This document shows positions 1-64,000 of a stretch of 64,000 nucleotides of DNA, in pieces (the stretch's first letter is position 1; every line of letters begins with the position of its first letter). The stretch is from positions 1-64,000 of the forward strand of contig JAKPDK010000121.1 of assembly GCA_029552745.1 (NCBI GenBank). The letters run 5' to 3'. The DNA is from Candidatus Hydrogenedentota bacterium (lineage in GTDB: Bacteria > Hydrogenedentota > Hydrogenedentia > Hydrogenedentales > SLHB01). Under the pieces are notes generated by a model. That model saw only the letters and a program-made list of their open reading frames with translations. It was not told the origin of the DNA and did no database searches. A program made the position numbers and the translations under genes.

Positions 1-132
1 CTCAAGGAATTCAATAGGAAACTCGCTCAATGGTTACTGGCATACAATACCGTCCTCCCCCATCATTCCCTTAACGGACATTCCCCTCTTCAATTCCTCA
101 TCCAACAGAACAAAAAGTGCCAAAGGTACTGA
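1..132 (+). mobile_element. C-terminal end of IS481-like transposase (partial)
   Basis: The first base is already inside a reading frame that ends at TGA 130-132 and gives 43 residues. It carries the motif WLLAYNTVLPHHSL followed by SPLQFL, the usual C-terminal signature of rve-type integrase-core transposases of the IS481 group (YNxxRPHxSL...SPxQYL). The rest of the element lies upstream of the window. The last 50 bases (86-132) reappear in degraded form near 58.25 kb, so this IS family has more than one copy in the replicon. Confidence 0.8.
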
Positions 133-203
133 ACTTATACATCGGATTTTCTCTCTGTCATTAATTTGTTATACTACCCGTGGCATTTGAGCAGGCTGGA
201 CGC

Positions 204-551
204 ATGATAGCGAACGTTTACTATAGTTCTCAGCGATTTCGAATCTTTTCGTTGTATCTTTTTTCGGCATTGATTGCACTCTATGTGTTTCCCTTTTTTC
301 ACACACATAGTGGCCATCATTGTTGCGGTGGCGACCCGGCGCAAACTACTATAACGGGCAGCAGCAATTGCCCTGCATGTTATTTCCAATTTTCCGTTCT
401 AACAAGTGCTGATGTGCTTTCTCAAGAATTACACATTCCTTTGATGGTGCCTCAATGGGTGCATCTTATTGAGAACCCATTACCCATGTATCCATTTTGT
501 CTGCGCGCCTGTGCCCATTCTCCTCCGAACAGTTCTTCATGCACTCAATAG
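204..551 (+). CDS. Cys/His-rich membrane-anchored protein, DUF2946-like
   Basis: About 115 residues with one N-terminal hydrophobic segment (FSLYLFSALIALYVFPFF) followed by HTHSGHHCCGG, a CPAC motif and a tail rich in Cys, Ser and Pro. The arrangement of one anchor, an extracytoplasmic His/Cys cluster and a Pro-rich end resembles small DUF2946-like proteins found near metal-transport genes; metal binding is inferred from the residues only. ATG 204 is preferred over GTG 180 because a -10-like TATACT at 170-175 would place transcription start at about 182. It lies 120 bases upstream of the ABC transporter genes on the same strand and may be the metal-handling partner of that system. Confidence 0.5.
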   Translation: MIANVYYSSQRFRIFSLYLFSALIALYVFPFFHTHSGHHCCGGDPAQTTITGSSNCPACYFQFSVLTSADVLSQELHIPLMVPQWVHLIENPLPMYPFCLRACAHSPPNSSSCTQ

Positions 552-679
552 CAAAGTTCGTTATCTGTTCAGAAAAGGTTTTTACCTCTGATTAAAAGGA
601 GTGAAAGAATCTTTGTCTATTCGACTTTCGGCTTTGAAACTATCAAATTTCTCGTAAACATGATGATGGAGTGAAAAAT

Positions 680-1351
680 ATGGTTGAAGTTATAGACTGC
701 GTCAGAAAACTTGGTCCTGGGGTTCAATTTCGGTGCAAAGAATTCCGTGCGGAACAAGCTGAAATGGTGGCACTTTGTGGTCCGAGCGGTTGTGGGAAAA
801 GCACCTTACTCAATTTGATCTCGGGGTTGCTTCGCCCGGATAGCGGCATTATTCGAGTGGATGGCATTGAGACCCAAAACATGAGTGAAGAGGAAATGGA
901 CCGTTTCCGTGGCGAACGTATTGGGTTTGTCTTTCAGACATTTAATTTGTTGCAGCCTTTTACGGCTCTACAGAATGTAATGTTGGGTATGCGGTTCAGT
1001 GACACGCGTCACAGTTCGGAGTGGAAGCCGCGAGCCATGGAGCTCTTGGAGCGTGTCGGTTTGGGCCATCGCTTCAAGAGTAAACCTGCAACGATGAGTG
1101 TAGGAGAGCAACAGCGCGTTGCGATTGCCCGGGCTTTGGCAAATAAACAGAAATTAATCCTCGCAGATGAGCCCACAGGGAGTCTCGACCCCAAGACGGC
1201 GGCTGAAGTTATGGACTTGTTGTTACGTCTATGTGAAGAAGAAAAAGTGACCTTGCTGTTGGTGACCCATGATCCGACAATTGCTGCAAGATTTCCGCGC
1301 ACGTTTGATTGTACCGATTTAGTCAAGGACATTAACGAACAGGTGGCTTAA
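680..1351 (+). CDS. ABC transporter ATP-binding protein, LolD/MacB type (ZrgC-like)
   Basis: A 223-residue ATPase that would energise the permease encoded just downstream. Visible motifs are Walker A GPSGCGKST near residue 34, signature MSVGEQQRV near 139, Walker B LILADEPT near 160, and the H-loop LLVTHD. The length and the EPTGSLD motif fit the LolD/MacB/FtsE exporter-type subfamily. ATG 680 is chosen over GTG 671 because GGAG at 668-671 sits at proper spacing for 680. With the FtsX-type permease and DUF3299 protein it matches the composition of Vibrio Zrg zinc-uptake operons; the substrate is inferred. Confidence 0.9.
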   Translation: MVEVIDCVRKLGPGVQFRCKEFRAEQAEMVALCGPSGCGKSTLLNLISGLLRPDSGIIRVDGIETQNMSEEEMDRFRGERIGFVFQTFNLLQPFTALQNVMLGMRFSDTRHSSEWKPRAMELLERVGLGHRFKSKPATMSVGEQQRVAIARALANKQKLILADEPTGSLDPKTAAEVMDLLLRLCEEEKVTLLLVTHDPTIAARFPRTFDCTDLVKDINEQVA

Positions 1352-1372
1352 ACTTTTGAGAGGGAAATAACC

Positions 1373-2614
1373 ATGAGTTTGTGGCATATAGCTTGGGGAT
1401 ACATTTGGAACAGGAAACTTATAACACTGCTGACGGTACTGTCGGTAGCTTTGGGTGTGGGGCTTATCAGCGCCGTCCATACGTTGCGAGAAGAGACAAA
1501 GAGAAGATTTGAGGAAGAAGGGCAGGCTTTTGACATCGTGGTAGGTGCGAAAGGGAGTCCTTTACAGCTTGTCTTAAGTTCGGTTTATTTTCTCGATGCG
1601 CCAACCGGAAATATCAATTACTCTGACTACGAAGAATTGTTGCACCACGAAGATGTGCGTGCGGCGTTTCCAATAGGCTTGGGAGATACGTACCGGCATT
1701 TTCGTATCGTGGGTACCGTTCCCGAACTTATGCATCACAAATGGATTGTAGACCCCATCTCGGGTAGGGAACGGATTCCGTTTCTGTTGGCTGAGGGGCG
1801 TTTTTTCGAGAAGGATTTTGAAGCCGTTGTAGGAAGCGTGGTTGCCCAGCAGACAGGCCTGAAAATTGGCGATACCTTCGTGGGAACCCACGGTTTCATG
1901 GAAGGGGAACACGCCGAATATCCTTACACAGTCGTGGGTATCCTAAAACCCGGTGGTACCCCGAACGATAGAGCGATTTTCACCACGCTCGGTTCTGTGT
2001 GGGAAGTTCACAGCGGACATGAAGCACGTGGTGAGCATACTGAGGGTGAAGAACACCACGACGACGAGAAAGAGGTTACAGCCGTTTTGGTCAATTTGCA
2101 GAGTCCTGCCATGCGGTTCACCTTTTTAGACTATGTCAATCGTGAAATGAACGTGATGGCGGCAATACCGGTCAATGAAATACAAAAACTATACGCGCAG
2201 GTTCTAGCTACGGCAAATACTGTGTTGCTCAGCGTAGCTTATCTGGTAGTTATCGCTTCTGCGCTTACGATCATGATTGGTCTGTACATGTCGATTTTCC
2301 AAAGGCGGCGTGACCTTGCCATCATGCGGGCTCTTGGTGCCTCTTCTATTGATATTTTTGGTTCTGTGATTCTTGAGGCATTTTGGGTTACAATATTGGG
2401 GATAGGTGTAGGTTGGCTACTCGGAAATACGGTAGCCTGGACGTTGGGAATGTATTTGACTCAACGCATTGGGATGGTGATTACGGCATTTGGTTTGTCA
2501 GGTGAGATGCTTTTCTCATATGCTGTCGTGATCATTGTCGGACTTCTGGCGGGTATTTTGCCTGCCCGACAGGCATATCGTACAGATGTAGCACGGGATT
2601 TGGCTGCAACGTAA
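1373..2614 (+). CDS. ABC transporter permease, FtsX/MacB-like, with His-rich loop (ZrgB-like)
   Basis: 413 residues: an N-terminal transmembrane helix (residues about 16-36), a large extracytoplasmic MacB_PCD-like domain, then three C-terminal helices of an FtsX domain (about 280-410) with the conserved MRALGASSIDIF segment. Residues about 213-233 form a loop packed with His, Glu and Asp (HSGHEARGEHTEGEEHHDDE), typical of zinc-binding permeases and absent from ordinary LolC/MacB proteins. The SD GAGAGGG precedes ATG by about 7 bases. The gene is 21 bases downstream of its ATPase and 24 bases upstream of the DUF3299 gene. The likely role is transport of zinc or a related metal. Confidence 0.85.
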   Translation: MSLWHIAWGYIWNRKLITLLTVLSVALGVGLISAVHTLREETKRRFEEEGQAFDIVVGAKGSPLQLVLSSVYFLDAPTGNINYSDYEELLHHEDVRAAFPIGLGDTYRHFRIVGTVPELMHHKWIVDPISGRERIPFLLAEGRFFEKDFEAVVGSVVAQQTGLKIGDTFVGTHGFMEGEHAEYPYTVVGILKPGGTPNDRAIFTTLGSVWEVHSGHEARGEHTEGEEHHDDEKEVTAVLVNLQSPAMRFTFLDYVNREMNVMAAIPVNEIQKLYAQVLATANTVLLSVAYLVVIASALTIMIGLYMSIFQRRRDLAIMRALGASSIDIFGSVILEAFWVTILGIGVGWLLGNTVAWTLGMYLTQRIGMVITAFGLSGEMLFSYAVVIIVGLLAGILPARQAYRTDVARDLAAT

Positions 2615-2638
2615 TCATTAAGTAAAGGAGATTGTAAA

Positions 2639-3295
2639 GTGCGAAAGCGCACGGCACAGGATTTGGTGACTCTTTTAGGAGTTGTTGTCATCATTGCAGG
2701 CATGGTGGCGTTCAAAATGTTCTCTGATCGAAATGACCTTGCCAGAAGAATGGACGCGTGGAGGGTCAATCTCGAGAACGACAACGCGAAGTCTGGGGTC
2801 GAAATTCTTAAGTGGGATCTTTTACGTCGCACAAAGGGCACCATGCGTTCCGGTCCTACGTTCGATCCCAAACTACTGGAGCTAAAAGATACCATAGTGA
2901 ACTTGGTGGGTTTTATGGTGCCCCTTTACGAATTCAGAGACGCTCACGAGTTCTTGTTATTACCTTTGCCTATTGAATGCTATTTCTGTCAAATGCCCCC
3001 CATGCGCGATGTGATGTTTGTTCAGATGGCGGAGGGGCAGGTGGCAAAAATGGTCAATGAGCCCGTTCTCATCAACGGTCAGTTGGTTCTCAACGAGGGA
3101 CCCGGCACGAAGTTTTTCTACGTCATCAAGAACGCCAGATGGGGCGCGGCTGACCCGAACATTCAATTTACAATGAAACAGACAGCGCCCGAACATATGG
3201 CAGCCGGACATACGCGCTCGTTGGAACAAGAACCTATGTTGGAAGGCTCTGAACCACCAGGAACAGGAAAAGAGACTTCCTCTCAGAGCAATTAA
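2639..3295 (+). CDS. DUF3299 family periplasmic protein
   Basis: 218 residues starting at GTG behind a good SD (AAAGGAG). One N-terminal membrane anchor (VTLLGVVVIIAGMVAFKMF) is followed by a DUF3299-like region: the block LVGFMVPL and the stretch EFLLLPLPIECYFCQMPP match the family pattern in which a Cys-containing loop precedes a Pro-rich turn. DUF3299 proteins accompany Zrg-type ABC transporters and their biochemical role is not known to me. The C-terminus after residue 180 is polar and probably disordered. Confidence 0.75.
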   Translation: MRKRTAQDLVTLLGVVVIIAGMVAFKMFSDRNDLARRMDAWRVNLENDNAKSGVEILKWDLLRRTKGTMRSGPTFDPKLLELKDTIVNLVGFMVPLYEFRDAHEFLLLPLPIECYFCQMPPMRDVMFVQMAEGQVAKMVNEPVLINGQLVLNEGPGTKFFYVIKNARWGAADPNIQFTMKQTAPEHMAAGHTRSLEQEPMLEGSEPPGTGKETSSQSN

Positions 3296-3362
3296 TACGC
3301 TACGATGAAGGATAACGCTCTATAGTGGGCGCGGCCAGCCTGCTTTCTTGGGTGCGGCGTAC

Positions 3363-4088
3363 ATGGCTCATCTTCACCGATTTTATGTGGAAAAAGGGTT
3401 GGAACCGCCGACTGATTTAGTGCTTTTACCGCCAGAGGAGGCGCACCATGCTCGAGCGGTTGTTCGTTTGAAGCCGGGGGACCGCGTGAGTCTTTTCGAT
3501 GGCCGGGGAGGCTGCGCTGATGCTGAAATTCAGAGCATCACCAAGAAAGAGGTCCAAGTCTTTGTTCGAAAAATCATTCGAAAACCATCTCCTCAAAAAC
3601 GTGTCATTCTTGCGCAGGCTTGGTTACACAAAACTAAAGCCATCGAGGAAATTATCTGTAAGGGGACGGAATTGGGTATTTCTCAGTTCTGGTTCTTCCG
3701 TGGACAACGTTCGGAGTGTGTTCCGAAACAGAGCGAAAAATGGGTGCGCGTCGCTGTTGAAGTGTGCAAGCAGTGCGGCCGACTCTGGCTGCCTGGTTTC
3801 AAAACATTTTTGTCTTTAGATAGCCTTTTGACTGATTGTGTTTGTCCTGTTCTTGTCGCCTGCCGTGCAAAGGATTCCGCTTCTCTTAGGGATTGTGTTT
3901 CACCTTCTACAGAAGATGTTTGTCTTATCGTGGGACCGGAAGGGGACTTTACCGAAGAGGAAAAAGAAGTTCTCCGGGCACAGGGTGCGAGATTTATTTC
4001 TCTGGGTGAGATAACATTTCGTGCAGAGACGGCAGCATTAGTGATGACCACTTTAACAATGTATGAGATGGGTGCCTATGTTATATAG
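3363..4088 (+). CDS. rsmE: 16S rRNA m3U1498 methyltransferase RsmE
   Basis: About 241 residues, normal family length. It methylates N3 of U1498 in 16S rRNA with S-adenosylmethionine. The N-terminal PUA-like part reads HLHRFYVE...EEAHHARAVVRLKPGD. The C-terminal SPOUT knot has the diagnostic GPEGDFTEEE near residue 195 and SLGEITFRAETAA, which form the SAM-binding trefoil. ATG 3363 is used because it aligns with the family N-terminus; an upstream TTG at 3348 would add only five residues. Confidence 0.93.
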   Translation: MAHLHRFYVEKGLEPPTDLVLLPPEEAHHARAVVRLKPGDRVSLFDGRGGCADAEIQSITKKEVQVFVRKIIRKPSPQKRVILAQAWLHKTKAIEEIICKGTELGISQFWFFRGQRSECVPKQSEKWVRVAVEVCKQCGRLWLPGFKTFLSLDSLLTDCVCPVLVACRAKDSASLRDCVSPSTEDVCLIVGPEGDFTEEEKEVLRAQGARFISLGEITFRAETAALVMTTLTMYEMGAYVI

Positions 4089-4181
4089 AAAGAATGTAGA
4101 ATATTACTGCCCGCTGTTTTGTAATTGGCATGATGGTTTTATAACCTATTAATGTGGCTAGGTAACCTGGAGGAACGTGAA

Positions 4182-4526
4182 ATGGCCGAAACGGTGTTTT
4201 CGAAAATTTTATCTGGTGAGATCCCTTCTACTCCAGTATATTCCGATGAGGACTTTTATGCCTTTCGAGATGTGAACCCTGTTGCGCCTGTCCATATTTT
4301 GTTAATACCGCGGAAACCTATACCAAGAATCACAGATATCTCGGAAGACGATGCTTTGTTGGTGGGTAGGATGTTCCTCGTAGCGAATAGAATTGCGGCT
4401 CAAGAAGGACTGACCGAGAAGGGGTTTCGATACGTGATAAACTGTGATGAGTGGGGTGGCCAGACAGTTTTCCATTTACATTTGCACATACTGGGCGGTC
4501 GGCCTATGACTTGGCCTCCAGGTTGA
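4182..4526 (+). CDS. HIT family nucleotide hydrolase (HINT-like)
   Basis: 114 residues, the usual HINT length. The histidine-triad motif HLHLHILGG near the C-terminus is the catalytic site for nucleoside phosphoramidates or related nucleotide conjugates. Also visible are FSKILSGEIPS at the N-terminus and the DVNPVAPVHILLIPRKP block shared by bacterial HinT proteins. ATG 4182 has a strong SD (GGAGG, 9 bases upstream). It lies between rsmE and aroE on the same strand. Confidence 0.92.
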   Translation: MAETVFSKILSGEIPSTPVYSDEDFYAFRDVNPVAPVHILLIPRKPIPRITDISEDDALLVGRMFLVANRIAAQEGLTEKGFRYVINCDEWGGQTVFHLHLHILGGRPMTWPPG

Positions 4527-4570
4527 TTTATTACAGAGCTAGCTTGTCTTGACATAGTCACTGAGAACCT

Positions 4571-5431
4571 ATGCGTACTATAGACTCATTCACGCAGCTG
4601 TGTGCGGTGATAGGGAATCCTGTGGAGCATTCCCTTTCTCCTGCCATGCACAACGCGGCGTTTGAAGCGCTCAACCTCAATTATGTCTATTTGGCGTTCC
4701 GTGTGGAAGATGTTGCTAATTGTATTGCCGGCATGCGCGCTCTTTTATCTTTTCGGGGTATGAGCGTGACAATACCTCACAAGCTTGCTGTTATGCAGTA
4801 TCTTGATGAGATTGATCCAATTGCACGTAGGATAGGTTGCGTAAACACAATAACCCGCGAAAATGGCATTTTGATTGGCAGTAACACAGATGGTCTTGGT
4901 ACGCTGCGTGCGTTTCAGGAAGCAGGCGTGTCGCTTGAGGGTAAGAAGGTTCTTTTTTTAGGAGCGGGCGGTGCGGTGCGCGCGGTTGCTTTTGCCTTTG
5001 CCGAAAAGGGACAGGTTGGTCATATCACCATTCTTGGGCGAACAATTTCCAAGGTAGAGAAACTGGTACAAGATATACGGAAACAAACAGACATTCCGGT
5101 ATATTCTGGTAACCTATCGACTGACTTGCCGAAAGCGATGGCCGAACATGAAGTTATTGTTCAAGGTACCCCAGTGGGTATGTATCCTCATAGTGAGGAA
5201 TCCTGTGTCCCGCTCGAATTATTGCGTGCAGACCACATAGTTTTCGATATGGTTTACAGGCCTTTGACAACGCGTTTTATAAGGGAAGCACAAGCGGCAG
5301 GCTGCAAAACCATTTTTGGAATCGAGATGCTTCTTTATCAAGCGGCGTTACAGTTTGAAAAATGGACCGGATATCCAGCCCCCATAGGAGTTATGCGGGA
5401 AGCTGCTTTGAATTGTCTACAGACTTCCTAA
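4571..5431 (+). CDS. aroE: Shikimate dehydrogenase
   Basis: 286 residues. It reduces 3-dehydroshikimate to shikimate with NADPH in the chorismate pathway. Substrate-binding motif GNPVEHSLSPAMHN lies at residues 15-28, the catalytic Lys in VTIPHKLAV near 76, NTDG near 96, and the dinucleotide-binding loop GAGGAVRAVAF near 133. The C-terminal GIEMLLYQAALQFEKWTG is the conserved quinate/shikimate family end. It converges with pabBC, another chorismate-pathway gene, across a 20-base gap. Confidence 0.95.
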   Translation: MRTIDSFTQLCAVIGNPVEHSLSPAMHNAAFEALNLNYVYLAFRVEDVANCIAGMRALLSFRGMSVTIPHKLAVMQYLDEIDPIARRIGCVNTITRENGILIGSNTDGLGTLRAFQEAGVSLEGKKVLFLGAGGAVRAVAFAFAEKGQVGHITILGRTISKVEKLVQDIRKQTDIPVYSGNLSTDLPKAMAEHEVIVQGTPVGMYPHSEESCVPLELLRADHIVFDMVYRPLTTRFIREAQAAGCKTIFGIEMLLYQAALQFEKWTGYPAPIGVMREAALNCLQTS

Positions 5432-5450
5432 AACCTGGCTTTGCTTGAGT

Positions 5451-7217
5451 TCAGTCGACAAGCAGAGCAGGATACCATTTCCTCACTGAGTTAATGAGCC
5501 ATACGGCACGTGCTTTTTCTAAATCATTTTGTGTTAAGACTGTTTCTTGGATTATGCCCCGCTTGAGCAGATATTCTCGAAATGTACCCGGCAGTAATCC
5601 GCATTCAACGGGTGGGGTAAAGTAGCCTGTGTCAGTTGCCAAAACGATGTTAGCTATACTTGCCTCCGTGATTTCTTCTTTCGTATTGACCAATATGACC
5701 TCGTCGCAGTCAGGACGACTCCGCAGGGCGTCCTCATATATGGTTCTATTTGTGGTTTTGTGGTATAGAAAAACGTTGTTGGGTTCGACGCGAATTCTTG
5801 ACAAACCTACGCGTGGTATCTTTGGGGCACGCAATGGTTCTATATCAATACTTACATTGCCTTTCTGGGAAAGACGCAATCTCACTTTGCTTTTGCATTT
5901 TGTCTGTTTAAGGTTCTTCTCCGTAATCCGCAACGCGTCAGAGATTCTTTTTTCGTCGTAGGAGAAGCCGAAATATCGCGCGCTTTCGCTCAGTCTGGCT
6001 AAGTGAAGTTCCAGCAAGAAAAAGCCGTCGTCATAGAGCATTGTTTCCAAAAGTTCGAATTCCGGGTGTTTTAACGTCAAAAACCTTGCCTTCACCATAC
6101 ACTCTTCATATTCAGCGGTCTCTGAAGAGTCCCAGGTTATTCCCCCTCCCACTCCAAAACGAACAACCTGCTTGTCCATTTCGACTACCGCTGTGCGTAT
6201 AGCCACGTTGAATCGAGCACGACGGTTGGGGGCATACCACCCCACGGCTCCGCAGTAGACGCCACGAGGAAAAGGTTCCAGAGTCTTCGCCACTTTCGTC
6301 ATCTGGATCTTCGGAGCACCGGTCACGGATCCGCATGGAAACAACGCCTTAAATATATCCAATAGAGATACTGAGGTGGTTGCCTCAATCGTGGAAGTCA
6401 TTTGCCATACCGTAGGATATCGTTCTATGTCAAAAAGACTCGTTACTTTCACCGAGCCGATGTCCGCAATGCGTCCGAGGTCGTTTCGGATCAGATCAAC
6501 GATCATCAGGTTTTCGGCTTTATCTTTTTCTGAAGCTGCCAATTCGTTTGCTAGCTGGAGGTCATCACGTAGGCGCAACCCGCGCGGTCTTGTTCCTTTC
6601 ATCGGTTTTACTCGAATCTGATTCTCTGAGAGTTCGAAAAACAGCTCCGGTGAGAGAGAAAGGACGTGGTACTTTCCGGCATTAATAAATGCCGCATATT
6701 CGCTTTGTTGCGCCTTTGCCAGCTGAATAAAAAAACCAAGTGAGTCGCCATGAAAATGCGCTTCGATCGGAAACGTGTAGTTTACCTGATATACGTCACC
6801 AGCGCCTATATGGGCGCGAATCCTTTGTACGGCACTTTTGTATGAACTTTCCTTGATCAAAGCACGCCACTCCCCGATGGAATGCGTGGTTTTGGGAGGA
6901 GAAAGGAGATCTATTTGCCTGGGTGGTTTGTATAAACCAAACCAGAGGAGAGGTACGCCGTGGAGTTCATGCATCTCGAGCGCGGGTTCAAATGCTCGAC
7001 CTGCCTCATAAGCGACAAAACCGGCTGCCCATAGGTCTTTTTGCCCGACCGCGCATTCAACTTGGCGAAAGCAAGGGATGACATCATCAAGGCAACGGGC
7101 AGAGATGACTTCTACGGGATCAGAGAATAAAAGGACATTGCTACGAGAAAGGAACAGTGCCGTGCCATAAGTGTTTTCTGGAAAATTTTCCGCCGTTTTG
7201 TTGTCAAACTTCACCAT
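5451..7217 (-). CDS. pabB: Fused aminodeoxychorismate synthase component I / aminodeoxychorismate lyase (PabB-PabC)
   Basis: 588 residues in two domains. The N-terminal chorismate-binding part (about 1-350) has MKGTRPRG, DLIRNDLGRI and GSVTGAPKIQM, the PabB catalytic blocks that make 4-amino-4-deoxychorismate. The C-terminal part (about 380-588) is a PLP fold-type IV aminotransferase-like domain with FLYHKTTNR carrying the Schiff-base Lys, and EITEASIANI. Together they make p-aminobenzoate for folate. The fusion is known in several phyla. It is the last gene of the infC-led operon; the amidotransferase partner PabA is not in the window. Confidence 0.92.
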   Translation of the reverse strand: MVKFDNKTAENFPENTYGTALFLSRSNVLLFSDPVEVISARCLDDVIPCFRQVECAVGQKDLWAAGFVAYEAGRAFEPALEMHELHGVPLLWFGLYKPPRQIDLLSPPKTTHSIGEWRALIKESSYKSAVQRIRAHIGAGDVYQVNYTFPIEAHFHGDSLGFFIQLAKAQQSEYAAFINAGKYHVLSLSPELFFELSENQIRVKPMKGTRPRGLRLRDDLQLANELAASEKDKAENLMIVDLIRNDLGRIADIGSVKVTSLFDIERYPTVWQMTSTIEATTSVSLLDIFKALFPCGSVTGAPKIQMTKVAKTLEPFPRGVYCGAVGWYAPNRRARFNVAIRTAVVEMDKQVVRFGVGGGITWDSSETAEYEECMVKARFLTLKHPEFELLETMLYDDGFFLLELHLARLSESARYFGFSYDEKRISDALRITEKNLKQTKCKSKVRLRLSQKGNVSIDIEPLRAPKIPRVGLSRIRVEPNNVFLYHKTTNRTIYEDALRSRPDCDEVILVNTKEEITEASIANIVLATDTGYFTPPVECGLLPGTFREYLLKRGIIQETVLTQNDLEKARAVWLINSVRKWYPALLVD

Positions 7218-7226
7218 TATTCTTGT

Positions 7227-8084
7227 TTAATGTCGAGATACTTGAAAAAGGTTCATAGCGTTCTCAGACGTTTGCCGTGCCAGCGTCTCAATAGGCAATT
7301 CCAGAAACTCGGCGACCCATGCTCCTGTGTGGCTGAGAAAAGCAGGTTCACATCGTTTACCTCGCACAGCCTGTGGCGCAAGATACGGACTATCCGTTTC
7401 GAGTAAAAGTCTCTCCAAGGGCACTTTTTTCAGCGCATTTCTTAAAGTATCTGCTTTCGGATAAGTGACATTACCGGCGAAAGATATGTACCAACCCTGC
7501 TGCAAGCACAGATCCAGCAGAGATTCATCACCTTGAAAGCAATGCATAACTCCACCTGGAAAAGATTCGGTTTGTTTCAGTACATTTGCCATTTCTTTGT
7601 GAGCATCACGGCAATGGACAATTAAGGGCAGTCGGAGTTCTTGAGCGAGAGCGACGTGCTCAAGAAAGGCCTGCTGTTGCAGTTCCAAGGAGGTTTTAGA
7701 AAAACGTGATAAGTCAAGGCCAGTCTCGCCGATCGCCACAACTTTTTCGTTGGATGCGAGTTGCTTAAGTTGTTCCCATGAGGTTTGCGTAATGAAATCC
7801 GCATGATAGGGATGAATGCCCACAGCCGCGTAAAACGTATCGTGAGCGAGACGCACAGCCGAAGCACTCGTCTCTAGTGTATCTCCGACGATAACTATTC
7901 CTGCAAGAATTTCCTTCGCACGTTTTAGGACATCTTGTCTGTCTATGTCGAAACAAGGGTCCTGAACATGACAATGCGAGTCAAAAAACAAGCAGAATCG
8001 GCTATCTTGAGAATTGACATTAACCATATTTTGAGAGGAGCTGTCTTGTCCAAACGTTTTGGGCAGCCTAAGGTTTTCTCTCAT
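7227..8084 (-). CDS. tatD: TatD family metal-dependent hydrolase
   Basis: 285 residues. The TIM-barrel metallohydrolase shows metal ligands in FFDSHCHVQD (HxH, residues about 33-43), GETGLDLSRF, PLIVHCRDA, MHCFQGD, and LLLETDSPYLAP. The family has DNase and related phosphodiesterase activities. The first 30 residues are a polar extension not seen in most homologues; an internal ATG at 8027 would remove 19 of them but has no visible SD. The start at 8084 overlaps the ricT stop by 17 bases, suggesting translational coupling. Confidence 0.88.
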   Translation of the reverse strand: MRENLRLPKTFGQDSSSQNMVNVNSQDSRFCLFFDSHCHVQDPCFDIDRQDVLKRAKEILAGIVIVGDTLETSASAVRLAHDTFYAAVGIHPYHADFITQTSWEQLKQLASNEKVVAIGETGLDLSRFSKTSLELQQQAFLEHVALAQELRLPLIVHCRDAHKEMANVLKQTESFPGGVMHCFQGDESLLDLCLQQGWYISFAGNVTYPKADTLRNALKKVPLERLLLETDSPYLAPQAVRGKRCEPAFLSHTGAWVAEFLELPIETLARQTSENAMNLFQVSRH

Positions 8085-9045
8085 TATTAGACATTGGTCT
8101 TTGGGACAAAGGAATATCCTTCTCGGTCAAAGCCTGCTGGGTTTCTGGGGAAGGAACAGCTGTTTCTGGTTTGGTGCAGGGCTCTCTCCCCAATCCGTGA
8201 CTTGTTTCTTGGCTCTCCAGCGTGTCTGATAAAAGTCGCGTGTCGTTGGAATCTTCCGCCACAAATTCAATGCTTTTCGCAGGCTCGACCGTTTCTTCGT
8301 CGAGAATGGGCACGTCATCCTCGTCACTATAAGCGGCGGAATCGGCAAGGGCAACCTCTTCCTCCCATTTTGGGAGTGGCTCTTCTGTTCTTTCCCGTTC
8401 CTTTTTGCTGGGGTAAAGATCATTCTCATAACCTAAACAGCACAAGAGGCGTCCGCATTGTCCGCTGATCTTTGCGGGATTTAGGGAAAGGTTTTGGCGC
8501 TTTGCCATTTTCATAGAGATGGGTTGAAACTCTTTGAGCCACGTGGAGCAACACAAAGTAAGTCCACATACGCCGATGCCCCCCACGATCCGTGCTTCAT
8601 CTCGGACGGGGATATGACGCAGTTCTATCCGCACGTGGAGTTCATGCGCTAATTGACGCACAAGTTCCCGGAAGTCCACCCGGTCGTCCGCCGTAAAATA
8701 AAACGTAATCCTATGACGGTCGAACGTATACTCCGCATCCACAAGTTTCATGGGGAGGCGACTTTCCTCGATCCTTTTCAGGCAGACTTCTCGTGCCTTT
8801 TTTTCTTCCACTTGGATCTGATGAAGTGTGCTGATGTCATTTGTTGTCGCTTTACGAACAAATTGCAGTGGAGCGCTGGCTTCCGTATCTTCATCACATG
8901 GCCGTGGTGGTACTACACATGTTCCGAATTCCAGTCCACGTTCGGAGCGAACAATACACGGGTCGTCTCGTTTTAGGTCTTCTATCTCACAAGAGCAGGG
9001 AAAAACTTGCGTCGGTTTTCGCAATCGGATATATGCGATCGGCAT
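8068..9045 (-). CDS. ricT: PSP1 domain protein RicT/YaaT
   Basis: 325 residues. The PSP1 C-terminal homology region occupies roughly residues 40-210 and includes the cysteine-rich segments GVCGLTLCC and GQCGRLLCCLGYE, ligands known in RicT for Fe-S clusters in the Y-complex that guides RNase Y-dependent RNA maturation in Bacillus. The last 100 residues are acidic and low-complexity, probably disordered. It sits between holB and tatD, the same neighbourhood as in Firmicutes (holB-yaaT). Confidence 0.88.
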   Translation of the reverse strand: MPIAYIRLRKPTQVFPCSCEIEDLKRDDPCIVRSERGLEFGTCVVPPRPCDEDTEASAPLQFVRKATTNDISTLHQIQVEEKKAREVCLKRIEESRLPMKLVDAEYTFDRHRITFYFTADDRVDFRELVRQLAHELHVRIELRHIPVRDEARIVGGIGVCGLTLCCSTWLKEFQPISMKMAKRQNLSLNPAKISGQCGRLLCCLGYENDLYPSKKERERTEEPLPKWEEEVALADSAAYSDEDDVPILDEETVEPAKSIEFVAEDSNDTRLLSDTLESQETSHGLGREPCTKPETAVPSPETQQALTEKDIPLSQRPMSNNERKP

Positions 9046-9080
9046 AGTAAAATCTCCAGTAGCGCAAAAGGCGCGTATTA

Positions 9081-10175
9081 CTATTGTTTTGCGGCTAGGT
9101 CAAAAAAAAGGTTCCGGAAAACACGTTCCTCGTTCATTTGTCGCTCTAGATATTCACGCGCTGTCTCTATTGCTCGAATGCATGAGTTAGGATCGCTGGA
9201 GGCTTGGGCGGTCAGATTGTCTTTCTGATCTTTGTTAAAGATCTTTGATGCGTCTCCCAACGTTTGCAGAACAAGTTCATCTCGGTACCAGGTCTCCAAT
9301 AAATAGAGATACTGCATCAGCGTGCGCCGATAGGCGGCATCAATAAATGCCATTCTTTCTTCTTTTAGACTTTCTTTTTCGTCTGGGGATAACGCCTGTT
9401 CTTCTACTGTATCCAGCTCCGATTCTATTTCTGCTTCAATGATCTTACGTTGATCATTGAGTACTTGAGTAAACTCTCGCGCCAACTCTAATGGGTCTGC
9501 CTTTTGTTTGACTTTTCTTATGATTTCCAACGCAAGTGTTCTTCTTTCCGTGTCGGCAAGTTCCAGAGCACGGGTAATCTGGCCTTGTGCCAGCGCCGCA
9601 ATAGATAAAGCGGTTTCGCTTGGCATTTGTCGAGTTGTCATTAAGATGTCTGCGACAGTCTCTGTGCGCAGTATTCGAAATCGGATAGATTGGCACCGTG
9701 ACCGTATTGTTGCAAAGAGCAAGCCCGGATACTCGGAGGTCAATATAAATGTGCATTTTCCGGGCGGTTCTTCTAACGTCTTTAAGAATTTGTGTTGTGC
9801 TGCAGCGGTCAATCGGTCGGCATCTTGAAGTATAAATACTCTTCTATCGCCTTCAATGGGTGATAACGCGGCCAATTCCTGTATCTCTTCTATTGCCTCT
9901 ACCGCTATTGTTCTCGATTTTTTAACGGGTACAACGTAGCGAACGTCGGCGTGCGTTCCCTTTTCGATCTTGCTACAGGAAATGCAGGTGTCGCAGGAAT
10001 CTGTGCCGCCTTGATTTTTGCAATAAAGTGTCTTGGCGAGTTCCTTGGCTGTCGTCAGTTTCCCCACGCCTTCCGGCCCCCAAAACAAGAGCGCATGGGG
10101 AAATCTGCCCTGCGATAGCAGCCGCCGGATTAACTTTATAGCAAATTCTTGATCTTTTATGCGGGAGAAACTCAT
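9081..10175 (-). CDS. holB: DNA polymerase III delta' subunit
   Basis: 364 residues; clamp-loader AAA+ ATPase subunit. Walker A-like GPEGVGKLTTAKEL is near residue 33, followed by a zinc module of four Cys (CDTCISC plus YC upstream). FILQDADRLTAAAQHKFLKTLEEPP is the Walker B/sensor region and IRSRCQSIRF the SRC motif. The C-terminal collar is highly charged. It lies 18 bases downstream of tmk, the common tmk-holB order. Confidence 0.93.
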   Translation of the reverse strand: MSFSRIKDQEFAIKLIRRLLSQGRFPHALLFWGPEGVGKLTTAKELAKTLYCKNQGGTDSCDTCISCSKIEKGTHADVRYVVPVKKSRTIAVEAIEEIQELAALSPIEGDRRVFILQDADRLTAAAQHKFLKTLEEPPGKCTFILTSEYPGLLFATIRSRCQSIRFRILRTETVADILMTTRQMPSETALSIAALAQGQITRALELADTERRTLALEIIRKVKQKADPLELAREFTQVLNDQRKIIEAEIESELDTVEEQALSPDEKESLKEERMAFIDAAYRRTLMQYLYLLETWYRDELVLQTLGDASKIFNKDQKDNLTAQASSDPNSCIRAIETAREYLERQMNEERVFRNLFFDLAAKQ

Positions 10176-10193
10176 GAAAGAACCATAATCTGA

Positions 10194-10835
10194 TCATTCG
10201 CCCGATAGATTAGCTGGGCTTAACAATGGCTTTATTAGATTGAAAATATCCTCTGCGATTACCGGAGGAGATTTACAACCATCTACTATCTTAACACGGT
10301 TTGGTTCTTTTTGTGACAGTTCAATGAAGCTTTTTCTTACTTTTTCGTGGAATGACTCAGGTTCTTGCTCGATGCGATCAGGTTTTCCGCATTTCCCTAT
10401 CCGCGTTAGACCCTCTTTGACCGGTACATCCAGGACGATCGTCATGTCAGGCCAGACATCTCGTGTCGCAATTCTATGTAAGACCTGAACGGTTTCTATA
10501 TCGATGCTGCGTCCCGCCCCTTGGTAGGCTGTGGTCGAGTCGACGAACCGATCTGAAATGACTACTGCGCCGGATTCGAGCGCCGGGCGTATCACCTCGT
10601 CCACATGTTGAGCCCGCGCAGCTTCATATAACAGAAGTTCTGTCATAGGGGAGATTTCACGGTTGTTATCGTCCAGCAGTATTTTGCGTATAATTTCAGC
10701 GATACGAGAACCGCCTGGTTCGCGAGTAGCCAGAACCCTGTACTTAAGATTCTCCAAGCGACTTTTCAAAAACTGAACCTGCGTCGTTTTGCCACTCCCC
10801 TCGATACCCTCTAATGTGATGAACACGCCCTTCAT
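10194..10835 (-). CDS. tmk: Thymidylate kinase
   Basis: 213 residues. It phosphorylates dTMP to dTDP. P-loop GIEGSGKTTQVQFLKSR is at the N-terminus, TREPGG near residue 38, and the DR motif SDRFVDSTTAYQGAGR near residue 93. The start overlaps the tyrA stop by 4 bases (ATGA), so the two are translationally coupled. Confidence 0.95.
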   Translation of the reverse strand: MKGVFITLEGIEGSGKTTQVQFLKSRLENLKYRVLATREPGGSRIAEIIRKILLDDNNREISPMTELLLYEAARAQHVDEVIRPALESGAVVISDRFVDSTTAYQGAGRSIDIETVQVLHRIATRDVWPDMTIVLDVPVKEGLTRIGKCGKPDRIEQEPESFHEKVRKSFIELSQKEPNRVKIVDGCKSPPVIAEDIFNLIKPLLSPANLSGE

Positions 10836-11689
10836 TTGTCGAGCACTCGTTTGCGATTTTCTTGAGCTTGTTCAAAAAATGTTTCCAACCCGCGCGCATC
10901 TCGCTCTTCAACCAGCTGAAGAATCCTGGTCATTTTTTCTTGGAAAGCAATTAGGCCTCTGGCGATGGCTTCCGGATTTGTCAGGCAAATGTCTCTCCAT
11001 AATTCAGCGCGTCCTGCAGCGACGCGGGTCGTGTCCCGAAAACCACTTCCTATCATAGGTCGAACATGACAATCAGGATCTATCAGCAGGGCGAGACAAG
11101 CTGCAACGATATGCGGGACGTGGCTAGTTCGGGCAAGGATTTCATCGTGTTGTTCCGGGGGCAATTCAAACACCTTGGACCCGACGGCTTTCCAGAGGTC
11201 ACAAACGGTGCGGTGGGCGTCGCTCGCGTGGAAACTCTCTTTTTTTTCGACGATGACAACACTTCCGTTGTACAGGTTTCCCGTGGCATGTTCCGCCCCA
11301 TACTTTTCTGATCCAGCCATCGGATGACTTCCGATGAATCTCAAGGGAGATGGCCAAGTTTTTCTTGCGTGTTGGCATATTGCAGACTTTGTACTAGCAA
11401 CATCGGTGACAACGAGGTCTGGTCTGCAATGGGGATGAATTTCGTCCAGTTCAGCGACAACCGAATTTGCGGGTGTGCAGAGCACAATTAGGTCGGCATC
11501 TTTTACTGCTTTTTTCAAGTCGAGAAAGGACTCATCTATTGCGCCTCGGGCTAAAGCCACGTCCAAAGAATTCTGACGACGCCCTACGCCTCTGACTGTT
11601 CTGGCAATCCCACGTTCCTTGAGTGCAAGACCTAACGATCCCCCGAGTAACCCCACTCCAACGATAGTTGCCACTTGGAACTCTTTCAT
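10832..11689 (-). CDS. tyrA: Prephenate dehydrogenase
   Basis: 285 residues; NAD-dependent conversion of prephenate to 4-hydroxyphenylpyruvate in tyrosine synthesis. The Rossmann loop VGVGLLGGSLGLALKERG is at residues 10-27, and GSHPMAGSEKYGAEHA near 120 holds the catalytic His. There is no chorismate mutase or ACT domain, so this is the monofunctional form. It overlaps hisA by 4 bases. Confidence 0.93.
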   Translation of the reverse strand: MKEFQVATIVGVGLLGGSLGLALKERGIARTVRGVGRRQNSLDVALARGAIDESFLDLKKAVKDADLIVLCTPANSVVAELDEIHPHCRPDLVVTDVASTKSAICQHARKTWPSPLRFIGSHPMAGSEKYGAEHATGNLYNGSVVIVEKKESFHASDAHRTVCDLWKAVGSKVFELPPEQHDEILARTSHVPHIVAACLALLIDPDCHVRPMIGSGFRDTTRVAAGRAELWRDICLTNPEAIARGLIAFQEKMTRILQLVEERDARGLETFFEQAQENRKRVLDK

Positions 11690-12432
11690 AAGTCTGGACG
11701 AGTAGCCTCCAAAGCCTGGCTCAAGGTAAATGCCCCTACATATAAAGCGCGTCCAACGATGATTTCATCCACAACTCCCCCACTTCTACGTATTTCCTGT
11801 TCCAGCAGAGTTGCAGTGCGAATATCTCCTAACGAGGAGACACCCCCTGAAAGGGTAACCGGGATTTTTAATGCAGTTGCCATCTTTCGCGCCGCCTCGA
11901 AATTCGGTCCTTGCAACATGCCGTCCCGACCGATATCTGTATAGATAATACGGCTGACCCCTGCCTTTTCAACAAATTCGGCAAACTCCAACGCATCGGT
12001 ATCGGTAAGCTCTGTCCAACCACTAAGGGCCACTCGTCCCTCTCTGGCATCGATGCCCACGACGATTCTTCCTGGGAAACATGCAGCAGCCTCTTTTACT
12101 AGGTTGGGGTCTCTGTATGCGGCGGTTCCCAGGATCACACGTTCCGCTCCGAGTCCGACGGCTTCTTGGATAGTGGCCATTGTGCGAATGCCACCCCCCA
12201 CTTCAAAGCGAACCTTTTTGCTCGCCAATTCTTCTAGAATGGGTCCAACACACAACTTACCTTGTTTGGCTCCATCAAGGTCAACAAGGTGTATAAGGTC
12301 TGCACCTTGATTGACCCATTCCAAAGTCTGGGCAATCGGGTCGTTTGAAAACACAGTTTCGCGGTCAAAATCCCCTTGCACCAGGTTGACGCACAGGCCG
12401 CCGCGGATGTCTACCGCGGGTATGACCCGCAT
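11686..12432 (-). CDS. hisA: Phosphoribosylformimino-5-aminoimidazole carboxamide ribotide isomerase
   Basis: 248 residues; TIM-barrel isomerase of histidine synthesis. Catalytic Asp is in VIPAVDIRGG near residue 8 and the second in YTDIGRDGM near 130; phosphate-binding loops read EVGGGIR and LSGGVSS. It starts two bases after the rplT stop with no SD of its own, so its translation probably depends on ribosomes leaving rplT. The other his genes seen here, hisH and hisF, are 39 kb away. Confidence 0.95.
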   Translation of the reverse strand: MRVIPAVDIRGGLCVNLVQGDFDRETVFSNDPIAQTLEWVNQGADLIHLVDLDGAKQGKLCVGPILEELASKKVRFEVGGGIRTMATIQEAVGLGAERVILGTAAYRDPNLVKEAAACFPGRIVVGIDAREGRVALSGWTELTDTDALEFAEFVEKAGVSRIIYTDIGRDGMLQGPNFEAARKMATALKIPVTLSGGVSSLGDIRTATLLEQEIRRSGGVVDEIIVGRALYVGAFTLSQALEATRPDL

Positions 12433-12434
12433 TT

Positions 12435-12794
12435 TTAGGAACCAGCTTGCGCCTTAACCAACTCCACAAGCTGGTTAAAGCGCGTCTGATCGGTCGCCGC
12501 AATTTCAGCGAGCATCTTGCGATTCAGTTCAATTTTCGCCTGTTTCAATCCCTGAATGAATCGACTGTAAGAAATGCCGCATTGTCTGGTGGCAGCATTA
12601 ATGCGTGCTATCCAAAGACGGCGGAAATCCCGTTTTTTGTTGCGGCGGTCCCGATACGAATACTGTCCAGCATGTTCCACACTTTGACGGGCTGTTTTCA
12701 TGAGGCGATGCCGACTTCCCCGATAGCCCGATGCAAGTTTCAAGTATCCTTTACGGCGTCTGCGGGACGCTGGTGCATTTGTTGCTCTAGGCAT
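12435..12794 (-). CDS. rplT: 50S ribosomal protein L20
   Basis: 119 residues, normal length. LKLASGYRGSRHRLMKTARQSVEHAGQYSYRDRRNKKRDFR is divided between the basic N-terminal extension and the rRNA-binding core, and RLWIARINAA and SYSRFIQGL are family blocks. L20 is essential for early 50S assembly and is the autogenous repressor of infC-rpmI-rplT in characterised bacteria. It follows rpmI by 24 bases. Confidence 0.97.
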   Translation of the reverse strand: MPRATNAPASRRRRKGYLKLASGYRGSRHRLMKTARQSVEHAGQYSYRDRRNKKRDFRRLWIARINAATRQCGISYSRFIQGLKQAKIELNRKMLAEIAATDQTRFNQLVELVKAQAGS

Positions 12795-12818
12795 GGCTTT
12801 ATCCTCGCTTTCTACTCT

Positions 12819-13016
12819 TTAAGCGTATGGTAACAAGCGTTTGACGCGTGCAGTTTCAGACGGGCTGACCACAACGGGAGTCCTTAACCTGCGTCTCCGC
12901 TTTGCCGATTTGTGCGTCATCAGATGGCTGGCATACGCCTTGTCCCGCTTAAACTTGCCGGTTTTAGTTCTGCGGAAACGTTTCATCGCAGCGCGGTTGC
13001 TCTTGATTTTTGGCAT
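12819..13016 (-). CDS. rpmI: 50S ribosomal protein L35
   Basis: 65 residues, normal length. MPKIKSNRAAMKRFRRTKTG is the conserved N-terminus, followed by the basic block AKRRRRLR. An SD (AAGGAG) precedes the ATG by about 7 bases. It is separated from infC by 138 bases, which contain a short GCTC-GT-GAGC hairpin but no clear terminator. Confidence 0.97.
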   Translation of the reverse strand: MPKIKSNRAAMKRFRRTKTGKFKRDKAYASHLMTHKSAKRRRRLRTPVVVSPSETARVKRLLPYA

Positions 13017-13154
13017 ATTTACTCTCCTTAGTATCTGAGGTTCTGGGGAACATTTTCACAATTCTAGCGTTGCTCACGAGCATTAAGCCTTGTCGAAGAA
13101 AACATCCCTTTCTGTTTCCCGAAAAGAATGAAAGAAACGTTGGGTCTACTGTAC

Positions 13155-13682
13155 TTATTTAGACGGGGACAGAACGATACTCATGGTCCGTCCCTCAAGT
13201 TTCACGTTATTTACGTCGATTTGTTCCTGATGAAGGTCTTTTGTACCTTCAAGTACACGAGCAAGAACTTCGCGGCCAAATTCGGGATGTGCCGTTTCTC
13301 GCCCTCGGAACATGACGGTCACTTTAACTTTGTTTCCTTCTTGCAAGAATTCTCGAACATGATTTGTCTTGAACGTAAAGTCATGAATATCGATCTTGGG
13401 ACGATACTTGACTTCTTTTACGACAACAGCGTGCTGATGTTTTTTGGATTCTTTGGCCCGTTTGCTTTGTTGGTACCTATACTTCCCATAGTCCATAATG
13501 CGGCAAACTGGCGGCGACGCACCTGGCGCCACTTCGACTAAGTCGAGACCTCTCCGTTCTGCTTCCGCAACGGCGTCTGCGGGGCTCATGATTCCCAATT
13601 GCACGCCATTTTCGTCGATGACCCGCACCTGCCTGGCGTGGATCATCTCGTTAACGCGAACCCGGTTATCTACCTTTGCGAT
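13155..13682 (-). CDS. infC: Translation initiation factor IF-3 (AUC start codon)
   Basis: 175 residues when started at the ATC at 13682-13680. IF-3 binds the 30S subunit and discriminates start codons. The family N-terminus reads NRVRVNEMIHARQVRVIDENG across the first internal ATG (13646), so that ATG lies within the conserved part. Upstream in frame the only codons before a TGA are AGC and ATC, and a perfect AGGAGG (13696-13691) is 8 bases from the ATC. A non-AUG start is the known hallmark of infC autoregulation (AUU in E. coli). First gene of a ten-gene operon. Confidence 0.93.
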   Translation of the reverse strand: MAKVDNRVRVNEMIHARQVRVIDENGVQLGIMSPADAVAEAERRGLDLVEVAPGASPPVCRIMDYGKYRYQQSKRAKESKKHQHAVVVKEVKYRPKIDIHDFTFKTNHVREFLQEGNKVKVTVMFRGRETAHPEFGREVLARVLEGTKDLHQEQIDVNNVKLEGRTMSIVLSPSK

Positions 13683-13759
13683 GCTTCAATCCTCCTTTTT
13701 GGGGTATTGTGGATTTAATAACGTGGCTCATCTCACTTCAATACCCGAACATCTCCAAC

Positions 13760-13794
13760 AAAAAACGCGACGGAAACTCTCTGCTTCCGTCGCG
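13760..13794 (-). terminator. Intrinsic terminator in the infC leader (attenuator)
   Basis: On the minus strand CGCGACGGAA (13794-13785) pairs perfectly with TTCCGTCGCG (13775-13766) across a 9-base loop and is followed directly by six T (13765-13760). It lies about 80 bases upstream of the infC start and downstream of a plausible promoter, so it would stop transcription before the operon. A second arrangement (see 13874-13889) can disrupt it. Confidence 0.8.
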
Positions 13795-13873
13795 GAAACT
13801 CACCAAAGGAGCTTTTCGGATAATGCGCTTCCAGCGCTACCCTGCAAACAGGTATCATAACCGCAGCAAGGTG

Positions 13874-13889
13874 AGAAGCAGAGGCTTCT
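13874..13889 (-). promoter_or_regulatory. Anti-antiterminator / antiterminator segment of infC leader
   Basis: On the minus strand AGAAGC-CTCT-GCTTCT can form a 6-bp hairpin. Alternatively its 3' half, CTCTGCTTC (13883-13875), pairs perfectly over 9 bases with GAAGCAGAG (13787-13779), which belongs to the 5' stem and loop of the terminator. The two folds exclude each other, as in classical attenuators. L20 or IF-3 as the ligand is inference from characterised infC operons. Confidence 0.6.
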
Positions 13890-13918
13890 TCTTAGATAAT
13901 CCACATTCAATGTACTAA

Positions 13919-13948
13919 AGAGTAGCATGACTACAGGGTGTAAGTCAA
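13919..13948 (-). promoter_or_regulatory. infC: Candidate sigma-70 promoter of the infC operon
   Basis: Minus-strand TTGACT (-35, 13948-13943) and TACTCT (-10, 13924-13919) with an 18-base spacer. It would give a leader of about 230 bases that contains the attenuator. No experimental support. Confidence 0.5.
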
Positions 13949-14042
13949 TCTCACCGAACACTCACTGAGCATCTCTTGGGAAACCTTCCCAAGAAGTGTT
14001 TGCTTCTAACGTATGGTGTAAAATTTAGAAAAGGAGAACTAC

Positions 14043-14426
14043 ATGGTTTTCTCTTACAAGAAATCGGTTGGGACAATATTAAGCTTAGCCATTGTTTTAC
14101 TTACACTGGGATGCACCATTGGCGGGCCTCGTCATTCAGCTGCTTTCACGGATGAATGGATGAGGAGCCGATCATCAGAAAAGAGAAATAGTTTGGCTGC
14201 CCAAGAAGAAGAAATAACTCTCTTAGGGAAGCCCGGTGGGCCAAGAGCCTACGTATACCGAGACGAAAAAGGTAGTCCTCAACTCGCCATAGGTGGTTCA
14301 GGAGGATTAAGCGCCGACGTTCGGGTTGATGATGGCTCTCCTGAGGTCAAGTTAAAGTACAAAATCGGTATTGGGGGTAAGAAACAAAACCTAAGAGAGA
14401 CTCTGCCCAAAGAAACAAAACCATAA
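14043..14426 (+). CDS. Small lipoprotein of unknown function
   Basis: 127 residues with a clear signal peptide ending in lipobox LTLGC (Cys 28), so exported and lipidated. The mature part is hydrophilic and Gly/Lys rich with GKPGGPRAYVYRDEKGSPQLAIGGSGG; no family recognised. The SD AAAGGAG lies 7 bases before ATG. It is transcribed away from infC; the shared upstream region is about 360 bases. Confidence 0.8.
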   Translation: MVFSYKKSVGTILSLAIVLLTLGCTIGGPRHSAAFTDEWMRSRSSEKRNSLAAQEEEITLLGKPGGPRAYVYRDEKGSPQLAIGGSGGLSADVRVDDGSPEVKLKYKIGIGGKKQNLRETLPKETKP

Positions 14427-14473
14427 CATGGTATTCTTTAATTACTAGGCAAGGGACAAAAGCGTATTGGTGG

Positions 14474-15100
14474 CTACAACCGGTTTTCTTGACCGTGTAG
14501 AATCCTAGAGATGTTTTCTTTGTGACGCACCAATATTAGCAAGGTTATCGCAGACACTCCGAGTCGAAGAGTCCAGGGCTCCGGCAACAAATCGAACGGG
14601 GCGGTTATCCACTCAAACGGAAGCAAATAGACCAGAAAGGTCATGACAACTGCCGATAGACAGGAACCCAGGCTCACCATTCTCGACCAGAGTACTGTCA
14701 GCAAAAACACTGATGCAGCAATCAATGTTGGTAAAGGACACAAGGTTAGGAAAACACCTGCACTGGTTGCCACGCCTTTACCCCCTTTAAATTTCAGAAA
14801 CAACGAAACAGTGTGTCCTAGAATCGCCGCAACGCCGCACAAGAGCGGTGCATATTCCCATAGAGAAATTTTCGACAAAAGGATCACTGCAAATACGCCT
14901 TTTAGGACGTCTGCGCCTAACGCAATCGCCCCCATTCTTTTTCCCAAAACCCTCAGTGTATTTGTTGCACCGATGTTTTTACTTCCATGCTGTCGAATGT
15001 CAATTCCCCGAAACCACAGTCCCAACCACAAGCCGGATGGGATGGAACCCAAGGAATAAGATAGAAACAAAGCTATAATGGTAGTTATGATCTCTTTCAT
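14474..15100 (-). CDS. plsY: Acyl-phosphate:glycerol-3-phosphate acyltransferase PlsY
   Basis: 208 residues, polytopic inner-membrane enzyme starting phospholipid synthesis. Motif 1 SYSLGSIPSGLWLG (residues 14-27), GSKNIGATNTLRVLG (about 39-53), and motif 3 FKGGKGVATSAGVF (about 103-116) are all present. It is downstream of der and pgsA on the same strand, a membrane-lipid grouping. Confidence 0.95.
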   Translation of the reverse strand: MKEIITTIIALFLSYSLGSIPSGLWLGLWFRGIDIRQHGSKNIGATNTLRVLGKRMGAIALGADVLKGVFAVILLSKISLWEYAPLLCGVAAILGHTVSLFLKFKGGKGVATSAGVFLTLCPLPTLIAASVFLLTVLWSRMVSLGSCLSAVVMTFLVYLLPFEWITAPFDLLPEPWTLRLGVSAITLLILVRHKENISRILHGQENRL

Positions 15101-15121
15101 CTTTTGTATGAAATTATTAAG

Positions 15122-16504
15122 TTAACCTGTGGCGGAATCGTTTTTCTCTTCTCTCAATTCTATCTTTATTGGGACGCCAACAAAACCATGTTCTTTTCTA
15201 ATGCGGTTTTCGATGTGACGCACGTAGCTGAAATGGAACAGTCTTTTTTGATTAACGAATAAGACAAAAACGGTTGGTTTAATACTAGCTTGGGTTGCGT
15301 AAAGGATGCGAGCCACGCGTCCCTTGTGATAAGAACCCGCGCCGCTTGTGCGAATGTCCTGCATCAAACGGTTCAATTCACTTGTTGATATCCGTTTGGT
15401 TGCTTCTTGCGCCACGAGCTCGACCCAATCGAGCAAGGCCGTGAGACGAAGCCGGGTTAGGCTTGAAATAGTAACCATCGGGAAGTAGCTGCAAAATGGC
15501 GCTTTGTATTCGATTTCCTCTTTTATTTTTGCCAGGTGCGCTTTCTTGTTTTCGATTAAGTCCCACTTGCTCCAAGCCCAGACCGCGGCTTTGCCTTGTT
15601 CTTTAATATATTCAAAGATCCGTTTATCCTGTTCGGTGATGCCTTCTGTGGCGTCAGTCAAAACAACGGTGACATCCGATTCCCTAATGCTTCGGAGTGT
15701 TCTGCTTACACTGTATCGCTCTACCTCTTGGCGTATTCCCGCTTTACGTCGGAGTCCAGCGGTATCGACAAGGAGATAGCACCTATCTTTCCAGCGGAAC
15801 TCCACATCAACGGAGTCCCGTGTAGTGCCCGGTATATCGGTCACAATCATACGCTCTTCATCTAGTAAGGCATTCACTAATGAAGACTTTCCAACGTTCG
15901 GGCGTCCTACGATTGCCACCCGTGTTACAGTGGATTCTGTGCCGGGTAACGCCACTTCATTGCCGTTCGAACAGACCCTGGGAGTTAAGTGAAGAGCCGA
16001 GACGATGGCTTCCATTACGGCGTCTGTATTGCGACCGTGCGTAGCAGAAACTGGAATAGGGTTTCCCAGTCCGAGTTGAAAGAAATCAGCAGCCAACAGT
16101 TCCTGTTTTTCGTTGTCTAGTTTATTTACTGCCAGTACGATGGGTTTATTGAGTCTGCGCAACTGCTCGCACAGGTCTAGGTCTGTACGGGTCAATTCTT
16201 GTCTGCCATCTACGACGAACAAAACAACATCTGCTTCCTCAAGGGCTTTACGGACTTGTTCCTGTATTTTCCGGGTTATGGGGTCGATGGGGTCTGCCAC
16301 AATACCGCCCGTATCGGCAATCAGCATTTCCACCCCATCCCAGATTGCCTTTCCATAGTTGCGGTCTCTGGTCACCCCCTCTTGTTCATGTACAATCGCA
16401 CGAAAACGTCCTGTCATTCTATTAAACAAGGTCGATTTGCCGACATTAGGACGGCCGCAGATGACAATGCGCGGCAATTTCATGTGATCATCCGCGATGT
16501 TCAT
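15122..16504 (-). CDS. der: Ribosome biogenesis GTPase Der (EngA)
   Basis: 460 residues with two tandem GTPase domains: G1 GRPNVGKST near residue 17 with DTAGG and NKLD, then a second GRPNVGKSS near 204 with DTAGLRRK and WSKWD, and a C-terminal KH-like domain. It functions in 50S subunit maturation. The start at 16504 overlaps the pgsA end by 17 bases; the internal ATG at 16483 (MKLPRIVICGRP) matches the family N-terminus better and is a real alternative. Confidence 0.96.
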   Translation of the reverse strand: MNIADDHMKLPRIVICGRPNVGKSTLFNRMTGRFRAIVHEQEGVTRDRNYGKAIWDGVEMLIADTGGIVADPIDPITRKIQEQVRKALEEADVVLFVVDGRQELTRTDLDLCEQLRRLNKPIVLAVNKLDNEKQELLAADFFQLGLGNPIPVSATHGRNTDAVMEAIVSALHLTPRVCSNGNEVALPGTESTVTRVAIVGRPNVGKSSLVNALLDEERMIVTDIPGTTRDSVDVEFRWKDRCYLLVDTAGLRRKAGIRQEVERYSVSRTLRSIRESDVTVVLTDATEGITEQDKRIFEYIKEQGKAAVWAWSKWDLIENKKAHLAKIKEEIEYKAPFCSYFPMVTISSLTRLRLTALLDWVELVAQEATKRISTSELNRLMQDIRTSGAGSYHKGRVARILYATQASIKPTVFVLFVNQKRLFHFSYVRHIENRIRKEHGFVGVPIKIELREEKNDSATG

Positions 16505-17045
16505 CTTCGCTGCCCACCTGCTTTAGACCGTCACGGAGATAATCAAAAAATGATATAACAGACAATACGGTGGTAATGTAGACCATCATGTTTGAGTACT
16601 TGGTCTCCAATAGAACACAGCAAATTGTCGCCATTTGAAAGGCAGTCGTGAGTTTGCCGGAAATACGGGGGCGAACACGAAGGGGGCCGAAGAACTCGTT
16701 AATTAAATAGGAGCCGAGAACAATAATGATATCTCGACTTAAAACAATAACGGGAAACCACGCTGGTATTCGGTAGGCAAACTCACGGTTCACCGCCAAA
16801 AAAACAAAAGCGATGTTTATCAAAAGTTTATCGGCTAGAGGATCCAATACCGCCCCAAGTCGTGTTTTTTGGTCAAACATACGCGCAATAAACCCATCAA
16901 GAGCATCGGAGATGGAGGCTAAAGCAAACACGAACAAAGCAGCATAACGCAAATAGGGTTTGTTATGCTCGTACATCATTACAAGCACAATAAAAACCGG
17001 AATGAGCAGTAACCTGCCTATGGTAATACGGTTGGCGAGAGTCAC
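16488..17045 (-). CDS. pgsA: CDP-diacylglycerol-glycerol-3-phosphate 3-phosphatidyltransferase
   Basis: 185 residues from GTG 17045, which has AGGA about 7 bases upstream and gives the typical MTLANRIT start; TTG 17081 would add 12 residues. It makes phosphatidylglycerophosphate. The CDP-alcohol phosphatidyltransferase signature DGFIARMFDQKTRLGAVLDPLAD (D-G-x2-A-R...G-x3-D-x3-D) is complete, with several hydrophobic helices. Confidence 0.93.
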   Translation of the reverse strand: MTLANRITIGRLLLIPVFIVLVMMYEHNKPYLRYAALFVFALASISDALDGFIARMFDQKTRLGAVLDPLADKLLINIAFVFLAVNREFAYRIPAWFPVIVLSRDIIIVLGSYLINEFFGPLRVRPRISGKLTTAFQMATICCVLLETKYSNMMVYITTVLSVISFFDYLRDGLKQVGSEDEHRG

Positions 17046-17125
17046 TTTTTGTTCCTGAGATACCTTATTTAGGCAAGACAATTTCTTACTGCCGTGCCCC
17101 TTATCTCAAATCAAATAACGCCGCG

Positions 17126-17512
17126 TCAAAAGCTGTTTGTCTTTTGAGGTAGGTGACGGCGAATTTGGGCAATAAGTTCTGCCGGTGTAAATGGCTTGAT
17201 GATGACTGTTGCGGCACCGACCCGTTTGCTGCGAGCGCGGGCGTCTACTGTGTGGGCAGAGGTCAAACATAATATCGGTATGTCTTGGGTCTGAGGATTT
17301 GCCTTCAGTTGTTCGGCCACCTCATATCCACTCATCATCGGCATCATGATATCCAGCAGTATAAGATCAGGCATTTCCGTTTCAGCTGCATCCAGAGCGC
17401 TCAAACCATCATATGCTTTTACTACGTCAAACGATTCATTCCGAAGAGCCTGCTCGATAAAATCAACGACATCGCGTTCATCGTCAACAATTAATATCTT
17501 AGGCTTGTTCAT
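17126..17512 (-). CDS. Stand-alone CheY-like response regulator
   Basis: 128 residues, receiver domain only. Acidic pocket ILIVDDERD, phospho-acceptor Asp in LILLDIMMP near residue 54, Thr in CLTSAH, and the conserved Lys in IIKPF. It lacks an output domain, so it acts by protein contact. The SD GGGGAG is 7 bases upstream. It is 2 bases after the PilZ gene, which suggests the two are co-expressed; no kinase is adjacent. Confidence 0.92.
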   Translation of the reverse strand: MNKPKILIVDDERDVVDFIEQALRNESFDVVKAYDGLSALDAAETEMPDLILLDIMMPMMSGYEVAEQLKANPQTQDIPILCLTSAHTVDARARSKRVGAATVIIKPFTPAELIAQIRRHLPQKTNSF

Positions 17513-17514
17513 GT

Positions 17515-17994
17515 CTATCTCCCCGTTCTTCTGGTTCGACGGTTTCCAACAGTAATATCTATGATGTGCATTCGCGACTGTCCCCCTCTACGCAGGGGGA
17601 TGATCGGTCTCGGAATCGGGCGGAGAGGAACGGATGGTTCTGAGCGTCGAAAGTCGGTCAGCCGAAGCTGAATGCCGTGATCATATAAACCTTCGGCTGT
17701 CTCTTTGTTGCGTACGATCAATCCTTCTACGGGTGCCGCTAGTGGGATCGTAAAGTCCTCATCCCGCATCAACTGAACCATAATGGCTGTACCTGGCGGA
17801 AGGGAGTCCAGCATACGAATACGCATCCCATACGGATTCACATCAACGACGACTCCTTGAAATGTCATTTCAGGTTCGTCTTTCGGCCAGACCAAGCAGG
17901 GACGGCAAGTGGGCGTACGGGCTTCACGACGTTTCCCCCGCCGCAGACACTTGGCATCTTCCGAAAAGAACATCTCATCTGGCATAGGAGTCAC
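17515..17994 (-). CDS. PilZ-like domain protein
   Basis: 159 residues. The core RGKRREAR carries the RxxxR half of the PilZ c-di-GMP motif. The second half reads DVNPYGMRI, so the usual Ser of (D/N)xSxxG is Asn and ligand binding may be weakened. After residue 110 the tail is basic and Arg/Pro rich, ending in TVGNRRTRRTGR. Co-transcribed with the receiver protein. The start could also be ATG 17985. Confidence 0.7.
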   Translation of the reverse strand: MTPMPDEMFFSEDAKCLRRGKRREARTPTCRPCLVWPKDEPEMTFQGVVVDVNPYGMRIRMLDSLPPGTAIMVQLMRDEDFTIPLAAPVEGLIVRNKETAEGLYDHGIQLRLTDFRRSEPSVPLRPIPRPIIPLRRGGQSRMHIIDITVGNRRTRRTGR

Positions 17995-18163
17995 CGTCCT
18001 TGTTTGTAGACTGGTCTATCGAACAAGTTGATTTCAAATTCTACATTTTCGCAAAGTCTTTGACAACTTTATTGTTCCTATCAGATTTAAAATTAAACGC
18101 AGTATATATGATTCTTGTACACCCTTACTTCTTACGCATTTTCCTAGACTGTACAAATAAAAG

Positions 18164-19600
18164 TCAGCGATCTTGATAAGATTTCCTCAAATTTGTTGGC
18201 AGTATTCCTAATGACTCCCGATATTTTGTGACAGTCCTCCGCGCAATATTGATTCCCTGTTCTCGAAGCAGATCCGCAATGCGTTGGTCACTTAGAGGTT
18301 TAGACTTATCTTCCTCGTCAATCATGCGCTTTATCAACATTTGCACACTTTTGGAGGACTGGTTCTCGCCAGAGTCATTTTTTAATCCGGGAGAAAAGAA
18401 ATACTTCATCTCGAACAGACCTTGGGGAGTTTGCATGTATTTCCCTCGGGTTGCTCGACTTACTGTTGCTTCGTGTACTCCGACTTTATCTGCTATTTCT
18501 TGCAAGGTCAACGGCTTAATCGCTTCTACACCTTTTTCGAAAAACTCATGCTGAACCTCGACGATGGCTTTGGCAATTCGAAGAATGGTATTTTGCCGTT
18601 GATGAATATTTCTCATGAGCCATTTGGCAGACTCTATTTTTTCCCGCAAATACTTCTTTTCTTCGCTGTTTAAGTTCTTGCTTTTAGCCAGCTGTAAATA
18701 GTTGCTACTTACTCGGACTTGCGGGGTGAATTCGTCGGAAAGATAAACTCGGAATTCGCCGGTTTCTTCATCTTTTTCGACGATTACATCAGGGACGACG
18801 TACTGAGGCGGTGACGAATCATATTCGTAGCCTGGCCAGGGGTTTAAACGCGCCAGCATTGACTTTAACTGCTCAATTCGTTCCGGGGTGGTATTCATAG
18901 CCCGTGCAATACGAGGTATCTGACCTCGTTCGAGTTCTAATAAATGATTCGAGACCAGTTCACGCAGTTCGGGTTCATCAGGATATTCCACTTCGGCTTG
19001 AAGCAAGAGACATTCCACAACATCACGAGCCCCGACACCCGTGGGTTCGAACCGTTGGATAAGGTGAAGGACTGCCTCTACGTCTGACTCACTCGCACTC
19101 AACTCTTTCGCAATTTCCTCCAGAGAGCCCGTAAAATACCCTCGGTCATCGATATCGCCGATGATGCGTTCGCCAATGAGCGCTTGCTGGGGTGAAGTAG
19201 CGGCAAGACGTAATTGGGCTAAAAGTCTGGATTTCAGGGATTCTTCTCGAGTTATGGACTGCTCGTAAAAATCCCGGCGTTCTGCGGCATCGGGGTTAAT
19301 ACTGAAGTCGCGTTCTGACTTCCCTAAGCCCTTCCATCGCTCTGAGAAATCGTCCAGGTCAAAATCAATGTCATTAACATCATCCTCGGTGCTAGAAGGA
19401 CCGGGCGAAACTTCCTCTCTTATGGGGTCTTCAGTCCTATCGGCTTGCTCAAGTACAGGATTTGTTTCCAGCTCCTGCTGAATGTATTGTTCCAGTTCCA
19501 AGGTAGATAATTGGAGAATCTGAACGGCTTGCTGCATCTTTTGCGTCAGCATCAGGCGCTGCGTTTGAGTCTGAGCAAGGCGCTGTTCCATATGAATCAT
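18164..19600 (-). CDS. rpoN: RNA polymerase sigma-54 factor
   Basis: 478 residues. Region I at the N-terminus is Gln/Leu rich (LAQTQTQRLMLTQKMQQAVQ is its start), an acidic region II spans about 50-95, followed by the core-binding domain, the HTH (LQEIADKVGVHEATVSRATR), and the RpoN box ARRTVTKYRESLGI near the C-terminus that reads the -24 element. It requires bacterial enhancer-binding ATPases; none is encoded in the window. An ATG at 19591 is an alternative start. Confidence 0.96.
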   Translation of the reverse strand: MIHMEQRLAQTQTQRLMLTQKMQQAVQILQLSTLELEQYIQQELETNPVLEQADRTEDPIREEVSPGPSSTEDDVNDIDFDLDDFSERWKGLGKSERDFSINPDAAERRDFYEQSITREESLKSRLLAQLRLAATSPQQALIGERIIGDIDDRGYFTGSLEEIAKELSASESDVEAVLHLIQRFEPTGVGARDVVECLLLQAEVEYPDEPELRELVSNHLLELERGQIPRIARAMNTTPERIEQLKSMLARLNPWPGYEYDSSPPQYVVPDVIVEKDEETGEFRVYLSDEFTPQVRVSSNYLQLAKSKNLNSEEKKYLREKIESAKWLMRNIHQRQNTILRIAKAIVEVQHEFFEKGVEAIKPLTLQEIADKVGVHEATVSRATRGKYMQTPQGLFEMKYFFSPGLKNDSGENQSSKSVQMLIKRMIDEEDKSKPLSDQRIADLLREQGINIARRTVTKYRESLGILPTNLRKSYQDR

Positions 19601-19756
19601 AAGGCATATATCCTCGAGAGCAATTCTTATGCCATTTTAACCTAAGGAAAAAGATAAGTCAATTGAAATAACGGCAATGCTGTGTTACAATACACCATAA
19701 AATGGATTCATAAGTTATCTATTGACAATATATTGTATAATACAAGAGACTAAGGT

Positions 19757-20530
19757 GTGATTCGTTTCTGTCTTCTGGGGAGCGGCAGTAAGGGCAACGC
19801 AATATTTATCGCCTCTGAAAGGATTCGGATATTAATTGACAACGGCTTAAGTTTTCGCCAATTAAAAGAAAGACTACGTACCGTCGGAGAGAGCGTTGAC
19901 AACTTAAGTGCCTTATTTGTCACGCATGAACATTCAGACCATATTCAGGGGATTGGGACGCTCGTTCGGAATGTTCCGATGCCGGTTTTTGTGACGCGCG
20001 GAACGGCAGACGCCATTTACAGAGCTCATGGCAATTTGTCCAATGTGGAGCTTTTCGAGGCGGGTGACCGCATTCCAGTTGCAGACCTAGAAATTACCAG
20101 TTTTAGTGTTTCACATGATGCCGTAGACCCCGTGAACTATGTCGTTTCTAGTAATGGGACAAAGTTAGGCGTTGCGGCAGACTTGGGCTATGCTTCAAAG
20201 CTCGTGTTTTCGAGATTACAAGGGGCTCATGCTCTATTGCTTGAGGCGAATCATTGTCCGGATTTGTTGATGAAATCTAAATATCCTCCTTATGTCAAAC
20301 AAAGAATCCTCAGTAAGTCCGGACACATGTCGAACCGAGAAATGCGAGATTTTCTTGCTCAACTGTTGCATCGGGACCTGAAATTGGTAGTACTGGTGCA
20401 TCTCAGCGAAGAAAACAACCGTCCCGAACTCGCATTGCAGAGCGCTTTGGATGTGCTTTCCCATACATCTATACCTGTACACGTGGCAACACAACATGCG
20501 CCTACACCTATGTTCGAAATAAAGCCATGA
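19757..20530 (+). CDS. Metallo-beta-lactamase fold hydrolase, WalJ/YycJ-like
   Basis: 257 residues from GTG. N-terminal FCLLGSGSKGNAIFI and metal motif THEHSDHIQG (HxHxDH, residues about 57-66), the third-ligand region VAADLGY and LLLEANHC match the YycJ/WalJ exonuclease-type family. It overlaps the PocR-AraC gene by 4 bases (ATGA), so the two are translationally coupled. A -10-like TATAAT at 19736-19741 is upstream. Confidence 0.9.
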   Translation: MIRFCLLGSGSKGNAIFIASERIRILIDNGLSFRQLKERLRTVGESVDNLSALFVTHEHSDHIQGIGTLVRNVPMPVFVTRGTADAIYRAHGNLSNVELFEAGDRIPVADLEITSFSVSHDAVDPVNYVVSSNGTKLGVAADLGYASKLVFSRLQGAHALLLEANHCPDLLMKSKYPPYVKQRILSKSGHMSNREMRDFLAQLLHRDLKLVVLVHLSEENNRPELALQSALDVLSHTSIPVHVATQHAPTPMFEIKP

Positions 20531-21765
20531 CTAGCCGGGACTTTTTCCAGAGTGAAGCCGTAACGAGACTGCTTCAACGGATTCACTTGGCAGCGGGGGC
20601 GCCGGTAGCTATTCACGTCATCACACAGGATTCTGGAGTCGAACTGATTACAAGCAATGGCATGTGCCCTGTTTGCGCCTTTTTCCCCGGTAACTCGAAA
20701 CTTCATGTTACATGCATGGATAGTTTGAAAAGAGCTTTGGCTCAGGCGGTCAAAAAAAAGTATTTGGTGCCTTTCATCTGTCCAATGGGATTCTCGTGTG
20801 TCTCCATATGTATGGACCCAAGAGCTGGGTTGGTACTGACAATTGGACCTTATTGCCCCGATGATGCGGAAGAATCGCTCCTGCTAGATTTGAAAAGGGG
20901 TCTGATGAGGCTCGGTCTCGATCCAACCCCAGCAGAACGCCTTGCGCGAAAAATCCATCGTGCGCCAGCTTCCTGTATACCCGAGATTACTCTCTGGGCA
21001 GTGGATGACCTGTTGAACATCTTTCGCCAAAGGAGGGCCGGCGAACGAGATGTCGTTGAAAATGTTGACGAAGAGCCCAATGAAGTGTCGGTTCTCTCCA
21101 AGAGCAGCAAAAGAAAATCAAGGCGTCCGGTTACTTTTGGACAAGCGGTCGCTGTCGCGTTGGCATCCGGAGACCAAACTCAGTACAAACGGTTGATTCT
21201 TCTTCGCCTTTCCTCAGAAATGGAAGGAGGCGAGAATCCGCCGGTAGCACTCTTGCGTGCCCGTGTTTTGGTTTTGCTGGGAGAAGTGCTTACAGGCATA
21301 TCGGCGACGGATCTGTTTGAAGAGGCGCATCGGGACGTGCGCTATCAGGAACTTGCCGCGGTTGAGCAGATAGACACTATCGAAGCTGCCTTAGATTTTT
21401 TTAAGCGGTTTTGGGGAATTCTTCCGCATCCAAGCGGTATCAATCAGGAAATGAGAGCCCTGGTCAGGCGACTGAATGAGTTACTCATGAAAGATATTGT
21501 TCACTACGGTTCTTTAAGCGAGGTTGCATGCTCATTAGGAATTCATCCTTCAACGTTTTCAGGAAAGTTTAAACAAGCTTTCGGTGTTTCTTTTACAGAT
21601 TACGTAAATAGACTGCGCGTGGAAAAGGCAAAAGCACTTCTTAAATTGAAGTCCATTTCAATCGATGAAGTTGCTCGTCGGGTGGGCCTGGGTAACTCTG
21701 GCAGTCTCAACCGTCTTTTCCGCGAGATGGAAGGCTTTTCTGCTTCGTATTTCAGAAGGTATTAG
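20527..21765 (+). CDS. PocR-domain AraC family transcriptional regulator
   Basis: 412 residues. The N-terminal PocR sensor (about 1-145) has conserved Cys in GMCPVCAFFPG and FICPMGFSCVS; PocR domains bind small metabolites and in some cases metals or cobalamin-pathway ligands. A linker rich in Lys/Arg follows. The C-terminal AraC double HTH (about 320-412) includes LSEVACSLGIHPSTFS and ISIDEVARRVGLGNSGSLNR. Translated with the WalJ-like gene and followed directly by a Cys-rich microprotein gene, so the target may be local. Ligand unknown. Confidence 0.88.
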   Translation: MTSRDFFQSEAVTRLLQRIHLAAGAPVAIHVITQDSGVELITSNGMCPVCAFFPGNSKLHVTCMDSLKRALAQAVKKKYLVPFICPMGFSCVSICMDPRAGLVLTIGPYCPDDAEESLLLDLKRGLMRLGLDPTPAERLARKIHRAPASCIPEITLWAVDDLLNIFRQRRAGERDVVENVDEEPNEVSVLSKSSKRKSRRPVTFGQAVAVALASGDQTQYKRLILLRLSSEMEGGENPPVALLRARVLVLLGEVLTGISATDLFEEAHRDVRYQELAAVEQIDTIEAALDFFKRFWGILPHPSGINQEMRALVRRLNELLMKDIVHYGSLSEVACSLGIHPSTFSGKFKQAFGVSFTDYVNRLRVEKAKALLKLKSISIDEVARRVGLGNSGSLNRLFREMEGFSASYFRRY

Positions 21766-21930
21766 GTGAAACAATTTCAAATCATAATAACCAGGCTCAA
21801 ACAGTGGTGGCTTCGCTTACGCTGTCCCACGGAATTTCTTTGTGACAATTGTTTGTATGATCATCCTGCCGCATGTAATCAACCGGCACGCCCAAATGCT
21901 GTAAAATGTCCATATTATAAACCGAAGTGA
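21766..21930 (+). CDS. 54-residue cysteine-rich small protein
   Basis: GTG at 21766 directly follows the TAG of the PocR-AraC gene and opens a 54-residue frame ending at TGA 21930. It begins with a basic/hydrophobic stretch (FQIIITRLKQWWLRLR) and has five Cys at 20, 26, 29, 37 and 48 in CPTEFLCDNCLYDHPAACNQ and NAVKCPYYK. The spacing C-x5-C-x2-C-x7-C-x10-C suggests a small zinc- or Fe-S-binding fold. Codon order is coherent and there is no overlap with another gene. Function unknown; coupling to the regulator is inferred from the zero-base spacing. Confidence 0.6.
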   Translation: MKQFQIIITRLKQWWLRLRCPTEFLCDNCLYDHPAACNQPARPNAVKCPYYKPK

Positions 21931-22316
21931 ATCCGTTTGTCCGACTGCATCAATTTTTTGTTTTCGTACTGAGTCGTTTAATGACCGGAAGAAATCCTTA
22001 TCCGTTTTTCCGGAGGCGGTGCCTAGCAGTTGAGTTAATTTGGTCAGATTGTTTTCGTCACGACAAGAGTTAATTCGGATTGAGGTTTGTCGGAATTTTT
22101 ATCGGATTTTCAGCACTGTACGAGGCAATTATCTCAAGCGACTGCGTCGACTTGGGGCGGAGAGGATGCAAAGTGGTGTACGGAGTGTCAACCAAGTATT
22201 ATCGAATTTGAGCCGCAGACCAAGAATGTTGGTTGTTTCTTTTTGTATCAAAAATCTGTTAGGTTAAATTGATGAACCTTCAGAGATAGTTCTTTTGGGT
22301 ATCGTGGGGCAACTGA
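21931..22316 (+). other. Intergenic stretch without a supported gene
   Basis: Only short frames are present (for example TTG 22087 to 22272 with a CTEC motif, and GTG 21927 to 22074), none with a convincing SD or recognisable family. It may hold the promoter of the following lipoprotein gene or remnants of a decayed gene. Confidence 0.4.
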
Positions 22317-24215
22317 ATGAAACGTTTCGGTGTGATAGTTCGGCAAGATGGGGGCATGACAAGGTCTCCTTTTAATTCTTTGGTGGGTTCTTTTCTCCTC
22401 TTCCCCTTATTGCTGCTGCTTTTCGCATTTTTCGAAAGTGGCTGTGGTAAAGAACGAACACCCGAGTCTCTCGCGATGCCTTCCGTGACGCCAAACGCGC
22501 CTTTAACTGTACCATTATTGAGTCTTACGCCTGAAAAAGCAGTCTTGGCGATGGGCATACCCCCTTTGAATGATTTGGCGGAAAAAACAAAGAGGTTCGC
22601 TGCCCGTGTGGGTGTCCTGCCCTCGGGGGGTGAACCTGCTGACGAAACAAACGTGCTCTTCTGGAATGAGTTTTTTGAAAAGCTCTCTGATGAACATTTT
22701 AGAAGTATGGACATCGATCCGACCCGTCCCTTGGCTTTTTTTGTAGGTGACAACCAGATGGAGCTCGTCGTAGATGAACTGTTACGTATGCTCGAGGCGT
22801 CGGAAATTTACAACAATGTGACACCTGAGTCTGCCGGGACCCACGTCGGAGAAATGACAAATGACAGTGTTCCCGGTCAAGACACTTCCCATGCCACTTT
22901 TAGCGGTATGGCACTACGAGAGATGTTGAAAAAGCTCCCCTGCGCGGCTGTTGTGCCTTGCATAAGTGCTGATAAGGCTTCGACCGTGGCAAAAAGGATT
23001 GCAGCGTGGTTCGGGATTGATATGGCTGAGACAACCACGCCCATGCATTTAGAAAACGTAAGCATATCGTCCCAAATCGATCCCGTCAGGGGTTCGTTTG
23101 CTGGTTTTTTTGTGGTAGAAGACTGGCTTTTTTGGAGTAATGATGCGGAATTGCTCAAGGGAATCATAGATCGGCTTAAGGCACCTTTGACGTTGCGTTA
23201 CGGCACGTCAGCGTGTCCGGCTACGGCGCGCGATGAGATTGTTCAGCTAGTCCGCTTGGATAAACTGGGTCCGGCAATTGCGACGGCAATTCGCGGAACA
23301 ACGGTTTCCGATGTTTCCATATATTCATGGCTGGAAAAACTCGCGAGGCTCTTGGAGAATGTGGGAAACATACCTGCCAGTTCCGACGCGCTGATTGTGT
23401 CTTGCGCGTATACCGACGAACGCCTGGAGTTTTTGTTGCGCATCGACGCCAGTCAATATACGCAGGCATTGGAGGGGTTAGGTGTAGCAAAACCGTTTGA
23501 ACAGCTCCGGTGCATTCCTGAGAATGCGGAAGCCATTGTGGCGTTTCATATCGATCCAGATTCAAAGCGCGAACTAGAGTTACAATTGGACAAGTTATTG
23601 GTTGGAGGTATGCCGACGGACAAGGAAGCTTCTCAAACAGATGGCTTGGGTAAGGTGCTTACGAGTTGGCTCGGAGAGCAAGTGATTCTTTCTGCACAGG
23701 GCTTCGGCAAGGCCCAGCCCGCCTTTTCTCTTGTCACGATGACGCCCTACCCAGATGCGATCAAAGGTTTCTTGGCAATGCTTGGTGGATCCGTTCCGGC
23801 TGTCGAGCAATATGCAGGGGCAGAGATCTATTGTTTGGAGGGTCTGCCAGACTTGGGCGAATTAATCGCCTTTGGAATTGACAAGAATAAGGTGTTTATT
23901 TCCTCAGACTTATCAACACTTAAGACCATGCTAGACATGCAGTCTGGAGTTGTGAAAAAAGACTCGCCTTTGGACAGGCTTCAGGTTTCTTTACCTCCTG
24001 ATGTGGGTTTATATAGCTTTGTCATGTTTAAAGACTCATTCTTGAAGTTTGTGACAGATTTGGTGCAGGCTACCGAGGCGGGTAATATGGGGTTCCATAC
24101 GGTTCACCTTTCTGACGTGTTGGTGCTGCTTCAAATGCTGAAATGTGATTTGTACATGCTAAACTACAGGGATGGGCTATGGCTTTCCTCCAAAACCGTG
24201 TTACACCTTAAGTGA
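22317..24215 (+). CDS. Large putative lipoprotein upstream of RsbW/STAS genes
   Basis: 632 residues. An unusually long n-region precedes the hydrophobic core LFPLLLLLFAFF and lipobox ESGC (Cys near residue 43); ATG 22356 would give a normal-length signal peptide. The mature part resembles exported DUF3352-type proteins by repeated blocks such as LAFFVGD, LPCAAVVPCIS, DWLFWSNDAELLKGII and VIVAFHI-like segments, but I cannot assign a family with certainty. Its stop overlaps the next frame (GTGA at 24212). It may be an envelope component read by the partner-switching pair that follows. Confidence 0.7.
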   Translation: MKRFGVIVRQDGGMTRSPFNSLVGSFLLFPLLLLLFAFFESGCGKERTPESLAMPSVTPNAPLTVPLLSLTPEKAVLAMGIPPLNDLAEKTKRFAARVGVLPSGGEPADETNVLFWNEFFEKLSDEHFRSMDIDPTRPLAFFVGDNQMELVVDELLRMLEASEIYNNVTPESAGTHVGEMTNDSVPGQDTSHATFSGMALREMLKKLPCAAVVPCISADKASTVAKRIAAWFGIDMAETTTPMHLENVSISSQIDPVRGSFAGFFVVEDWLFWSNDAELLKGIIDRLKAPLTLRYGTSACPATARDEIVQLVRLDKLGPAIATAIRGTTVSDVSIYSWLEKLARLLENVGNIPASSDALIVSCAYTDERLEFLLRIDASQYTQALEGLGVAKPFEQLRCIPENAEAIVAFHIDPDSKRELELQLDKLLVGGMPTDKEASQTDGLGKVLTSWLGEQVILSAQGFGKAQPAFSLVTMTPYPDAIKGFLAMLGGSVPAVEQYAGAEIYCLEGLPDLGELIAFGIDKNKVFISSDLSTLKTMLDMQSGVVKKDSPLDRLQVSLPPDVGLYSFVMFKDSFLKFVTDLVQATEAGNMGFHTVHLSDVLVLLQMLKCDLYMLNYRDGLWLSSKTVLHLK

Positions 24216-24256
24216 CTATTGGGGGATTCCATGGATGCTCAACGCGAGTACTGACG

Positions 24257-24685
24257 ATGGCTGAGACTTTCTTCTCTGCTGTAATTCCGAGTAGTGTAGA
24301 CGAGATACAAGAACCTTTGCTGCAAGCGGTGGCAGCTTTAACAGAGCGTCACTGGGTACCTAGGGGACGGGAATTCTACGCAAGATTATGTTTGGAAGAA
24401 GCGATAGTCAATGCAATTATCCACGGGAATGCCTCGGACCGAAGTCGGTCGGTACGTCTTGAGATGACAGAAGACAGGGATGTGTGTATTATCAAAGTTT
24501 TCGACGAAGGCGAGGGCTTTTCCGTGGATGAAGTTCCTTTGCCGCACGCGGATGCGGTGAGTGGCAGAGGAATTTGTATTATTCGCCATTGTATGGAAGA
24601 TGTCCAATACAACAAAGAAGAAAAATGTTTGGTGATGAGAATAAAGAGAAAAGTTGAAGACCACGGAGTGCAGGACCATGAGTAA
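24257..24685 (+). CDS. Anti-sigma regulatory factor, RsbW/SpoIIAB-like kinase
   Basis: About 142 residues. GHKL ATPase fold with N-box LCLEEAIVNAIIHGN (Glu and Asn in place), G1 VFDEGEGF and G2 SGRGICII. The family binds a sigma factor or phosphorylates a STAS antagonist; no sigma-B/F gene is adjacent, so the client is unknown. ATG 24257 fits the family start; an upstream GTG at 24212 overlaps the lipoprotein stop. It overlaps the STAS gene by 8 bases. Confidence 0.88.
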   Translation: MAETFFSAVIPSSVDEIQEPLLQAVAALTERHWVPRGREFYARLCLEEAIVNAIIHGNASDRSRSVRLEMTEDRDVCIIKVFDEGEGFSVDEVPLPHADAVSGRGICIIRHCMEDVQYNKEEKCLVMRIKRKVEDHGVQDHE

Positions 24686-25091
24686 CGAACCGCTTATTAC
24701 TTTTGAAGAGCAAGGCTCCATTCTGGTCGGGCGTATACAAGCAACGAGTGTACTTGACGCCCGTAATGTAGCAGCCTTTGGGTCCTTGTTGCTTTCGAGA
24801 GCAGAGTCTACCCCAGGCATCCAAATCTTACTTGACTTCAGTCAAGTAAGTTATCTTTCGAGCGCCGTATTGAATGAACTACTGAAGGTGCATCGGAAGT
24901 TATTGGAAACAAATGGAAGCCTCCGTCTCGCAGCTCTAAACCAGGACATACGGAAAGTCTTCGAAATAACCAATCTTGACAAAGTTTTTGTGATTTACGA
25001 CTCTTTGGGAGATGGCTTACGGAAGTTCCAACGCTCGATCGCCATTGAGGCACAGGAGAGATCGTGGAATAACATAGGCAAACAAGAGTGA
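24678..25091 (+). CDS. STAS-domain anti-sigma factor antagonist (RsbV/SpoIIAA-like)
   Basis: 137 residues. A STAS fold is visible as ILVGRIQATSVLDARNV, ILLDFSQVSYLSSAVLNEL and the final helix IRKVFEITNLDKVF. The Ser of YLSSAVL occupies the position phosphorylated by RsbW-type kinases. Overlap with the kinase gene indicates a stoichiometric pair. The C-terminal 20 residues are a polar extension. Confidence 0.9.
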   Translation: MSNEPLITFEEQGSILVGRIQATSVLDARNVAAFGSLLLSRAESTPGIQILLDFSQVSYLSSAVLNELLKVHRKLLETNGSLRLAALNQDIRKVFEITNLDKVFVIYDSLGDGLRKFQRSIAIEAQERSWNNIGKQE

Positions 25092-25188
25092 ACCGTACTT
25101 GTTACTTCTTGTGAAGAAATCTCTTCTGACAAAGTTCATTTGTTTAATTCTATCAATGCCCAAAGATACGTCAAAGGGGGATATCAGG

Positions 25189-25219
25189 CTTCTATCCCAT
25201 ATAGGGAGATTAATAGAAG
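25189..25219 (+). promoter_or_regulatory. Inverted repeat overlapping the SD of the next gene
   Basis: CTTCTAT (25189-25195) and ATAGAAG (25213-25219) form a 7-base inverted repeat around an inner TCCC/GGGA pair. The right arm contains the start of the AGAAGGGA SD of the oxidoreductase gene (ATG 25232). It could be an operator or an RNA hairpin that hides the SD. Confidence 0.35.
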
Positions 25220-25231
25220 GGACAAAATGCT

Positions 25232-27184
25232 ATGAAGGCGAGTAGACGCACCGTACTAAAGAGCCTTGCAATGGCGGGACTAACTCAGCATGGACGTGTT
25301 CATTCGGCTGAGAAACTACCTGAAGTTTTTCGAAAGAGTCAAAAACAAGATGAGAAAAGGTTGGACTGCGAGATTCTTGTGGCGGGTGGAGGTATGGCAG
25401 GCGTATGTTGTGCGCTGGCTGCCGCGCGTTGCGGTTCAAAAGTAATACTCGTTCAAGACAGGCCGGTGTTGGGTGGTAATGCTTCGAGCGAGGTTCGTCT
25501 TCACATTTGTGGCGCTGATTGTAGTGGGCGGCGCGGAATTCCGCTGTGTACTGAAGCGAGAGAGGGCGGTATTTTGGAGGAATTGCGCCTGGACAATTGT
25601 GTGCATAACCCTCAGCGTTCTGCGTCTATGCATGATTTGATCCTGTATGATAAATGTCGTCGTGAACCCAACATTACCTTGTTCCTAAACACCTCCGTCG
25701 TGGGCGTAAAGATGTCGGGAACGCGCATTAAGGATGTTATTTGTCACCGACCATCTACCGAAGATATTTTCAGGATTTCTGCCCACATTTTTGTAGACTG
25801 TACAGGCGACGGCAGATTAGGGTATGAGGCAGGTGCTCCATTTGTCCAGGGTAGAGAAGCAAAGAGCGTTTTTAACGAGAAGTATGCCCCTGAAGTGGCG
25901 GATCGTCAGACTCTGGGTTCTTCGTTGCTGTTTCAAGCCAGAGAATATGACAAACCGATGCCTTTTGAGGCGCCTCCCTGGGCGCGTAAGTTCACCGAGG
26001 AAGACCTTCGTCTTAGGCCACATCCCCCGGCTGCGGGCGAGCTCGATTACGGTTTTTGGTGGGTGGAGTGGGGTGGTCAACTTGACACGATAAAAGATAA
26101 CGAAACTATTCGTGACGAATTACTGTCACTATTTCTGGGCATATGGGACCATATCAAGAATCAGGGGGATCATGGTGCCGAATGTTGGGCATTGGAGTGG
26201 TTCGGGTTTCTTCCTGGGAAAAGGGAAAGTCGTCGTTTTGTTGGATTGTACACGTTAAATGAAAATGACGTTTTAAGCTCAAGACCTTTTGAAGATGCCA
26301 TCGCTTACGGCGGTTGGCCTATTGACTTACACCCTCCAAATGGACCCGACGCGAAAGATTCTCCACGAATCACGGGTGAGTTTGTTCCTTTTTTGTACGA
26401 CATACCTTTGAGGTCTTGTATCTCATGCAAGGTGGAGAACCTAATGTTTGCCGGGAGAAACATTTCGTGTTCTCACGTAGCCTTTGGCAGCACAAGGGTT
26501 ATGGGGACTTGTGCTGTTGTTGGTCAAGGGGTAGGCACGGCAGCGGCTTTGGCTGTTTCGGAAAAACTTACCCCCCATCGTCTTATTCAAGAACCCACGT
26601 TGGTGCGCAAAATCCAGCAACGATTGCTTCGAGATGATGCGTACCTAATTGGCTTTCGCAATTCTGATCCTGCCGATAAAGCGACTATAGCTCATATCAC
26701 CGCCTCTAGTGAAACAGAAGATGCTCCCGCGCATAGGGTGGTTTCTGGCCAGAGCCGGTCAGTTCATGGCGAACGGGGAGCCCCGCCAGACCGCGCCTTT
26801 CCGGGCACCCATAGGTGGATGAGCAACGCCGAAGCAGGTTTACCTGCCTGGCTTGAGTTACGTTGGGATGAGCCTATTAAGATACGAGAGGTGCAACTTA
26901 TTTTTGACACGGGCTTGCACCGATTGCTGACGTTACGACATTATCCGAAGTTTGCCGAAGCTGAGTTTTGGGGCAAACCCCAGCCGGAAACCGTAAAAGA
27001 CTACACGTTGGAGGGAGATGTTGAAGGCAACTGGGTTCCACTCGTATCGGTCGTCGGTAACTACCAGCGACGACGTGTTCACTCTCTTACCATGGCGCAG
27101 CCTGTGCATGCATTGCGGATATCCATTGCTTCTACGAATGGGATAGATCATGCAAGGATTTGCGAAGTTCGCGTTTACGACTGA
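25232..27184 (+). CDS. FAD-dependent oxidoreductase with Tat-like signal and C-terminal discoidin-like domain
   Basis: 650 residues. The N-terminus MKASRRTVLKSLAMAG has the RR motif of a Tat signal. The FAD_oxidored family core starts at CEILVAGGGMAGVCCALAAA (GxGxxG, about residue 46) and continues with GGNASSEVRLHICGA; the C-terminal FAD contact is NISCSHVAFGSTRVMGTCAV. Residues after about 520 resemble a discoidin/F5_F8-type beta-sandwich (WLELRWDEPIKIREVQLIFD). Substrate unknown; the location next to glycan hydrolases suggests sugar or cell-wall-derived substrates. Confidence 0.82.
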   Translation: MKASRRTVLKSLAMAGLTQHGRVHSAEKLPEVFRKSQKQDEKRLDCEILVAGGGMAGVCCALAAARCGSKVILVQDRPVLGGNASSEVRLHICGADCSGRRGIPLCTEAREGGILEELRLDNCVHNPQRSASMHDLILYDKCRREPNITLFLNTSVVGVKMSGTRIKDVICHRPSTEDIFRISAHIFVDCTGDGRLGYEAGAPFVQGREAKSVFNEKYAPEVADRQTLGSSLLFQAREYDKPMPFEAPPWARKFTEEDLRLRPHPPAAGELDYGFWWVEWGGQLDTIKDNETIRDELLSLFLGIWDHIKNQGDHGAECWALEWFGFLPGKRESRRFVGLYTLNENDVLSSRPFEDAIAYGGWPIDLHPPNGPDAKDSPRITGEFVPFLYDIPLRSCISCKVENLMFAGRNISCSHVAFGSTRVMGTCAVVGQGVGTAAALAVSEKLTPHRLIQEPTLVRKIQQRLLRDDAYLIGFRNSDPADKATIAHITASSETEDAPAHRVVSGQSRSVHGERGAPPDRAFPGTHRWMSNAEAGLPAWLELRWDEPIKIREVQLIFDTGLHRLLTLRHYPKFAEAEFWGKPQPETVKDYTLEGDVEGNWVPLVSVVGNYQRRRVHSLTMAQPVHALRISIASTNGIDHARICEVRVYD

Positions 27185-27226
27185 GACGATTGCTCAGAAA
27201 TTTCTGGAAAGGAAACATTTCTTCAG

Positions 27227-28303
27227 ATGATGACAAAACGTGAGCGCGTATTGCGTACGGCTCGATTTGAGGAAACAGACCGAGTGCCTTTATATGATAT
27301 TTTTCAAAATGATGCAGTTATTCAACACTATTCGGGACAATTTCCCACGCCAGAATTGGGTGTTCGTCCCGTGGCGTTCGCGGTGGGGCGTGCGCTGGAT
27401 ATGACCAGAATGGTGAGTGCTCCACAGCCATCGAGAGAAATTGTGCATGAAAATGGATTTCGAATCCGGACAGAACGGTGGACTTCTTGGATCGTTGAAA
27501 GACCATTTCACGATACCGAGACGTTGTTGCCATGGGTAAAACAAGAGATTCGGAGGTTATCATCTTGCAACTATTCGGACGATGATAAGAGGCGTTTTTT
27601 TGAACATATAGACACGCTCCGCGCCATCTTTGCCGAAGCAGACCCAACCGGTAGAAAGGACCCGACCGTTTTAGTTATAGAAAGTGGTGTGGGTTTGACG
27701 GAAATGTATCACAGTGTTGGAATGGAGCTTTTTTCAGAACTTATGTACGAGGCGCCGGACCTTGTGGAAGAGTGGCTAGAGACACGTCTACAACTCGAAC
27801 TGCGACGCGTCGAGCGAATCGCGGATCCGGACGTCATCCCGATTGCATTGACTTACGACGATATCGCACACAAGACGGGCACCTTGTTTTCACCTGACTG
27901 GTTACGCAAGTATTGGGTACCTCGTCTCAAACGGCTCACAGACGCTTGGCATAGCCGAGGTGTTTTGTGTCTTTTCCATTCAGATGGAAATCTCTGGGGA
28001 GTCATGAACGACCTAGTTGGTGCGGGTATTGATGGCTTAAATCCTCTTGAAACTCTGGCCGAAATGACTGTTGAAAAAGTTCGAAGTCGATATCCTAATC
28101 TTTTTCTCGCGGGAGGCATTGACGTCAGTCAGTTATTGACCGTAGGTACCCCGGATGAAGTTCGTGCTGCCTGCCAACAAGCCATCCGAGTGACTGAAGG
28201 ACGGGGGTTTTTTATGGGCTCGAGCACGGAGCTTCATTGGGAGGTTCCTCTCGAAAACGCAATTGCAATGTTTGAAACCGCGTGGGAATCGGCAAAAAAC
28301 TAG
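27227..28303 (+). CDS. Uroporphyrinogen decarboxylase-like (URO-D/MtaA superfamily) protein
   Basis: 358 residues. MTKRERVLRTARFEETDRVPLYD is the typical start of URO-D-related proteins outside haem synthesis; LFHSDGNLWGVMNDLVGAGIDGLNPLE, FLAGGIDVSQLL and the C-terminal GFFMGSS belong to the superfamily. Members like CmuA/MtaA move methyl groups to corrinoids or thiols, whereas true HemE has different N-terminal residues. It follows the oxidoreductase by 42 bases and is likely co-transcribed. The reaction is unknown. Confidence 0.8.
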   Translation: MMTKRERVLRTARFEETDRVPLYDIFQNDAVIQHYSGQFPTPELGVRPVAFAVGRALDMTRMVSAPQPSREIVHENGFRIRTERWTSWIVERPFHDTETLLPWVKQEIRRLSSCNYSDDDKRRFFEHIDTLRAIFAEADPTGRKDPTVLVIESGVGLTEMYHSVGMELFSELMYEAPDLVEEWLETRLQLELRRVERIADPDVIPIALTYDDIAHKTGTLFSPDWLRKYWVPRLKRLTDAWHSRGVLCLFHSDGNLWGVMNDLVGAGIDGLNPLETLAEMTVEKVRSRYPNLFLAGGIDVSQLLTVGTPDEVRAACQQAIRVTEGRGFFMGSSTELHWEVPLENAIAMFETAWESAKN

Positions 28304-30474
28304 TTCTTCGTAAGCACAAACGAGACTTTAGCTGACACCGGTTGTTGTTTTCCCGAGATGACGTCCATTTCAACATGAGAAAGTGCATATCTTGTGGAGA
28401 CGCCCTGGGCTACGATCTCTACACTGTGCTGTCCTTCAGAAAGTTTAGAAACATCAAGGTCATAGGCATACCCTTCTGAGACAGAGGCAACCGTTTGGGA
28501 ATCCAACTTGATCTCGTATCCGGTCGGTTTGGGCCCCAGTAATGTCCATTCCAGTTTCACAGTACGGTCGGTAACAATCTGTTTCTCAACGGGAGAGCCT
28601 ATGGCTAGCAGCGTATCTTCAGGAGCGTTTCCACGTAGTTTGTCTAGTAATGCGTGTGTTAGGTTGAGGTAATAGAACCCCCAACCCCCTTTGTCTCCAC
28701 GGTACCCCGGCGCCGTAAGAGACACGGGTTCCAAATCATCACTAAGCTCGACACTGTAGCTGTCTACATAAATGTCTCGGTTCGGCCCATAACCTTGTCC
28801 CTCAGCTTGACCCGCGAATTCGTTCCACTGGTGAAGCAAAACAACGCGGGGTCTGTCCTCTAAAGCAGCTTTAAAGGTTTCGATGTAAGTTGTGCCGCCG
28901 CGCCTTCCTTTCGCGGTTGGCCTGAGCCATCCCCCCTCTGCAAAAAACGCCGGTGTGACGGTTATAACCTCCGGCTTGCCATCACGGAAGGTTGTTACAG
29001 GACGAATGGAACCGTCCATCCATGACCAGTAACCCCGTTCGTGATGATGCGTGGACTGTAACTGAGTAGACATCCAACGAACCGTGAAATGGGCGTCGTT
29101 AACCGGCGGCTCGGTCTGTGCAACGGTGGCGGTATCCAGTATGACAATTAAGGGTTTCCCATCATAATCCAACCAAAGTCCATCGAAGCGTGGATTCATA
29201 AGGTAATTTTCATCTATCCATTGGAGGAGCTCGTTTATGGCGGTCATCGTGGTTGCCGGGCCGTTGCTCAGCCCCGGCATAAGAACCACTTTGGGTACAT
29301 CCATTCCTTCATCTCGCATTTGTGCCAGTGTTTCAAGAAGGATAGTGGTGGCATGAATAATCTCATTTGTTTCGCGCGGTCTCTCATTCCAATGTTGTTT
29401 GCCCCAGATGTGATTTGACCAGTCGGGCATTATGAAATTGATTCCGAGGTCAATGAACCACAAGATGTGTTGGCGCAATACGTCTCGGTTGTAAGAATCG
29501 TAGAAGCCCATGATCGGGACAGCATGTGCCGTTTGCCAGAAAGCATTTTTCGGTGTAAACCACGGTTCCCATTGGATGCCAACGAGGGTTTCATCATGGG
29601 GGAGAATCGGCATTTCCCGGTTTTCGACTTCGACGACTAAAGGCTTGGAAAGAACCGATTTGTTTTTCTTCAGGGTTCCAGCGAAGAGGTCCTCTCTTTT
29701 CGGTAAGCCGGGCCAATCATTCATGCTTGGAGCCCACAGACTGGAGTCACAGTTTGAAATGATTTGTGCGGCGGCACCGCTGCCGATGGACGGATTTGGC
29801 CAGTTATCGGGCTTTGTTGCCCAGGTCTCCCAGGATTCGTCGCTGATTTCCCACAAGGTCTTTTCATCGGTTTGCAGTCGGAGTGCCGCCATAAGTCCAG
29901 CAGGCCCTTCAGAGTTTTCTGCTTCTAAAGCTATGACGTTCGTTCCAGGGGTTAACAATTCTTTGATATTCGAAAACACGGAAGTCTTGTGCCACCCTTG
30001 TGCTGTCCCTAAAAGTTTCCCATTTAAGAACACGGTGCAGATGTCATCCACCACCACGTAAAGCGAGGCTTCGTGGATCGTAGCCGGAACAGTGAACGCA
30101 CGATTGAAATAAGCTTTGGACTTTGTCTCAACAGGCTTCTGTGCCCAAATAAACTTGGCAGACGAAGCTCCTTCGTAAGGTATTGCGGCGACTTCGATCC
30201 TGGCTTGTCCAATAGTGGGGAAAGGAATCAAAAAGGTTGCTTTGCCTTGGGCATCAGTTCTTTCGTGACTACCCCAACGGCGCTCGTTCACGTAGGGAAG
30301 CAAAAGACAATTCTCGAGAGGTTTGCCTGTGCCGTCCGATACTGTGGCGGTAAGAACGACGCTGTGTCCCATCGGGACCTTCTGATGATTGCACGAAAGT
30401 TCTATGCGAATGTCTTCCATACCTGTTGCACAAAGATTACATAACGTTATCATTCCAAGCACCGCAGCTGACAC
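28300..30474 (-). CDS. Secreted GH99/GH71-like glycoside hydrolase with N-terminal accessory domains
   Basis: 724 residues from GTG with a GGGAG SD. A weak N-terminal hydrophobic stretch (VLGMITLCNLCATG) is followed by an Ig-like domain, a galactose-binding-like sandwich (FNRAFTVPATIHEASLYVVV, about 125-230), then a TIM-barrel domain from about residue 290 with MPDWSNHIWG, LDYDGKPLIVILD, and LLHQWNEFAGQAEG. The Glu in WNEF is the likely catalytic acid as in GH99-type proteins. A short beta-sandwich ends the protein. It converges with the UroD-like gene with 4 bases of overlap. The exact substrate cannot be read. Confidence 0.7.
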   Translation of the reverse strand: MSAAVLGMITLCNLCATGMEDIRIELSCNHQKVPMGHSVVLTATVSDGTGKPLENCLLLPYVNERRWGSHERTDAQGKATFLIPFPTIGQARIEVAAIPYEGASSAKFIWAQKPVETKSKAYFNRAFTVPATIHEASLYVVVDDICTVFLNGKLLGTAQGWHKTSVFSNIKELLTPGTNVIALEAENSEGPAGLMAALRLQTDEKTLWEISDESWETWATKPDNWPNPSIGSGAAAQIISNCDSSLWAPSMNDWPGLPKREDLFAGTLKKNKSVLSKPLVVEVENREMPILPHDETLVGIQWEPWFTPKNAFWQTAHAVPIMGFYDSYNRDVLRQHILWFIDLGINFIMPDWSNHIWGKQHWNERPRETNEIIHATTILLETLAQMRDEGMDVPKVVLMPGLSNGPATTMTAINELLQWIDENYLMNPRFDGLWLDYDGKPLIVILDTATVAQTEPPVNDAHFTVRWMSTQLQSTHHHERGYWSWMDGSIRPVTTFRDGKPEVITVTPAFFAEGGWLRPTAKGRRGGTTYIETFKAALEDRPRVVLLHQWNEFAGQAEGQGYGPNRDIYVDSYSVELSDDLEPVSLTAPGYRGDKGGWGFYYLNLTHALLDKLRGNAPEDTLLAIGSPVEKQIVTDRTVKLEWTLLGPKPTGYEIKLDSQTVASVSEGYAYDLDVSKLSEGQHSVEIVAQGVSTRYALSHVEMDVISGKQQPVSAKVSFVLTKN

Positions 30475-30498
30475 TTCTACGCTCCCTTTATTTCTTTG

Positions 30499-31827
30499 TT
30501 ATTGCAGTTCCACACATAACACAATAACAGATTCATCATCTCGCCACTGAGGAATGGCGACGACAAAGCCTTCTGGTGTTTTCTCATAATGTAAATTATC
30601 TCTTGGGTTGCTGCCTAACGTATAAACGCTACAAATTACGCCGATATCAGAAGGCAGCACAAGTCTTCCGGTAGGTTTGTCCACCAGATGCACATAAAGG
30701 CGGTGTGCCTTGGTGGTTGTCTTTGCCCAGGGCACGCCGAGTTCAGGTCCTTTTTTTGTGCCATAGATTGACTCTCCGTTGATTCTCAACCACTCACCAA
30801 TCTCGAGTAACCTTTGCTCCATGATTTCTGGAATACGGCCATCAGCAGTAGGTCCAATATCGAGCAAAAGGTTTCCACCTCTGCTGGCAGTGTCAACCAG
30901 GAGCCTGATCAATTGCTTGCCCGTGGTATAGTCGTCAACGGTTTCATTGCGATTGTACCCGAACGAAGCCCCGATCCCCCGACATTCTTCCCAAGGGTGG
31001 TCGCTGTCTTTTTGTACGTTACCGTGTCCGTATTCGGTCGTGTAAAAGCCTCCGTGTACACCGCGGCACTCTTTTCCCCACCGATCGTTGACGACAACTT
31101 TTTCGCGGACGGGAGACTCGTTAAAAAGCCAAGCCAAAAACTCTGTTGCACGCCAGACATCGCTGGTATGTTCCCACTCACCATCCGTCCATACGAGGTC
31201 TGGTTCGTATCGTACAACTAGGTCTTTCAATTGGGGCAACATTCTTTCGGATACATATCGTTCCACATGGGTGCGATAGGTGGGATTAAACCACTCATAC
31301 AGAGAATAATAAAAACCCATTTTAAGGCCCCGCGCCTTTACTGCTTCCGAAAGATCACCGCATAAGTCCCTGTGTGGTCCCACATCAACGCTGTTCCAGT
31401 TCCAACTTTCGGCACTTGGCCACAGACAGAACCCTTCGTGGTGTTTGGAGGTTAGGACGACGTATTTAGCACCGGAACGTACAAAGATATCTGCCCAATG
31501 TTCTGGGTCAAACATTTCCGCCTTGAAAAGAGGTGCGAAATCTTGATACGCAAAGGTTTCTCCGTAATGCTTGCAATGAAACTTCCATGTTTCCCCTTCA
31601 TGATTTTGCATATCGTGCCAGTACCACTCCGCGTATTTTCCCTTGGGACCCCACGCAGGCACCGAATATACTCCCCAATGGATGAAGATTCCGAATTTTG
31701 CCTCCTCGAACCACTCCGGTATGGGGCGTTTGTCGATGGAATCCCATGTTGTTTCAAAGGGACTTTGGGCTTGTAACAGACATAACATTTTGCAAACAAG
31801 GCAGGCGCTGCTAGAAACGAAAATCAT
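30499..31827 (-). CDS. Alpha-L-fucosidase, GH29
   Basis: 442 residues with an N-terminal export signal. GH29 landmarks: WFEEAKFGIFIHWGVYSVPAW, AKYVVLTSKHHEGFCLWPS, and the nucleophile Asp in LVWTDGEWE near residue 220. It hydrolyses alpha-L-fucosides outside the cytoplasm. It lies 24 bases upstream of the GH99-like gene on the same strand, probably one transcript. Confidence 0.9.
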   Translation of the reverse strand: MIFVSSSACLVCKMLCLLQAQSPFETTWDSIDKRPIPEWFEEAKFGIFIHWGVYSVPAWGPKGKYAEWYWHDMQNHEGETWKFHCKHYGETFAYQDFAPLFKAEMFDPEHWADIFVRSGAKYVVLTSKHHEGFCLWPSAESWNWNSVDVGPHRDLCGDLSEAVKARGLKMGFYYSLYEWFNPTYRTHVERYVSERMLPQLKDLVVRYEPDLVWTDGEWEHTSDVWRATEFLAWLFNESPVREKVVVNDRWGKECRGVHGGFYTTEYGHGNVQKDSDHPWEECRGIGASFGYNRNETVDDYTTGKQLIRLLVDTASRGGNLLLDIGPTADGRIPEIMEQRLLEIGEWLRINGESIYGTKKGPELGVPWAKTTTKAHRLYVHLVDKPTGRLVLPSDIGVICSVYTLGSNPRDNLHYEKTPEGFVVAIPQWRDDESVIVLCVELQ

Positions 31828-32110
31828 GCTCTTTTCTCCTAAATGAAAAACAACGTGGTTGCATTCATAACGTTTTTGTCTTTCTGAACGTTAATTACTG
31901 TGACAGACTCGTTCAGTAACATACACGAAAGAAAATTCATACTCCATTACAATCGGTTTGGCAAAGCAGTGAAATCTGGATTGCCTTTTTGCTTAAGTTT
32001 GATCTGGAGTGATTTTTTGAAGGATACTTATAAGAACTCGTCTAGATTCTTGGTTCGGCAATGTTCCGCCAAATCTTACGTTATTGCTAAATGGAAAAGA
32101 GGAGAAGAGC

Positions 32111-32809
32111 ATGAAAAAGATTGTCGTGTTGAGTGGGAAAAGTTTATTGGCAGTTGTGGTAATGGGTGGACTGTTCGGCTTTTTGGCATACGCTGCCGAC
32201 GAAAAAACTGACGCAAAGGGAGATCTTGCCCCTCTGGAAATCAAGCTGCCACAGCCAAGTTTGGTGGGTACTCCGTTGGATTATTGGTCGGAGCGTCTAG
32301 AAGTGACTTTCAAAAAGCGGCCTCCTTTTATGGCTCCCAAAGGAGTTACCAACGTGGCATTGGGGAAATCGGTTACGGCCAGTGCAAAACCGACGTTGGG
32401 CAAATTGGAGATGATCACAGACGGTGATAAAGAAGCAAAAGATGAAAGCCTCGTGGAACTTCCGGAGGGCACTCAGTATGTGCAGATAGATCTCGGCGCT
32501 CCCCACGAAATCTATGCAATTGTGGTTTGGCATTTTCATGCGGGTGAGCGGGTATACTTTGATGTGATTTGTCGAACCGCAGATGATCCGGATTTTACCC
32601 AGAATGTCACCACTCTTTACAACAACGATCATGATAATACCTCTAAGCTCGGAGCCGGAACTGACAAAGAGTATATAGACAACTATGAAGGTCGGCTTAT
32701 AGATGCCAAAGGTACAAAAGCACGTTATGTCCGTCTGTATAGCAATGGCAACACTACCGACGACAAGAATCATTATCTTGAGGTAGAGGTATACGGCCGT
32801 CCACTTTAA
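32111..32809 (+). CDS. Secreted discoidin/F5_F8 type C-like protein
   Basis: 232 residues from ATG 32111 (AGAGGAG SD 9 bases upstream). Signal peptide ends at FLAYAADE. The C-terminal half (about 75-232) is a galactose-binding-like sandwich: TNVALGKSVTAS, QYVQIDLGAPHEIYAIVVWHF, ARYVRLYSNG, and LEVEVYG. No catalytic domain, so it may bind carbohydrate or act as an extracellular adhesin. A strong terminator follows. Confidence 0.78.
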   Translation: MKKIVVLSGKSLLAVVVMGGLFGFLAYAADEKTDAKGDLAPLEIKLPQPSLVGTPLDYWSERLEVTFKKRPPFMAPKGVTNVALGKSVTASAKPTLGKLEMITDGDKEAKDESLVELPEGTQYVQIDLGAPHEIYAIVVWHFHAGERVYFDVICRTADDPDFTQNVTTLYNNDHDNTSKLGAGTDKEYIDNYEGRLIDAKGTKARYVRLYSNGNTTDDKNHYLEVEVYGRPL

Positions 32810-32825
32810 ACAACGTTTGACTTTT

Positions 32826-32867
32826 CGGCGGGACCTTTTCAAAGTAAGGTTCCCGCCGTTTCGTTTT
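32826..32867 (+). terminator. Intrinsic terminator after the discoidin-like gene
   Basis: CGGCGGGACCTT pairs with AAGGTTCCCGCCG (one bulged T) across an 8-base loop and is followed by TTTCGTTTT. Confidence 0.85.
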
Positions 32868-32904
32868 ATGAGGTTTCTTTCGTTTACTGTGTGTCGGAAG
32901 ATAG

Positions 32905-34488
32905 GTGTTCTTATTAGGAGTGCCTAAAATTCAAAAGACCAAGATTTCGTGGTATTTAGTTGGTATTTTGTTTGCCTTCTGTGTGGCTGCTGCGTTTCGT
33001 TTTCCTCTTTTGGATAAGCGGCCGATGCACGGCGATGAGGCGAACCAGGCATATCGCACTGGGCAATTGTTAGAGACCGGGCGCTACCGTTACGACCCGC
33101 ACGAGCATCATGGTCCTACCCTCTATTACCTAACGTGGATTGTGTTGAAGGTCAGTTCCATTCGGACTTTTGCTGATACATCGGAATGGCACTTTCGTAT
33201 TGTTCCCGTTCTTTTTGGGCTGGGCTTGATTCCGTTAAGTCTACTCCTAGTTGACGGTATGGGTAGAAAGTCGGTCGCGTGGGCGTCTTTACTCACTTCT
33301 GTTTCACCCGCGATGGTCTACTACAGTAGGTATTATATTCAGGAAACTCTGCTGGTCTTTTTTTCTTTGGGTTTTATCGCATGCGGCTGGCGATACTATC
33401 GCAGTAGAACGATTTCTTGGGCAATAGCGTGTGGGTTTTTTGCCGGGCTGATGCACGCTACTAAGGAAACATGCGTACTTTCCTGGGCGGCTGCCGGCGT
33501 CGCTCTCGGTTTTGTCTACGTTGTCGACAGTCTGCTCCGAAGAAAACCCGTTTGTGCTTTTCCCCCTTATGATGTCTGTCTCGCTGTGGGAGTAGGACTC
33601 ATCGTGGCGGTTTTGACTTCGGCAATTTTCTTTTCAAGTTTTATGACGCACCCAATCGGCATTTGGGACTCTTTAAGAGCATATGCGACATATGTTCAGC
33701 GTGGTGTCAGTGAGGGTGAACTTCATCGTCATCCATGGTATTACTACTTTCAAATCTTGCTTTTCACAAAGAGAACCGCTGGACCGTGGTGGAGTGAGGC
33801 GTTTCCTTTTGTGTTTTCAATAATTGGTATCGTCTTTACTCATAGGTCTTCGCGGGATGAAAACGCTGCCGTTTTCGGACGGTTCCTCTCCTACTATGCT
33901 ATCGTTTTGGCTTTACTATACGCTCTCATACCGTATAAAACGCCATGGTGTTTGTTGAGTTTTTGGCATGCGATGGCCTTACTGGCAGGTATAGGCATTG
34001 CCGAGTGTTTGGAAAACATTTCGTTGAAGCCTGTGCGGTATGGATTTTTCTCTTTGGCTTTATGCGCTATTCTCCAGCTTTCTGTGCAGAGTTATAAAGC
34101 AAATTTTGTATACCCGGCAGATGTGCGAAATCCCTACGTCTATGCTCACACCTCCACAGCGGTTTTTCGTTTGACGAATCGTGTCACAGATATCGCGAGC
34201 CTATTAGCGTCTCCTAAAGACCTTCGAATTAACGTGATAGCCGAAAACGATGATTATTGGCCCTTACCGTGGTATTTTCGCGGTTTCCCTTGCGTCGGCT
34301 ATTGGCATGAGGTGCCCCCGCTGCCCGATGCTGACGTAGTGATTGTCTCCACCAGCCTCAGTGAAACTGTTGAACATCATTTGCAGAACTCTTATCACTC
34401 CGAGTTTCATGGTTTGCGTCCAAATGCTTTGGTAAAGCTGTATATTCGACGTGAGCTTTGGGAGAAATTTATGGCCGAAAGGGTCTGA
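32905..34488 (+). CDS. Polytopic GT39-like glycosyltransferase, TIGR03663 type
   Basis: 527 residues with about ten hydrophobic helices. The first extracytoplasmic loop has RPMHGDEANQAYRTG, including the Asp-Glu pair that is catalytic in Pmt/ArnT-type glycosyltransferases, followed by DPHEHHGPTLYYLTW, a block typical of TIGR03663. The enzyme would move a sugar from a lipid carrier on the outer face of the membrane. The GTG start is weakly supported. It converges with a dolichol-phosphate-glucosyltransferase-like gene, its plausible donor maker. Confidence 0.82.
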   Translation: MFLLGVPKIQKTKISWYLVGILFAFCVAAAFRFPLLDKRPMHGDEANQAYRTGQLLETGRYRYDPHEHHGPTLYYLTWIVLKVSSIRTFADTSEWHFRIVPVLFGLGLIPLSLLLVDGMGRKSVAWASLLTSVSPAMVYYSRYYIQETLLVFFSLGFIACGWRYYRSRTISWAIACGFFAGLMHATKETCVLSWAAAGVALGFVYVVDSLLRRKPVCAFPPYDVCLAVGVGLIVAVLTSAIFFSSFMTHPIGIWDSLRAYATYVQRGVSEGELHRHPWYYYFQILLFTKRTAGPWWSEAFPFVFSIIGIVFTHRSSRDENAAVFGRFLSYYAIVLALLYALIPYKTPWCLLSFWHAMALLAGIGIAECLENISLKPVRYGFFSLALCAILQLSVQSYKANFVYPADVRNPYVYAHTSTAVFRLTNRVTDIASLLASPKDLRINVIAENDDYWPLPWYFRGFPCVGYWHEVPPLPDADVVIVSTSLSETVEHHLQNSYHSEFHGLRPNALVKLYIRRELWEKFMAERV

Positions 34489-34501
34489 CGTTTTCGGGGG
34501 G

Positions 34502-35227
34502 CTATATCTCGTGAGGATACACGCCCCGTAGCCATTTCCATCGGATACAAGCGGCGCCGAACAGCATCCTTAGGGAATCTTGAATAAGGCGTACCCGAGA
34601 GTCAGCCGAATTTATCCATTTGACCGGTATTTCCACGATTTTAAAATTGTACTTTTCTGCCAAGAACAGCAGTTCCGCATCGAAGCTGAAACGGTTCATC
34701 GTCAACAGAGGAAACAAAGTCGTTGCAGCACGGGCAGTAAAGCCTTTGAAACCACACTGTGTATCGGTGAATCGCGTCAATCCCATCATTCTTAAGATCA
34801 GGTTGTAGGCACGTCCCATATGCTCCCGGAGCCATGATTGTCTGATGGCTATCTCCGAATCGGGTAGCGCCCGTGAGCCAATAACAATATCCGCGCCTCT
34901 TTCGAAACAAGGCCAGAGCTTGGCAATCTGATCGATGGGAGTGGAACCATCTGCATCGTAATAAACGCGATGCTCTCCCCTAGCGACCTTCATACCGGTT
35001 TTTACGGCAAAACCTTTACCACGATTGGGTGAGTAAGAAAGTAACCGGACTTGAGAAAACGAGTCTGAAACGGTTCTTGCAGTTTGGTCTTGGCTACCAT
35101 CATCTACTACGATTATTTCGTAACTGTAGTCTTGAGCACTCAGGTAGCCAATAGCACTTGTCAAAGTTGACGTGATTCTCCTCTCCTCGTTATAAGCGGG
35201 GATAATCAGAGATAACTGAAGACCCAT
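34502..35227 (-). CDS. GT2 glycosyltransferase, dolichyl/polyprenyl-phosphate glucosyltransferase-like
   Basis: About 241 residues. GT-A fold with LIIPAYNEERRI, VVDDGSQDQT, YYDADGSTPIDQI (metal-binding DxD type) and GSRALPDS, then TDTQCGFKGF and FDAELLFLA, the signature of Alg5-like enzymes. It makes polyprenyl-phosphate sugar in the membrane, which the convergent GT39-like protein could use. ATG 35227 is preferred to TTG 35251. Confidence 0.87.
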   Translation of the reverse strand: MGLQLSLIIPAYNEERRITSTLTSAIGYLSAQDYSYEIIVVDDGSQDQTARTVSDSFSQVRLLSYSPNRGKGFAVKTGMKVARGEHRVYYDADGSTPIDQIAKLWPCFERGADIVIGSRALPDSEIAIRQSWLREHMGRAYNLILRMMGLTRFTDTQCGFKGFTARAATTLFPLLTMNRFSFDAELLFLAEKYNFKIVEIPVKWINSADSRVRLIQDSLRMLFGAACIRWKWLRGVYPHEI

Positions 35228-35330
35228 TTGTTTTCTTTCAAACAAACCCAATTCGGTACTATGAAGTACCTACTCAGTAGTAGGAACCGTCACATCAAGA
35301 AAAACGTTGCTAGAAACACCAGTGACGGTG

Positions 35331-36335
35331 TCAGTCAAGTTCTTCTACCCAAATGTTTCTGTATTGCACGGCATCGCCGTGGTTTTGGAGAAATAGTGGT
35401 CCCTTTTTGGCTTCTGTTTCGCTTATACCACCGGGTGTTGGGTGGGGCAACTCCAGTTTGTCATGGATGAGCACGCCGTTATGATAGACCGTAATTTCGG
35501 CGTTTTTCACTTTGTTGCCTGCCGAGTCAAACTGAGGTGCCTTGAAGGTTATATCGTAGGTTTGCCACTCACCTGGAGGTAAGGATGGGTTAACTTTTGG
35601 TGCCGCCACTTTGTAAATTCCACCACAGTAATTGTCTGCAGGAGGTTCCGCAAAACTATCTAAAACCTGAATTTCATATCTTCCTTGGACGTACACGCCG
35701 CTGTTTCCACGGCTCTGTGCTCCGGTAGGTTCTTTGGGCATGTAGGGGGTGCAGAACTCCAAATGGATCTTGCAGCTTCCGAATTCTTTTTTTGATACAA
35801 AAGTGTTTTTGCTCACAATCTTCAGTGTTCCATCGGAAACACATCCGGGGATAAGGTTCCACTCGTCGTACGACTTGCCGTCGAAAAGCACGATAGCATT
35901 TTGGGGAGGCTGCTGTCCCAATGTCGGGGGCCGTCGGTAGATCTTTTTCATTTCGAAAGGTATGCTGACTTTCTGATTGTCTCGGGTCGCGGTTATGGTA
36001 CCTGAAGCAATTCCATCTGCGGCTTGGAACGTGACCACGTGGACACCCCCTCCAGCTTGTCCCATGTCAAGTTCCCCAATAGCAACAAGTATGTCTTTTC
36101 GTTCGGAACCGGCGAGTTCTGCACGAAATTCTGGGCTTTCTTCAGGCCCGATCATGAAAGGGATTCTGTATTGGTCGCCGCCGATTCCTATAACGTAAGC
36201 AGTTATCGGACGATTCTCAAGTTCTTTCCCGGAACACTTGCCTTGCCAGATTCCCATGATGGGGTCATCTGCAAAAGCTACTGGCGCTAACACCACAAGG
36301 CTGACTAGAACAAGACTGAAACTACGTGTGGACAT
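35331..36335 (-). CDS. Secreted DUF1080 (3-keto-disaccharide hydrolase-like) protein
   Basis: 334 residues from ATG 36335 (AGAGAGG SD). Signal peptide SFSLVLVSLVVLAPVAFADD. The C-terminal two thirds is DUF1080: IVLFDGKSYDEWN, CKIHLEFCTPY, RGNSGVYVQGRYEIQVLDS, GGIYKVAAP, GEWQTYDITFKAP, and the end GPLFLQNHGDAVQYRNIWVEEL. Family members act on 3-keto-glycosides or serve as concanavalin-type binding modules. The N-terminal part of about 110 residues is a separate domain without assignment. Confidence 0.87.
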   Translation of the reverse strand: MSTRSFSLVLVSLVVLAPVAFADDPIMGIWQGKCSGKELENRPITAYVIGIGGDQYRIPFMIGPEESPEFRAELAGSERKDILVAIGELDMGQAGGGVHVVTFQAADGIASGTITATRDNQKVSIPFEMKKIYRRPPTLGQQPPQNAIVLFDGKSYDEWNLIPGCVSDGTLKIVSKNTFVSKKEFGSCKIHLEFCTPYMPKEPTGAQSRGNSGVYVQGRYEIQVLDSFAEPPADNYCGGIYKVAAPKVNPSLPPGEWQTYDITFKAPQFDSAGNKVKNAEITVYHNGVLIHDKLELPHPTPGGISETEAKKGPLFLQNHGDAVQYRNIWVEELD

Positions 36336-36473
36336 GGCTACCTCTCTTTTCTGAACAATGCTGATTTGCTTCGAACCTCTAATAGTAAATGAAGTTCGTA
36401 GAAAAAACAAAGCAATATTCTGACCCTACTCAACAAGTTTCGCCTTTCTCGTTTACGGTTATATGGGCAGCGG

Positions 36474-38792
36474 CTAAAAGTAAATCTTGCTCAGATCCAC
36501 AAAACAGAGTACCGTGCCCTCACCTTCTCTGGGCATTATTGCCGCCCATTGCCCATTACCCGTCACGTCACATGAAGGTTGCACTCCCCCGGAAATGTAA
36601 GTGAGTTGCCGTCGTCGATAAGGAGTCTTCGTTTCGATCGCAAACAATTGCATTTCTTGCGATCGATCTAATGAGACTGCCAAAACGAAGGTTCCTTGCG
36701 GATGCCAGCAGGGGGCAAAACCTAGCCCTAGTTCTATCCTCTCCATATTATTTTCAAGAGGACAGAAGTACATTTCCATTCTACCTAAATTATTCTGGAG
36801 GGCGAATGCTATCGAGCCACCTGCAGGATCAAAGGGTTTTCTTGACAATTCTAGTTTTCCCTCCGCCACTTTCAGACCGTCCCGAGAAGACGCGCCGGAA
36901 TTTGTCGCATTGCGGAACACCGCAGAACGGACCACCCAAAGTTGCGAGATTCTATCGTTTAGGTTTCTCACATAGGCGATGTTTTCGCCTGTTTGGGAAT
37001 ACTTCACCAGACTTATGGGGGGGCCTTGACCTGTTAAGGTGAAGAAACCTTTCGATGCCGTATCTGTGGGAGACAATTCCGCAAGATAGCTGGAGTTACT
37101 TGCACTTCCTTCAAACGCTATCGCTAAGGTCTCGTTATCAGGTCCGATATCCAGTTCTGTTACGCTTTGTGGGTCGATAGCAGATGCATTACTGTCGGCG
37201 GAAGTCTGCAGTAAAATCTGCCTAGGAGAATTATATACTTGGGCGACTGAGGGTAGGGCGTAAAGCCATGCCGAAGCCTCTTTTGCCGATGCCAGTTTCA
37301 CGAGAACACATTCTTCTATATTTTGAAGAACCCCATGGGTTGTGGTCAGAACCTCCAGAGCTGATGCATTCTTGCTTTTAGAATTTGCGCTAAACGGTTC
37401 CAGGCTTATGGTTGCCGTCTTTGTAAGCGGATGAAAAGAACACACCATAGTTTGCCCTTCTCTTGGTGACCCAGCAACCCCTTCGAGTTGTGCGAAAACT
37501 TTTTCTCGAGAAGCTATCAAGTGTGTAATCGTGAAGTCTTTTAGTGAAACTTTGGCAGATAATGTACCCGAACCTATGTCCGAAAACCGGGCTACCTCAG
37601 CAGAAGGATTCCATCTGCCAATGTCGGCATTAAGAATTTTCATGGCGGTAACGCGGGGATCTTCACGCGTCGCTCTAGAGAAAAGGATACCCATCCCACT
37701 TCCTGCTAGTATTACCAATACAGCTGCCAAGCCTACTTTCCAGGGTTGTGGTGTCCCAAACCAATGTAGTGTAAATCGGGCAAGACGGTTTTCCGGCAAT
37801 AGCTTTGTTGTAGCGTCGGCACGTGCCATGGATGGTTTTGGTGTGTCTGTGCGCCGAAATTCGTCTAACGCAGAACGCAGGGAAAGCTGAGCTTCCTCCA
37901 AGGGTCTACCTGCGCGGACTAGTGCAATGGCGATGCAGACCTTTTCGGCACTCTCCGGGCGGTCGCTAGGTTTTTTCTCGATAAGGTAAGCCACCAACCG
38001 TTCCACATTCTCCGGCACGTTAGGATTGTACTGTCGGACTCGCGGAGGCTGCTCGGAGAGGATTTTACGAACAAGTTCGACGGAGGAAGAGGCTTCGAAA
38101 GGCAATCTGCCGGTGATCATTTGGAAGAGAAGAACCCCCAGCGAATAAATGTCGCTGGCTGCGGTCACTTCTCCGCTCCGGCACCGTTCGGGGGACATGT
38201 ACTGCGGGGTACCTAGCCGAGAACCGTCAACAGTTAATTGTTCTTCTGCCGTCAAGATCTTAGCAATCCCAAAATCGGTGACATAGGCTTTTCCTTCACT
38301 GTCTATCAAAATGTTTGGGGGCTTTATATCCCGATGAATGACTTGGGCAGCATGAGCGCACGCGAGTGCCCGGGCAATTTGTTCCGCAATATCAAGGGCA
38401 TATTCCCAATGGACGGGACCTTCCTCCTGCATTATCACGCTAAGCGGTACACCGTTAATATATTCCATGGCAATATAAGGAATGCCGTCCGCTTCACCGA
38501 CCGAGTAAATGTGGACAATATTCGGGTGATTAAGCAACGCTGCCGCCTGAGCTTCTCGGCGAAAGCGCGTCACTAGCTGCGGCTGGCTTCGCAAGTCTTC
38601 CCGCAAAACCTTCAGCGCTACAATTCGATTGAGAGATAAATCAAGGGCACGATAGATGACGCCCATTCCCCCATGACCAATCTCTTCAAGAATCTCGTAA
38701 TCCCCTATACGATTAGCTTTTGGCTCTGGGGCGGCGTTCTTCTGCTCTTTTTGGGAGTTGTCCATAGGTTCAGTTTGTCGTATTTCGCTCAC
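36474..38792 (-). CDS. Transmembrane Ser/Thr protein kinase with PD40-like beta-propeller (second of tandem)
   Basis: 772 residues. The cytoplasmic Hanks kinase domain (about 30-290) has the P-loop GHGGMGVIY, the VALKVL Lys, HRDIKPPNIL and DFGIAK; Pro replaces Ala in the usual KPANIL. One transmembrane helix (VGLAAVLVILAGSGMGILF, about 345-363) leads to an extracytoplasmic region whose last 250 residues contain PD40-like repeats (ELDIGPDNETLAIAFEG, FAPCWHPQGTFVLAVS, VTGNGQWAAIMP). It overlaps the upstream kinase gene by 4 bases, so the two are made together. Confidence 0.88.
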   Translation of the reverse strand: MSEIRQTEPMDNSQKEQKNAAPEPKANRIGDYEILEEIGHGGMGVIYRALDLSLNRIVALKVLREDLRSQPQLVTRFRREAQAAALLNHPNIVHIYSVGEADGIPYIAMEYINGVPLSVIMQEEGPVHWEYALDIAEQIARALACAHAAQVIHRDIKPPNILIDSEGKAYVTDFGIAKILTAEEQLTVDGSRLGTPQYMSPERCRSGEVTAASDIYSLGVLLFQMITGRLPFEASSSVELVRKILSEQPPRVRQYNPNVPENVERLVAYLIEKKPSDRPESAEKVCIAIALVRAGRPLEEAQLSLRSALDEFRRTDTPKPSMARADATTKLLPENRLARFTLHWFGTPQPWKVGLAAVLVILAGSGMGILFSRATREDPRVTAMKILNADIGRWNPSAEVARFSDIGSGTLSAKVSLKDFTITHLIASREKVFAQLEGVAGSPREGQTMVCSFHPLTKTATISLEPFSANSKSKNASALEVLTTTHGVLQNIEECVLVKLASAKEASAWLYALPSVAQVYNSPRQILLQTSADSNASAIDPQSVTELDIGPDNETLAIAFEGSASNSSYLAELSPTDTASKGFFTLTGQGPPISLVKYSQTGENIAYVRNLNDRISQLWVVRSAVFRNATNSGASSRDGLKVAEGKLELSRKPFDPAGGSIAFALQNNLGRMEMYFCPLENNMERIELGLGFAPCWHPQGTFVLAVSLDRSQEMQLFAIETKTPYRRRQLTYISGGVQPSCDVTGNGQWAAIMPREGEGTVLCFVDLSKIYF

Positions 38793-41080
38793 TGTGGGAT
38801 ATCTTCAAAAGTTACTCTAGCCGTTCTTATGAACAATAACGTCCGTTCTGCTGCGTTGTCTTGTACAGCCGCAACCCATTCACCGTCCGGCGAAACGACT
38901 GGACCTCTTGTAATCACCCGATCTTCGGGAGAAAGAGGGTATCTTCTATGAGGCTGATCGACTTCAATTGCCCATACTCTTCCTTTGTCCGCTGCAACTA
39001 GGTATTTACCGCTAGGGTGCCACGGTGTTGGTCCAAGAATCCCTGAACCAAGATGAGCCTGCACGGCACCATTGGCAGCACTGATCACCCTTATTTCGGG
39101 TACATCACGTTCCCTTTGAACTTGCAGGGCCAATAGCATTTCGTCTGGACTAAAGGCGACGTCATCGCCTGCTACGCCCAACGCTACTGGGCTTCCGTTT
39201 AACTTGTCACGTGTAAACGCAAAGACCCATAATTCCCTTCCTTCGCGACTAGTCTCTCGCAAATAAGCGATCTGTTTTCCGGTTGGAGAATATCTGATAC
39301 TCCACGGCACGATGCGACGTCCTCCGGAAGTTAACCTCTTACCCGAGGGCGAGACGGAGATTTGGGGAATCTCGTACTCGATTAGGTAATTGGCGGTACC
39401 CGGTGGTTCATTCAGCACCGTGCACAGGGCTTTGCCGTCTGGTTTGGGAATAACGAACCCCGCGGAAGCAAATGCCCACGTCGCGTGAAAGGGAGGTTGC
39501 CAATTTTCCAGCGGTATTTGAAGAAGCTTGATTTCCTCGGACGGTCTATCCCAACGTCGGCCAACTATCTGAACATATTCTTGGTCGCCTCGTGTACTAA
39601 GTGACATTTGTGGGAAAACGACGAGGTCTTGCAAGAGCGTCCCCTGTGGCGCATATACGGGTGGACATGTGCCTAACAGTGGCGTCCGAATCTGCCAGAA
39701 GTAAGGCTCGGTGCCGGGACCTGCTGGCGTCAATACGCTGATACACCGTCTTTCATTACAGTCGACCGCCAATATGCCGGCGGAGCCATGCGTAGCGCTG
39801 CCCGGTATACCAGTGGCTAGAACCAAGACTGCGGGCATTCTTCCTATCCATCGGATACTTTCGAGTTGAAAAGACGGAAGGCTTATCTGGGCTTGGCGCA
39901 TCAAAACGCTTGTTTCACGGAAGACGTAATTCTGCAAGAGCGGCACCGAAGGCGAAGCCGGCGGGGTCGGTCTTGAGATAAATTCCGTCAAGATAGGAAT
40001 GGACGAAAAGACGATGAGAGTTGCTAGAACAGATATAAGTCGTACAAGGAAAGCGCGAAATGGAATGGGACGACGAGAGGCCTTCAACAAAGCCTCCATG
40101 TCGACACCGGCTCCTGGCTTCACCAGTGTTCGCACGGGGCGAATGCGGGTCTGCTCTTGCATAAAAGCCCGCAAGGCTTCTGGCATAGCAGAGCGTCCGC
40201 CCTTTTCCGCTTGCAAACGCTCAATGGTACGCGAAACTGCCGCCGCACTTGGTGGACGTCCCGCAGGATCTTTTGTCATGAGATGGGCTACTAGTCTGGC
40301 AACGTCGTCAGGTACATCTGGGAACAGCTTATTCAATCTCGGAGCATCATCATTCGTAATACTTTTTATCAAGGTCACGGGCGAATCGCTGTCAAACGGG
40401 AGGCGCCCCGCGATCATGAAATAAAGGGTCACACCCAACGAGTACAGGTCAGACATGGGACCGACATCTTTCCCCGCACATTGCTCGGGCGACATGTAGT
40501 GAAGCGTACCGACAAAGTTGCTCTGTTCTAGGGCAACATCTCGGAGGGCAACGTTTGCTATACCAAAGTCTGTGAGTCGAGCTTTACCATGAGAATCTAG
40601 AAGGATATTTGCTGGTTTGACATCACGATGAATGACGTTGTGACGATGGGCACAATCCAATGCGTCACTAACTTGTTGGCCGATGTACAGCGCCGTTTGC
40701 CACGGCACTCGTCCCTGGCGTCTCAGGAAGCGGTCGAGAGGCTCTCCCTCGACGTACTCCATGGCAATGTAAGGCACGCCGCCTTCCACACCTGCGGCAT
40801 AGATTTGAACAATGTTGGGATGTCGTAAAGGGGCAGCCGCCTGTGCCTCGTTGTGGAATCGCTTTACGAGTTCAGGATTACGCGCTAAACTACCGAGCAG
40901 GACTTTGAGGGCAACGTGTCGATTCAAGCTAATATCTCGAGCAAGATACACGGTCCCCATTGCCCCCCTGCCGATCAGAGCGATGACCTCGTACTTGCCA
41001 AGGGTCTGGCCTATCAGCGAAGCATAACCAATTACTGTGCCCGAAGATGCCATAGTCAGCGCGTTGTGCTGCCTGAGCAA
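38789..41080 (-). CDS. Transmembrane Ser/Thr protein kinase with PD40-like beta-propeller (first of tandem)
   Basis: 763 residues from TTG behind AGGAGG; ATG 41053 is the alternative. The kinase domain (about 30-290) has GRGAMGTVY, VALKVLL, HRDVKPANILL, DFGIAN and SPEQC. One transmembrane helix (LVRLISVLATLIVFSSIPIL) follows a Lys/Arg-rich juxtamembrane segment. The outer part has Ser-Pro-x-Gly propeller motifs (VSPSGKRLTSGG, YSPTGKQIAYLRE, FSPDEMLLALQ, VSPDGEWVAAVQ). No substrate or phosphatase gene is adjacent. Confidence 0.88.
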   Translation of the reverse strand: MLRQHNALTMASSGTVIGYASLIGQTLGKYEVIALIGRGAMGTVYLARDISLNRHVALKVLLGSLARNPELVKRFHNEAQAAAPLRHPNIVQIYAAGVEGGVPYIAMEYVEGEPLDRFLRRQGRVPWQTALYIGQQVSDALDCAHRHNVIHRDVKPANILLDSHGKARLTDFGIANVALRDVALEQSNFVGTLHYMSPEQCAGKDVGPMSDLYSLGVTLYFMIAGRLPFDSDSPVTLIKSITNDDAPRLNKLFPDVPDDVARLVAHLMTKDPAGRPPSAAAVSRTIERLQAEKGGRSAMPEALRAFMQEQTRIRPVRTLVKPGAGVDMEALLKASRRPIPFRAFLVRLISVLATLIVFSSIPILTEFISRPTPPASPSVPLLQNYVFRETSVLMRQAQISLPSFQLESIRWIGRMPAVLVLATGIPGSATHGSAGILAVDCNERRCISVLTPAGPGTEPYFWQIRTPLLGTCPPVYAPQGTLLQDLVVFPQMSLSTRGDQEYVQIVGRRWDRPSEEIKLLQIPLENWQPPFHATWAFASAGFVIPKPDGKALCTVLNEPPGTANYLIEYEIPQISVSPSGKRLTSGGRRIVPWSIRYSPTGKQIAYLRETSREGRELWVFAFTRDKLNGSPVALGVAGDDVAFSPDEMLLALQVQRERDVPEIRVISAANGAVQAHLGSGILGPTPWHPSGKYLVAADKGRVWAIEVDQPHRRYPLSPEDRVITRGPVVSPDGEWVAAVQDNAAERTLLFIRTARVTFEDIPQ

Positions 41081-41214
41081 CTACCTCCTTCTCGCCCGAC
41101 CCCTAATAAAACTCTAATGGTGTGGGAACTCATTGTCAAGCACCGTGTGTACCGTGATGGTGCCCGTTTGCGGTCGCCTAAAACCGTCAAGACTAGATAA
41201 AAATCAAGATAATT

Positions 41215-43353
41215 TTACCACCTTACAACGAAGTGCAGGTTATCGGCGCTATTCGGAAATTTCAGTAGCAACGTGCAGCTTTTCGGGTCAAAACTTTGCG
41301 ATACGTCCGTAACCGGTTCTGTAACCACTTCTTTAGGTTCTTTCGGGATAAACGCACGTACTACCCCTCGTGTATCAGTCGGACCACGTGTGATAAAAGA
41401 CAAAGAACCCTTTTTGCACTTTTCTTCTCGAACACGGGCGCCCGCAGCTATCACCTTCGCCTCGGTGCCAGACCGTTTGATGAAACTTAGATCGTACAGG
41501 AGCGCTTTGTCACCAGGTTCTAGTTTGACTCGCGTAACTATGGGCAGGTCAAGTTCCCATAAATCCACATACTCTCCTTCCAGAATCAGCGGGGAGCGAC
41601 TCTCGTTCGTTTCTTCGAGTACGGCGGCAACGACATAAGGGCCACGTTGAACTTTCAGGTAATTCTGAGTTTTTACATTCATATCTAGGAATTGGGCAGC
41701 TTCTCTTAGCCATGCCTGTACGCACTCAGGCCCATCCTGACGATTTTGCAACGCGCTGGGGCTTTCTTCTAGGAACCGGAAGTATCCTTTCGAAATCTTT
41801 TGACCAGTTGCGGCTTGCTCCGGACGAACACCGAGTCGTTGCAAAAGGTCTTCGTATGCTTTTTTGTCGGTTTTTCCGTAATTGTTCCACCATTCTTTAA
41901 CGTTATGGTATGAATCCTGACCATCGTCAATCAGAATCAATGCTCCACCTGCACGTACCCAGTCGTTGAGTGCCTCATGGTAGGCTGGTTTTGCTGGTTT
42001 TTGGTGTTCGTACGTAAGGAAAAGGATCCGAAAATCATCGAGGGCGCCTGGACGCGTCACACATTCAAGCGAAACAGGGACGACGGGAATGCCCATGTTA
42101 AGCAGAGGTAATGCCAGCGCAAAGAACGCACCCAAATCTGGATCGCTTGGTGCCGGTTCCGCGCGTTGGAACATCATGGTATCTGACACGATGATTCCAA
42201 TTTGTGAAGAGCCCGTGTCGCGTTGAATTTCCTTCTGCCCCATATCGCTCAGAGCATTTAAAATGGTCAATACAGTTGTGGCATATTCTTGGGGAATAGT
42301 CTGTTTCGGAGAATCGGACGGGCTGGCGTCGGTGAGTCGGTATTTGTTCTCAAAGATGCGCGAGGGCCATGGCATCACTTCATACTTATATACTTCAGGC
42401 CAGAGAAGAGAGGCCACGACGGTGCATTTGTAGTTACGCCGATAGTCTTCCCAACTGCGATTCGGATTGTCCTCCACGGGGTCATGCAGAAACCACATTT
42501 TTTTGTTTGTGCTTTTAGCGACATATGCCATTTGGCCATATTCGAGAAAAGCCGTTTCAAAGGTTCGTTCCTTTTTTACACCGCGGTAAATATTGGGAGT
42601 TCGCGTGGTGCCTGTCCAAACTTGGGCAACGAGACCATCGAGTTCCGGAATCTCCGTCGCATATGACTCTGGACTGACGATTCCCCAGTGGGCATAGTTC
42701 AGCAAACTATGAGTCGCTACGTGACATTCGATGGTCGAGTTTGTCTTCTTGCTGTATTCTTTTATGTATTCCCCCAGTGTCTTGATTGCACGGTAGTAAA
42801 GTTCGTACTTCAATCGGCTTGCCTTGTACTGGCTGTCAACACTAGAGTCGGGTGGTTGCCACGGTTCTCCGTAAAACCGCTCCCATTCTTCCTGAAACGC
42901 CTTACTCCAACCTGACTTTGCCCAGAATTCGGGCTCCTCAAGAAAGACTGCGGAAACGCCAGCGTCAAGGGCGGGCTTTATATATTCTTTCAGGAATTCT
43001 ACATAGGTTGGCGTAGGAACGTTGTACCCCGTCGTTCCATGTGGATCGTGCATAAAAAGAGAACCATTTTTGCGTGTTTGAATCTCCTCCTTCTTGAGAT
43101 TTTCGGCTGTACCGAAATAGGCGCCGTAATCTCCCCAGGCAATCCCAGTCATTAGGGCTATTTCATATCCTCGTTCTTTCCAAGGTAGTGCGCGTTGCGA
43201 AAAATCTGGTCCTGAACCGTAGACGATAGCGAGGTCGGCTGCGATGTCAATGGTAGGAGAATAAAACCCACCTGTCTGAAAACATGTGTTGTCGGTAGGT
43301 TGTAATGACGTACCAAGGTACAACAGAGATAGGGCAAGACAGTTACCGTTCAT
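41215..43353 (-). CDS. Exported glycoside-hydrolase-like protein of unknown family
   Basis: 712 residues with a short N-terminal hydrophobic stretch (CLALSLLYLG). The first 400 residues look like a TIM-barrel hydrolase: IALMTGIAWGDYGAYFG, FLKEYIKPALDAGVSAVFLEEPEF with a Glu pair after a beta-strand, and MWFLHDPVEDN. A glutamine-amidotransferase-like or trimerisation-like segment follows (FRILFLTYEHQKP, WVRAGGALILIDDGQDSY), as in some GH42-type enzymes, and a beta-sandwich ends it. No family can be fixed by eye. It is the last gene of a minus-strand group with a membrane protein, an esterase and a glycosyltransferase. Confidence 0.55.
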   Translation of the reverse strand: MNGNCLALSLLYLGTSLQPTDNTCFQTGGFYSPTIDIAADLAIVYGSGPDFSQRALPWKERGYEIALMTGIAWGDYGAYFGTAENLKKEEIQTRKNGSLFMHDPHGTTGYNVPTPTYVEFLKEYIKPALDAGVSAVFLEEPEFWAKSGWSKAFQEEWERFYGEPWQPPDSSVDSQYKASRLKYELYYRAIKTLGEYIKEYSKKTNSTIECHVATHSLLNYAHWGIVSPESYATEIPELDGLVAQVWTGTTRTPNIYRGVKKERTFETAFLEYGQMAYVAKSTNKKMWFLHDPVEDNPNRSWEDYRRNYKCTVVASLLWPEVYKYEVMPWPSRIFENKYRLTDASPSDSPKQTIPQEYATTVLTILNALSDMGQKEIQRDTGSSQIGIIVSDTMMFQRAEPAPSDPDLGAFFALALPLLNMGIPVVPVSLECVTRPGALDDFRILFLTYEHQKPAKPAYHEALNDWVRAGGALILIDDGQDSYHNVKEWWNNYGKTDKKAYEDLLQRLGVRPEQAATGQKISKGYFRFLEESPSALQNRQDGPECVQAWLREAAQFLDMNVKTQNYLKVQRGPYVVAAVLEETNESRSPLILEGEYVDLWELDLPIVTRVKLEPGDKALLYDLSFIKRSGTEAKVIAAGARVREEKCKKGSLSFITRGPTDTRGVVRAFIPKEPKEVVTEPVTDVSQSFDPKSCTLLLKFPNSADNLHFVVRW

Positions 43354-43390
43354 GACTGGGAACCTCGTGTGTTGATTTCAAAGTAGTTCT

Positions 43391-44725
43391 TTAGTTTCGG
43401 AAAACGGATAGTTTGTATTTGTCCAAGAATTCGCGCCTTTCTTTAAGTACTTCAGCGTCCGGATAGAGCCAATGTAGGTTTTTTTCATCTGTTTTTTCAA
43501 GCAGGGCTTTTCTACCGAGCTGAAAGGCATCCCAATACTCATCTGCCTTGTATACTCCGTACAGAGAAGACGCGAAAACGAGACAACTTAATACGAAAAA
43601 TAGTAGTCGATCTTGAAGGAGTTTTGGGGGATTCTCACTGTCGGCACCCCAGTGAAGGGCTCTTTGCGAGACGATAGATATCCAAAACAAGCTGGGGATT
43701 GCCAGATATCTTGAGCTCAAGGCTTGTGAAAGAGGATTTGATGCCCAACGGCCGAGCGCCGTCAAAACTCCGGAGCTGATTGCATACAGTCCGATGATCA
43801 TCCAAAATATATGACCATTCGTTTTCTTGTCGTAGAAAACTTTCCAAGCCTGACGAGTCCATATAACCATGCCAACTGCACCAAGAACAACGGCTGCGTG
43901 ATGATCATAGCTGACTAATGGGGCGCCTAGGTATGCTAAAACATACAAAGGTATGCGGAAGATCGTGTTTGTAGCATCGGCTTGGGGAACTTTAGGAAAG
44001 TTGTAATCCCAGAGGTATATGCCAAAGGCAACACCGCTGACTAGCAGCAAAATGGCTCCCATCGTTTTTCCGTGAGGTCTTTTGAAAGTTCTGTTTTGAA
44101 GAAGCATCAGAAAGGCTAAAGGGAAAAACGCCAATCCTGTGGCAAACGAGAACATGGCAGCTATGCCGGCGGCGCAGCCAATCCAGAAACAGTTCCAGCA
44201 TTCATCGACGTTAGTAAATGCCCGAAAACCGATGACACAAAACAAAACATTCATTTCTATTTGCATCATCCAGCCCCATAGCCACATGTGCCACTGGGTG
44301 AGCGAAAAGAGAAGAAGAGAAAGAAGACAGATTATTGTCGGTGAGAGTTCATTTCTTTCCCCCTTAAAGTCTTGGTACAGACATTTCACAAGAAAGGCAA
44401 AAATTATCCAAGCACACAGATACGTGATTACATTCTCATACAGCAGATTCCAACCCGTTACTATTGCCAACAAGAGCATGACCACACGCGGAACAAGAAT
44501 CCGATGCTCATTGTGTTGCGCCCAGAGTTCCGTCAGCAATGTTGACCACGAATGTTCAAAATGAGCGTTGAGTACAGGAACAAATTCCCATCCGTCTTGG
44601 AAAGGGATGTCAAAACCGTACAGGAATATAAGCGCAAGCGTACAAAGTGGAGACAAAAACACACACAATCGCCAGAAAATAGAATGCGAACTTTTCTTTT
44701 TCTGGTATGTGTCTTGAGTAGTCAC
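43391..44725 (-). CDS. Polytopic membrane protein, possible GT-C glycosyltransferase
   Basis: 444 residues from GTG 44725, whose GTGA overlaps the esterase stop; ATG 44755 is possible but lacks an SD. About ten hydrophobic helices. The first outside loop has QDGWEFVPVLNAHFEHSW and AQHNEHRILVPRVVM, a layout seen in GT-C or oligosaccharide-transfer proteins with an acidic first loop; the family is not certain. Its neighbours (CgeB-type glycosyltransferase, esterase) suggest surface glycan assembly. Confidence 0.7.
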   Translation of the reverse strand: MTTQDTYQKKKSSHSIFWRLCVFLSPLCTLALIFLYGFDIPFQDGWEFVPVLNAHFEHSWSTLLTELWAQHNEHRILVPRVVMLLLAIVTGWNLLYENVITYLCAWIIFAFLVKCLYQDFKGERNELSPTIICLLSLLLFSLTQWHMWLWGWMMQIEMNVLFCVIGFRAFTNVDECWNCFWIGCAAGIAAMFSFATGLAFFPLAFLMLLQNRTFKRPHGKTMGAILLLVSGVAFGIYLWDYNFPKVPQADATNTIFRIPLYVLAYLGAPLVSYDHHAAVVLGAVGMVIWTRQAWKVFYDKKTNGHIFWMIIGLYAISSGVLTALGRWASNPLSQALSSRYLAIPSLFWISIVSQRALHWGADSENPPKLLQDRLLFFVLSCLVFASSLYGVYKADEYWDAFQLGRKALLEKTDEKNLHWLYPDAEVLKERREFLDKYKLSVFRN

Positions 44726-45585
44726 CGTTTCACGTGTCTTTTGAAAAAATCCCATAAAAAATCTGTCGCCGAAAAAAAAGAAACGGGCTTGGGGGCAAAC
44801 GGCCATTCTCGGTAGCCACCAGGCCACGCGTGATTGCCCCCTCGGACCCGGCATAGAACAACTTCTGTCCCTTGTTTTCCATTCGGGTAGCGTTCAATAT
44901 GCACCTTTTCTCGTTCCTCGCTGATAGGAGTCTCATTGCACTGGTTTCGCCGAATCCAAAATTGAATAGCATGCTCCACGCTTGTGTCAGGGTGAGTGCG
45001 TAGCCAGCCCCGAAAAAGAACGCGTTTGCCCCCTTCATAAGGCACTGCCCTGTCGGCATCACCGTGGATCAGTAATATGCTAATGGGCTCTTTTTCTAAA
45101 TACGGCGTTGCTACGAAGGCGCCTGAGACGCAGGCGATGGCGGCAAACGGTTCGGGACGTTCATTTCCTATGCGTTGTGCCAGCATTCCCCCATTAGAGA
45201 AGCCCGCCAAATAGATCCTGCTCGAGTCCGTTTGGAACTTCGATGCGAGCTCTTCAATAATCGTCGTGACGAAACCAACATCATCGATCCGTTTCCGCAT
45301 GGCATAACCGCAGCATGTGCCAGCATTCCATGTGCGAAAAAGCCCCGGTTTTCCGGAACCTTCGGGTAAGACGAGAACAAAATTTTCTTGTCTCGCTTTT
45401 AAGAATAGGCGGGCGGCTCTTGCTCCGTTGCGTGCATTGCTACCGCCGCCATGGAGGAACACCAACATCGGCAATGGTTTATTCACAGGGTTATCGGCTG
45501 GAATGTAGCACCAAAGACAGCGTTTTTGTCCGTCAAAGACGGTTTGTATTTTCCTCAGTTCTTTGAATGATTTGCAGGTGTTCAT
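44722..45585 (-). CDS. CE1/PHB-depolymerase-like esterase (LpqC type)
   Basis: About 287 residues from ATG 45585. Alpha/beta hydrolase with oxyanion-hole HGGGSNARNG, nucleophile Ser in AGFSNGGMLAQ, Asp in IHGDADRAVPY and His in GGNHAWPGG. The NAGTCCGYAMRKRIDDVGF block is typical of LpqC and feruloyl/acetyl xylan esterases. No signal peptide is obvious, which is unusual for this class. Overlaps the downstream membrane-protein gene. Confidence 0.85.
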   Translation of the reverse strand: MNTCKSFKELRKIQTVFDGQKRCLWCYIPADNPVNKPLPMLVFLHGGGSNARNGARAARLFLKARQENFVLVLPEGSGKPGLFRTWNAGTCCGYAMRKRIDDVGFVTTIIEELASKFQTDSSRIYLAGFSNGGMLAQRIGNERPEPFAAIACVSGAFVATPYLEKEPISILLIHGDADRAVPYEGGKRVLFRGWLRTHPDTSVEHAIQFWIRRNQCNETPISEEREKVHIERYPNGKQGTEVVLCRVRGGNHAWPGGYREWPFAPKPVSFFSATDFLWDFFKRHVKR

Positions 45586-45617
45586 GAGACTTGAGACATA
45601 GGTCCTGTTTCCCAACC

Positions 45618-46823
45618 TTACGCGTAAATGTCTTTTAAGAAGGTTTCTAAAGACTTTAACCGATGAGCGTGGGTATGTTCTTTCAGAATGCGCTGTTGTG
45701 CTGCTCTTACCACTTGGGCTCGTTCTTCGGGGTGTTTCAGATAATATTGGGTCTTTTCTGCGAGTTCTTCAAAGTCCTTATAGACGATAACCTCTTTCCC
45801 TACATCAAAAAAATCGTACAAGTCTCGCTGGTCGTCGGTGAGTAGGAAACCTCCGGCAGCAGGGCAGTCAAACACGCGCTGGTTTACTGCTCTGCTCATC
45901 TGAATACTCGTGATATTCACGTTAACGGCTGTTGTCCGATAGTATTCCGCGAGATCACCAAAATAACTGACATCCCCATCCACATTTGAGTAGATTTGCA
46001 ACCAGAAACGATCGCCACGCACCTCAATATTAAAGGGCGCTAATGCGCGTACCAATTTTTCGCGCAATCTTCTCGTTCCCTCGTAAATGAGACACAGCTC
46101 CGCATGGCGACGTTGGCGCGGTTCTTCTTTTTGAAGTATTTGGGGATTTATCACCATTTCGATACCGTCTGGGAAAATACTTCGTGAAACACGGTCTTGT
46201 AGGAAAGCCTTTTCAACTTCTCTGTACAGTTGTGGGGATTCGCTGAGAACATCCCAAGCTTCTCTTGCTTGGTCAATCATGGAAGTACCTACAAAAGATA
46301 CATTTCGAGTCGGGGTCGGCGTAAACTCTCCGCGGAACAGAAAAGGGTCTGTAGCATGCGGCATGAAAAAAACGTGAGAGAATCCCAACTTTCTCAGGTG
46401 CGGTTCGTACGCGCGTTCCCACGTTGCCGCAACGGTATAGTGGGAACAGTGCACCACACGTTCGTAAAGAATCATGCGAGGTGTATCTGTGAACCAGCTG
46501 ACGTACGGTATGCGGACGTCTTCAAAGAATCGTCCAAAAATGCCCAAGACATCCATACCGGCAAAATTAGAGGTCAGCAAAAAATCGGGGCGGAACTCAG
46601 TGAGGGTAAGGAACAGTTGTCGCATCTGGTCTTTTGTGAGCCCTCCCACCATCGCAGAAGGTACCGTCGCAACTTCCCACCCGAGATACTCAGCAGCTCT
46701 TTTCCAGCTTTCATCAAAAAAATACTGGGTTGTAAGAATCAATAGCTTTGTTTTACCCTGAAACTTCTTGTAGTCCAACGCGCGCCGCAAATTCGGCGGA
46801 ATTTCGAGACGTGGCTCACTCAT
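45618..46823 (-). CDS. CgeB-like glycosyltransferase (GT-B)
   Basis: 401 residues. The N-terminal half has LLILTTQYFFDESWKRAA and RPDFLLTSNFAGMDVLG; the C-terminal half has RVFDCPAAGGFLLTDDQ, VIVYKDFEELAEKTQYYL and HPEERAQVVRAAQ, matching the CgeB/Glyco_trans_1_2 family. Likely adds sugars to a surface polymer or protein; acceptor unknown. First gene of the minus-strand group ending at 41.2 kb; the 109-base gap upstream separates it from a divergent membrane-protein gene. Confidence 0.82.
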   Translation of the reverse strand: MSEPRLEIPPNLRRALDYKKFQGKTKLLILTTQYFFDESWKRAAEYLGWEVATVPSAMVGGLTKDQMRQLFLTLTEFRPDFLLTSNFAGMDVLGIFGRFFEDVRIPYVSWFTDTPRMILYERVVHCSHYTVAATWERAYEPHLRKLGFSHVFFMPHATDPFLFRGEFTPTPTRNVSFVGTSMIDQAREAWDVLSESPQLYREVEKAFLQDRVSRSIFPDGIEMVINPQILQKEEPRQRRHAELCLIYEGTRRLREKLVRALAPFNIEVRGDRFWLQIYSNVDGDVSYFGDLAEYYRTTAVNVNITSIQMSRAVNQRVFDCPAAGGFLLTDDQRDLYDFFDVGKEVIVYKDFEELAEKTQYYLKHPEERAQVVRAAQQRILKEHTHAHRLKSLETFLKDIYA

Positions 46824-46932
46824 AATGCAATCCTATCAAAAGCCATAACGACTCTGCTAACGTATGCATTTATCTTCTTGAACTTTTCTCCCATTTATTT
46901 CATAGTGAAGGTAATAGAACTTAGGCTGATTT

Positions 46933-47244
46933 ATGATATACATATATCATGAGATACACCCCAAAAAACCCCCTAATGGGATTGGGCGTTTTTTGTTTTT
47001 TGTCCGCGACAAGCTTGGGATTTTTGCCAAGTGCGTTTTGGGCTTTTTGGTAACGGCGTTTGTGTTGTTCCTATTTGCCTTTGTGTTGCTTTTCACTTTG
47101 GCAGTTGTCGGCGCAATGTTTATTTTTTACTCTTTTCGAGATATTTTTGGAACTTCGCTGGTACGAAAGCGTGTATCGAAAGGTGATGTTATAGATGGGG
47201 AGTTTGTGGTAATCTCGCGGAAAGAGACTGGCGAAAAAAAGTGA
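46933..47244 (+). CDS. Small membrane protein of unknown function
   Basis: 103 residues. One long hydrophobic region (residues about 32-66, LGFLVTAFVLFLFAFVLLFTLAVVG) could form one or two helices, with basic residues on both sides and a C-terminal cytoplasmic-type tail. No family recognised. 39 bases upstream of dprA on the same strand. Confidence 0.55.
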   Translation: MIYIYHEIHPKKPPNGIGRFLFFVRDKLGIFAKCVLGFLVTAFVLFLFAFVLLFTLAVVGAMFIFYSFRDIFGTSLVRKRVSKGDVIDGEFVVISRKETGEKK

Positions 47245-47283
47245 GTTCCTGTAAATCATATAGTTTTTGGAACGAGTCTTATC

Positions 47284-48468
47284 ATGCAACTGTCTGATGA
47301 ACAAGCAGAATGGCTGACTCTTTCGATGATTCCAGGCGTCGGAACGGCGAAGTTCATTCGCCTGTTGGCGCGTTTTCATTCCCCTGGAGAAGTCTTGCGT
47401 GCCTCCGTGACCGAAGTTGCAGATGTTGTCGGCGAGGAACTGGCCGTGCGGATAAGCCAATACAAAGACGCGGTAGATATTTCGGGACAAGAGCGCGCCA
47501 TGAAGCGATGGGGAGCGCAGTTGGTCACTTTGGAGGATGCTTCCTATCCAAGCCGACTTGCCGAGATTTACGATCCGCCCTTGACGCTATTTATTCGTGG
47601 GACGTTAACTGAAGGAGATGAACGCTCCATTGCCATTGTGGGTACTCGAAAACCGAGCTCGTACGGGCTGCAGCTGGCGGAGGAGTTTGCAGAACAGTTG
47701 GCGGCTCGCGGGTTTACCATTGTCAGCGGTCTCGCGAGCGGCATAGATACCGCCGCACACCGGGGTGCTTTGCGTGCCAAAGGTCGGACGATTGCTGTCT
47801 TAGGAAATGGGGTGGATATCGTTTTTCCACCCGAAAATAGAGCATTGATGGACGAAATCATCCAAAACGGTTGTGTGTTGTCACAATTTCCAATGGGGAT
47901 GAAGCCCAGAGCTGAATTTTTTCCATATAGAAATCGGATAATTAGTGGCCTGAGCCTGGGTACGCTTCTCATTGAGGCACCGGCAAGAAGTGGTGCCCTG
48001 ATCACGGCACAGTTGGCTGCGGAACAGGGACGTGAGGTCTTCGCCGTTCCGGGCCCCGTAAATAACGTGAACAGCGTCGGTCCCCATCGCTTGATTCAAG
48101 AGGGCGCAAAATTAGTTCAGACGGTGGATGATATTTTGGTCGAATTGGAACAGGAAAAGCCCGGCGTGGAAACGCTCCATCAGGAAACCTCGAGAGAATT
48201 TCGCAAGCATCGACCCGTTGATACGGTGAATGAAGAAGCCACCAAACCGGCACCGGCAAGAACGGATCAAGGTCGTTCTGATACAGCCGTATCGGTATCG
48301 CCTCAAGAAAAAGATATCTTATCTGCGTTGTCCCCTGAAGGCTCCTTTGTTGACGAAATTGCAATGGCGTGCCGTATTCCTATTTCTGAAGCTCTTAGCT
48401 CTTTGACGTTGCTCGAAATGAAAGGTTTGGTACGTCAGTTTAGTGGCAAGCGGTTTGCCCCTAAATGA
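47284..48468 (+). CDS. dprA: DNA-processing protein DprA
   Basis: 394 residues. It loads RecA on incoming single-stranded DNA in natural transformation. A SAM-like N-terminus (GVGTAKFIRLLARF) is followed by the Rossmann-like core IVGTRKPSSYGLQLAEEF, IVSGLASGIDTAAHRGAL, and FPYRNRIISGLSLGTLLIEAPARSGALITA. The C-terminal winged helix (about 330-394) has SFVDEIAMACRIPISEALSSL. It overlaps lpxK by 4 bases. Confidence 0.96.
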   Translation: MQLSDEQAEWLTLSMIPGVGTAKFIRLLARFHSPGEVLRASVTEVADVVGEELAVRISQYKDAVDISGQERAMKRWGAQLVTLEDASYPSRLAEIYDPPLTLFIRGTLTEGDERSIAIVGTRKPSSYGLQLAEEFAEQLAARGFTIVSGLASGIDTAAHRGALRAKGRTIAVLGNGVDIVFPPENRALMDEIIQNGCVLSQFPMGMKPRAEFFPYRNRIISGLSLGTLLIEAPARSGALITAQLAAEQGREVFAVPGPVNNVNSVGPHRLIQEGAKLVQTVDDILVELEQEKPGVETLHQETSREFRKHRPVDTVNEEATKPAPARTDQGRSDTAVSVSPQEKDILSALSPEGSFVDEIAMACRIPISEALSSLTLLEMKGLVRQFSGKRFAPK

Positions 48469-49469
48469 AGACTACGGCCATTGAGAATTGGGCAGAACGT
48501 ATCCGTCGGGGACAACCTATCCCTCCTCTTCTCGGCTTCTTCCTTTCCGCGCTCACTCCCCTGACGAGGGCGGGGATGTTTTTCCGACACATTTCTCCGA
48601 AAATTCGAGTTGATGCCTATGTTATCAGTATCGGTAATCTGACGGTTGGGGGTACGGGAAAAACGCCGGCTGTTATCGAACGGGCTGCTCAAGAGGTTCA
48701 AAGAGGAAGAAAAGTGGCTGTCTTAACCCGTGGTTACGGCAGCGGCTCTCAACAAGAGATGGTAATCGTCCCGCCGAGTGAAGAACAGGATGACTTCAAG
48801 GTACCTTGGTTGGGTGATGAGCCCGAGCTTATTCGAAAATACGTTCCCCAGGTCGTGATAGGAAAGGGAGCCAAGCGGATCCAGGTTGCGCGGCGTGTTA
48901 TTCAAGATTTCGGTTGTAATACGCTCATTCTTGACGATGGGTTTCAGTATGTGATGTTGGAACGAGACGAAAACATTTTGCTGATTGATGCTACGAATCC
49001 TTTTGGAAACCGCCGTCTCATTCCACGCGGGATCCTTCGCGAACCTATTACGGCGGCTCGACGTGCGACGCAAATCGTCTTAACACGGTGTGACCTTGCC
49101 TCCAAACTTGATGAGACTTTGGCAACGATTCGTGCCATTTGTCCTTCCACACCGATTCGCCTCACGAGGCACGCTCCTTCTCATTGGGTGCGACTTATCG
49201 ATGGCTCCACGTTGTCCCTTGAGAAAATGTGCGGTGAAAAGGCCACGGCTTTGTGTGCTATCGGTAATCCGGAGGCGTTTCTCAAGACCCTGGAGGTTTT
49301 GGGGGTTCGTGTGACGCGGCGGTTGATATTTCCTGATCACTTTGATATCCCCAATGAGATAATTCCGCGCGAGGGTATTGTCTTGACTACAGAAAAAGAT
49401 GCGGTGCGTCTCAAACAAGTGGGCGAAAATGTCTACTCTCTTGTTGTCCGCTTGAAGGACATGTTGTGA
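48465..49469 (+). CDS. lpxK: Tetraacyldisaccharide 4'-kinase LpxK
   Basis: 334 residues; phosphorylates the lipid A disaccharide precursor at the inner membrane. P-loop ISIGNLTVGGTGKTPAV near residue 52, LTRGYGSGS, DEPELI, LDDGFQYVMLERD and the conserved FGNRRLIPRGILREP are all present. It shows that the host makes lipid A. Translationally coupled to dprA. Confidence 0.95.
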   Translation: MKTTAIENWAERIRRGQPIPPLLGFFLSALTPLTRAGMFFRHISPKIRVDAYVISIGNLTVGGTGKTPAVIERAAQEVQRGRKVAVLTRGYGSGSQQEMVIVPPSEEQDDFKVPWLGDEPELIRKYVPQVVIGKGAKRIQVARRVIQDFGCNTLILDDGFQYVMLERDENILLIDATNPFGNRRLIPRGILREPITAARRATQIVLTRCDLASKLDETLATIRAICPSTPIRLTRHAPSHWVRLIDGSTLSLEKMCGEKATALCAIGNPEAFLKTLEVLGVRVTRRLIFPDHFDIPNEIIPREGIVLTTEKDAVRLKQVGENVYSLVVRLKDML

Positions 49470-49534
49470 TATACTGAATACAACTGAATGGGGATAAGGT
49501 ATAAGGCAAGAAATTTAGAAAGGGGAACAAGTTT

Positions 49535-50062
49535 ATGTTTGGTAAGCAAAAAGTTGGTTGGTTGTTGTCTGCTGTGTTCTCAATTTCTATAGTAGCGTGT
49601 CTTGCTTTTGCAGATACGGATACTGCCGCCAAGGAAAGTACATCCTCCCCTCCCAATTCCGAGCCTGTTGCAACCGCTGATCAAAAGCAGGGCGGCGATG
49701 CGGAGGTTTTTCCCGGAGAAATCGTCGGAAGGGCTGTCGTGCTGAAAAAACAGGTTGAAGATAAGGAAGAGAATGTAGTTTACATTATCGGCAAGGTCAA
49801 GGCGGAGGATGAAACAAAACTCTCCGTAAATGCTTTGGCTGAGTTAAAAAGACTTGGCAGGAAAAGACTGGAAGTCTGTGGTCCGCATAAGGCAGCGTTG
49901 GAAAAACTCAACGGCAAGAGCGTTTCTGCCTCCGGGAAAATATCCTTTTCCCAGATGACGATAGAAGTCGAGTCTTTTAAAGAAGAGAAGGTGGAGTCGC
50001 CTCGCACCGTTAAATCAGGAGCCACAGGCGGAACGTCTAACCAACAAGAAGAGAAGAAATAG
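49535..50062 (+). CDS. Exported protein of unknown function
   Basis: 175 residues with signal peptide LLSAVFSISIVACLAFADTD and an SD AAAGGGG. The central part (about 65-150, GRAVVLKKQVEDKEENVVYI to SFSQMTIEVESF) looks like a small beta-rich, OB-like domain; the C-terminal tail is polar. No family recognised. Confidence 0.6.
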   Translation: MFGKQKVGWLLSAVFSISIVACLAFADTDTAAKESTSSPPNSEPVATADQKQGGDAEVFPGEIVGRAVVLKKQVEDKEENVVYIIGKVKAEDETKLSVNALAELKRLGRKRLEVCGPHKAALEKLNGKSVSASGKISFSQMTIEVESFKEEKVESPRTVKSGATGGTSNQQEEKK

Positions 50063-50077
50063 CGTTCTTTCGTGTGG

Positions 50078-51022
50078 TCAATCGCTTTTCAGATGTTCAA
50101 CACGCACCAATGGCAAGAGTCGGTTAATTTCTTCTGAAGAAAAGTGGCCAATGTCCCAGGACATCGCATTGGCGGCGCCGGCGGCGCATCCCAGTTTTGC
50201 CATGTGCTCGAGTGTCTTTCCTTCCGCCAGTCCCATCGCAAAGGCAGCGACCAATGCGTCGCCGCTTCCCACTGGGTTGACTTCTTTTATTTCGGGCGGA
50301 TAAGCGATTAATCGTTCGCCTGTTATGGAGGAGATGAGTAGCGGCTCTTTACCTCGAGAAACGACAACAAGTTCGATTCCTTTTTGATGCAGCGCTTCCG
50401 CAGCTTTTCCTATCTCTTTGATGGAAGGCAATGGCTCACCCCAAAGTTCTTCCAGTTCAGCGATATTAGGCTTTACCATGTGCGGTACTGCCTCGATGCC
50501 TAAAGCCATTTCTTCGCCGTGTGAATCCAACAACGTTAAGATACCTTGGGCTTTAGCGAGGGCTATCATCTCTTGATAAAGATGCTTTGCTATGGGGTCA
50601 GAAACGGTTCCGTTAAAGGTGACCAACGTGGCACGAGGCAATACTTGCTCAAACTGGTTCAAAATCCTGCGCACTTCTTCGGGGGTTAGTCTGGGTCCCG
50701 GTTCAAATAAAGCGGTTTGACGATGGTTGGATGTCTCCAACACGGTGGTGATGGTCCGTGTTGCATCACGTACCCATGCGGGTATGCATTCCACCCCGTC
50801 TTGGTTTTCTATCATTTCGACGACATGTCTGCCCGTGTGCCCGCCCACGACTACGAAGGCAGCGGTTTCTCCCCCAAGTTGTTTCACTGCACGTGACACG
50901 TTTGTGCCTTTGCCGCCGGGAATACAAGTATACTTTGGGGAACGGATGAACGTACCCAGCCTGAGGGTATCAACGTACACGGTCTTGTCTACGCAGGGAT
51001 TGGGCGTTACTGTCAGAATCAT
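50078..51022 (-). CDS. PfkB family 1-phosphofructokinase-like sugar kinase
   Basis: 314 residues from ATG 51022 (MILTVTPNPCVDKTV). The PfkB N-terminal signature reads GGKGTNVSRAVKQLGGET, and the C-terminal catalytic motif NPVGSGDALVAAFAMGLAEG has the base Asp. The order of motifs matches FruK/LacC (phosphorylated hexose kinases). It lies 31 bases after hisF; there is no PTS gene nearby, so the sugar is uncertain. Confidence 0.9.
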   Translation of the reverse strand: MILTVTPNPCVDKTVYVDTLRLGTFIRSPKYTCIPGGKGTNVSRAVKQLGGETAAFVVVGGHTGRHVVEMIENQDGVECIPAWVRDATRTITTVLETSNHRQTALFEPGPRLTPEEVRRILNQFEQVLPRATLVTFNGTVSDPIAKHLYQEMIALAKAQGILTLLDSHGEEMALGIEAVPHMVKPNIAELEELWGEPLPSIKEIGKAAEALHQKGIELVVVSRGKEPLLISSITGERLIAYPPEIKEVNPVGSGDALVAAFAMGLAEGKTLEHMAKLGCAAGAANAMSWDIGHFSSEEINRLLPLVRVEHLKSD

Positions 51023-51053
51023 AGCAAATAATTCAGCGATTGACTTAAGTAAA

Positions 51054-51830
51054 TCACCATTTTTTCCTGACTGGGACCCCCGCTTTGTCCAGCTCTTCTT
51101 TGATTTGTTGGATGGTATAGTGTCCCATGTGCACCATACTGGCCACAATAGCGGCATCTGCGAGGGCTTTTTGAAAAACATCAATCAAATGTTGAGGGGT
51201 GCCGGCGCCGCCCGAAGCAACTACGGGTACGCTCACTGCTTCTGCAACCAGCCTGGTTAGGACAAGTTCATAGCCTTCACGTGTGCCGTCGGCATCCACC
51301 GAGTTTACAACAATCTCCCCCACTCCCAGATCAACTGCCCGTTTTGCCCACTCGATTGCGTCTATACCGGTTCGTTGCCGAAATCCTCGGGTTGTAATTT
51401 CGTAACCGCTGGGGCAACGTGGGTCATCTGTTCGAACGGGGTCCATGCCCAATACAATGCACTGTCTCCCAAATTGTCGCGCTCCATCAGAGATGATTTC
51501 TGGATGCTCCACCGCAAGTGTATTTACGGACACTTTTTCGGCTCCAGCCCACAACACGTCATACATATCCTGAAGGTTGCGAATGCCGCCACCGACAGCA
51601 AAAGGTATTCGTACTGCTCGCCCGACTTCTTTGACCATATCTAAATCGATGCGTCTACCTTCCGCCGATGCCGTAATGTCGTAAAAGACCAGCTCGTCGC
51701 AACCGCCCTCACTGTAGGCAACTGCCATTTCAACCGGATCTCCCAAATCAACATTATTTTGAAATCGGATACCCTTCGTGACTTTCCGATTTCTGACATC
51801 CAAGCAAGGTATGATTCGTTTTCTTAACAT
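51054..51830 (-). CDS. hisF: Imidazole glycerol phosphate synthase cyclase subunit
   Basis: 258 residues from ATG 51830, which gives the canonical MLRKRIIPCLDV; an upstream ATG at 51848 adds six residues. TIM barrel with catalytic Asp in CLDV and in NSVDADGT, plus phosphate loops AVGGGIRN and VVASGGAGTP. Works with HisH, whose gene overlaps it by 7 bases. Confidence 0.95.
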   Translation of the reverse strand: MLRKRIIPCLDVRNRKVTKGIRFQNNVDLGDPVEMAVAYSEGGCDELVFYDITASAEGRRIDLDMVKEVGRAVRIPFAVGGGIRNLQDMYDVLWAGAEKVSVNTLAVEHPEIISDGARQFGRQCIVLGMDPVRTDDPRCPSGYEITTRGFRQRTGIDAIEWAKRAVDLGVGEIVVNSVDADGTREGYELVLTRLVAEAVSVPVVASGGAGTPQHLIDVFQKALADAAIVASMVHMGHYTIQQIKEELDKAGVPVRKKW

Positions 51831-52447
51831 GTTCCATCCCAATCGCAAAAGTTACGTAACAGCCTAAGTCCGATTCGTCCCGACCGTTCTGGGTGAAATT
51901 GTGTCGCTACAAGATTGTCCCTCCCGACAATGGAAGCAAATCTCACATCAGCATACTCGGTGGTTGCCAGTACATAATCTGCCTCAGTGGGGACAGGGTA
52001 GTAGCTGTGCACGAAATAAAACTCGCTTTCGTCTTCTATACCGGCAAACAGCGGGTGACCTCTGGTAAATTTCACTTCGTTCCAACCGATTTGGGGTATT
52101 TTGCATGCAGGGTCTTTAGGTTGGAACTTCCTCACTTTGCCGGGGATGAGTCCGATACACGGTGTGCCACCGTCTTCTTCGGAGTACTCAAAGATCACCT
52201 GCGTTCCGAGGCATATACCGAGAAACGGGGTGCCACGCGCAACGACTGTTCGGATCGTATCCACAAGATTCAGTTCATTCAAACTTTTCATCGCGGCGCC
52301 GGCTGCGCCCACGCCAGGGAAAATTACCCGATCGGCTGCAAGAATATCCGCCTGATTTTGCGTCACTTTTGCTTCCACCTTCAAATGTTCCAGTGCAAGG
52401 CGAACACTCGTCAAGTTACCCGCCTTATAATCCACAATAACGATCAC
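51824..52447 (-). CDS. hisH: Imidazole glycerol phosphate synthase glutaminase subunit
   Basis: 207 residues. Class I glutamine amidotransferase with nucleophile Cys in LGICLGTQV near residue 80, VIFPGVGAAGAAM, and His-Glu in QFHPERSG near the end. It feeds ammonia to HisF. First gene of hisH-hisF-pfkB. Confidence 0.95.
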   Translation of the reverse strand: MIVIVDYKAGNLTSVRLALEHLKVEAKVTQNQADILAADRVIFPGVGAAGAAMKSLNELNLVDTIRTVVARGTPFLGICLGTQVIFEYSEEDGGTPCIGLIPGKVRKFQPKDPACKIPQIGWNEVKFTRGHPLFAGIEDESEFYFVHSYYPVPTEADYVLATTEYADVRFASIVGRDNLVATQFHPERSGRIGLRLLRNFCDWDGTC

Positions 52448-52615
52448 GTTATCTCCTTTCTTTCGGTTTGCCGTTCTTTTCCGCGTTGAGGCAAGACGTA
52501 GGGAGTGTTACATTGTGACACAATTACTACACAAGATGCATATTCGTTTTTCTGCGAGTATAGATTTGCTCAGCATTGAAAGGATTTTTATCAAATCGTT
52601 AACTGATGAAATAAT

Positions 52616-52650
52616 GACCCCTCGAGTGCTATTGATTCACTCGAGGGGTC
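52616..52650 (-). terminator. Intrinsic terminator downstream of the prepilin gene
   Basis: GACCCCTCGAGTG (52616-52628) is an exact inverted repeat of CACTCGAGGGGTC (52638-52650) across a 9-base loop. On the minus strand it is followed by ATTATTTC. It lies 53 bases beyond the prepilin stop and may also insulate hisH. Confidence 0.75.
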
Positions 52651-52681
52651 TTGCAGTTGTCCGTCTTACGCTGCGGGCCAG

Positions 52682-52696
52682 TTTTGGGTGAGGTCA
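52682..52696. repeat. Left copy of 15-bp inverted repeat flanking the prepilin gene
   Basis: TTTTGGGTGAGGTCA here matches exactly, in inverse orientation, the sequence at 53761-53775. The two copies bracket the DUF1559 prepilin gene, 7 bases past its stop and 81 bases before its start. Confidence 0.7.
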
Positions 52697-52702
52697 AAAA
52701 AA

Positions 52703-53680
52703 TCAGTCAATCGCACGGCCTAAAATGGCCACTCCTTCGCACACCGGATAGCCGGCATTATTCGGGCGTCCCGTATTGTACCGTTTGAACTCCACGTGAC
52801 CATCCATGTACAAGACATTGGCGCCGCCCGGAACGTGGAAGAAGTCTTTCACGTTCTTGTTGACCTGGTCCCACATGACAGGGCTTGTGCTCTGGGCTTG
52901 GGTGCTGCCGGCGGGATTGTTGATGTCCGTGATCAGGAAGCGCTCAATACCTTCCTTGAGCCGGAGGATCTTGGTGCCATTGGCATTGCCGGAAAGAGTC
53001 GGGGGCGGTGCCGGCATGCCGAGAACGGGCTCCCAAATGGCGTTTACGGTAGCCTGCAACACCGCCAAATTGCGGATGCTGATGTCGCTGTTTGCATAAT
53101 TCGCATACTCCGCATCCGTAGTGAAAACCGTGTTATACGGTGCTGGAAGGCCTGCTCCACCACCAACCGCGCACGCAAGACTTTCAAGATAGCGTGTGGT
53201 AAACACACTTTCGTTTTCTTGCAGATAGCCGTAATACATGTAACTGCGATCGTCGAACTCCTTCGGATCAAGTTTGCCTTGATTCACGCAGGAACCGCTG
53301 TTAGCCGCCTGCTGGCACCAATCCCCATTGGGGCATTCCAGAAAGTCCTTGGGTTCACCGGTACTGTCTGATGGACAGAAATAGATATTCATGTCTGTGC
53401 AGTACTCCGGATAAATCGAAGGACCATCCGGGGCAGCGACCCAACCCAAGATGGTGGGATCATCGCAGCTTTGCTCCGTTCCAATGCGTGGGAACATGTC
53501 TTTATTTTCGCCGCTGAACATCTTGTATATCAGACCCCATTGTTTGAGGTTGTTCTGGCAACTTGCTCGACGTGCGGCTTCGCGGGCTCGTGCCAATGCC
53601 GGCAGAAGAATTGCCGCCAAAATGGCAATGATTGCAATTACCACCAGCAATTCGATCAGGGTGAAACCTTTTCGCTTCAT
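52703..53680 (-). CDS. DUF1559 type II secretion/pseudopilin-like protein
   Basis: 325 residues from ATG 53680 with a GAGGAG SD 7 bases upstream. The class III prepilin signal is textbook: [18 protein letters not shown], cleaved after Gly by prepilin peptidase. The C-terminal H-x9-DG motif is [13 protein letters not shown], diagnostic of DUF1559. Several Cys in the middle probably form disulphides. Such genes occur in many copies per genome in planctomycete-like bacteria. It stands alone between two 15-bp inverted repeats. Confidence 0.92.
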
Positions 53681-53760
53681 TGTTGTTCTCCTCATTTTGT
53701 TAATAATGTGCTACCCATTTGACGACTGCAGGTTTTCGGCTGAATAGACGGCCCAACTTA

Positions 53761-53775
53761 TGACCTCACCCAAAA
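53761..53775. repeat. Right copy of 15-bp inverted repeat flanking the prepilin gene
   Basis: TGACCTCACCCAAAA, the exact reverse complement of 52682-52696. It lies in the 5' leader or promoter region of the prepilin gene. Confidence 0.7.
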
Positions 53776-53923
53776 AGCAGCCAAAGTTCAACCGATTACC
53801 TTTTTCAAATGATACCCGAAACGAGTTTTTTTGTCAAGAGGCAAAAATGCAGAAGCTAGAATTATTGACATTTTTTAATATTTTTCTCATATGATCTGTT
53901 GTTCCACCCACGACATATTTTTC

Positions 53924-53951
53924 TTGAACTGGACGTATTTTTGTATATGAT
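53924..53951 (+). promoter_or_regulatory. Candidate promoter of the LacI-type regulator gene
   Basis: TTGAAC (53924-53929), 16-base spacer, TATGAT (53946-53951). Transcription would start about 70 bases before the ATG at 54030. A second TTGACA at 53865 is less well matched by a -10. Confidence 0.4.
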
Positions 53952-54029
53952 GTCACCGATGGTATTATTTTCTGTAAAACGTCCACAAAAAGGTTGTTAT
54001 TCGTTGGCGTACTGGTATAAATTAAAAGT

Positions 54030-55112
54030 ATGAAAGAGAATATGAAACAAAATAATATGAACTGGACCATTTACGATATTGCAAGAGAGGCTCGCGTCTC
54101 CGCAAAAACGGTGAGTCGTGTGCTCAACGATAAGCCGGGAGTCAAAGAGACTACGCGCGCAAAAATTCTCGATATCATGCGCAAGGTGCAATATCATCCC
54201 CATATGGGCGCCCGTGCCCTTCGAGGAAAGCGCCAAGGTTGCATCGGTATTACGGTTCCTGCTCCGTTGAATGTGGCGCCGCTTAGTCAGAGTTTTTTCA
54301 TTTGGCTTTTCGGTGAATTGTTTCGTCTGTTTAGTCCGCGCGGGGAGTATTTGTGTTTTGACATGAATCCGTTTGCGGCACAACCCAAGCCCGATTACGC
54401 GAGAGGTCTGTGGCAACAATTGTACAAAGCTTGTATCGTAGTCGGCCCTTTGGCGTTGGAAGATAAGACTATATTTCGCATCCACGAAAGTGGCGTACCG
54501 TACGTGGTCTTTGGACGCCTCGATGGTTTTCCGGAGTGCAGCTATGCAACGGTTGATTACGAAGAAGGTTGTTATGAGAGCACAAAGTTTCTCATAAAAC
54601 GTGGCCATAAGCGTATAGCTATGCTCAAGGCATTTTCAGGTTATGAGCCTGGATTGGAAAGGCGCCGCGGGTATTTAAGGGCTTTGGAGGAAGCAGGATT
54701 GACTCCGGACGAGAATCTGATTCGTTCTGTCACCTTCGGAAGTCGGAACATTGCCAATGTTGTACATCGCCTGTTGGCGCAGTCAGATGTCACGGCGCTG
54801 CTTGATTGCAGCGGTGTAGAAGACGGAGCAAGCATTCGCGAAGGGGCCCGTCGTGCTGGGAAGGTTCCGGGTAAAGATTTTGAGGTTTTATCTTGGACTT
54901 ATGCGGACAACGGCGCAGTTCTTGCTGAGGCTTGCGCGCACATGTGGTTGCCGGTTCGTGAAGCAGCTTCGGAAGGTCTAGAATTGCTTGGCGAGTGGAT
55001 TGATGAAAAGAGAGCCGGACCTATCCACGTGCTCTACCGTCCTGTATTGAACGAAAAGGTTACGGGCGGTGAAATACCTAAGCCCAAGCGCCTTTTCGAC
55101 GTTCTCGATTAA
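54030..55112 (+). CDS. LacI family transcriptional regulator
   Basis: 360 residues. HTH at the N-terminus: YDIAREARVSAKTVSRVLND then the hinge helix YHPHMGARALRGKRQGCIGI. A periplasmic-binding-protein-like effector domain follows, with RGHKRIAMLKAF and LLDCSGVEDGASIREGARRAG. Effector probably a sugar; the adjacent sialidase and reductase genes are possible targets. No operator could be fixed by eye. Confidence 0.92.
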   Translation: MKENMKQNNMNWTIYDIAREARVSAKTVSRVLNDKPGVKETTRAKILDIMRKVQYHPHMGARALRGKRQGCIGITVPAPLNVAPLSQSFFIWLFGELFRLFSPRGEYLCFDMNPFAAQPKPDYARGLWQQLYKACIVVGPLALEDKTIFRIHESGVPYVVFGRLDGFPECSYATVDYEEGCYESTKFLIKRGHKRIAMLKAFSGYEPGLERRRGYLRALEEAGLTPDENLIRSVTFGSRNIANVVHRLLAQSDVTALLDCSGVEDGASIREGARRAGKVPGKDFEVLSWTYADNGAVLAEACAHMWLPVREAASEGLELLGEWIDEKRAGPIHVLYRPVLNEKVTGGEIPKPKRLFDVLD

Positions 55113-55184
55113 GGTTGTCGTTGTTGCAAGCCAGTTGTCCTATCTCAGAATGAGTGTGCGATGTCTTAGTGGAGAAATGCGCTC

Positions 55185-56075
55185 GTGCGTCTGTTAATTA
55201 CAGGAGCCGGGGGCTTTGTGGGAGGCGCCTTGTTGCGGAACGCCCCGGAGGAATGGGAAATACACGCGTGTACTCGAGGTAGTCCTTTATGGCGTCGGCA
55301 CAAACTCACGTGGCACTGTTTTGATTTATCGAAGGAAGCGATCCTGGAAGAAACGCTAGAATCCATTCATCCTCATGCCATTATTCATGCTGCCGCCGCA
55401 GCAGATATCGATTGGTGTGAAGCAAATCCGCGCGAAGCAGAACAGATCAATGTGGAGGTAACCCGCAGGATTGCCTCGTTTTGCAAAAAATATGGGACGC
55501 GGCTGATTTTTCTTTCGACCGACAATGTCTTTAATGGAGTCCGGGGGATGTATCCGGAGACAGACATTCCCGATCCAGTGAATCATTACGGTAGGACGAA
55601 AGTCATGGCAGAAAACGTGGTGATGGAAAATGTGCCATCTTTTGTCGTTGCGCGGGTCGCTCTGGTCATCGGCTTTCCTCTCTTAGGTATCGGGCGATCT
55701 TCCATGAGCCGAGCCCTCGCCATGTTTAAGCAAGGCAAATCCCTCGGTGTCCCCACGAATGAGGTTCGAACTCCCATCGACGTGGTAACCTTAAGCAAAG
55801 CGTTGCTCGAACTTGCCGCCCACTCTTTTTGCGGTCCACTGCATTTGTCGGGTAACGATCGTTTGGTCCGATACGATATGATGCGGCGATTAGCCGAACG
55901 ACTTGGTTTCTCGCCTGATGTGGTTTATCCGAACGACCCAACGGGACTTCCGGGAAGAGCAAACCGTCCGCTGGACGTGTCTCTAAATAACTCGTTGGCG
56001 CAGTCCCTTCTGTCAACCAGAATGTTGGGTTTTGACGACGCGTTAGCGACTATCGTGGAGGCTGCCGCACAGTAA
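55185..56075 (+). CDS. NAD-dependent reductase, dTDP-4-dehydrorhamnose reductase-like (RfbD family)
   Basis: 296 residues from GTG. The Rossmann loop LLITGAGGFVGGALLRN, HAAAAADIDWCEANPREAEQIN, LSTDNVFNG, and the catalytic YGRTK (Tyr-x3-Lys) show an extended SDR of the RmlD subfamily. Substrate may be an NDP-sugar, but no rmlABC genes are adjacent. The 3' end lies in a hairpin that also ends the convergent sialidase gene. Confidence 0.85.
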   Translation: MRLLITGAGGFVGGALLRNAPEEWEIHACTRGSPLWRRHKLTWHCFDLSKEAILEETLESIHPHAIIHAAAAADIDWCEANPREAEQINVEVTRRIASFCKKYGTRLIFLSTDNVFNGVRGMYPETDIPDPVNHYGRTKVMAENVVMENVPSFVVARVALVIGFPLLGIGRSSMSRALAMFKQGKSLGVPTNEVRTPIDVVTLSKALLELAAHSFCGPLHLSGNDRLVRYDMMRRLAERLGFSPDVVYPNDPTGLPGRANRPLDVSLNNSLAQSLLSTRMLGFDDALATIVEAAAQ

Positions 56076-56090
56076 CTTCAGGCGGCAGCC
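56060..56090. terminator. Bidirectional hairpin between convergent genes
   Basis: GGCTGCCGC (56060-56068) pairs exactly with GCGGCAGCC (56082-56090). It spans the stop codon of the reductase gene and precedes the sialidase 3' end. The T-run is weak. Confidence 0.5.
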
Positions 56091-56131
56091 CATTTCTCTG
56101 TTGCTTATTCCCTATGACGGCTGGAAAACAA

Positions 56132-57316
56132 CTATTGGCCGCTTTCCTTTAGCCACTCTTCGTTGAACCAGGCGTGTTTGATACAGGAGCCTGGCGTCTC
56201 CCGGTTGGTGTACGAATAGGTGCAATGGATCGTGCCGTCTGACGCTTGAATTACGGAGGGGTATGCCCCCGAACCCTTTTCCGGAGGAAAATCTTCCAAA
56301 CGTTTCTTATAGGGCCACGTGGTACCCTCATCTTCCGAGAGATAGGCACTTAAGATATGACGTCCTTGCACCGTATCGTTGCAAATGAGTACCCAATGCC
56401 CATTCTGGAGCACAGTAGCATCCACACTGGAACCGGGGTTTGGGATGTCCATAGGCACGACATCGGACCATGTGACACCGTTATCGTGGGATTCTGCACG
56501 GCGAATGCGCTTCGGAAAGCCGTTATCTCGCATCAGGGCAACAATAGTTCCGTCCTTCTTTTTCAAGAAAGCGGGCTGGATATTGCCCAAGTCGACCGTG
56601 AGAATGGGTTCACTGAATTGCCACGTTGCACCCCAGTCTTCCGTAAATGCCGCCAAAGAACAATTGAAAACATCGGAGTAGAGTCCCAACATGATTCTTT
56701 TGTCCGAAGTCATGATGGGATGTACCCGGGTCATCCATCCGAGGCGCTGCGAAAGTTTTTTTGTTGCGGCCACTTTCACTTCGTCAATCTCTTTTCTCAG
56801 TTCCTCATTTTGAGAAAGTAACTCGGCGTACTTTTTCTCAACTTCCTCCACGGTTTTCAGAAAAAGTTCTTCCAATCGAGTCGGCCTACAATGGATCACA
56901 TCCTGCCAATTCCATTTCGGTGGTCCATCGTGGGAATAATCCGTGGAGGTTCGATATTTGAGCAACGATCCTCCCCACTCGTTGTTCTGCACGGCGATCC
57001 AAAAGAGCCACAAGGTACCCCGCGGGTCTACAAATAGCACCGGATTGCAGTCCGGCAAATCCTGCGAGTCCGCCATCAAGAATGGCTCACTCCAGCGCGA
57101 GTCCCCCTTCCGTTTTCTAGCACCCATAATCCGTACATCATCCGCTTTACGCTCGCCCGTTCCGTGAAACCAACAGGCGAGAAAGTCCCCCTCGGGCGTT
57201 TGCACAATGCTTGAGCCGTGATTATGGAACGGTTCAAAGGGGAAAATCAGTTCTGCTTCATGCGTAGCCGCCTGTCCCACACCAACAAATGCCGCAAAAA
57301 TAACTGCTGTAACCAT
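56132..57316 (-). CDS. Sialidase/BNR-repeat family exo-hydrolase with coiled-coil insertion
   Basis: 394 residues from ATG 57316. Signal peptide VTAVIFAAFVGVGQA. The six-bladed propeller has Asp-box-like pieces (ESHDNGVTWSD, LSEDEGTTWPY, FTEDWGATWQF) and an N-terminal ELIFPFEPFHNHGSSIVQ typical of the BNR_2 sialidase-like group. Residues about 147-188 are an uninterrupted charged heptad-like helix (LEELFLKTVEEVEKKYAELL onwards), an insertion I do not associate with this family. Substrate is not certain to be sialic acid. Confidence 0.82.
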   Translation of the reverse strand: MVTAVIFAAFVGVGQAATHEAELIFPFEPFHNHGSSIVQTPEGDFLACWFHGTGERKADDVRIMGARKRKGDSRWSEPFLMADSQDLPDCNPVLFVDPRGTLWLFWIAVQNNEWGGSLLKYRTSTDYSHDGPPKWNWQDVIHCRPTRLEELFLKTVEEVEKKYAELLSQNEELRKEIDEVKVAATKKLSQRLGWMTRVHPIMTSDKRIMLGLYSDVFNCSLAAFTEDWGATWQFSEPILTVDLGNIQPAFLKKKDGTIVALMRDNGFPKRIRRAESHDNGVTWSDVVPMDIPNPGSSVDATVLQNGHWVLICNDTVQGRHILSAYLSEDEGTTWPYKKRLEDFPPEKGSGAYPSVIQASDGTIHCTYSYTNRETPGSCIKHAWFNEEWLKESGQ

Positions 57317-57414
57317 TGTCTCACCCTTTCCTAGATAATTCGTACAACCTTTCTTAAAAACAACACTGATACTAGCAAATGTGATTTGGACACGCAATTG
57401 AAAGCTTCTTGTCG

Positions 57415-57420
57415 TATAAT
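57415..57420 (+). promoter_or_regulatory. rnpB: -10 element of rnpB
   Basis: Perfect TATAAT ending 6 bases before the first base of helix P1, the spacing expected for a -10. No good -35 at 16-18 bases upstream. Confidence 0.6.
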
Positions 57421-57426
57421 CATGAA

Positions 57427-57805
57427 GAGGCAAGCAAGTTGGACGGCCGCGCCGTACACTTGGAACGGTGAGGAAAGTCCGAGCTCCACAGGGCACAGCG
57501 CTTCCTAACGGGAAGGCGGGGTGACCCGACGGAAAGTGGCACAGAAACGACACAGCCTATGTCAATCTTCGGATTGGCAGGCAATGGTGAAAAGGTGCGG
57601 TAAGAGCGCACCAGCGGCTTGGTGACAAGTCGGCTGGCTAAACCCCGCTGGGAGCAATGCCGAATAGGGACGCCAAGACGTGGCCCGCGTCGCGTCCGGG
57701 TTGGCAGCTGGAGACACAGGGCGACCTGTGTCCTAGAGTAATGGCCGTCTCGGAGTGCTGGAACGCACTCTACGACAGAACTCGGCTTACAGACTTGCTT
57801 GCCTC
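57427..57805 (+). ncRNA. rnpB: RNase P RNA, bacterial class A
   Basis: 379 bases. GAGGCAAGCAAGT at the 5' end pairs with ACTTGCTTGCCTC at the 3' end as a 13-bp helix P1. The universal core is present: GAGGAAAGTCCGAGCTCC (CR I), ACAGGGCACAG, AGAGTAATGG (CR IV) and ACAGAACTCGGCTTACAG (CR V). It matures tRNA 5' ends. It is divergent from the sialidase gene. Protein-like frames on the opposite strand here are artefacts. Confidence 0.95.
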
Positions 57806-57959
57806 TCGATCTTGCTCTGTTAATCGGGCGAGGCAATGGAGATGCCAACGACTCAATTGCTTACCATCTCGCAGCTTTTAGTCAGCCCAATCCTCTACAC
57901 AAGCACACAAACGTTTTGGCAGTGCATCGAAGAGTAGATCTAAGCTTATACGGCCAGTA

Positions 57960-58101
57960 GTCATTGCGAGGAGAGGCGTCTTCGACGCGACGAAGCAATC
58001 CCCTTAACCGCGCTGCGCAAGAGACCGTAATCGGAGCCGGGGGCATCCTCGAATCCCCAAGGGGATTGCTACGTCGTGCCTATGGCACTCCTCGTGATGA
58101 C
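57960..58101. repeat. MITE-like palindromic element
   Basis: Imperfect inverted-repeat arms: GTCATTGCGAGGAG...GACGAAGCAATCCCCTT at the left (57960-58005) and its counterpart AAGGGGATTGCTACGTCG...CTCCTCGTGATGAC at the right (58059-58101). Elements with these arms are dispersed non-coding repeats in many uncultured and deltaproteobacterial genomes; mobility in trans is inference. Confidence 0.7.
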
Positions 58102-58244
58102 AATGGTCGGCCAATAGCGCAAAAGGCCGTAGTACGAAAAAAGAAGTAATACCACAAGTGATCAAAAGAGTTCGTAAATAATTCAAACGTACTTCGGAAA
58201 TGCTACGCGTCAGCGCTTTCCTCTCAATAACCTTCATGTAAAAT

Positions 58245-58300
58245 CCTCTCTTCAATTCCTCAACCCAAGATAAAAAGCGCTGAAGGTACTGCACGGATAC
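58245..58300 (+). mobile_element. Relic of the 3' end of the same IS481-like element
   Basis: CTCTTCAATTCCTCA (58248-58262) is identical to 86-100, and AAAAAG and AAGGTACTG follow at almost the same spacing as in 109-131. The coding frame is lost. This is a decayed copy of the element seen at the start of the window, in the same orientation. Confidence 0.7.
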
Positions 58301-58352
58301 CTCCTCTTGAAATCAAATAGGATGTTTTGTTAGCATTTTCACACACATAGAT

Positions 58353-58428
58353 TCCGCGGTAGCTCAGTCGGTAGAGCGGGTGGCTGTTAACCACTTGGCC
58401 GCAGGTTCGAGTCCTGCCCGCGGAGCCA
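58353..58428 (+). tRNA. tRNA-Asn (GTT)
   Basis: 76 bases with encoded CCA. Acceptor TCCGCGG/CCGCGGA, D-arm AGCTCAGTCGGTAGAGC, anticodon loop CTGTTAA with GTT at 58386-58388, T-arm GCAGGTTCGAGTCCTGC. The DNA beyond its 3' end changes abruptly in composition, so this tRNA may have been an integration site. Confidence 0.97.
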
Positions 58429-58469
58429 AAAATCCATCCGCTGATTTCAGCGGTTCTTGTTTAACGCAA

Positions 58470-58497
58470 GACCCCGTGGGGTGATCCCCTCGGGGTC
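58470..58497 (+). terminator. Hairpin downstream of tRNA-Asn
   Basis: GACCCCG (58470-58476) and CGGGGTC (58491-58497) flank a GC-rich loop that can itself pair (GGGG/CCCC). The T-tract is poor (TCGTCGTTT). Confidence 0.45.
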
Positions 58498-58937
58498 TCG
58501 TCGTTTCCGGCGTGCCCACGCCGACTTACGCCCGCCTGCACATTTACCCTGATTCTCCATTTCGAAGCCCGCAGTCCGGGGACCGGGTGCAACCCTGGGG
58601 GTTGCGGGCGCTCACCGAAAATGTCCCTTCCGAATTCTCCCGTTCTCCGTTTTTCGAGTCGCCTAGTTTAACATCCCGGTTGCATCCGGGCACCCGCTTC
58701 GACGTTTCGAACTCCCCTCCGGTAGGTATCCGACGAAAGCCGGACCAGTGGGTCCGGCGAAAGCGGATAACCAGACAGCGGAAACGGCCGTGAGATCGGA
58801 GACCGTTGTGGGTGCCGGCGGCATCGCCTTCGGGTGGTGTCGGACGGGCTCCAACGGTCTTCTCGACGTCAGGCCTATCCAGTCCCGCGGCATCCATGAC
58901 GGAACCCGTACGCGGCCTCCCGCAAGAGGAGGACCGG
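58498..58937. other. GC-rich stretch without a supported gene
   Basis: Open frames exist on both strands because stop codons are rare in GC-rich DNA, but none has an SD, a domain or a plausible N-terminus. A small hairpin CGGACC/GGTCCG is near 58741-58756. Composition differs clearly from the chromosome to the left. Confidence 0.5.
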
Positions 58938-59159
58938 ATGCCGGCCAACGAACACGTCCCAATCTCTCTCGACGAGGTGACATCGGAGATCGCTACGATC
59001 CTTGCCCGGGGTTACATGCGCCATCGAAACGGACGCCGAATCGCCCCAGATTCCGGCAATGGGGCAGAGCATGTGGCGCAAGTTGAAGAATCTGAGGCGT
59101 TTACGGAGAAACACCTTGATATTCCGGGCCACCCAAGCCTTCATTCATTCACGAGTTAA
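58938..59159 (+). CDS. Small hypothetical protein on the foreign segment
   Basis: 73 residues behind a strong SD (GAGGAGGA, 5 bases before ATG). The N-terminal half MPANEHVPISLDEVTSEIAT then ILARGYMRHR is plausible coding sequence and resembles short proteins that precede recombinase genes in proteobacteria; the C-terminal part is less convincing and base composition falls there, so the 3' end may be displaced by rearrangement. Confidence 0.4.
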   Translation: MPANEHVPISLDEVTSEIATILARGYMRHRNGRRIAPDSGNGAEHVAQVEESEAFTEKHLDIPGHPSLHSFTS

Positions 59160-59280
59160 CGTCCTGAGATTGCGGTGCGGACGGGCCGTCGATGCCGCCC
59201 TGCGCGTGGAGGAGAACCTGATCACTCTGTCGGATGCGCCGCTGGGCGAATCGCTGGACCTCTTGATCTGCTAGGCCGGG

Positions 59281-59409
59281 AAAGCGGAATCGGTCCGCGT
59301 CACCGGTTTCATCGGCAGCAAATACCTGATGCTCGCCTGGCTCGAAAGCCATGTCCCCAAGGACGTGGAGAGCGTCCTCGATGCATTTTCGGGCGGGGCC
59401 AATGTCGCA
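59281..59409 (+). pseudogene. N-terminal fragment of D12-class adenine DNA methyltransferase
   Basis: The frame encodes VRVTGFIGSKYLMLAWLES followed by HVPKDVESVLDAFSGGANVA. This is the Dam/M.D12 N-terminus: the F-x-GSK SAM motif and the D-x-F-x-G-G motif I. The similarity stops where the antisense restriction-like gene ends at 59410, and no DPPY motif follows, so the gene is cut to about 43 residues. Confidence 0.7.
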
Positions 59410-60377
59410 CTAACCCACTCCATCAAACGAGCGCTTAATCAGTTCCGTGGCTTCGTCAAGCTCATCGCGATTGCTGATACTCAGTTCCACATCCCCATTT
59501 CCCCAATGCCCGACATTGGCGACATCACGGGCAAATGCCGGTGGGTTTTGAATGTGGCTGTATTTCAATTGAAGCCACACTTTCAAACCGCCTTGCAGAA
59601 CATGCACGCTACAGAAACAACGCTCACTGCGTTCGTAGTTGATGGTTTTCGCCAAATAGCGTATTGAAATGCTCGCGGGCTCGAAAGATAGGCACAGGTG
59701 GTCGATGGCCCGATACAATGAGACAACCTCCTGCGGCTTGCCCATCAGGTGATGGCCTTCGTCATAAGGGCTTTCTCCCTTCTTCGCCCGTCTGGTTTCC
59801 CATGCTTTCTTTGCCCCGAGAGAACGGGACTCGAGAATAGGAGCTCCCGATTCATTTGGGTCCGAACCAGCAAACGCGATGGACGTTTCGCCGACACTTA
59901 ATTCATTGGCGATACGGATGAGACTATCTCTGATTTGTTGAGGGGTAAGGCTTTCGTCTTCGCCTGCAGTTCGCACAAGATTCAGTAGGGGCCGTGGCGG
60001 AACCGTCATGATGCGTTGAAGAGCTTTGCGAACCTTGCCGTCCGTGAAAGTCTGTTCACCCAAGGCATCGAGAGTTCCCTTCGCCATTTCGTCACGTGAG
60101 AACCGCCACAGCTTTTTCGCGATTTGATCGACTGACATCCCTCCCGATGAATCAGGATCCAGGCTAACCTCAAACATCAGTTTCTCCGGTGCGGCGCATT
60201 TTTCCATGCTTCGATACACCCCCACTTGATGCCATTGGTAAGAATACACCATACAATACCATCATTGGCCGCATATCCGACGACTTGCGTGATGGCCTTC
60301 ACATCGTCCAGTGTATCGTCGAGCGCCTTGGCCTCGAGGAGCGGCTGAAGAGCGGCTTCATGGCCGCCTACCGGCAA
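59410..60377 (-). pseudogene. Frameshifted HsdR_N/DUF5655 restriction-type protein
   Basis: Two frames make one protein. The upstream frame (60377 to about 60230) reads LLEAKALDDTLDDVK, VVGYAANDGIVW, ILTNGIKWG, the HsdR N-terminal-like nuclease block with its E-x-K. The downstream frame continues VYRSMEKCAAPEKLMFEVSL and ends in a DUF5655 domain (AIDHLCLSFEPASISIRYLA, VANVGHWGNGDVEL). A run of five G near 60228 is the join: one extra G would restore KWGVYRSMEK. The N-terminus is missing or cut at about 60340. It may be a real mutation or a sequencing error. Confidence 0.7.
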
Positions 60378-60385
60378 CGAGTGGC

Positions 60386-60729
60386 GACGGGGCGGATACG
60401 ACTTGCGCGTTCTGCGACGACGGGCTCATCTGGGACATGGAGAAAGAAGTCACGGGCATTGCGGCCAACGGCTATCACGTGGTCTGCGCGCTGGAGGCCG
60501 CTCACCAGCTGCGCATCTTCTACTGGAACCCGGACGTTCCCAACCAGCCATACGCCATGGCCGGGCTGCGCACGGCTGTTTGCGACCCGTCGGTCGACCT
60601 CCCCGCGTTCACGGGCGATACCTCGTGCGCCGGGGACCTGGTGACCGAGGGAAGCGTCCAGGTCTGGAACCGCGGCCATTACGGACCGTCGTTCTTCTGG
60701 TACAATCCGCTGCCCGCCTCGGCCGAAGG
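60386..60729 (+). pseudogene. Fragment of an unrecognised phage-associated gene
   Basis: A coherent frame without a start of its own: TTCAFCDDGLIWDMEKEV, GIAANGYHVVCALEAAHQLR, FYWNPDVPNQPYAMAGLR, and FFWYNPLPASAEG. No family recognised. It is joined out of frame to the phage completion-protein fragment that follows. GC-rich. Confidence 0.4.
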
Positions 60730-60732
60730 CAG

Positions 60733-61158
60733 ATCTTTCACCTGGCGCTGGCCCTCAGGCAGGCCACCATCAAGAACGCCCTCCTGCTCGTGCGCGAGAT
60801 CAAGCGGGGCATCCGCAGCCAGGCCCCGGGCGGCAAACCGTTCGTGAAGCTGGCCGAGAGCACCATCCGGCGCAAGGGCTCCAGCAAGGCGCTGATCGAC
60901 ACCGGGTTCCTGGTCAACGCCATCACGCAACGCATCCTGGCCGACAAGGCCTTCGTGGGGCTGCTGCGCGGCACCGTGAACAAGGACGGCGAGGACCTGG
61001 TCAACATCGGGGCGGTCATGGAATACGGCGCCACCATCCGTCATCCGAACGGGGTGGTGGTCGTCATACCGCCGCGTCCCTTTCTGCACCCCGTCATGGA
61101 GAAGTATCGCGAGCAGGTAATCGAAAACTACCGCGAGGCGATCCGCTCCGCACTTTGA
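60733..61158 (+). pseudogene. Truncated phage virion morphogenesis / HK97 gp10-like protein
   Basis: About 141 residues. KPFVKLAESTIRRKGSSKAL followed by IDTGFLVNAITQRIL, then GAVMEYGATIRHPNG and IPPRPFLHPVMEKYREQVI are the usual sequence of HK97-gp10-like or Mu-type tail/head completion proteins. The N-terminus is missing and no start codon with an SD is present. The C-terminus is complete and its stop overlaps the end of the convergent nodT-like gene. Confidence 0.7.
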
Positions 61159-62681
61159 GCCTCCGACACATCGCCAGCGCTTCCGGTAATGCCATTTAAT
61201 CCGCCGCCCATCGCCTGGTAAAAAGCGGCAGTGTTGACCAGCCGTTTTGCCTGGCCTTCTGTCAGATCGAGTTCTGTTTGAAGCCGTTGCTGCTGTGCGA
61301 TAAGCAGATCGTAATAGCTTGCAGTTCCAAGCTTATACCGGTGCTGTATCGACTCTAGAGACTTCCCTGAAGCGGAATCAGCAGCAGCAAGGGCCTTTAG
61401 CCTTTTTGAATCATTCTCCAGTGCCCGCAGCACATCAGCTACGTTGCGAAAAGCTTCCAGAACAACGGACTGGTAGTTTGCCGCAGCCGCGTCGAAAGCG
61501 GCGAGAGCTGCTCTCTTTTCAGCGGGCAAACCCGGGTTGAACAAAGGCTGTGTCAATTGTCCCACCAGGCTCCAAACAGCAGATCCAGCCCCGAATAACG
61601 CACCGGTCGTCAGTGCCTGCGATCCAAGATCGGCGCTAAGGTTGAGTTGGGGATATAGTTTCGATATTGCGACCCCGTATTCCGCATTGGCGGCGTGCAG
61701 CAACTCTTCGGCAGCGAGAATATCCGGCCTTGCGCGCACAAGCTTTGAAGGGACCAGCAACGGCAAATCCGCCGGCAGGGTGAAATCCTCCAAGGTAAAC
61801 GACGGCAACAACCCGTCTCCCGGAGCCTTACCCGCAAGAACGGCCAAAAGATGCTCGTTCTGTTGAAGCTGCTGACGCAACAAGGGCAGTTTGGCGCGCG
61901 TCTGCTCCAGCTGTGTCTGCAGTGCTAATGCGTCGTCCGGCTCTCCATGACCAAGGCGAATCTGTTCACGGGTAAGTTCCAGTTGGTTTTCCTGTAACTT
62001 CAAAATCTTTTCTATAATTTCAATCTGTTTTTTCAGGCTTGCCTGAGTGATGGCCGTTGTGACGATATTTGCCGCCAATGTCAAGCGAGCGCCTTCCAAT
62101 TGAAACCGCTGATAATCGCTTCTGGCCGCCAGGGCTTCCAATGCCCTGCGATTGCCCCCGGCCAGATCAAATGTATAGCGAACGCCCACGCCAGCGTTGT
62201 AGAGACTGAATTCCCGTGCTTCTCCGGTTTGTCCTAATGTTTCAGGATTGAAGCGTTGGCGCTGGCCACCCAAGTTGCCCTCTAATTGTGGATAAAGCGT
62301 CGAACCAGCCCTTGCCGAGTATAGCTCCTGCGCCTGACGCAAAGTAGCCTCTGCCGCCATCAGGGTTGGATTACGTTTCAGGGCCTCGTTTATGAGCATG
62401 TCCAGTTTGTCACCGCCCATCGCTCGCCACCAGTATTTTGTTGGTTGATCCGCCTTAATTATGTTTTGTGGATCACCGAGCATGGTGGGGGAGGAATTCA
62501 AAGTTGTAGCCGGCGGGGTGGGAGTATAACCAGTCACATCAGGGGGTGCCGGGCGCTGGAAGCCAGGCCCAACAGCACATCCTGCCAACGCCAGAAGACA
62601 CATTCCCATCAGAGCATAAGAAACAACCTTGAGTTTCACCGAAATCCCGTCACGGATCAAGAGCATATGTTTTTTTATCAT
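61128..62681 (-). CDS. NodT-family efflux outer-membrane lipoprotein (OMF/TolC type)
   Basis: 517 residues from ATG 62681 with GAGG 8 bases upstream. Signal peptide ending in lipobox ALAGC, then VGPGFQRPAPP, the standard start of OprM/NodT proteins. Repeated coiled-coil hairpins (LMAAEATLRQAQELYSARAG, RPDILAAEELLHAANAEYG) form the periplasmic tunnel. The final 30 bases run into the phage fragment, so the last residues may not be original. It overlaps the ATPase stop upstream if the longer start is used. Confidence 0.9.
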   Translation of the reverse strand: MIKKHMLLIRDGISVKLKVVSYALMGMCLLALAGCAVGPGFQRPAPPDVTGYTPTPPATTLNSSPTMLGDPQNIIKADQPTKYWWRAMGGDKLDMLINEALKRNPTLMAAEATLRQAQELYSARAGSTLYPQLEGNLGGQRQRFNPETLGQTGEAREFSLYNAGVGVRYTFDLAGGNRRALEALAARSDYQRFQLEGARLTLAANIVTTAITQASLKKQIEIIEKILKLQENQLELTREQIRLGHGEPDDALALQTQLEQTRAKLPLLRQQLQQNEHLLAVLAGKAPGDGLLPSFTLEDFTLPADLPLLVPSKLVRARPDILAAEELLHAANAEYGVAISKLYPQLNLSADLGSQALTTGALFGAGSAVWSLVGQLTQPLFNPGLPAEKRAALAAFDAAAANYQSVVLEAFRNVADVLRALENDSKRLKALAAADSASGKSLESIQHRYKLGTASYYDLLIAQQQRLQTELDLTEGQAKRLVNTAAFYQAMGGGLNGITGSAGDVSEAQSAERIASR

Positions 62682-62704
62682 TTTGAATACCTCATGTATT
62701 GAGC

Positions 62705-63415
62705 TCATTCGAAACCCCGTCCTTCGCCTTCTTCTTCATAGGTTACCCCGTCACGGATGTGATATATGCGTTTGAAGGTGGGGATGATTTTTTCATCGTG
62801 GGTCACGACAATAATGGCGGTCTCGAATTTCTTGGCCATATCGTTCAAGATCCGGATTACGGCCAGGGCGCGCTCACTATCAAGCGGAGCGGTCGGTTCA
62901 TCGGCCAGTATGACCGGGGGACGATTCACCAAGCCACGTGCTATTGCCACTCGTTGCTGTTCTCCACCGGAGAGTTGAGACGGCATGGCCTTGGCGCGAT
63001 GCTCCACATCAAGCGCCTTTAACAATTCCATGGCCCGTTTACGCGCCTCGGCATTTGGCACCCCCGCCAGCATGGGCAAAAGGGCGACGTTGTCGGTGAC
63101 ATCGAGGAAAGGAATCAGATAGGGTGCCTGGAATACAAAGCCTATCCGGTCCCGCCGCAAGGCACGAAGATCTGTGACCTGCCAGCTGTCATCATAAATG
63201 ACGTCATCCCCGAGTATCATTTTCCCGGCGGTCGGCTCGATCACCGCTCCCAAGCATTTAAGGAGCGTAGTTTTGCCGGAACCGGAAGGACCTATCAGTC
63301 CAACGACCTCGCCCGGTGCAACATGCATATTGACGTTCTTTAAAGCATCAACGGCGGTATCGCCACTTCCATAACGTTTTTTTAACCCCTGGATACGAAT
63401 ACCTTTAGCAGTCAT
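62705..63415 (-). CDS. ABC transporter ATP-binding protein, DevA/MacB type
   Basis: 236 residues. Walker A GLIGPSGSGKTTLLKCLG, signature LSGGEQQRVAIARGL, Walker B VILADEPTAPLDSERAL and the H-loop VVTHDE. It works with the FtsX-type permease one base upstream and the outer-membrane lipoprotein downstream, forming a DevBCA/MacAB-TolC-like export machine. The periplasmic adaptor gene is expected beyond the window. Confidence 0.93.
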   Translation of the reverse strand: MTAKGIRIQGLKKRYGSGDTAVDALKNVNMHVAPGEVVGLIGPSGSGKTTLLKCLGAVIEPTAGKMILGDDVIYDDSWQVTDLRALRRDRIGFVFQAPYLIPFLDVTDNVALLPMLAGVPNAEARKRAMELLKALDVEHRAKAMPSQLSGGEQQRVAIARGLVNRPPVILADEPTAPLDSERALAVIRILNDMAKKFETAIIVVTHDEKIIPTFKRIYHIRDGVTYEEEGEGRGFE

Positions 63416-63416
63416 G

Positions 63417-64000
63417 TCAGCCCCCTATGGCTTCGGCCGGATCGACCCTGAGCGCGGCACGAATGGCGATAATGCTCGACAGTACGCAGATCATAACCAC
63501 GGCGATAAAACCCATAACGGAGTCGAGTGGTTGCAGCAGCACATACTTGGGAAAGATCGGCGCCATCAATAACGTTGCCGAAATCTTCCCCACCACAAAG
63601 CCGATCAAGCCTAAAGCGATGGACTGTTGCATGATCCAGCCGACAATGGTGCGATTCTTAGTGCCCAGCAGTTTCAATACAGCGATCTCACGAATTTTTC
63701 CGAGTGTCAGGGTGTAGATGATGAAGGCCACAATGGCGGAGCTGACAATCGAAAGGATCACCAGAAACATGAAGATCTGTCTGGCGGAGGTAGCGATCAG
63801 CTTACCAACCAAAATCTCCTCCATTTGGCTGCGGGTATAGACGGTTAAGCGCTTCCAGCGGCGGATCGACTCAGCGACTTCTTCCGGGGCATACCCCGGT
63901 TTAACCCGCACCAAAACCGCATTGACGTAAGGGTTGGTGCTTTGCGAGGCAATAACCGCATCGAGCAGGCCTGGTACTCCGGGCCGGTTGAAGGCAGGGT
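63417..64000 (-). CDS. FtsX/DevC-type ABC permease (5' end outside the window)
   Basis: 194 residues of the C-terminal part; the frame stays open to the window edge through PAFNRPGVPGLLDAVIASQS and NPYVNAVLVRVKPGYAPEEV. Three helices (IFMFLVILSIVSSAIVAFIIYTL, GLIGFVVGKISATLLM, VMGFIAVVMICVLSSIIAI) and AVLKLLGTKNRTIVG are the FtsX domain. The C-terminal ALRVDPAEAIGG is typical of DevC/MacB permeases. Confidence 0.9.
   Translation of the reverse strand, partial: PAFNRPGVPGLLDAVIASQSTNPYVNAVLVRVKPGYAPEEVAESIRRWKRLTVYTRSQMEEILVGKLIATSARQIFMFLVILSIVSSAIVAFIIYTLTLGKIREIAVLKLLGTKNRTIVGWIMQQSIALGLIGFVVGKISATLLMAPIFPKYVLLQPLDSVMGFIAVVMICVLSSIIAIRAALRVDPAEAIGG

Follow-up and report, generated by a model that had tools for sequence, protein, structure and literature searches.

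The infC locus

The window, that is, the whole stretch of 64,000 nucleotides that was analysed, carries on its minus strand the genes infC (IF3; 13155-13682), rpmI (L35; 12819-13016) and rplT (L20; 12435-12794), followed by hisA (11686-12432), a tyrA-like prephenate/arogenate dehydrogenase gene (10832-11689), tmk (dTMP kinase; 10194-10835), holB (DNA polymerase III delta'; 9081-10175), ricT (8068-9045), a tatD-family nuclease gene (7227-8084) and finally pabB with a class-IV aminotransferase domain at its C-terminal end (pabBC; 5451-7217), which closes the run and is followed by a terminator-like site at 5381-5364. The hisA gene is the sole match in the genome over the hisA cut-off, the next match (51111-51815) being hisF-like. 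The genome belongs to Candidatus Hydrogenedentota; the window's IF3 is most similar to proteins from other genomes of this group (67-72% identical), and those in the next phyla are less than 60% identical.

It was found that infC begins with an AUC codon (13682-13680) eight nucleotides after AGGAGG (13696-13691), a start that an earlier annotation of this DNA (the sequence-only reading) had overlooked. When the window was compared with 60 relatives, giving 61 infC loci, the start was AUC in 43, AUA in 16 and AUU in 1 (60/61 in all), and IF3 self-control by start-codon discrimination has probably been kept throughout the phylum. The 138-nt gap between infC and rpmI contains a hairpin followed by TTTTCTTC (13103-13130), and T-runs are present there in L123, L128, L133, L134 and L138. 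This hairpin may act as an additional, partial terminator by which IF3 is set against L35/L20; a search of the gap for a second conserved regulatory element gave no Rfam match, and inspection by eye showed no structure that was obviously shared.

Between the infC promoter and a divergent open reading frame on the plus strand (14043-14426), the start of which resembles a lipoprotein signal and which has no Pfam match, lies a nine-pair inverted repeat, TCTTGGGAAACCTTCCCAAGA (13974-13994). Elsewhere in the window are a bacterial class A RNase P RNA (57431-57805, plus strand, 314.5 bits) and, after it, a tRNA (58353-58425).

Elements of the leader

The leader of infC occupies positions 13948 to 13760 of the minus strand and contains, in this order, a promoter, a short 5' stretch, AAG, a hairpin that we call P1, CACC, a second domain P2, a variable stretch and an intrinsic terminator. 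The promoter (13919-13948) has the -35 sequence TTGACT (13948-13943) and the -10 sequence TACTCT (13924-13919) with an 18-nt spacer, in which TGC ahead of the -10 sequence forms a TGn extension, and the predicted start is near 13912. P1, the anti-antiterminator (13874-13889), is the 6-bp hairpin AGAAGC(CUCU)GCUUCU with the conserved AAG just 5' of it. P2 (13839-13872), the putative L20-binding domain, is formed by pairing of ACCUUGC (13872-13866) with GCAGGGU (13845-13839) around an inner hairpin, and it carries the ACC:GGU closing pairs typical of an L20-binding site. The terminator (13760-13794) consists of the stem-loop CGCGACGGAAGC(AGAGA)GUUUCCGUCGCG (13794-13766), with a 12-pair stem, of which the 10 outer pairs are Watson-Crick, a 5-nt loop and U6.

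The antiterminator is formed by CUCUGCUUC (13875-13883), which is the loop and 3' strand of P1, and GAAGCAGAG (13779-13787), which is the inner 5' strand and loop of the terminator. These strands make nine Watson-Crick pairs and one U.G pair, and the resulting 9-10-nt antiterminator excludes both P1 and the terminator. Folding of transcripts of growing length showed P1 to be favoured up to 13785, the antiterminator to lead by about 5-6 kcal/mol from 13778 to 13772, and P1 plus the terminator to win once the stem was complete; the whole leader had a folding z of -2.74. The promoter, the 6-bp hairpin before the terminator, the nine-base complementarity and the mutually exclusive pairings were thus found as the sequence-only reading had described them. 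Its perfect 10-bp terminator with T6 proved right in the T-run and short in the stem, and the attenuator that it called complete had its parts correctly given but left out P2 (13872-13839), with an invariant C-G pair.

Conservation and covariation in Hydrogenedentota

The element was found in 57 of the 61 infC loci, in the window and 55 relatives by a search for P1 and the terminator, and in L175 with R2, a covariance model built here from the leaders of the phylum; one spurious match of the first search, in L176, was taken out of the count. The recurrence in relatives on which the sequence-only reading had staked its proposal is therefore borne out. The loci without a leader (L176, L178, L179 and L180) belong to one AT-rich genus, and they keep the operon order and an infC gene with an AUA start. 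This genus has lost the leader, which is dispensable there, since the operon was kept without it.

An alignment of 56 leaders (A1) was used for the covariation analysis that had been proposed earlier, and both P1 and P2 were found to covary. Paired residues made up 95.8% of the cells in A1, as against 32-51% when one strand was slid by 1-3 columns, and there were 106 double-changed cells vs. 24.8 in shuffles, with double changes at 11 of 16 pairs. In P1, 98.5% of the cells were paired, and one pair was AU in 26 leaders and GC in 24; in P2, C27-G95 was present in 56/56 and C28-G94 in 53/56 leaders. On the IF3 protein tree the P1 and P2 pairs together required at least 57 changes of Watson-Crick pair type, and therefore the covariation does not represent one inherited change. 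A promoter with a TTG-type -35 and a TANNNT -10 sequence 17-18 nt apart precedes P1 by 8-47 nt in all 56 leaders, with a mean score of 10.0 vs. 2.65 in shuffles.

Specificity of the antiterminator pairing

The pairing of the P1 loop and 3' strand with the terminator 5' strand and loop was evaluated by computing duplex energies. Cognate duplexes averaged -13.0 kcal/mol, whereas duplexes swapped among species averaged -9.7 kcal/mol (sd 0.31), and none of 5000 permutations of the terminators over the 56 leaders was as good as the cognate arrangement. The window's P1 paired best with its own terminator in comparison to the 55 others, and the reverse was also true.

The signal was not uniform within the phylum. 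For the 42 leaders outside a family that we call f10, the cognate value was -15.1 vs. -11.7 kcal/mol for swapped pairs (0/5000), and in the fourteen leaders of f10 (L138, L141, L147, L150-L152, L154, L158, L160, L165-L167, L169 and L171) the P1-terminator pairing was weak on average and the cognate signal was no longer clear. Because this pairing has largely decayed in f10, the antiterminator part of the leader is not universal. The f10 terminators match P2, mostly its 3' strand (35/5000 swaps), a weaker result from a test devised after the sequences had been seen. In several f10 genomes the antiterminator partner has moved from P1 towards P2. As a general partner P2 was ruled out outside f10, where 1385 of 5000 swaps were equally good. 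Both the P1-based and the f10 P2-based designs use a strand that L20 bound to P1/P2 would lock.

The simplest competing explanation is a plain intrinsic terminator preceded by a hairpin that is complementary to it by chance, with no switch. The terminator is strong on its own, and nine or more pairs with P1 can arise by chance, although shuffling of its arm gave them in only 426 of 100,000 cases (about 0.4%). A chance match is further at odds with the covariation, with the swap test on the 56 leaders and with the conservation of the element both within the phylum and beyond it (see below), and we consider this explanation very improbable.

Relation to the L20 leader family and the likely ligand

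The Rfam L20_leader model RF00558 matched the leader over its full length with 39.2 bits (E 2.5e-6, E-value mode). This is below the gathering cut-off of 58.7 bits; at that threshold Rfam gave no match at the leader, and the cut-off was reached in 0 of 68 genomes of the phylum. The features that mark RF00558 members are nevertheless present, namely the conserved AAG, CACC and GG at the P1/P2 junction, an intrinsic terminator before infC that is excluded by an alternative pairing, and a location directly upstream of infC-rpmI-rplT. Recognition was reciprocal: R2 found the leader upstream of infC in L070 with 45.2 bits, where RF00558 scores 69.5 bits, and it also found those upstream of infC in L101 and L058. 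Within its own genome the leader is unique (58.7 bits, next match 15.5). Because it falls below the Rfam cut-off, we do not count it as a ready member and speak instead of an L20-type leader by which the family is widened; by its sequence features it is an attenuator of the L20 type lying beyond the boundary that Rfam now sets.

A search with R2 of infC regions outside the phylum (71 regions, 0.96 Mb, grouped by record title) gave 38 matches, of which 36 were just upstream of infC on the infC strand, some of the weakest (E 0.1-0.7) being recognised by position alone. They comprised 20 Bacillota and 16 Actinomycetota leaders, the latter including L080, L060, L059, L088, L071, L090, L107, L092, L062 and others. 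The cognate-antiterminator test gave 0/5000 for Bacillota (18 leaders) and, weakly, 47/5000 for Actinomycetota. RF00558 also matches a Cloacimonadota leader, and R2 had no match beside infC in the Gemmatimonadota, Nitrospirota, Deltaproteobacteria, Chloroflexi and Synergistales regions searched.

At the places that correspond to the E. coli 1000 and 1150 regions, the 23S rRNA encoded by this genome reads CUAAGGUCCC and CACCGAAG, and the AAG, ACC and GGU of the leader also occur in its H40/H41 region. L20 leaders have been reported to share two G-C pairs and an AA dimer (PMC7247131), with which the AAG and ACC:GGU of this leader are in line. The likeness to the 23S site is a sequence resemblance, compatible with L20 binding but no proof of it. 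It has to be weighed against the idea that the ligand on P1/P2 is IF3, L35 or an L35-L20 pair, given that all three proteins are encoded downstream, that IF3 autocontrol is known in E. coli, and that the non-AUG infC starts point to IF3 as a second controller of infC translation. The conserved core, however, is the RF00558 core with the two G-C pairs and AA dimer of L20 leaders (PMC7247131), and the same pairs and dimer are in 23S H40/H41, so that a ligand other than L20 alone seems unlikely. The L20-type attenuator that the sequence-only reading had proposed is thus supported by the sub-threshold full-model match, the P1/P2 covariation, the cognate-specific antiterminator and the same design in Bacillota.

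Probable extent of the operon

The order infC-rpmI-rplT-hisA-tyrA-tmk-holB-ricT-tatD was complete in 33 of the 39 loci with enough sequence. The rplT-hisA gap had a median of 2 nt and did not exceed 30 nt in 51 of 57 loci, with overlaps further down the operon. Strong sigma-70-like internal promoters were not found in the window's operon, and a search for conserved internal promoters found none, with leader-quality sites as rare in the sense as in the antisense direction (1 vs. 1 in 288 kb). Because the genes lie on the same strand with near-zero gaps and have no recognisable promoters of their own, the switch probably governs hisA to tatD, and here also pabBC. Co-transcription of infC with the downstream genes is likely, and one attenuator probably governs the 9-10-gene operon.

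A different view is that the L20-sensing attenuator is real but hisA and the genes after it are driven mainly by internal promoters, the ribosomal switch hardly affecting them. In six loci the rplT-hisA gap is 77-200 nt, one genus lost the leader while its operon stayed, and three loci of family f11 have different genes after hisA. The short gaps and the scarcity of internal promoter sites described above speak against this view, and although internal promoters of other types are possible, we regard it as a doubtful, if serious, alternative to control by the leader. The claim in the sequence-only reading that the downstream genes would come under ribosomal-protein control therefore holds for hisA to tatD as far as gene order, spacing and the lack of excess internal promoters go, and is weak for pabBC, since only nine of the scanned loci, counting the window, have this gene after tatD.

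Proposed mechanism and comparison with known systems

We interpret the 5' leader of the infC-rpmI-rplT operon, with a probability of roughly 85%, as a transcription attenuator of the L20 type that probably also sets the downstream genes. By analogy, it would work like the B. subtilis L20 leader, in which L20 control by way of a terminator stabilised by L20 is established (PMC6097659). As long as newly made 23S rRNA takes up the L20, the antiterminator would form between P1 (loop and 3' strand) and the inner part of the terminator (5' strand and loop), and the polymerase would read through. Free L20 would bind where P1 and P2 meet, at the AAG and ACC:GGU pairs that resemble the 23S site, and would keep P1 closed, freeing the terminator and stopping transcription near 13760. 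The switch would in this way set transcription of hisA, tyrA, tmk, holB, ricT, tatD and here pabBC too.

For the phylum as a whole, the proposal that one ribosomal-protein attenuator sets a 9-10-gene operon, that the switch is old and common to Bacillota, Actinomycetota and Hydrogenedentota, and that its antiterminator partner changed within the phylum has in our judgement an even chance of being correct. If true, the operon would join translation (IF3, L35 and L20) to histidine and tyrosine synthesis and to DNA replication (tmk and holB), with biosynthetic and replication genes sitting behind a ribosome-assembly signal. Such a natural rewiring of the antiterminator would be useful for studying the evolution of RNA switches.

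The B. subtilis-type L20 leader has been described as narrowly distributed to Firmicutes (PMC6097659). The presence of the switch in most of an uncultured phylum, and before infC in many Actinomycetota, suggests a greater age or mobility than has been described. The new findings are its occurrence in this phylum, a family in which the antiterminator partner has shifted, and the long conserved operon downstream.

Two other systems resemble the present leader in part. L20 control of rpmI-rplT in E. coli is likewise a feedback by L20 with mimicry of the 23S site (PMC10931766), but it is translational, lies inside the operon and uses a long-range pseudoknot, and infC is under IF3 control. The Deltaproteobacteria L20 leader motif has the same two conserved 23S-site parts, with two G-C pairs and an AA dimer, on another structural scaffold (PMC7247131).

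The closest known system is the Bacillota L20 leader (RF00558; B. subtilis infC-rpmI-rplT). As in that leader, the core AAG-P1-CUCACC-P2-GG lies before infC, the P1 loop and 3' strand are complementary to the terminator 5' strand, and the terminator forms while P1 is closed; B. subtilis infC also has a non-AUG start (ATT). The Hydrogenedentota leader differs in that it belongs to another phylum and falls below the RF00558 cut-off, that the antiterminator partner is in the inner stem and loop of the terminator, and that one family, f10, has a shifted pairing partner. Furthermore, the operon here runs on into hisA-tyrA-tmk-holB-ricT-tatD, whereas no hisA was found near rplT in any of the 71 loci from other phyla.
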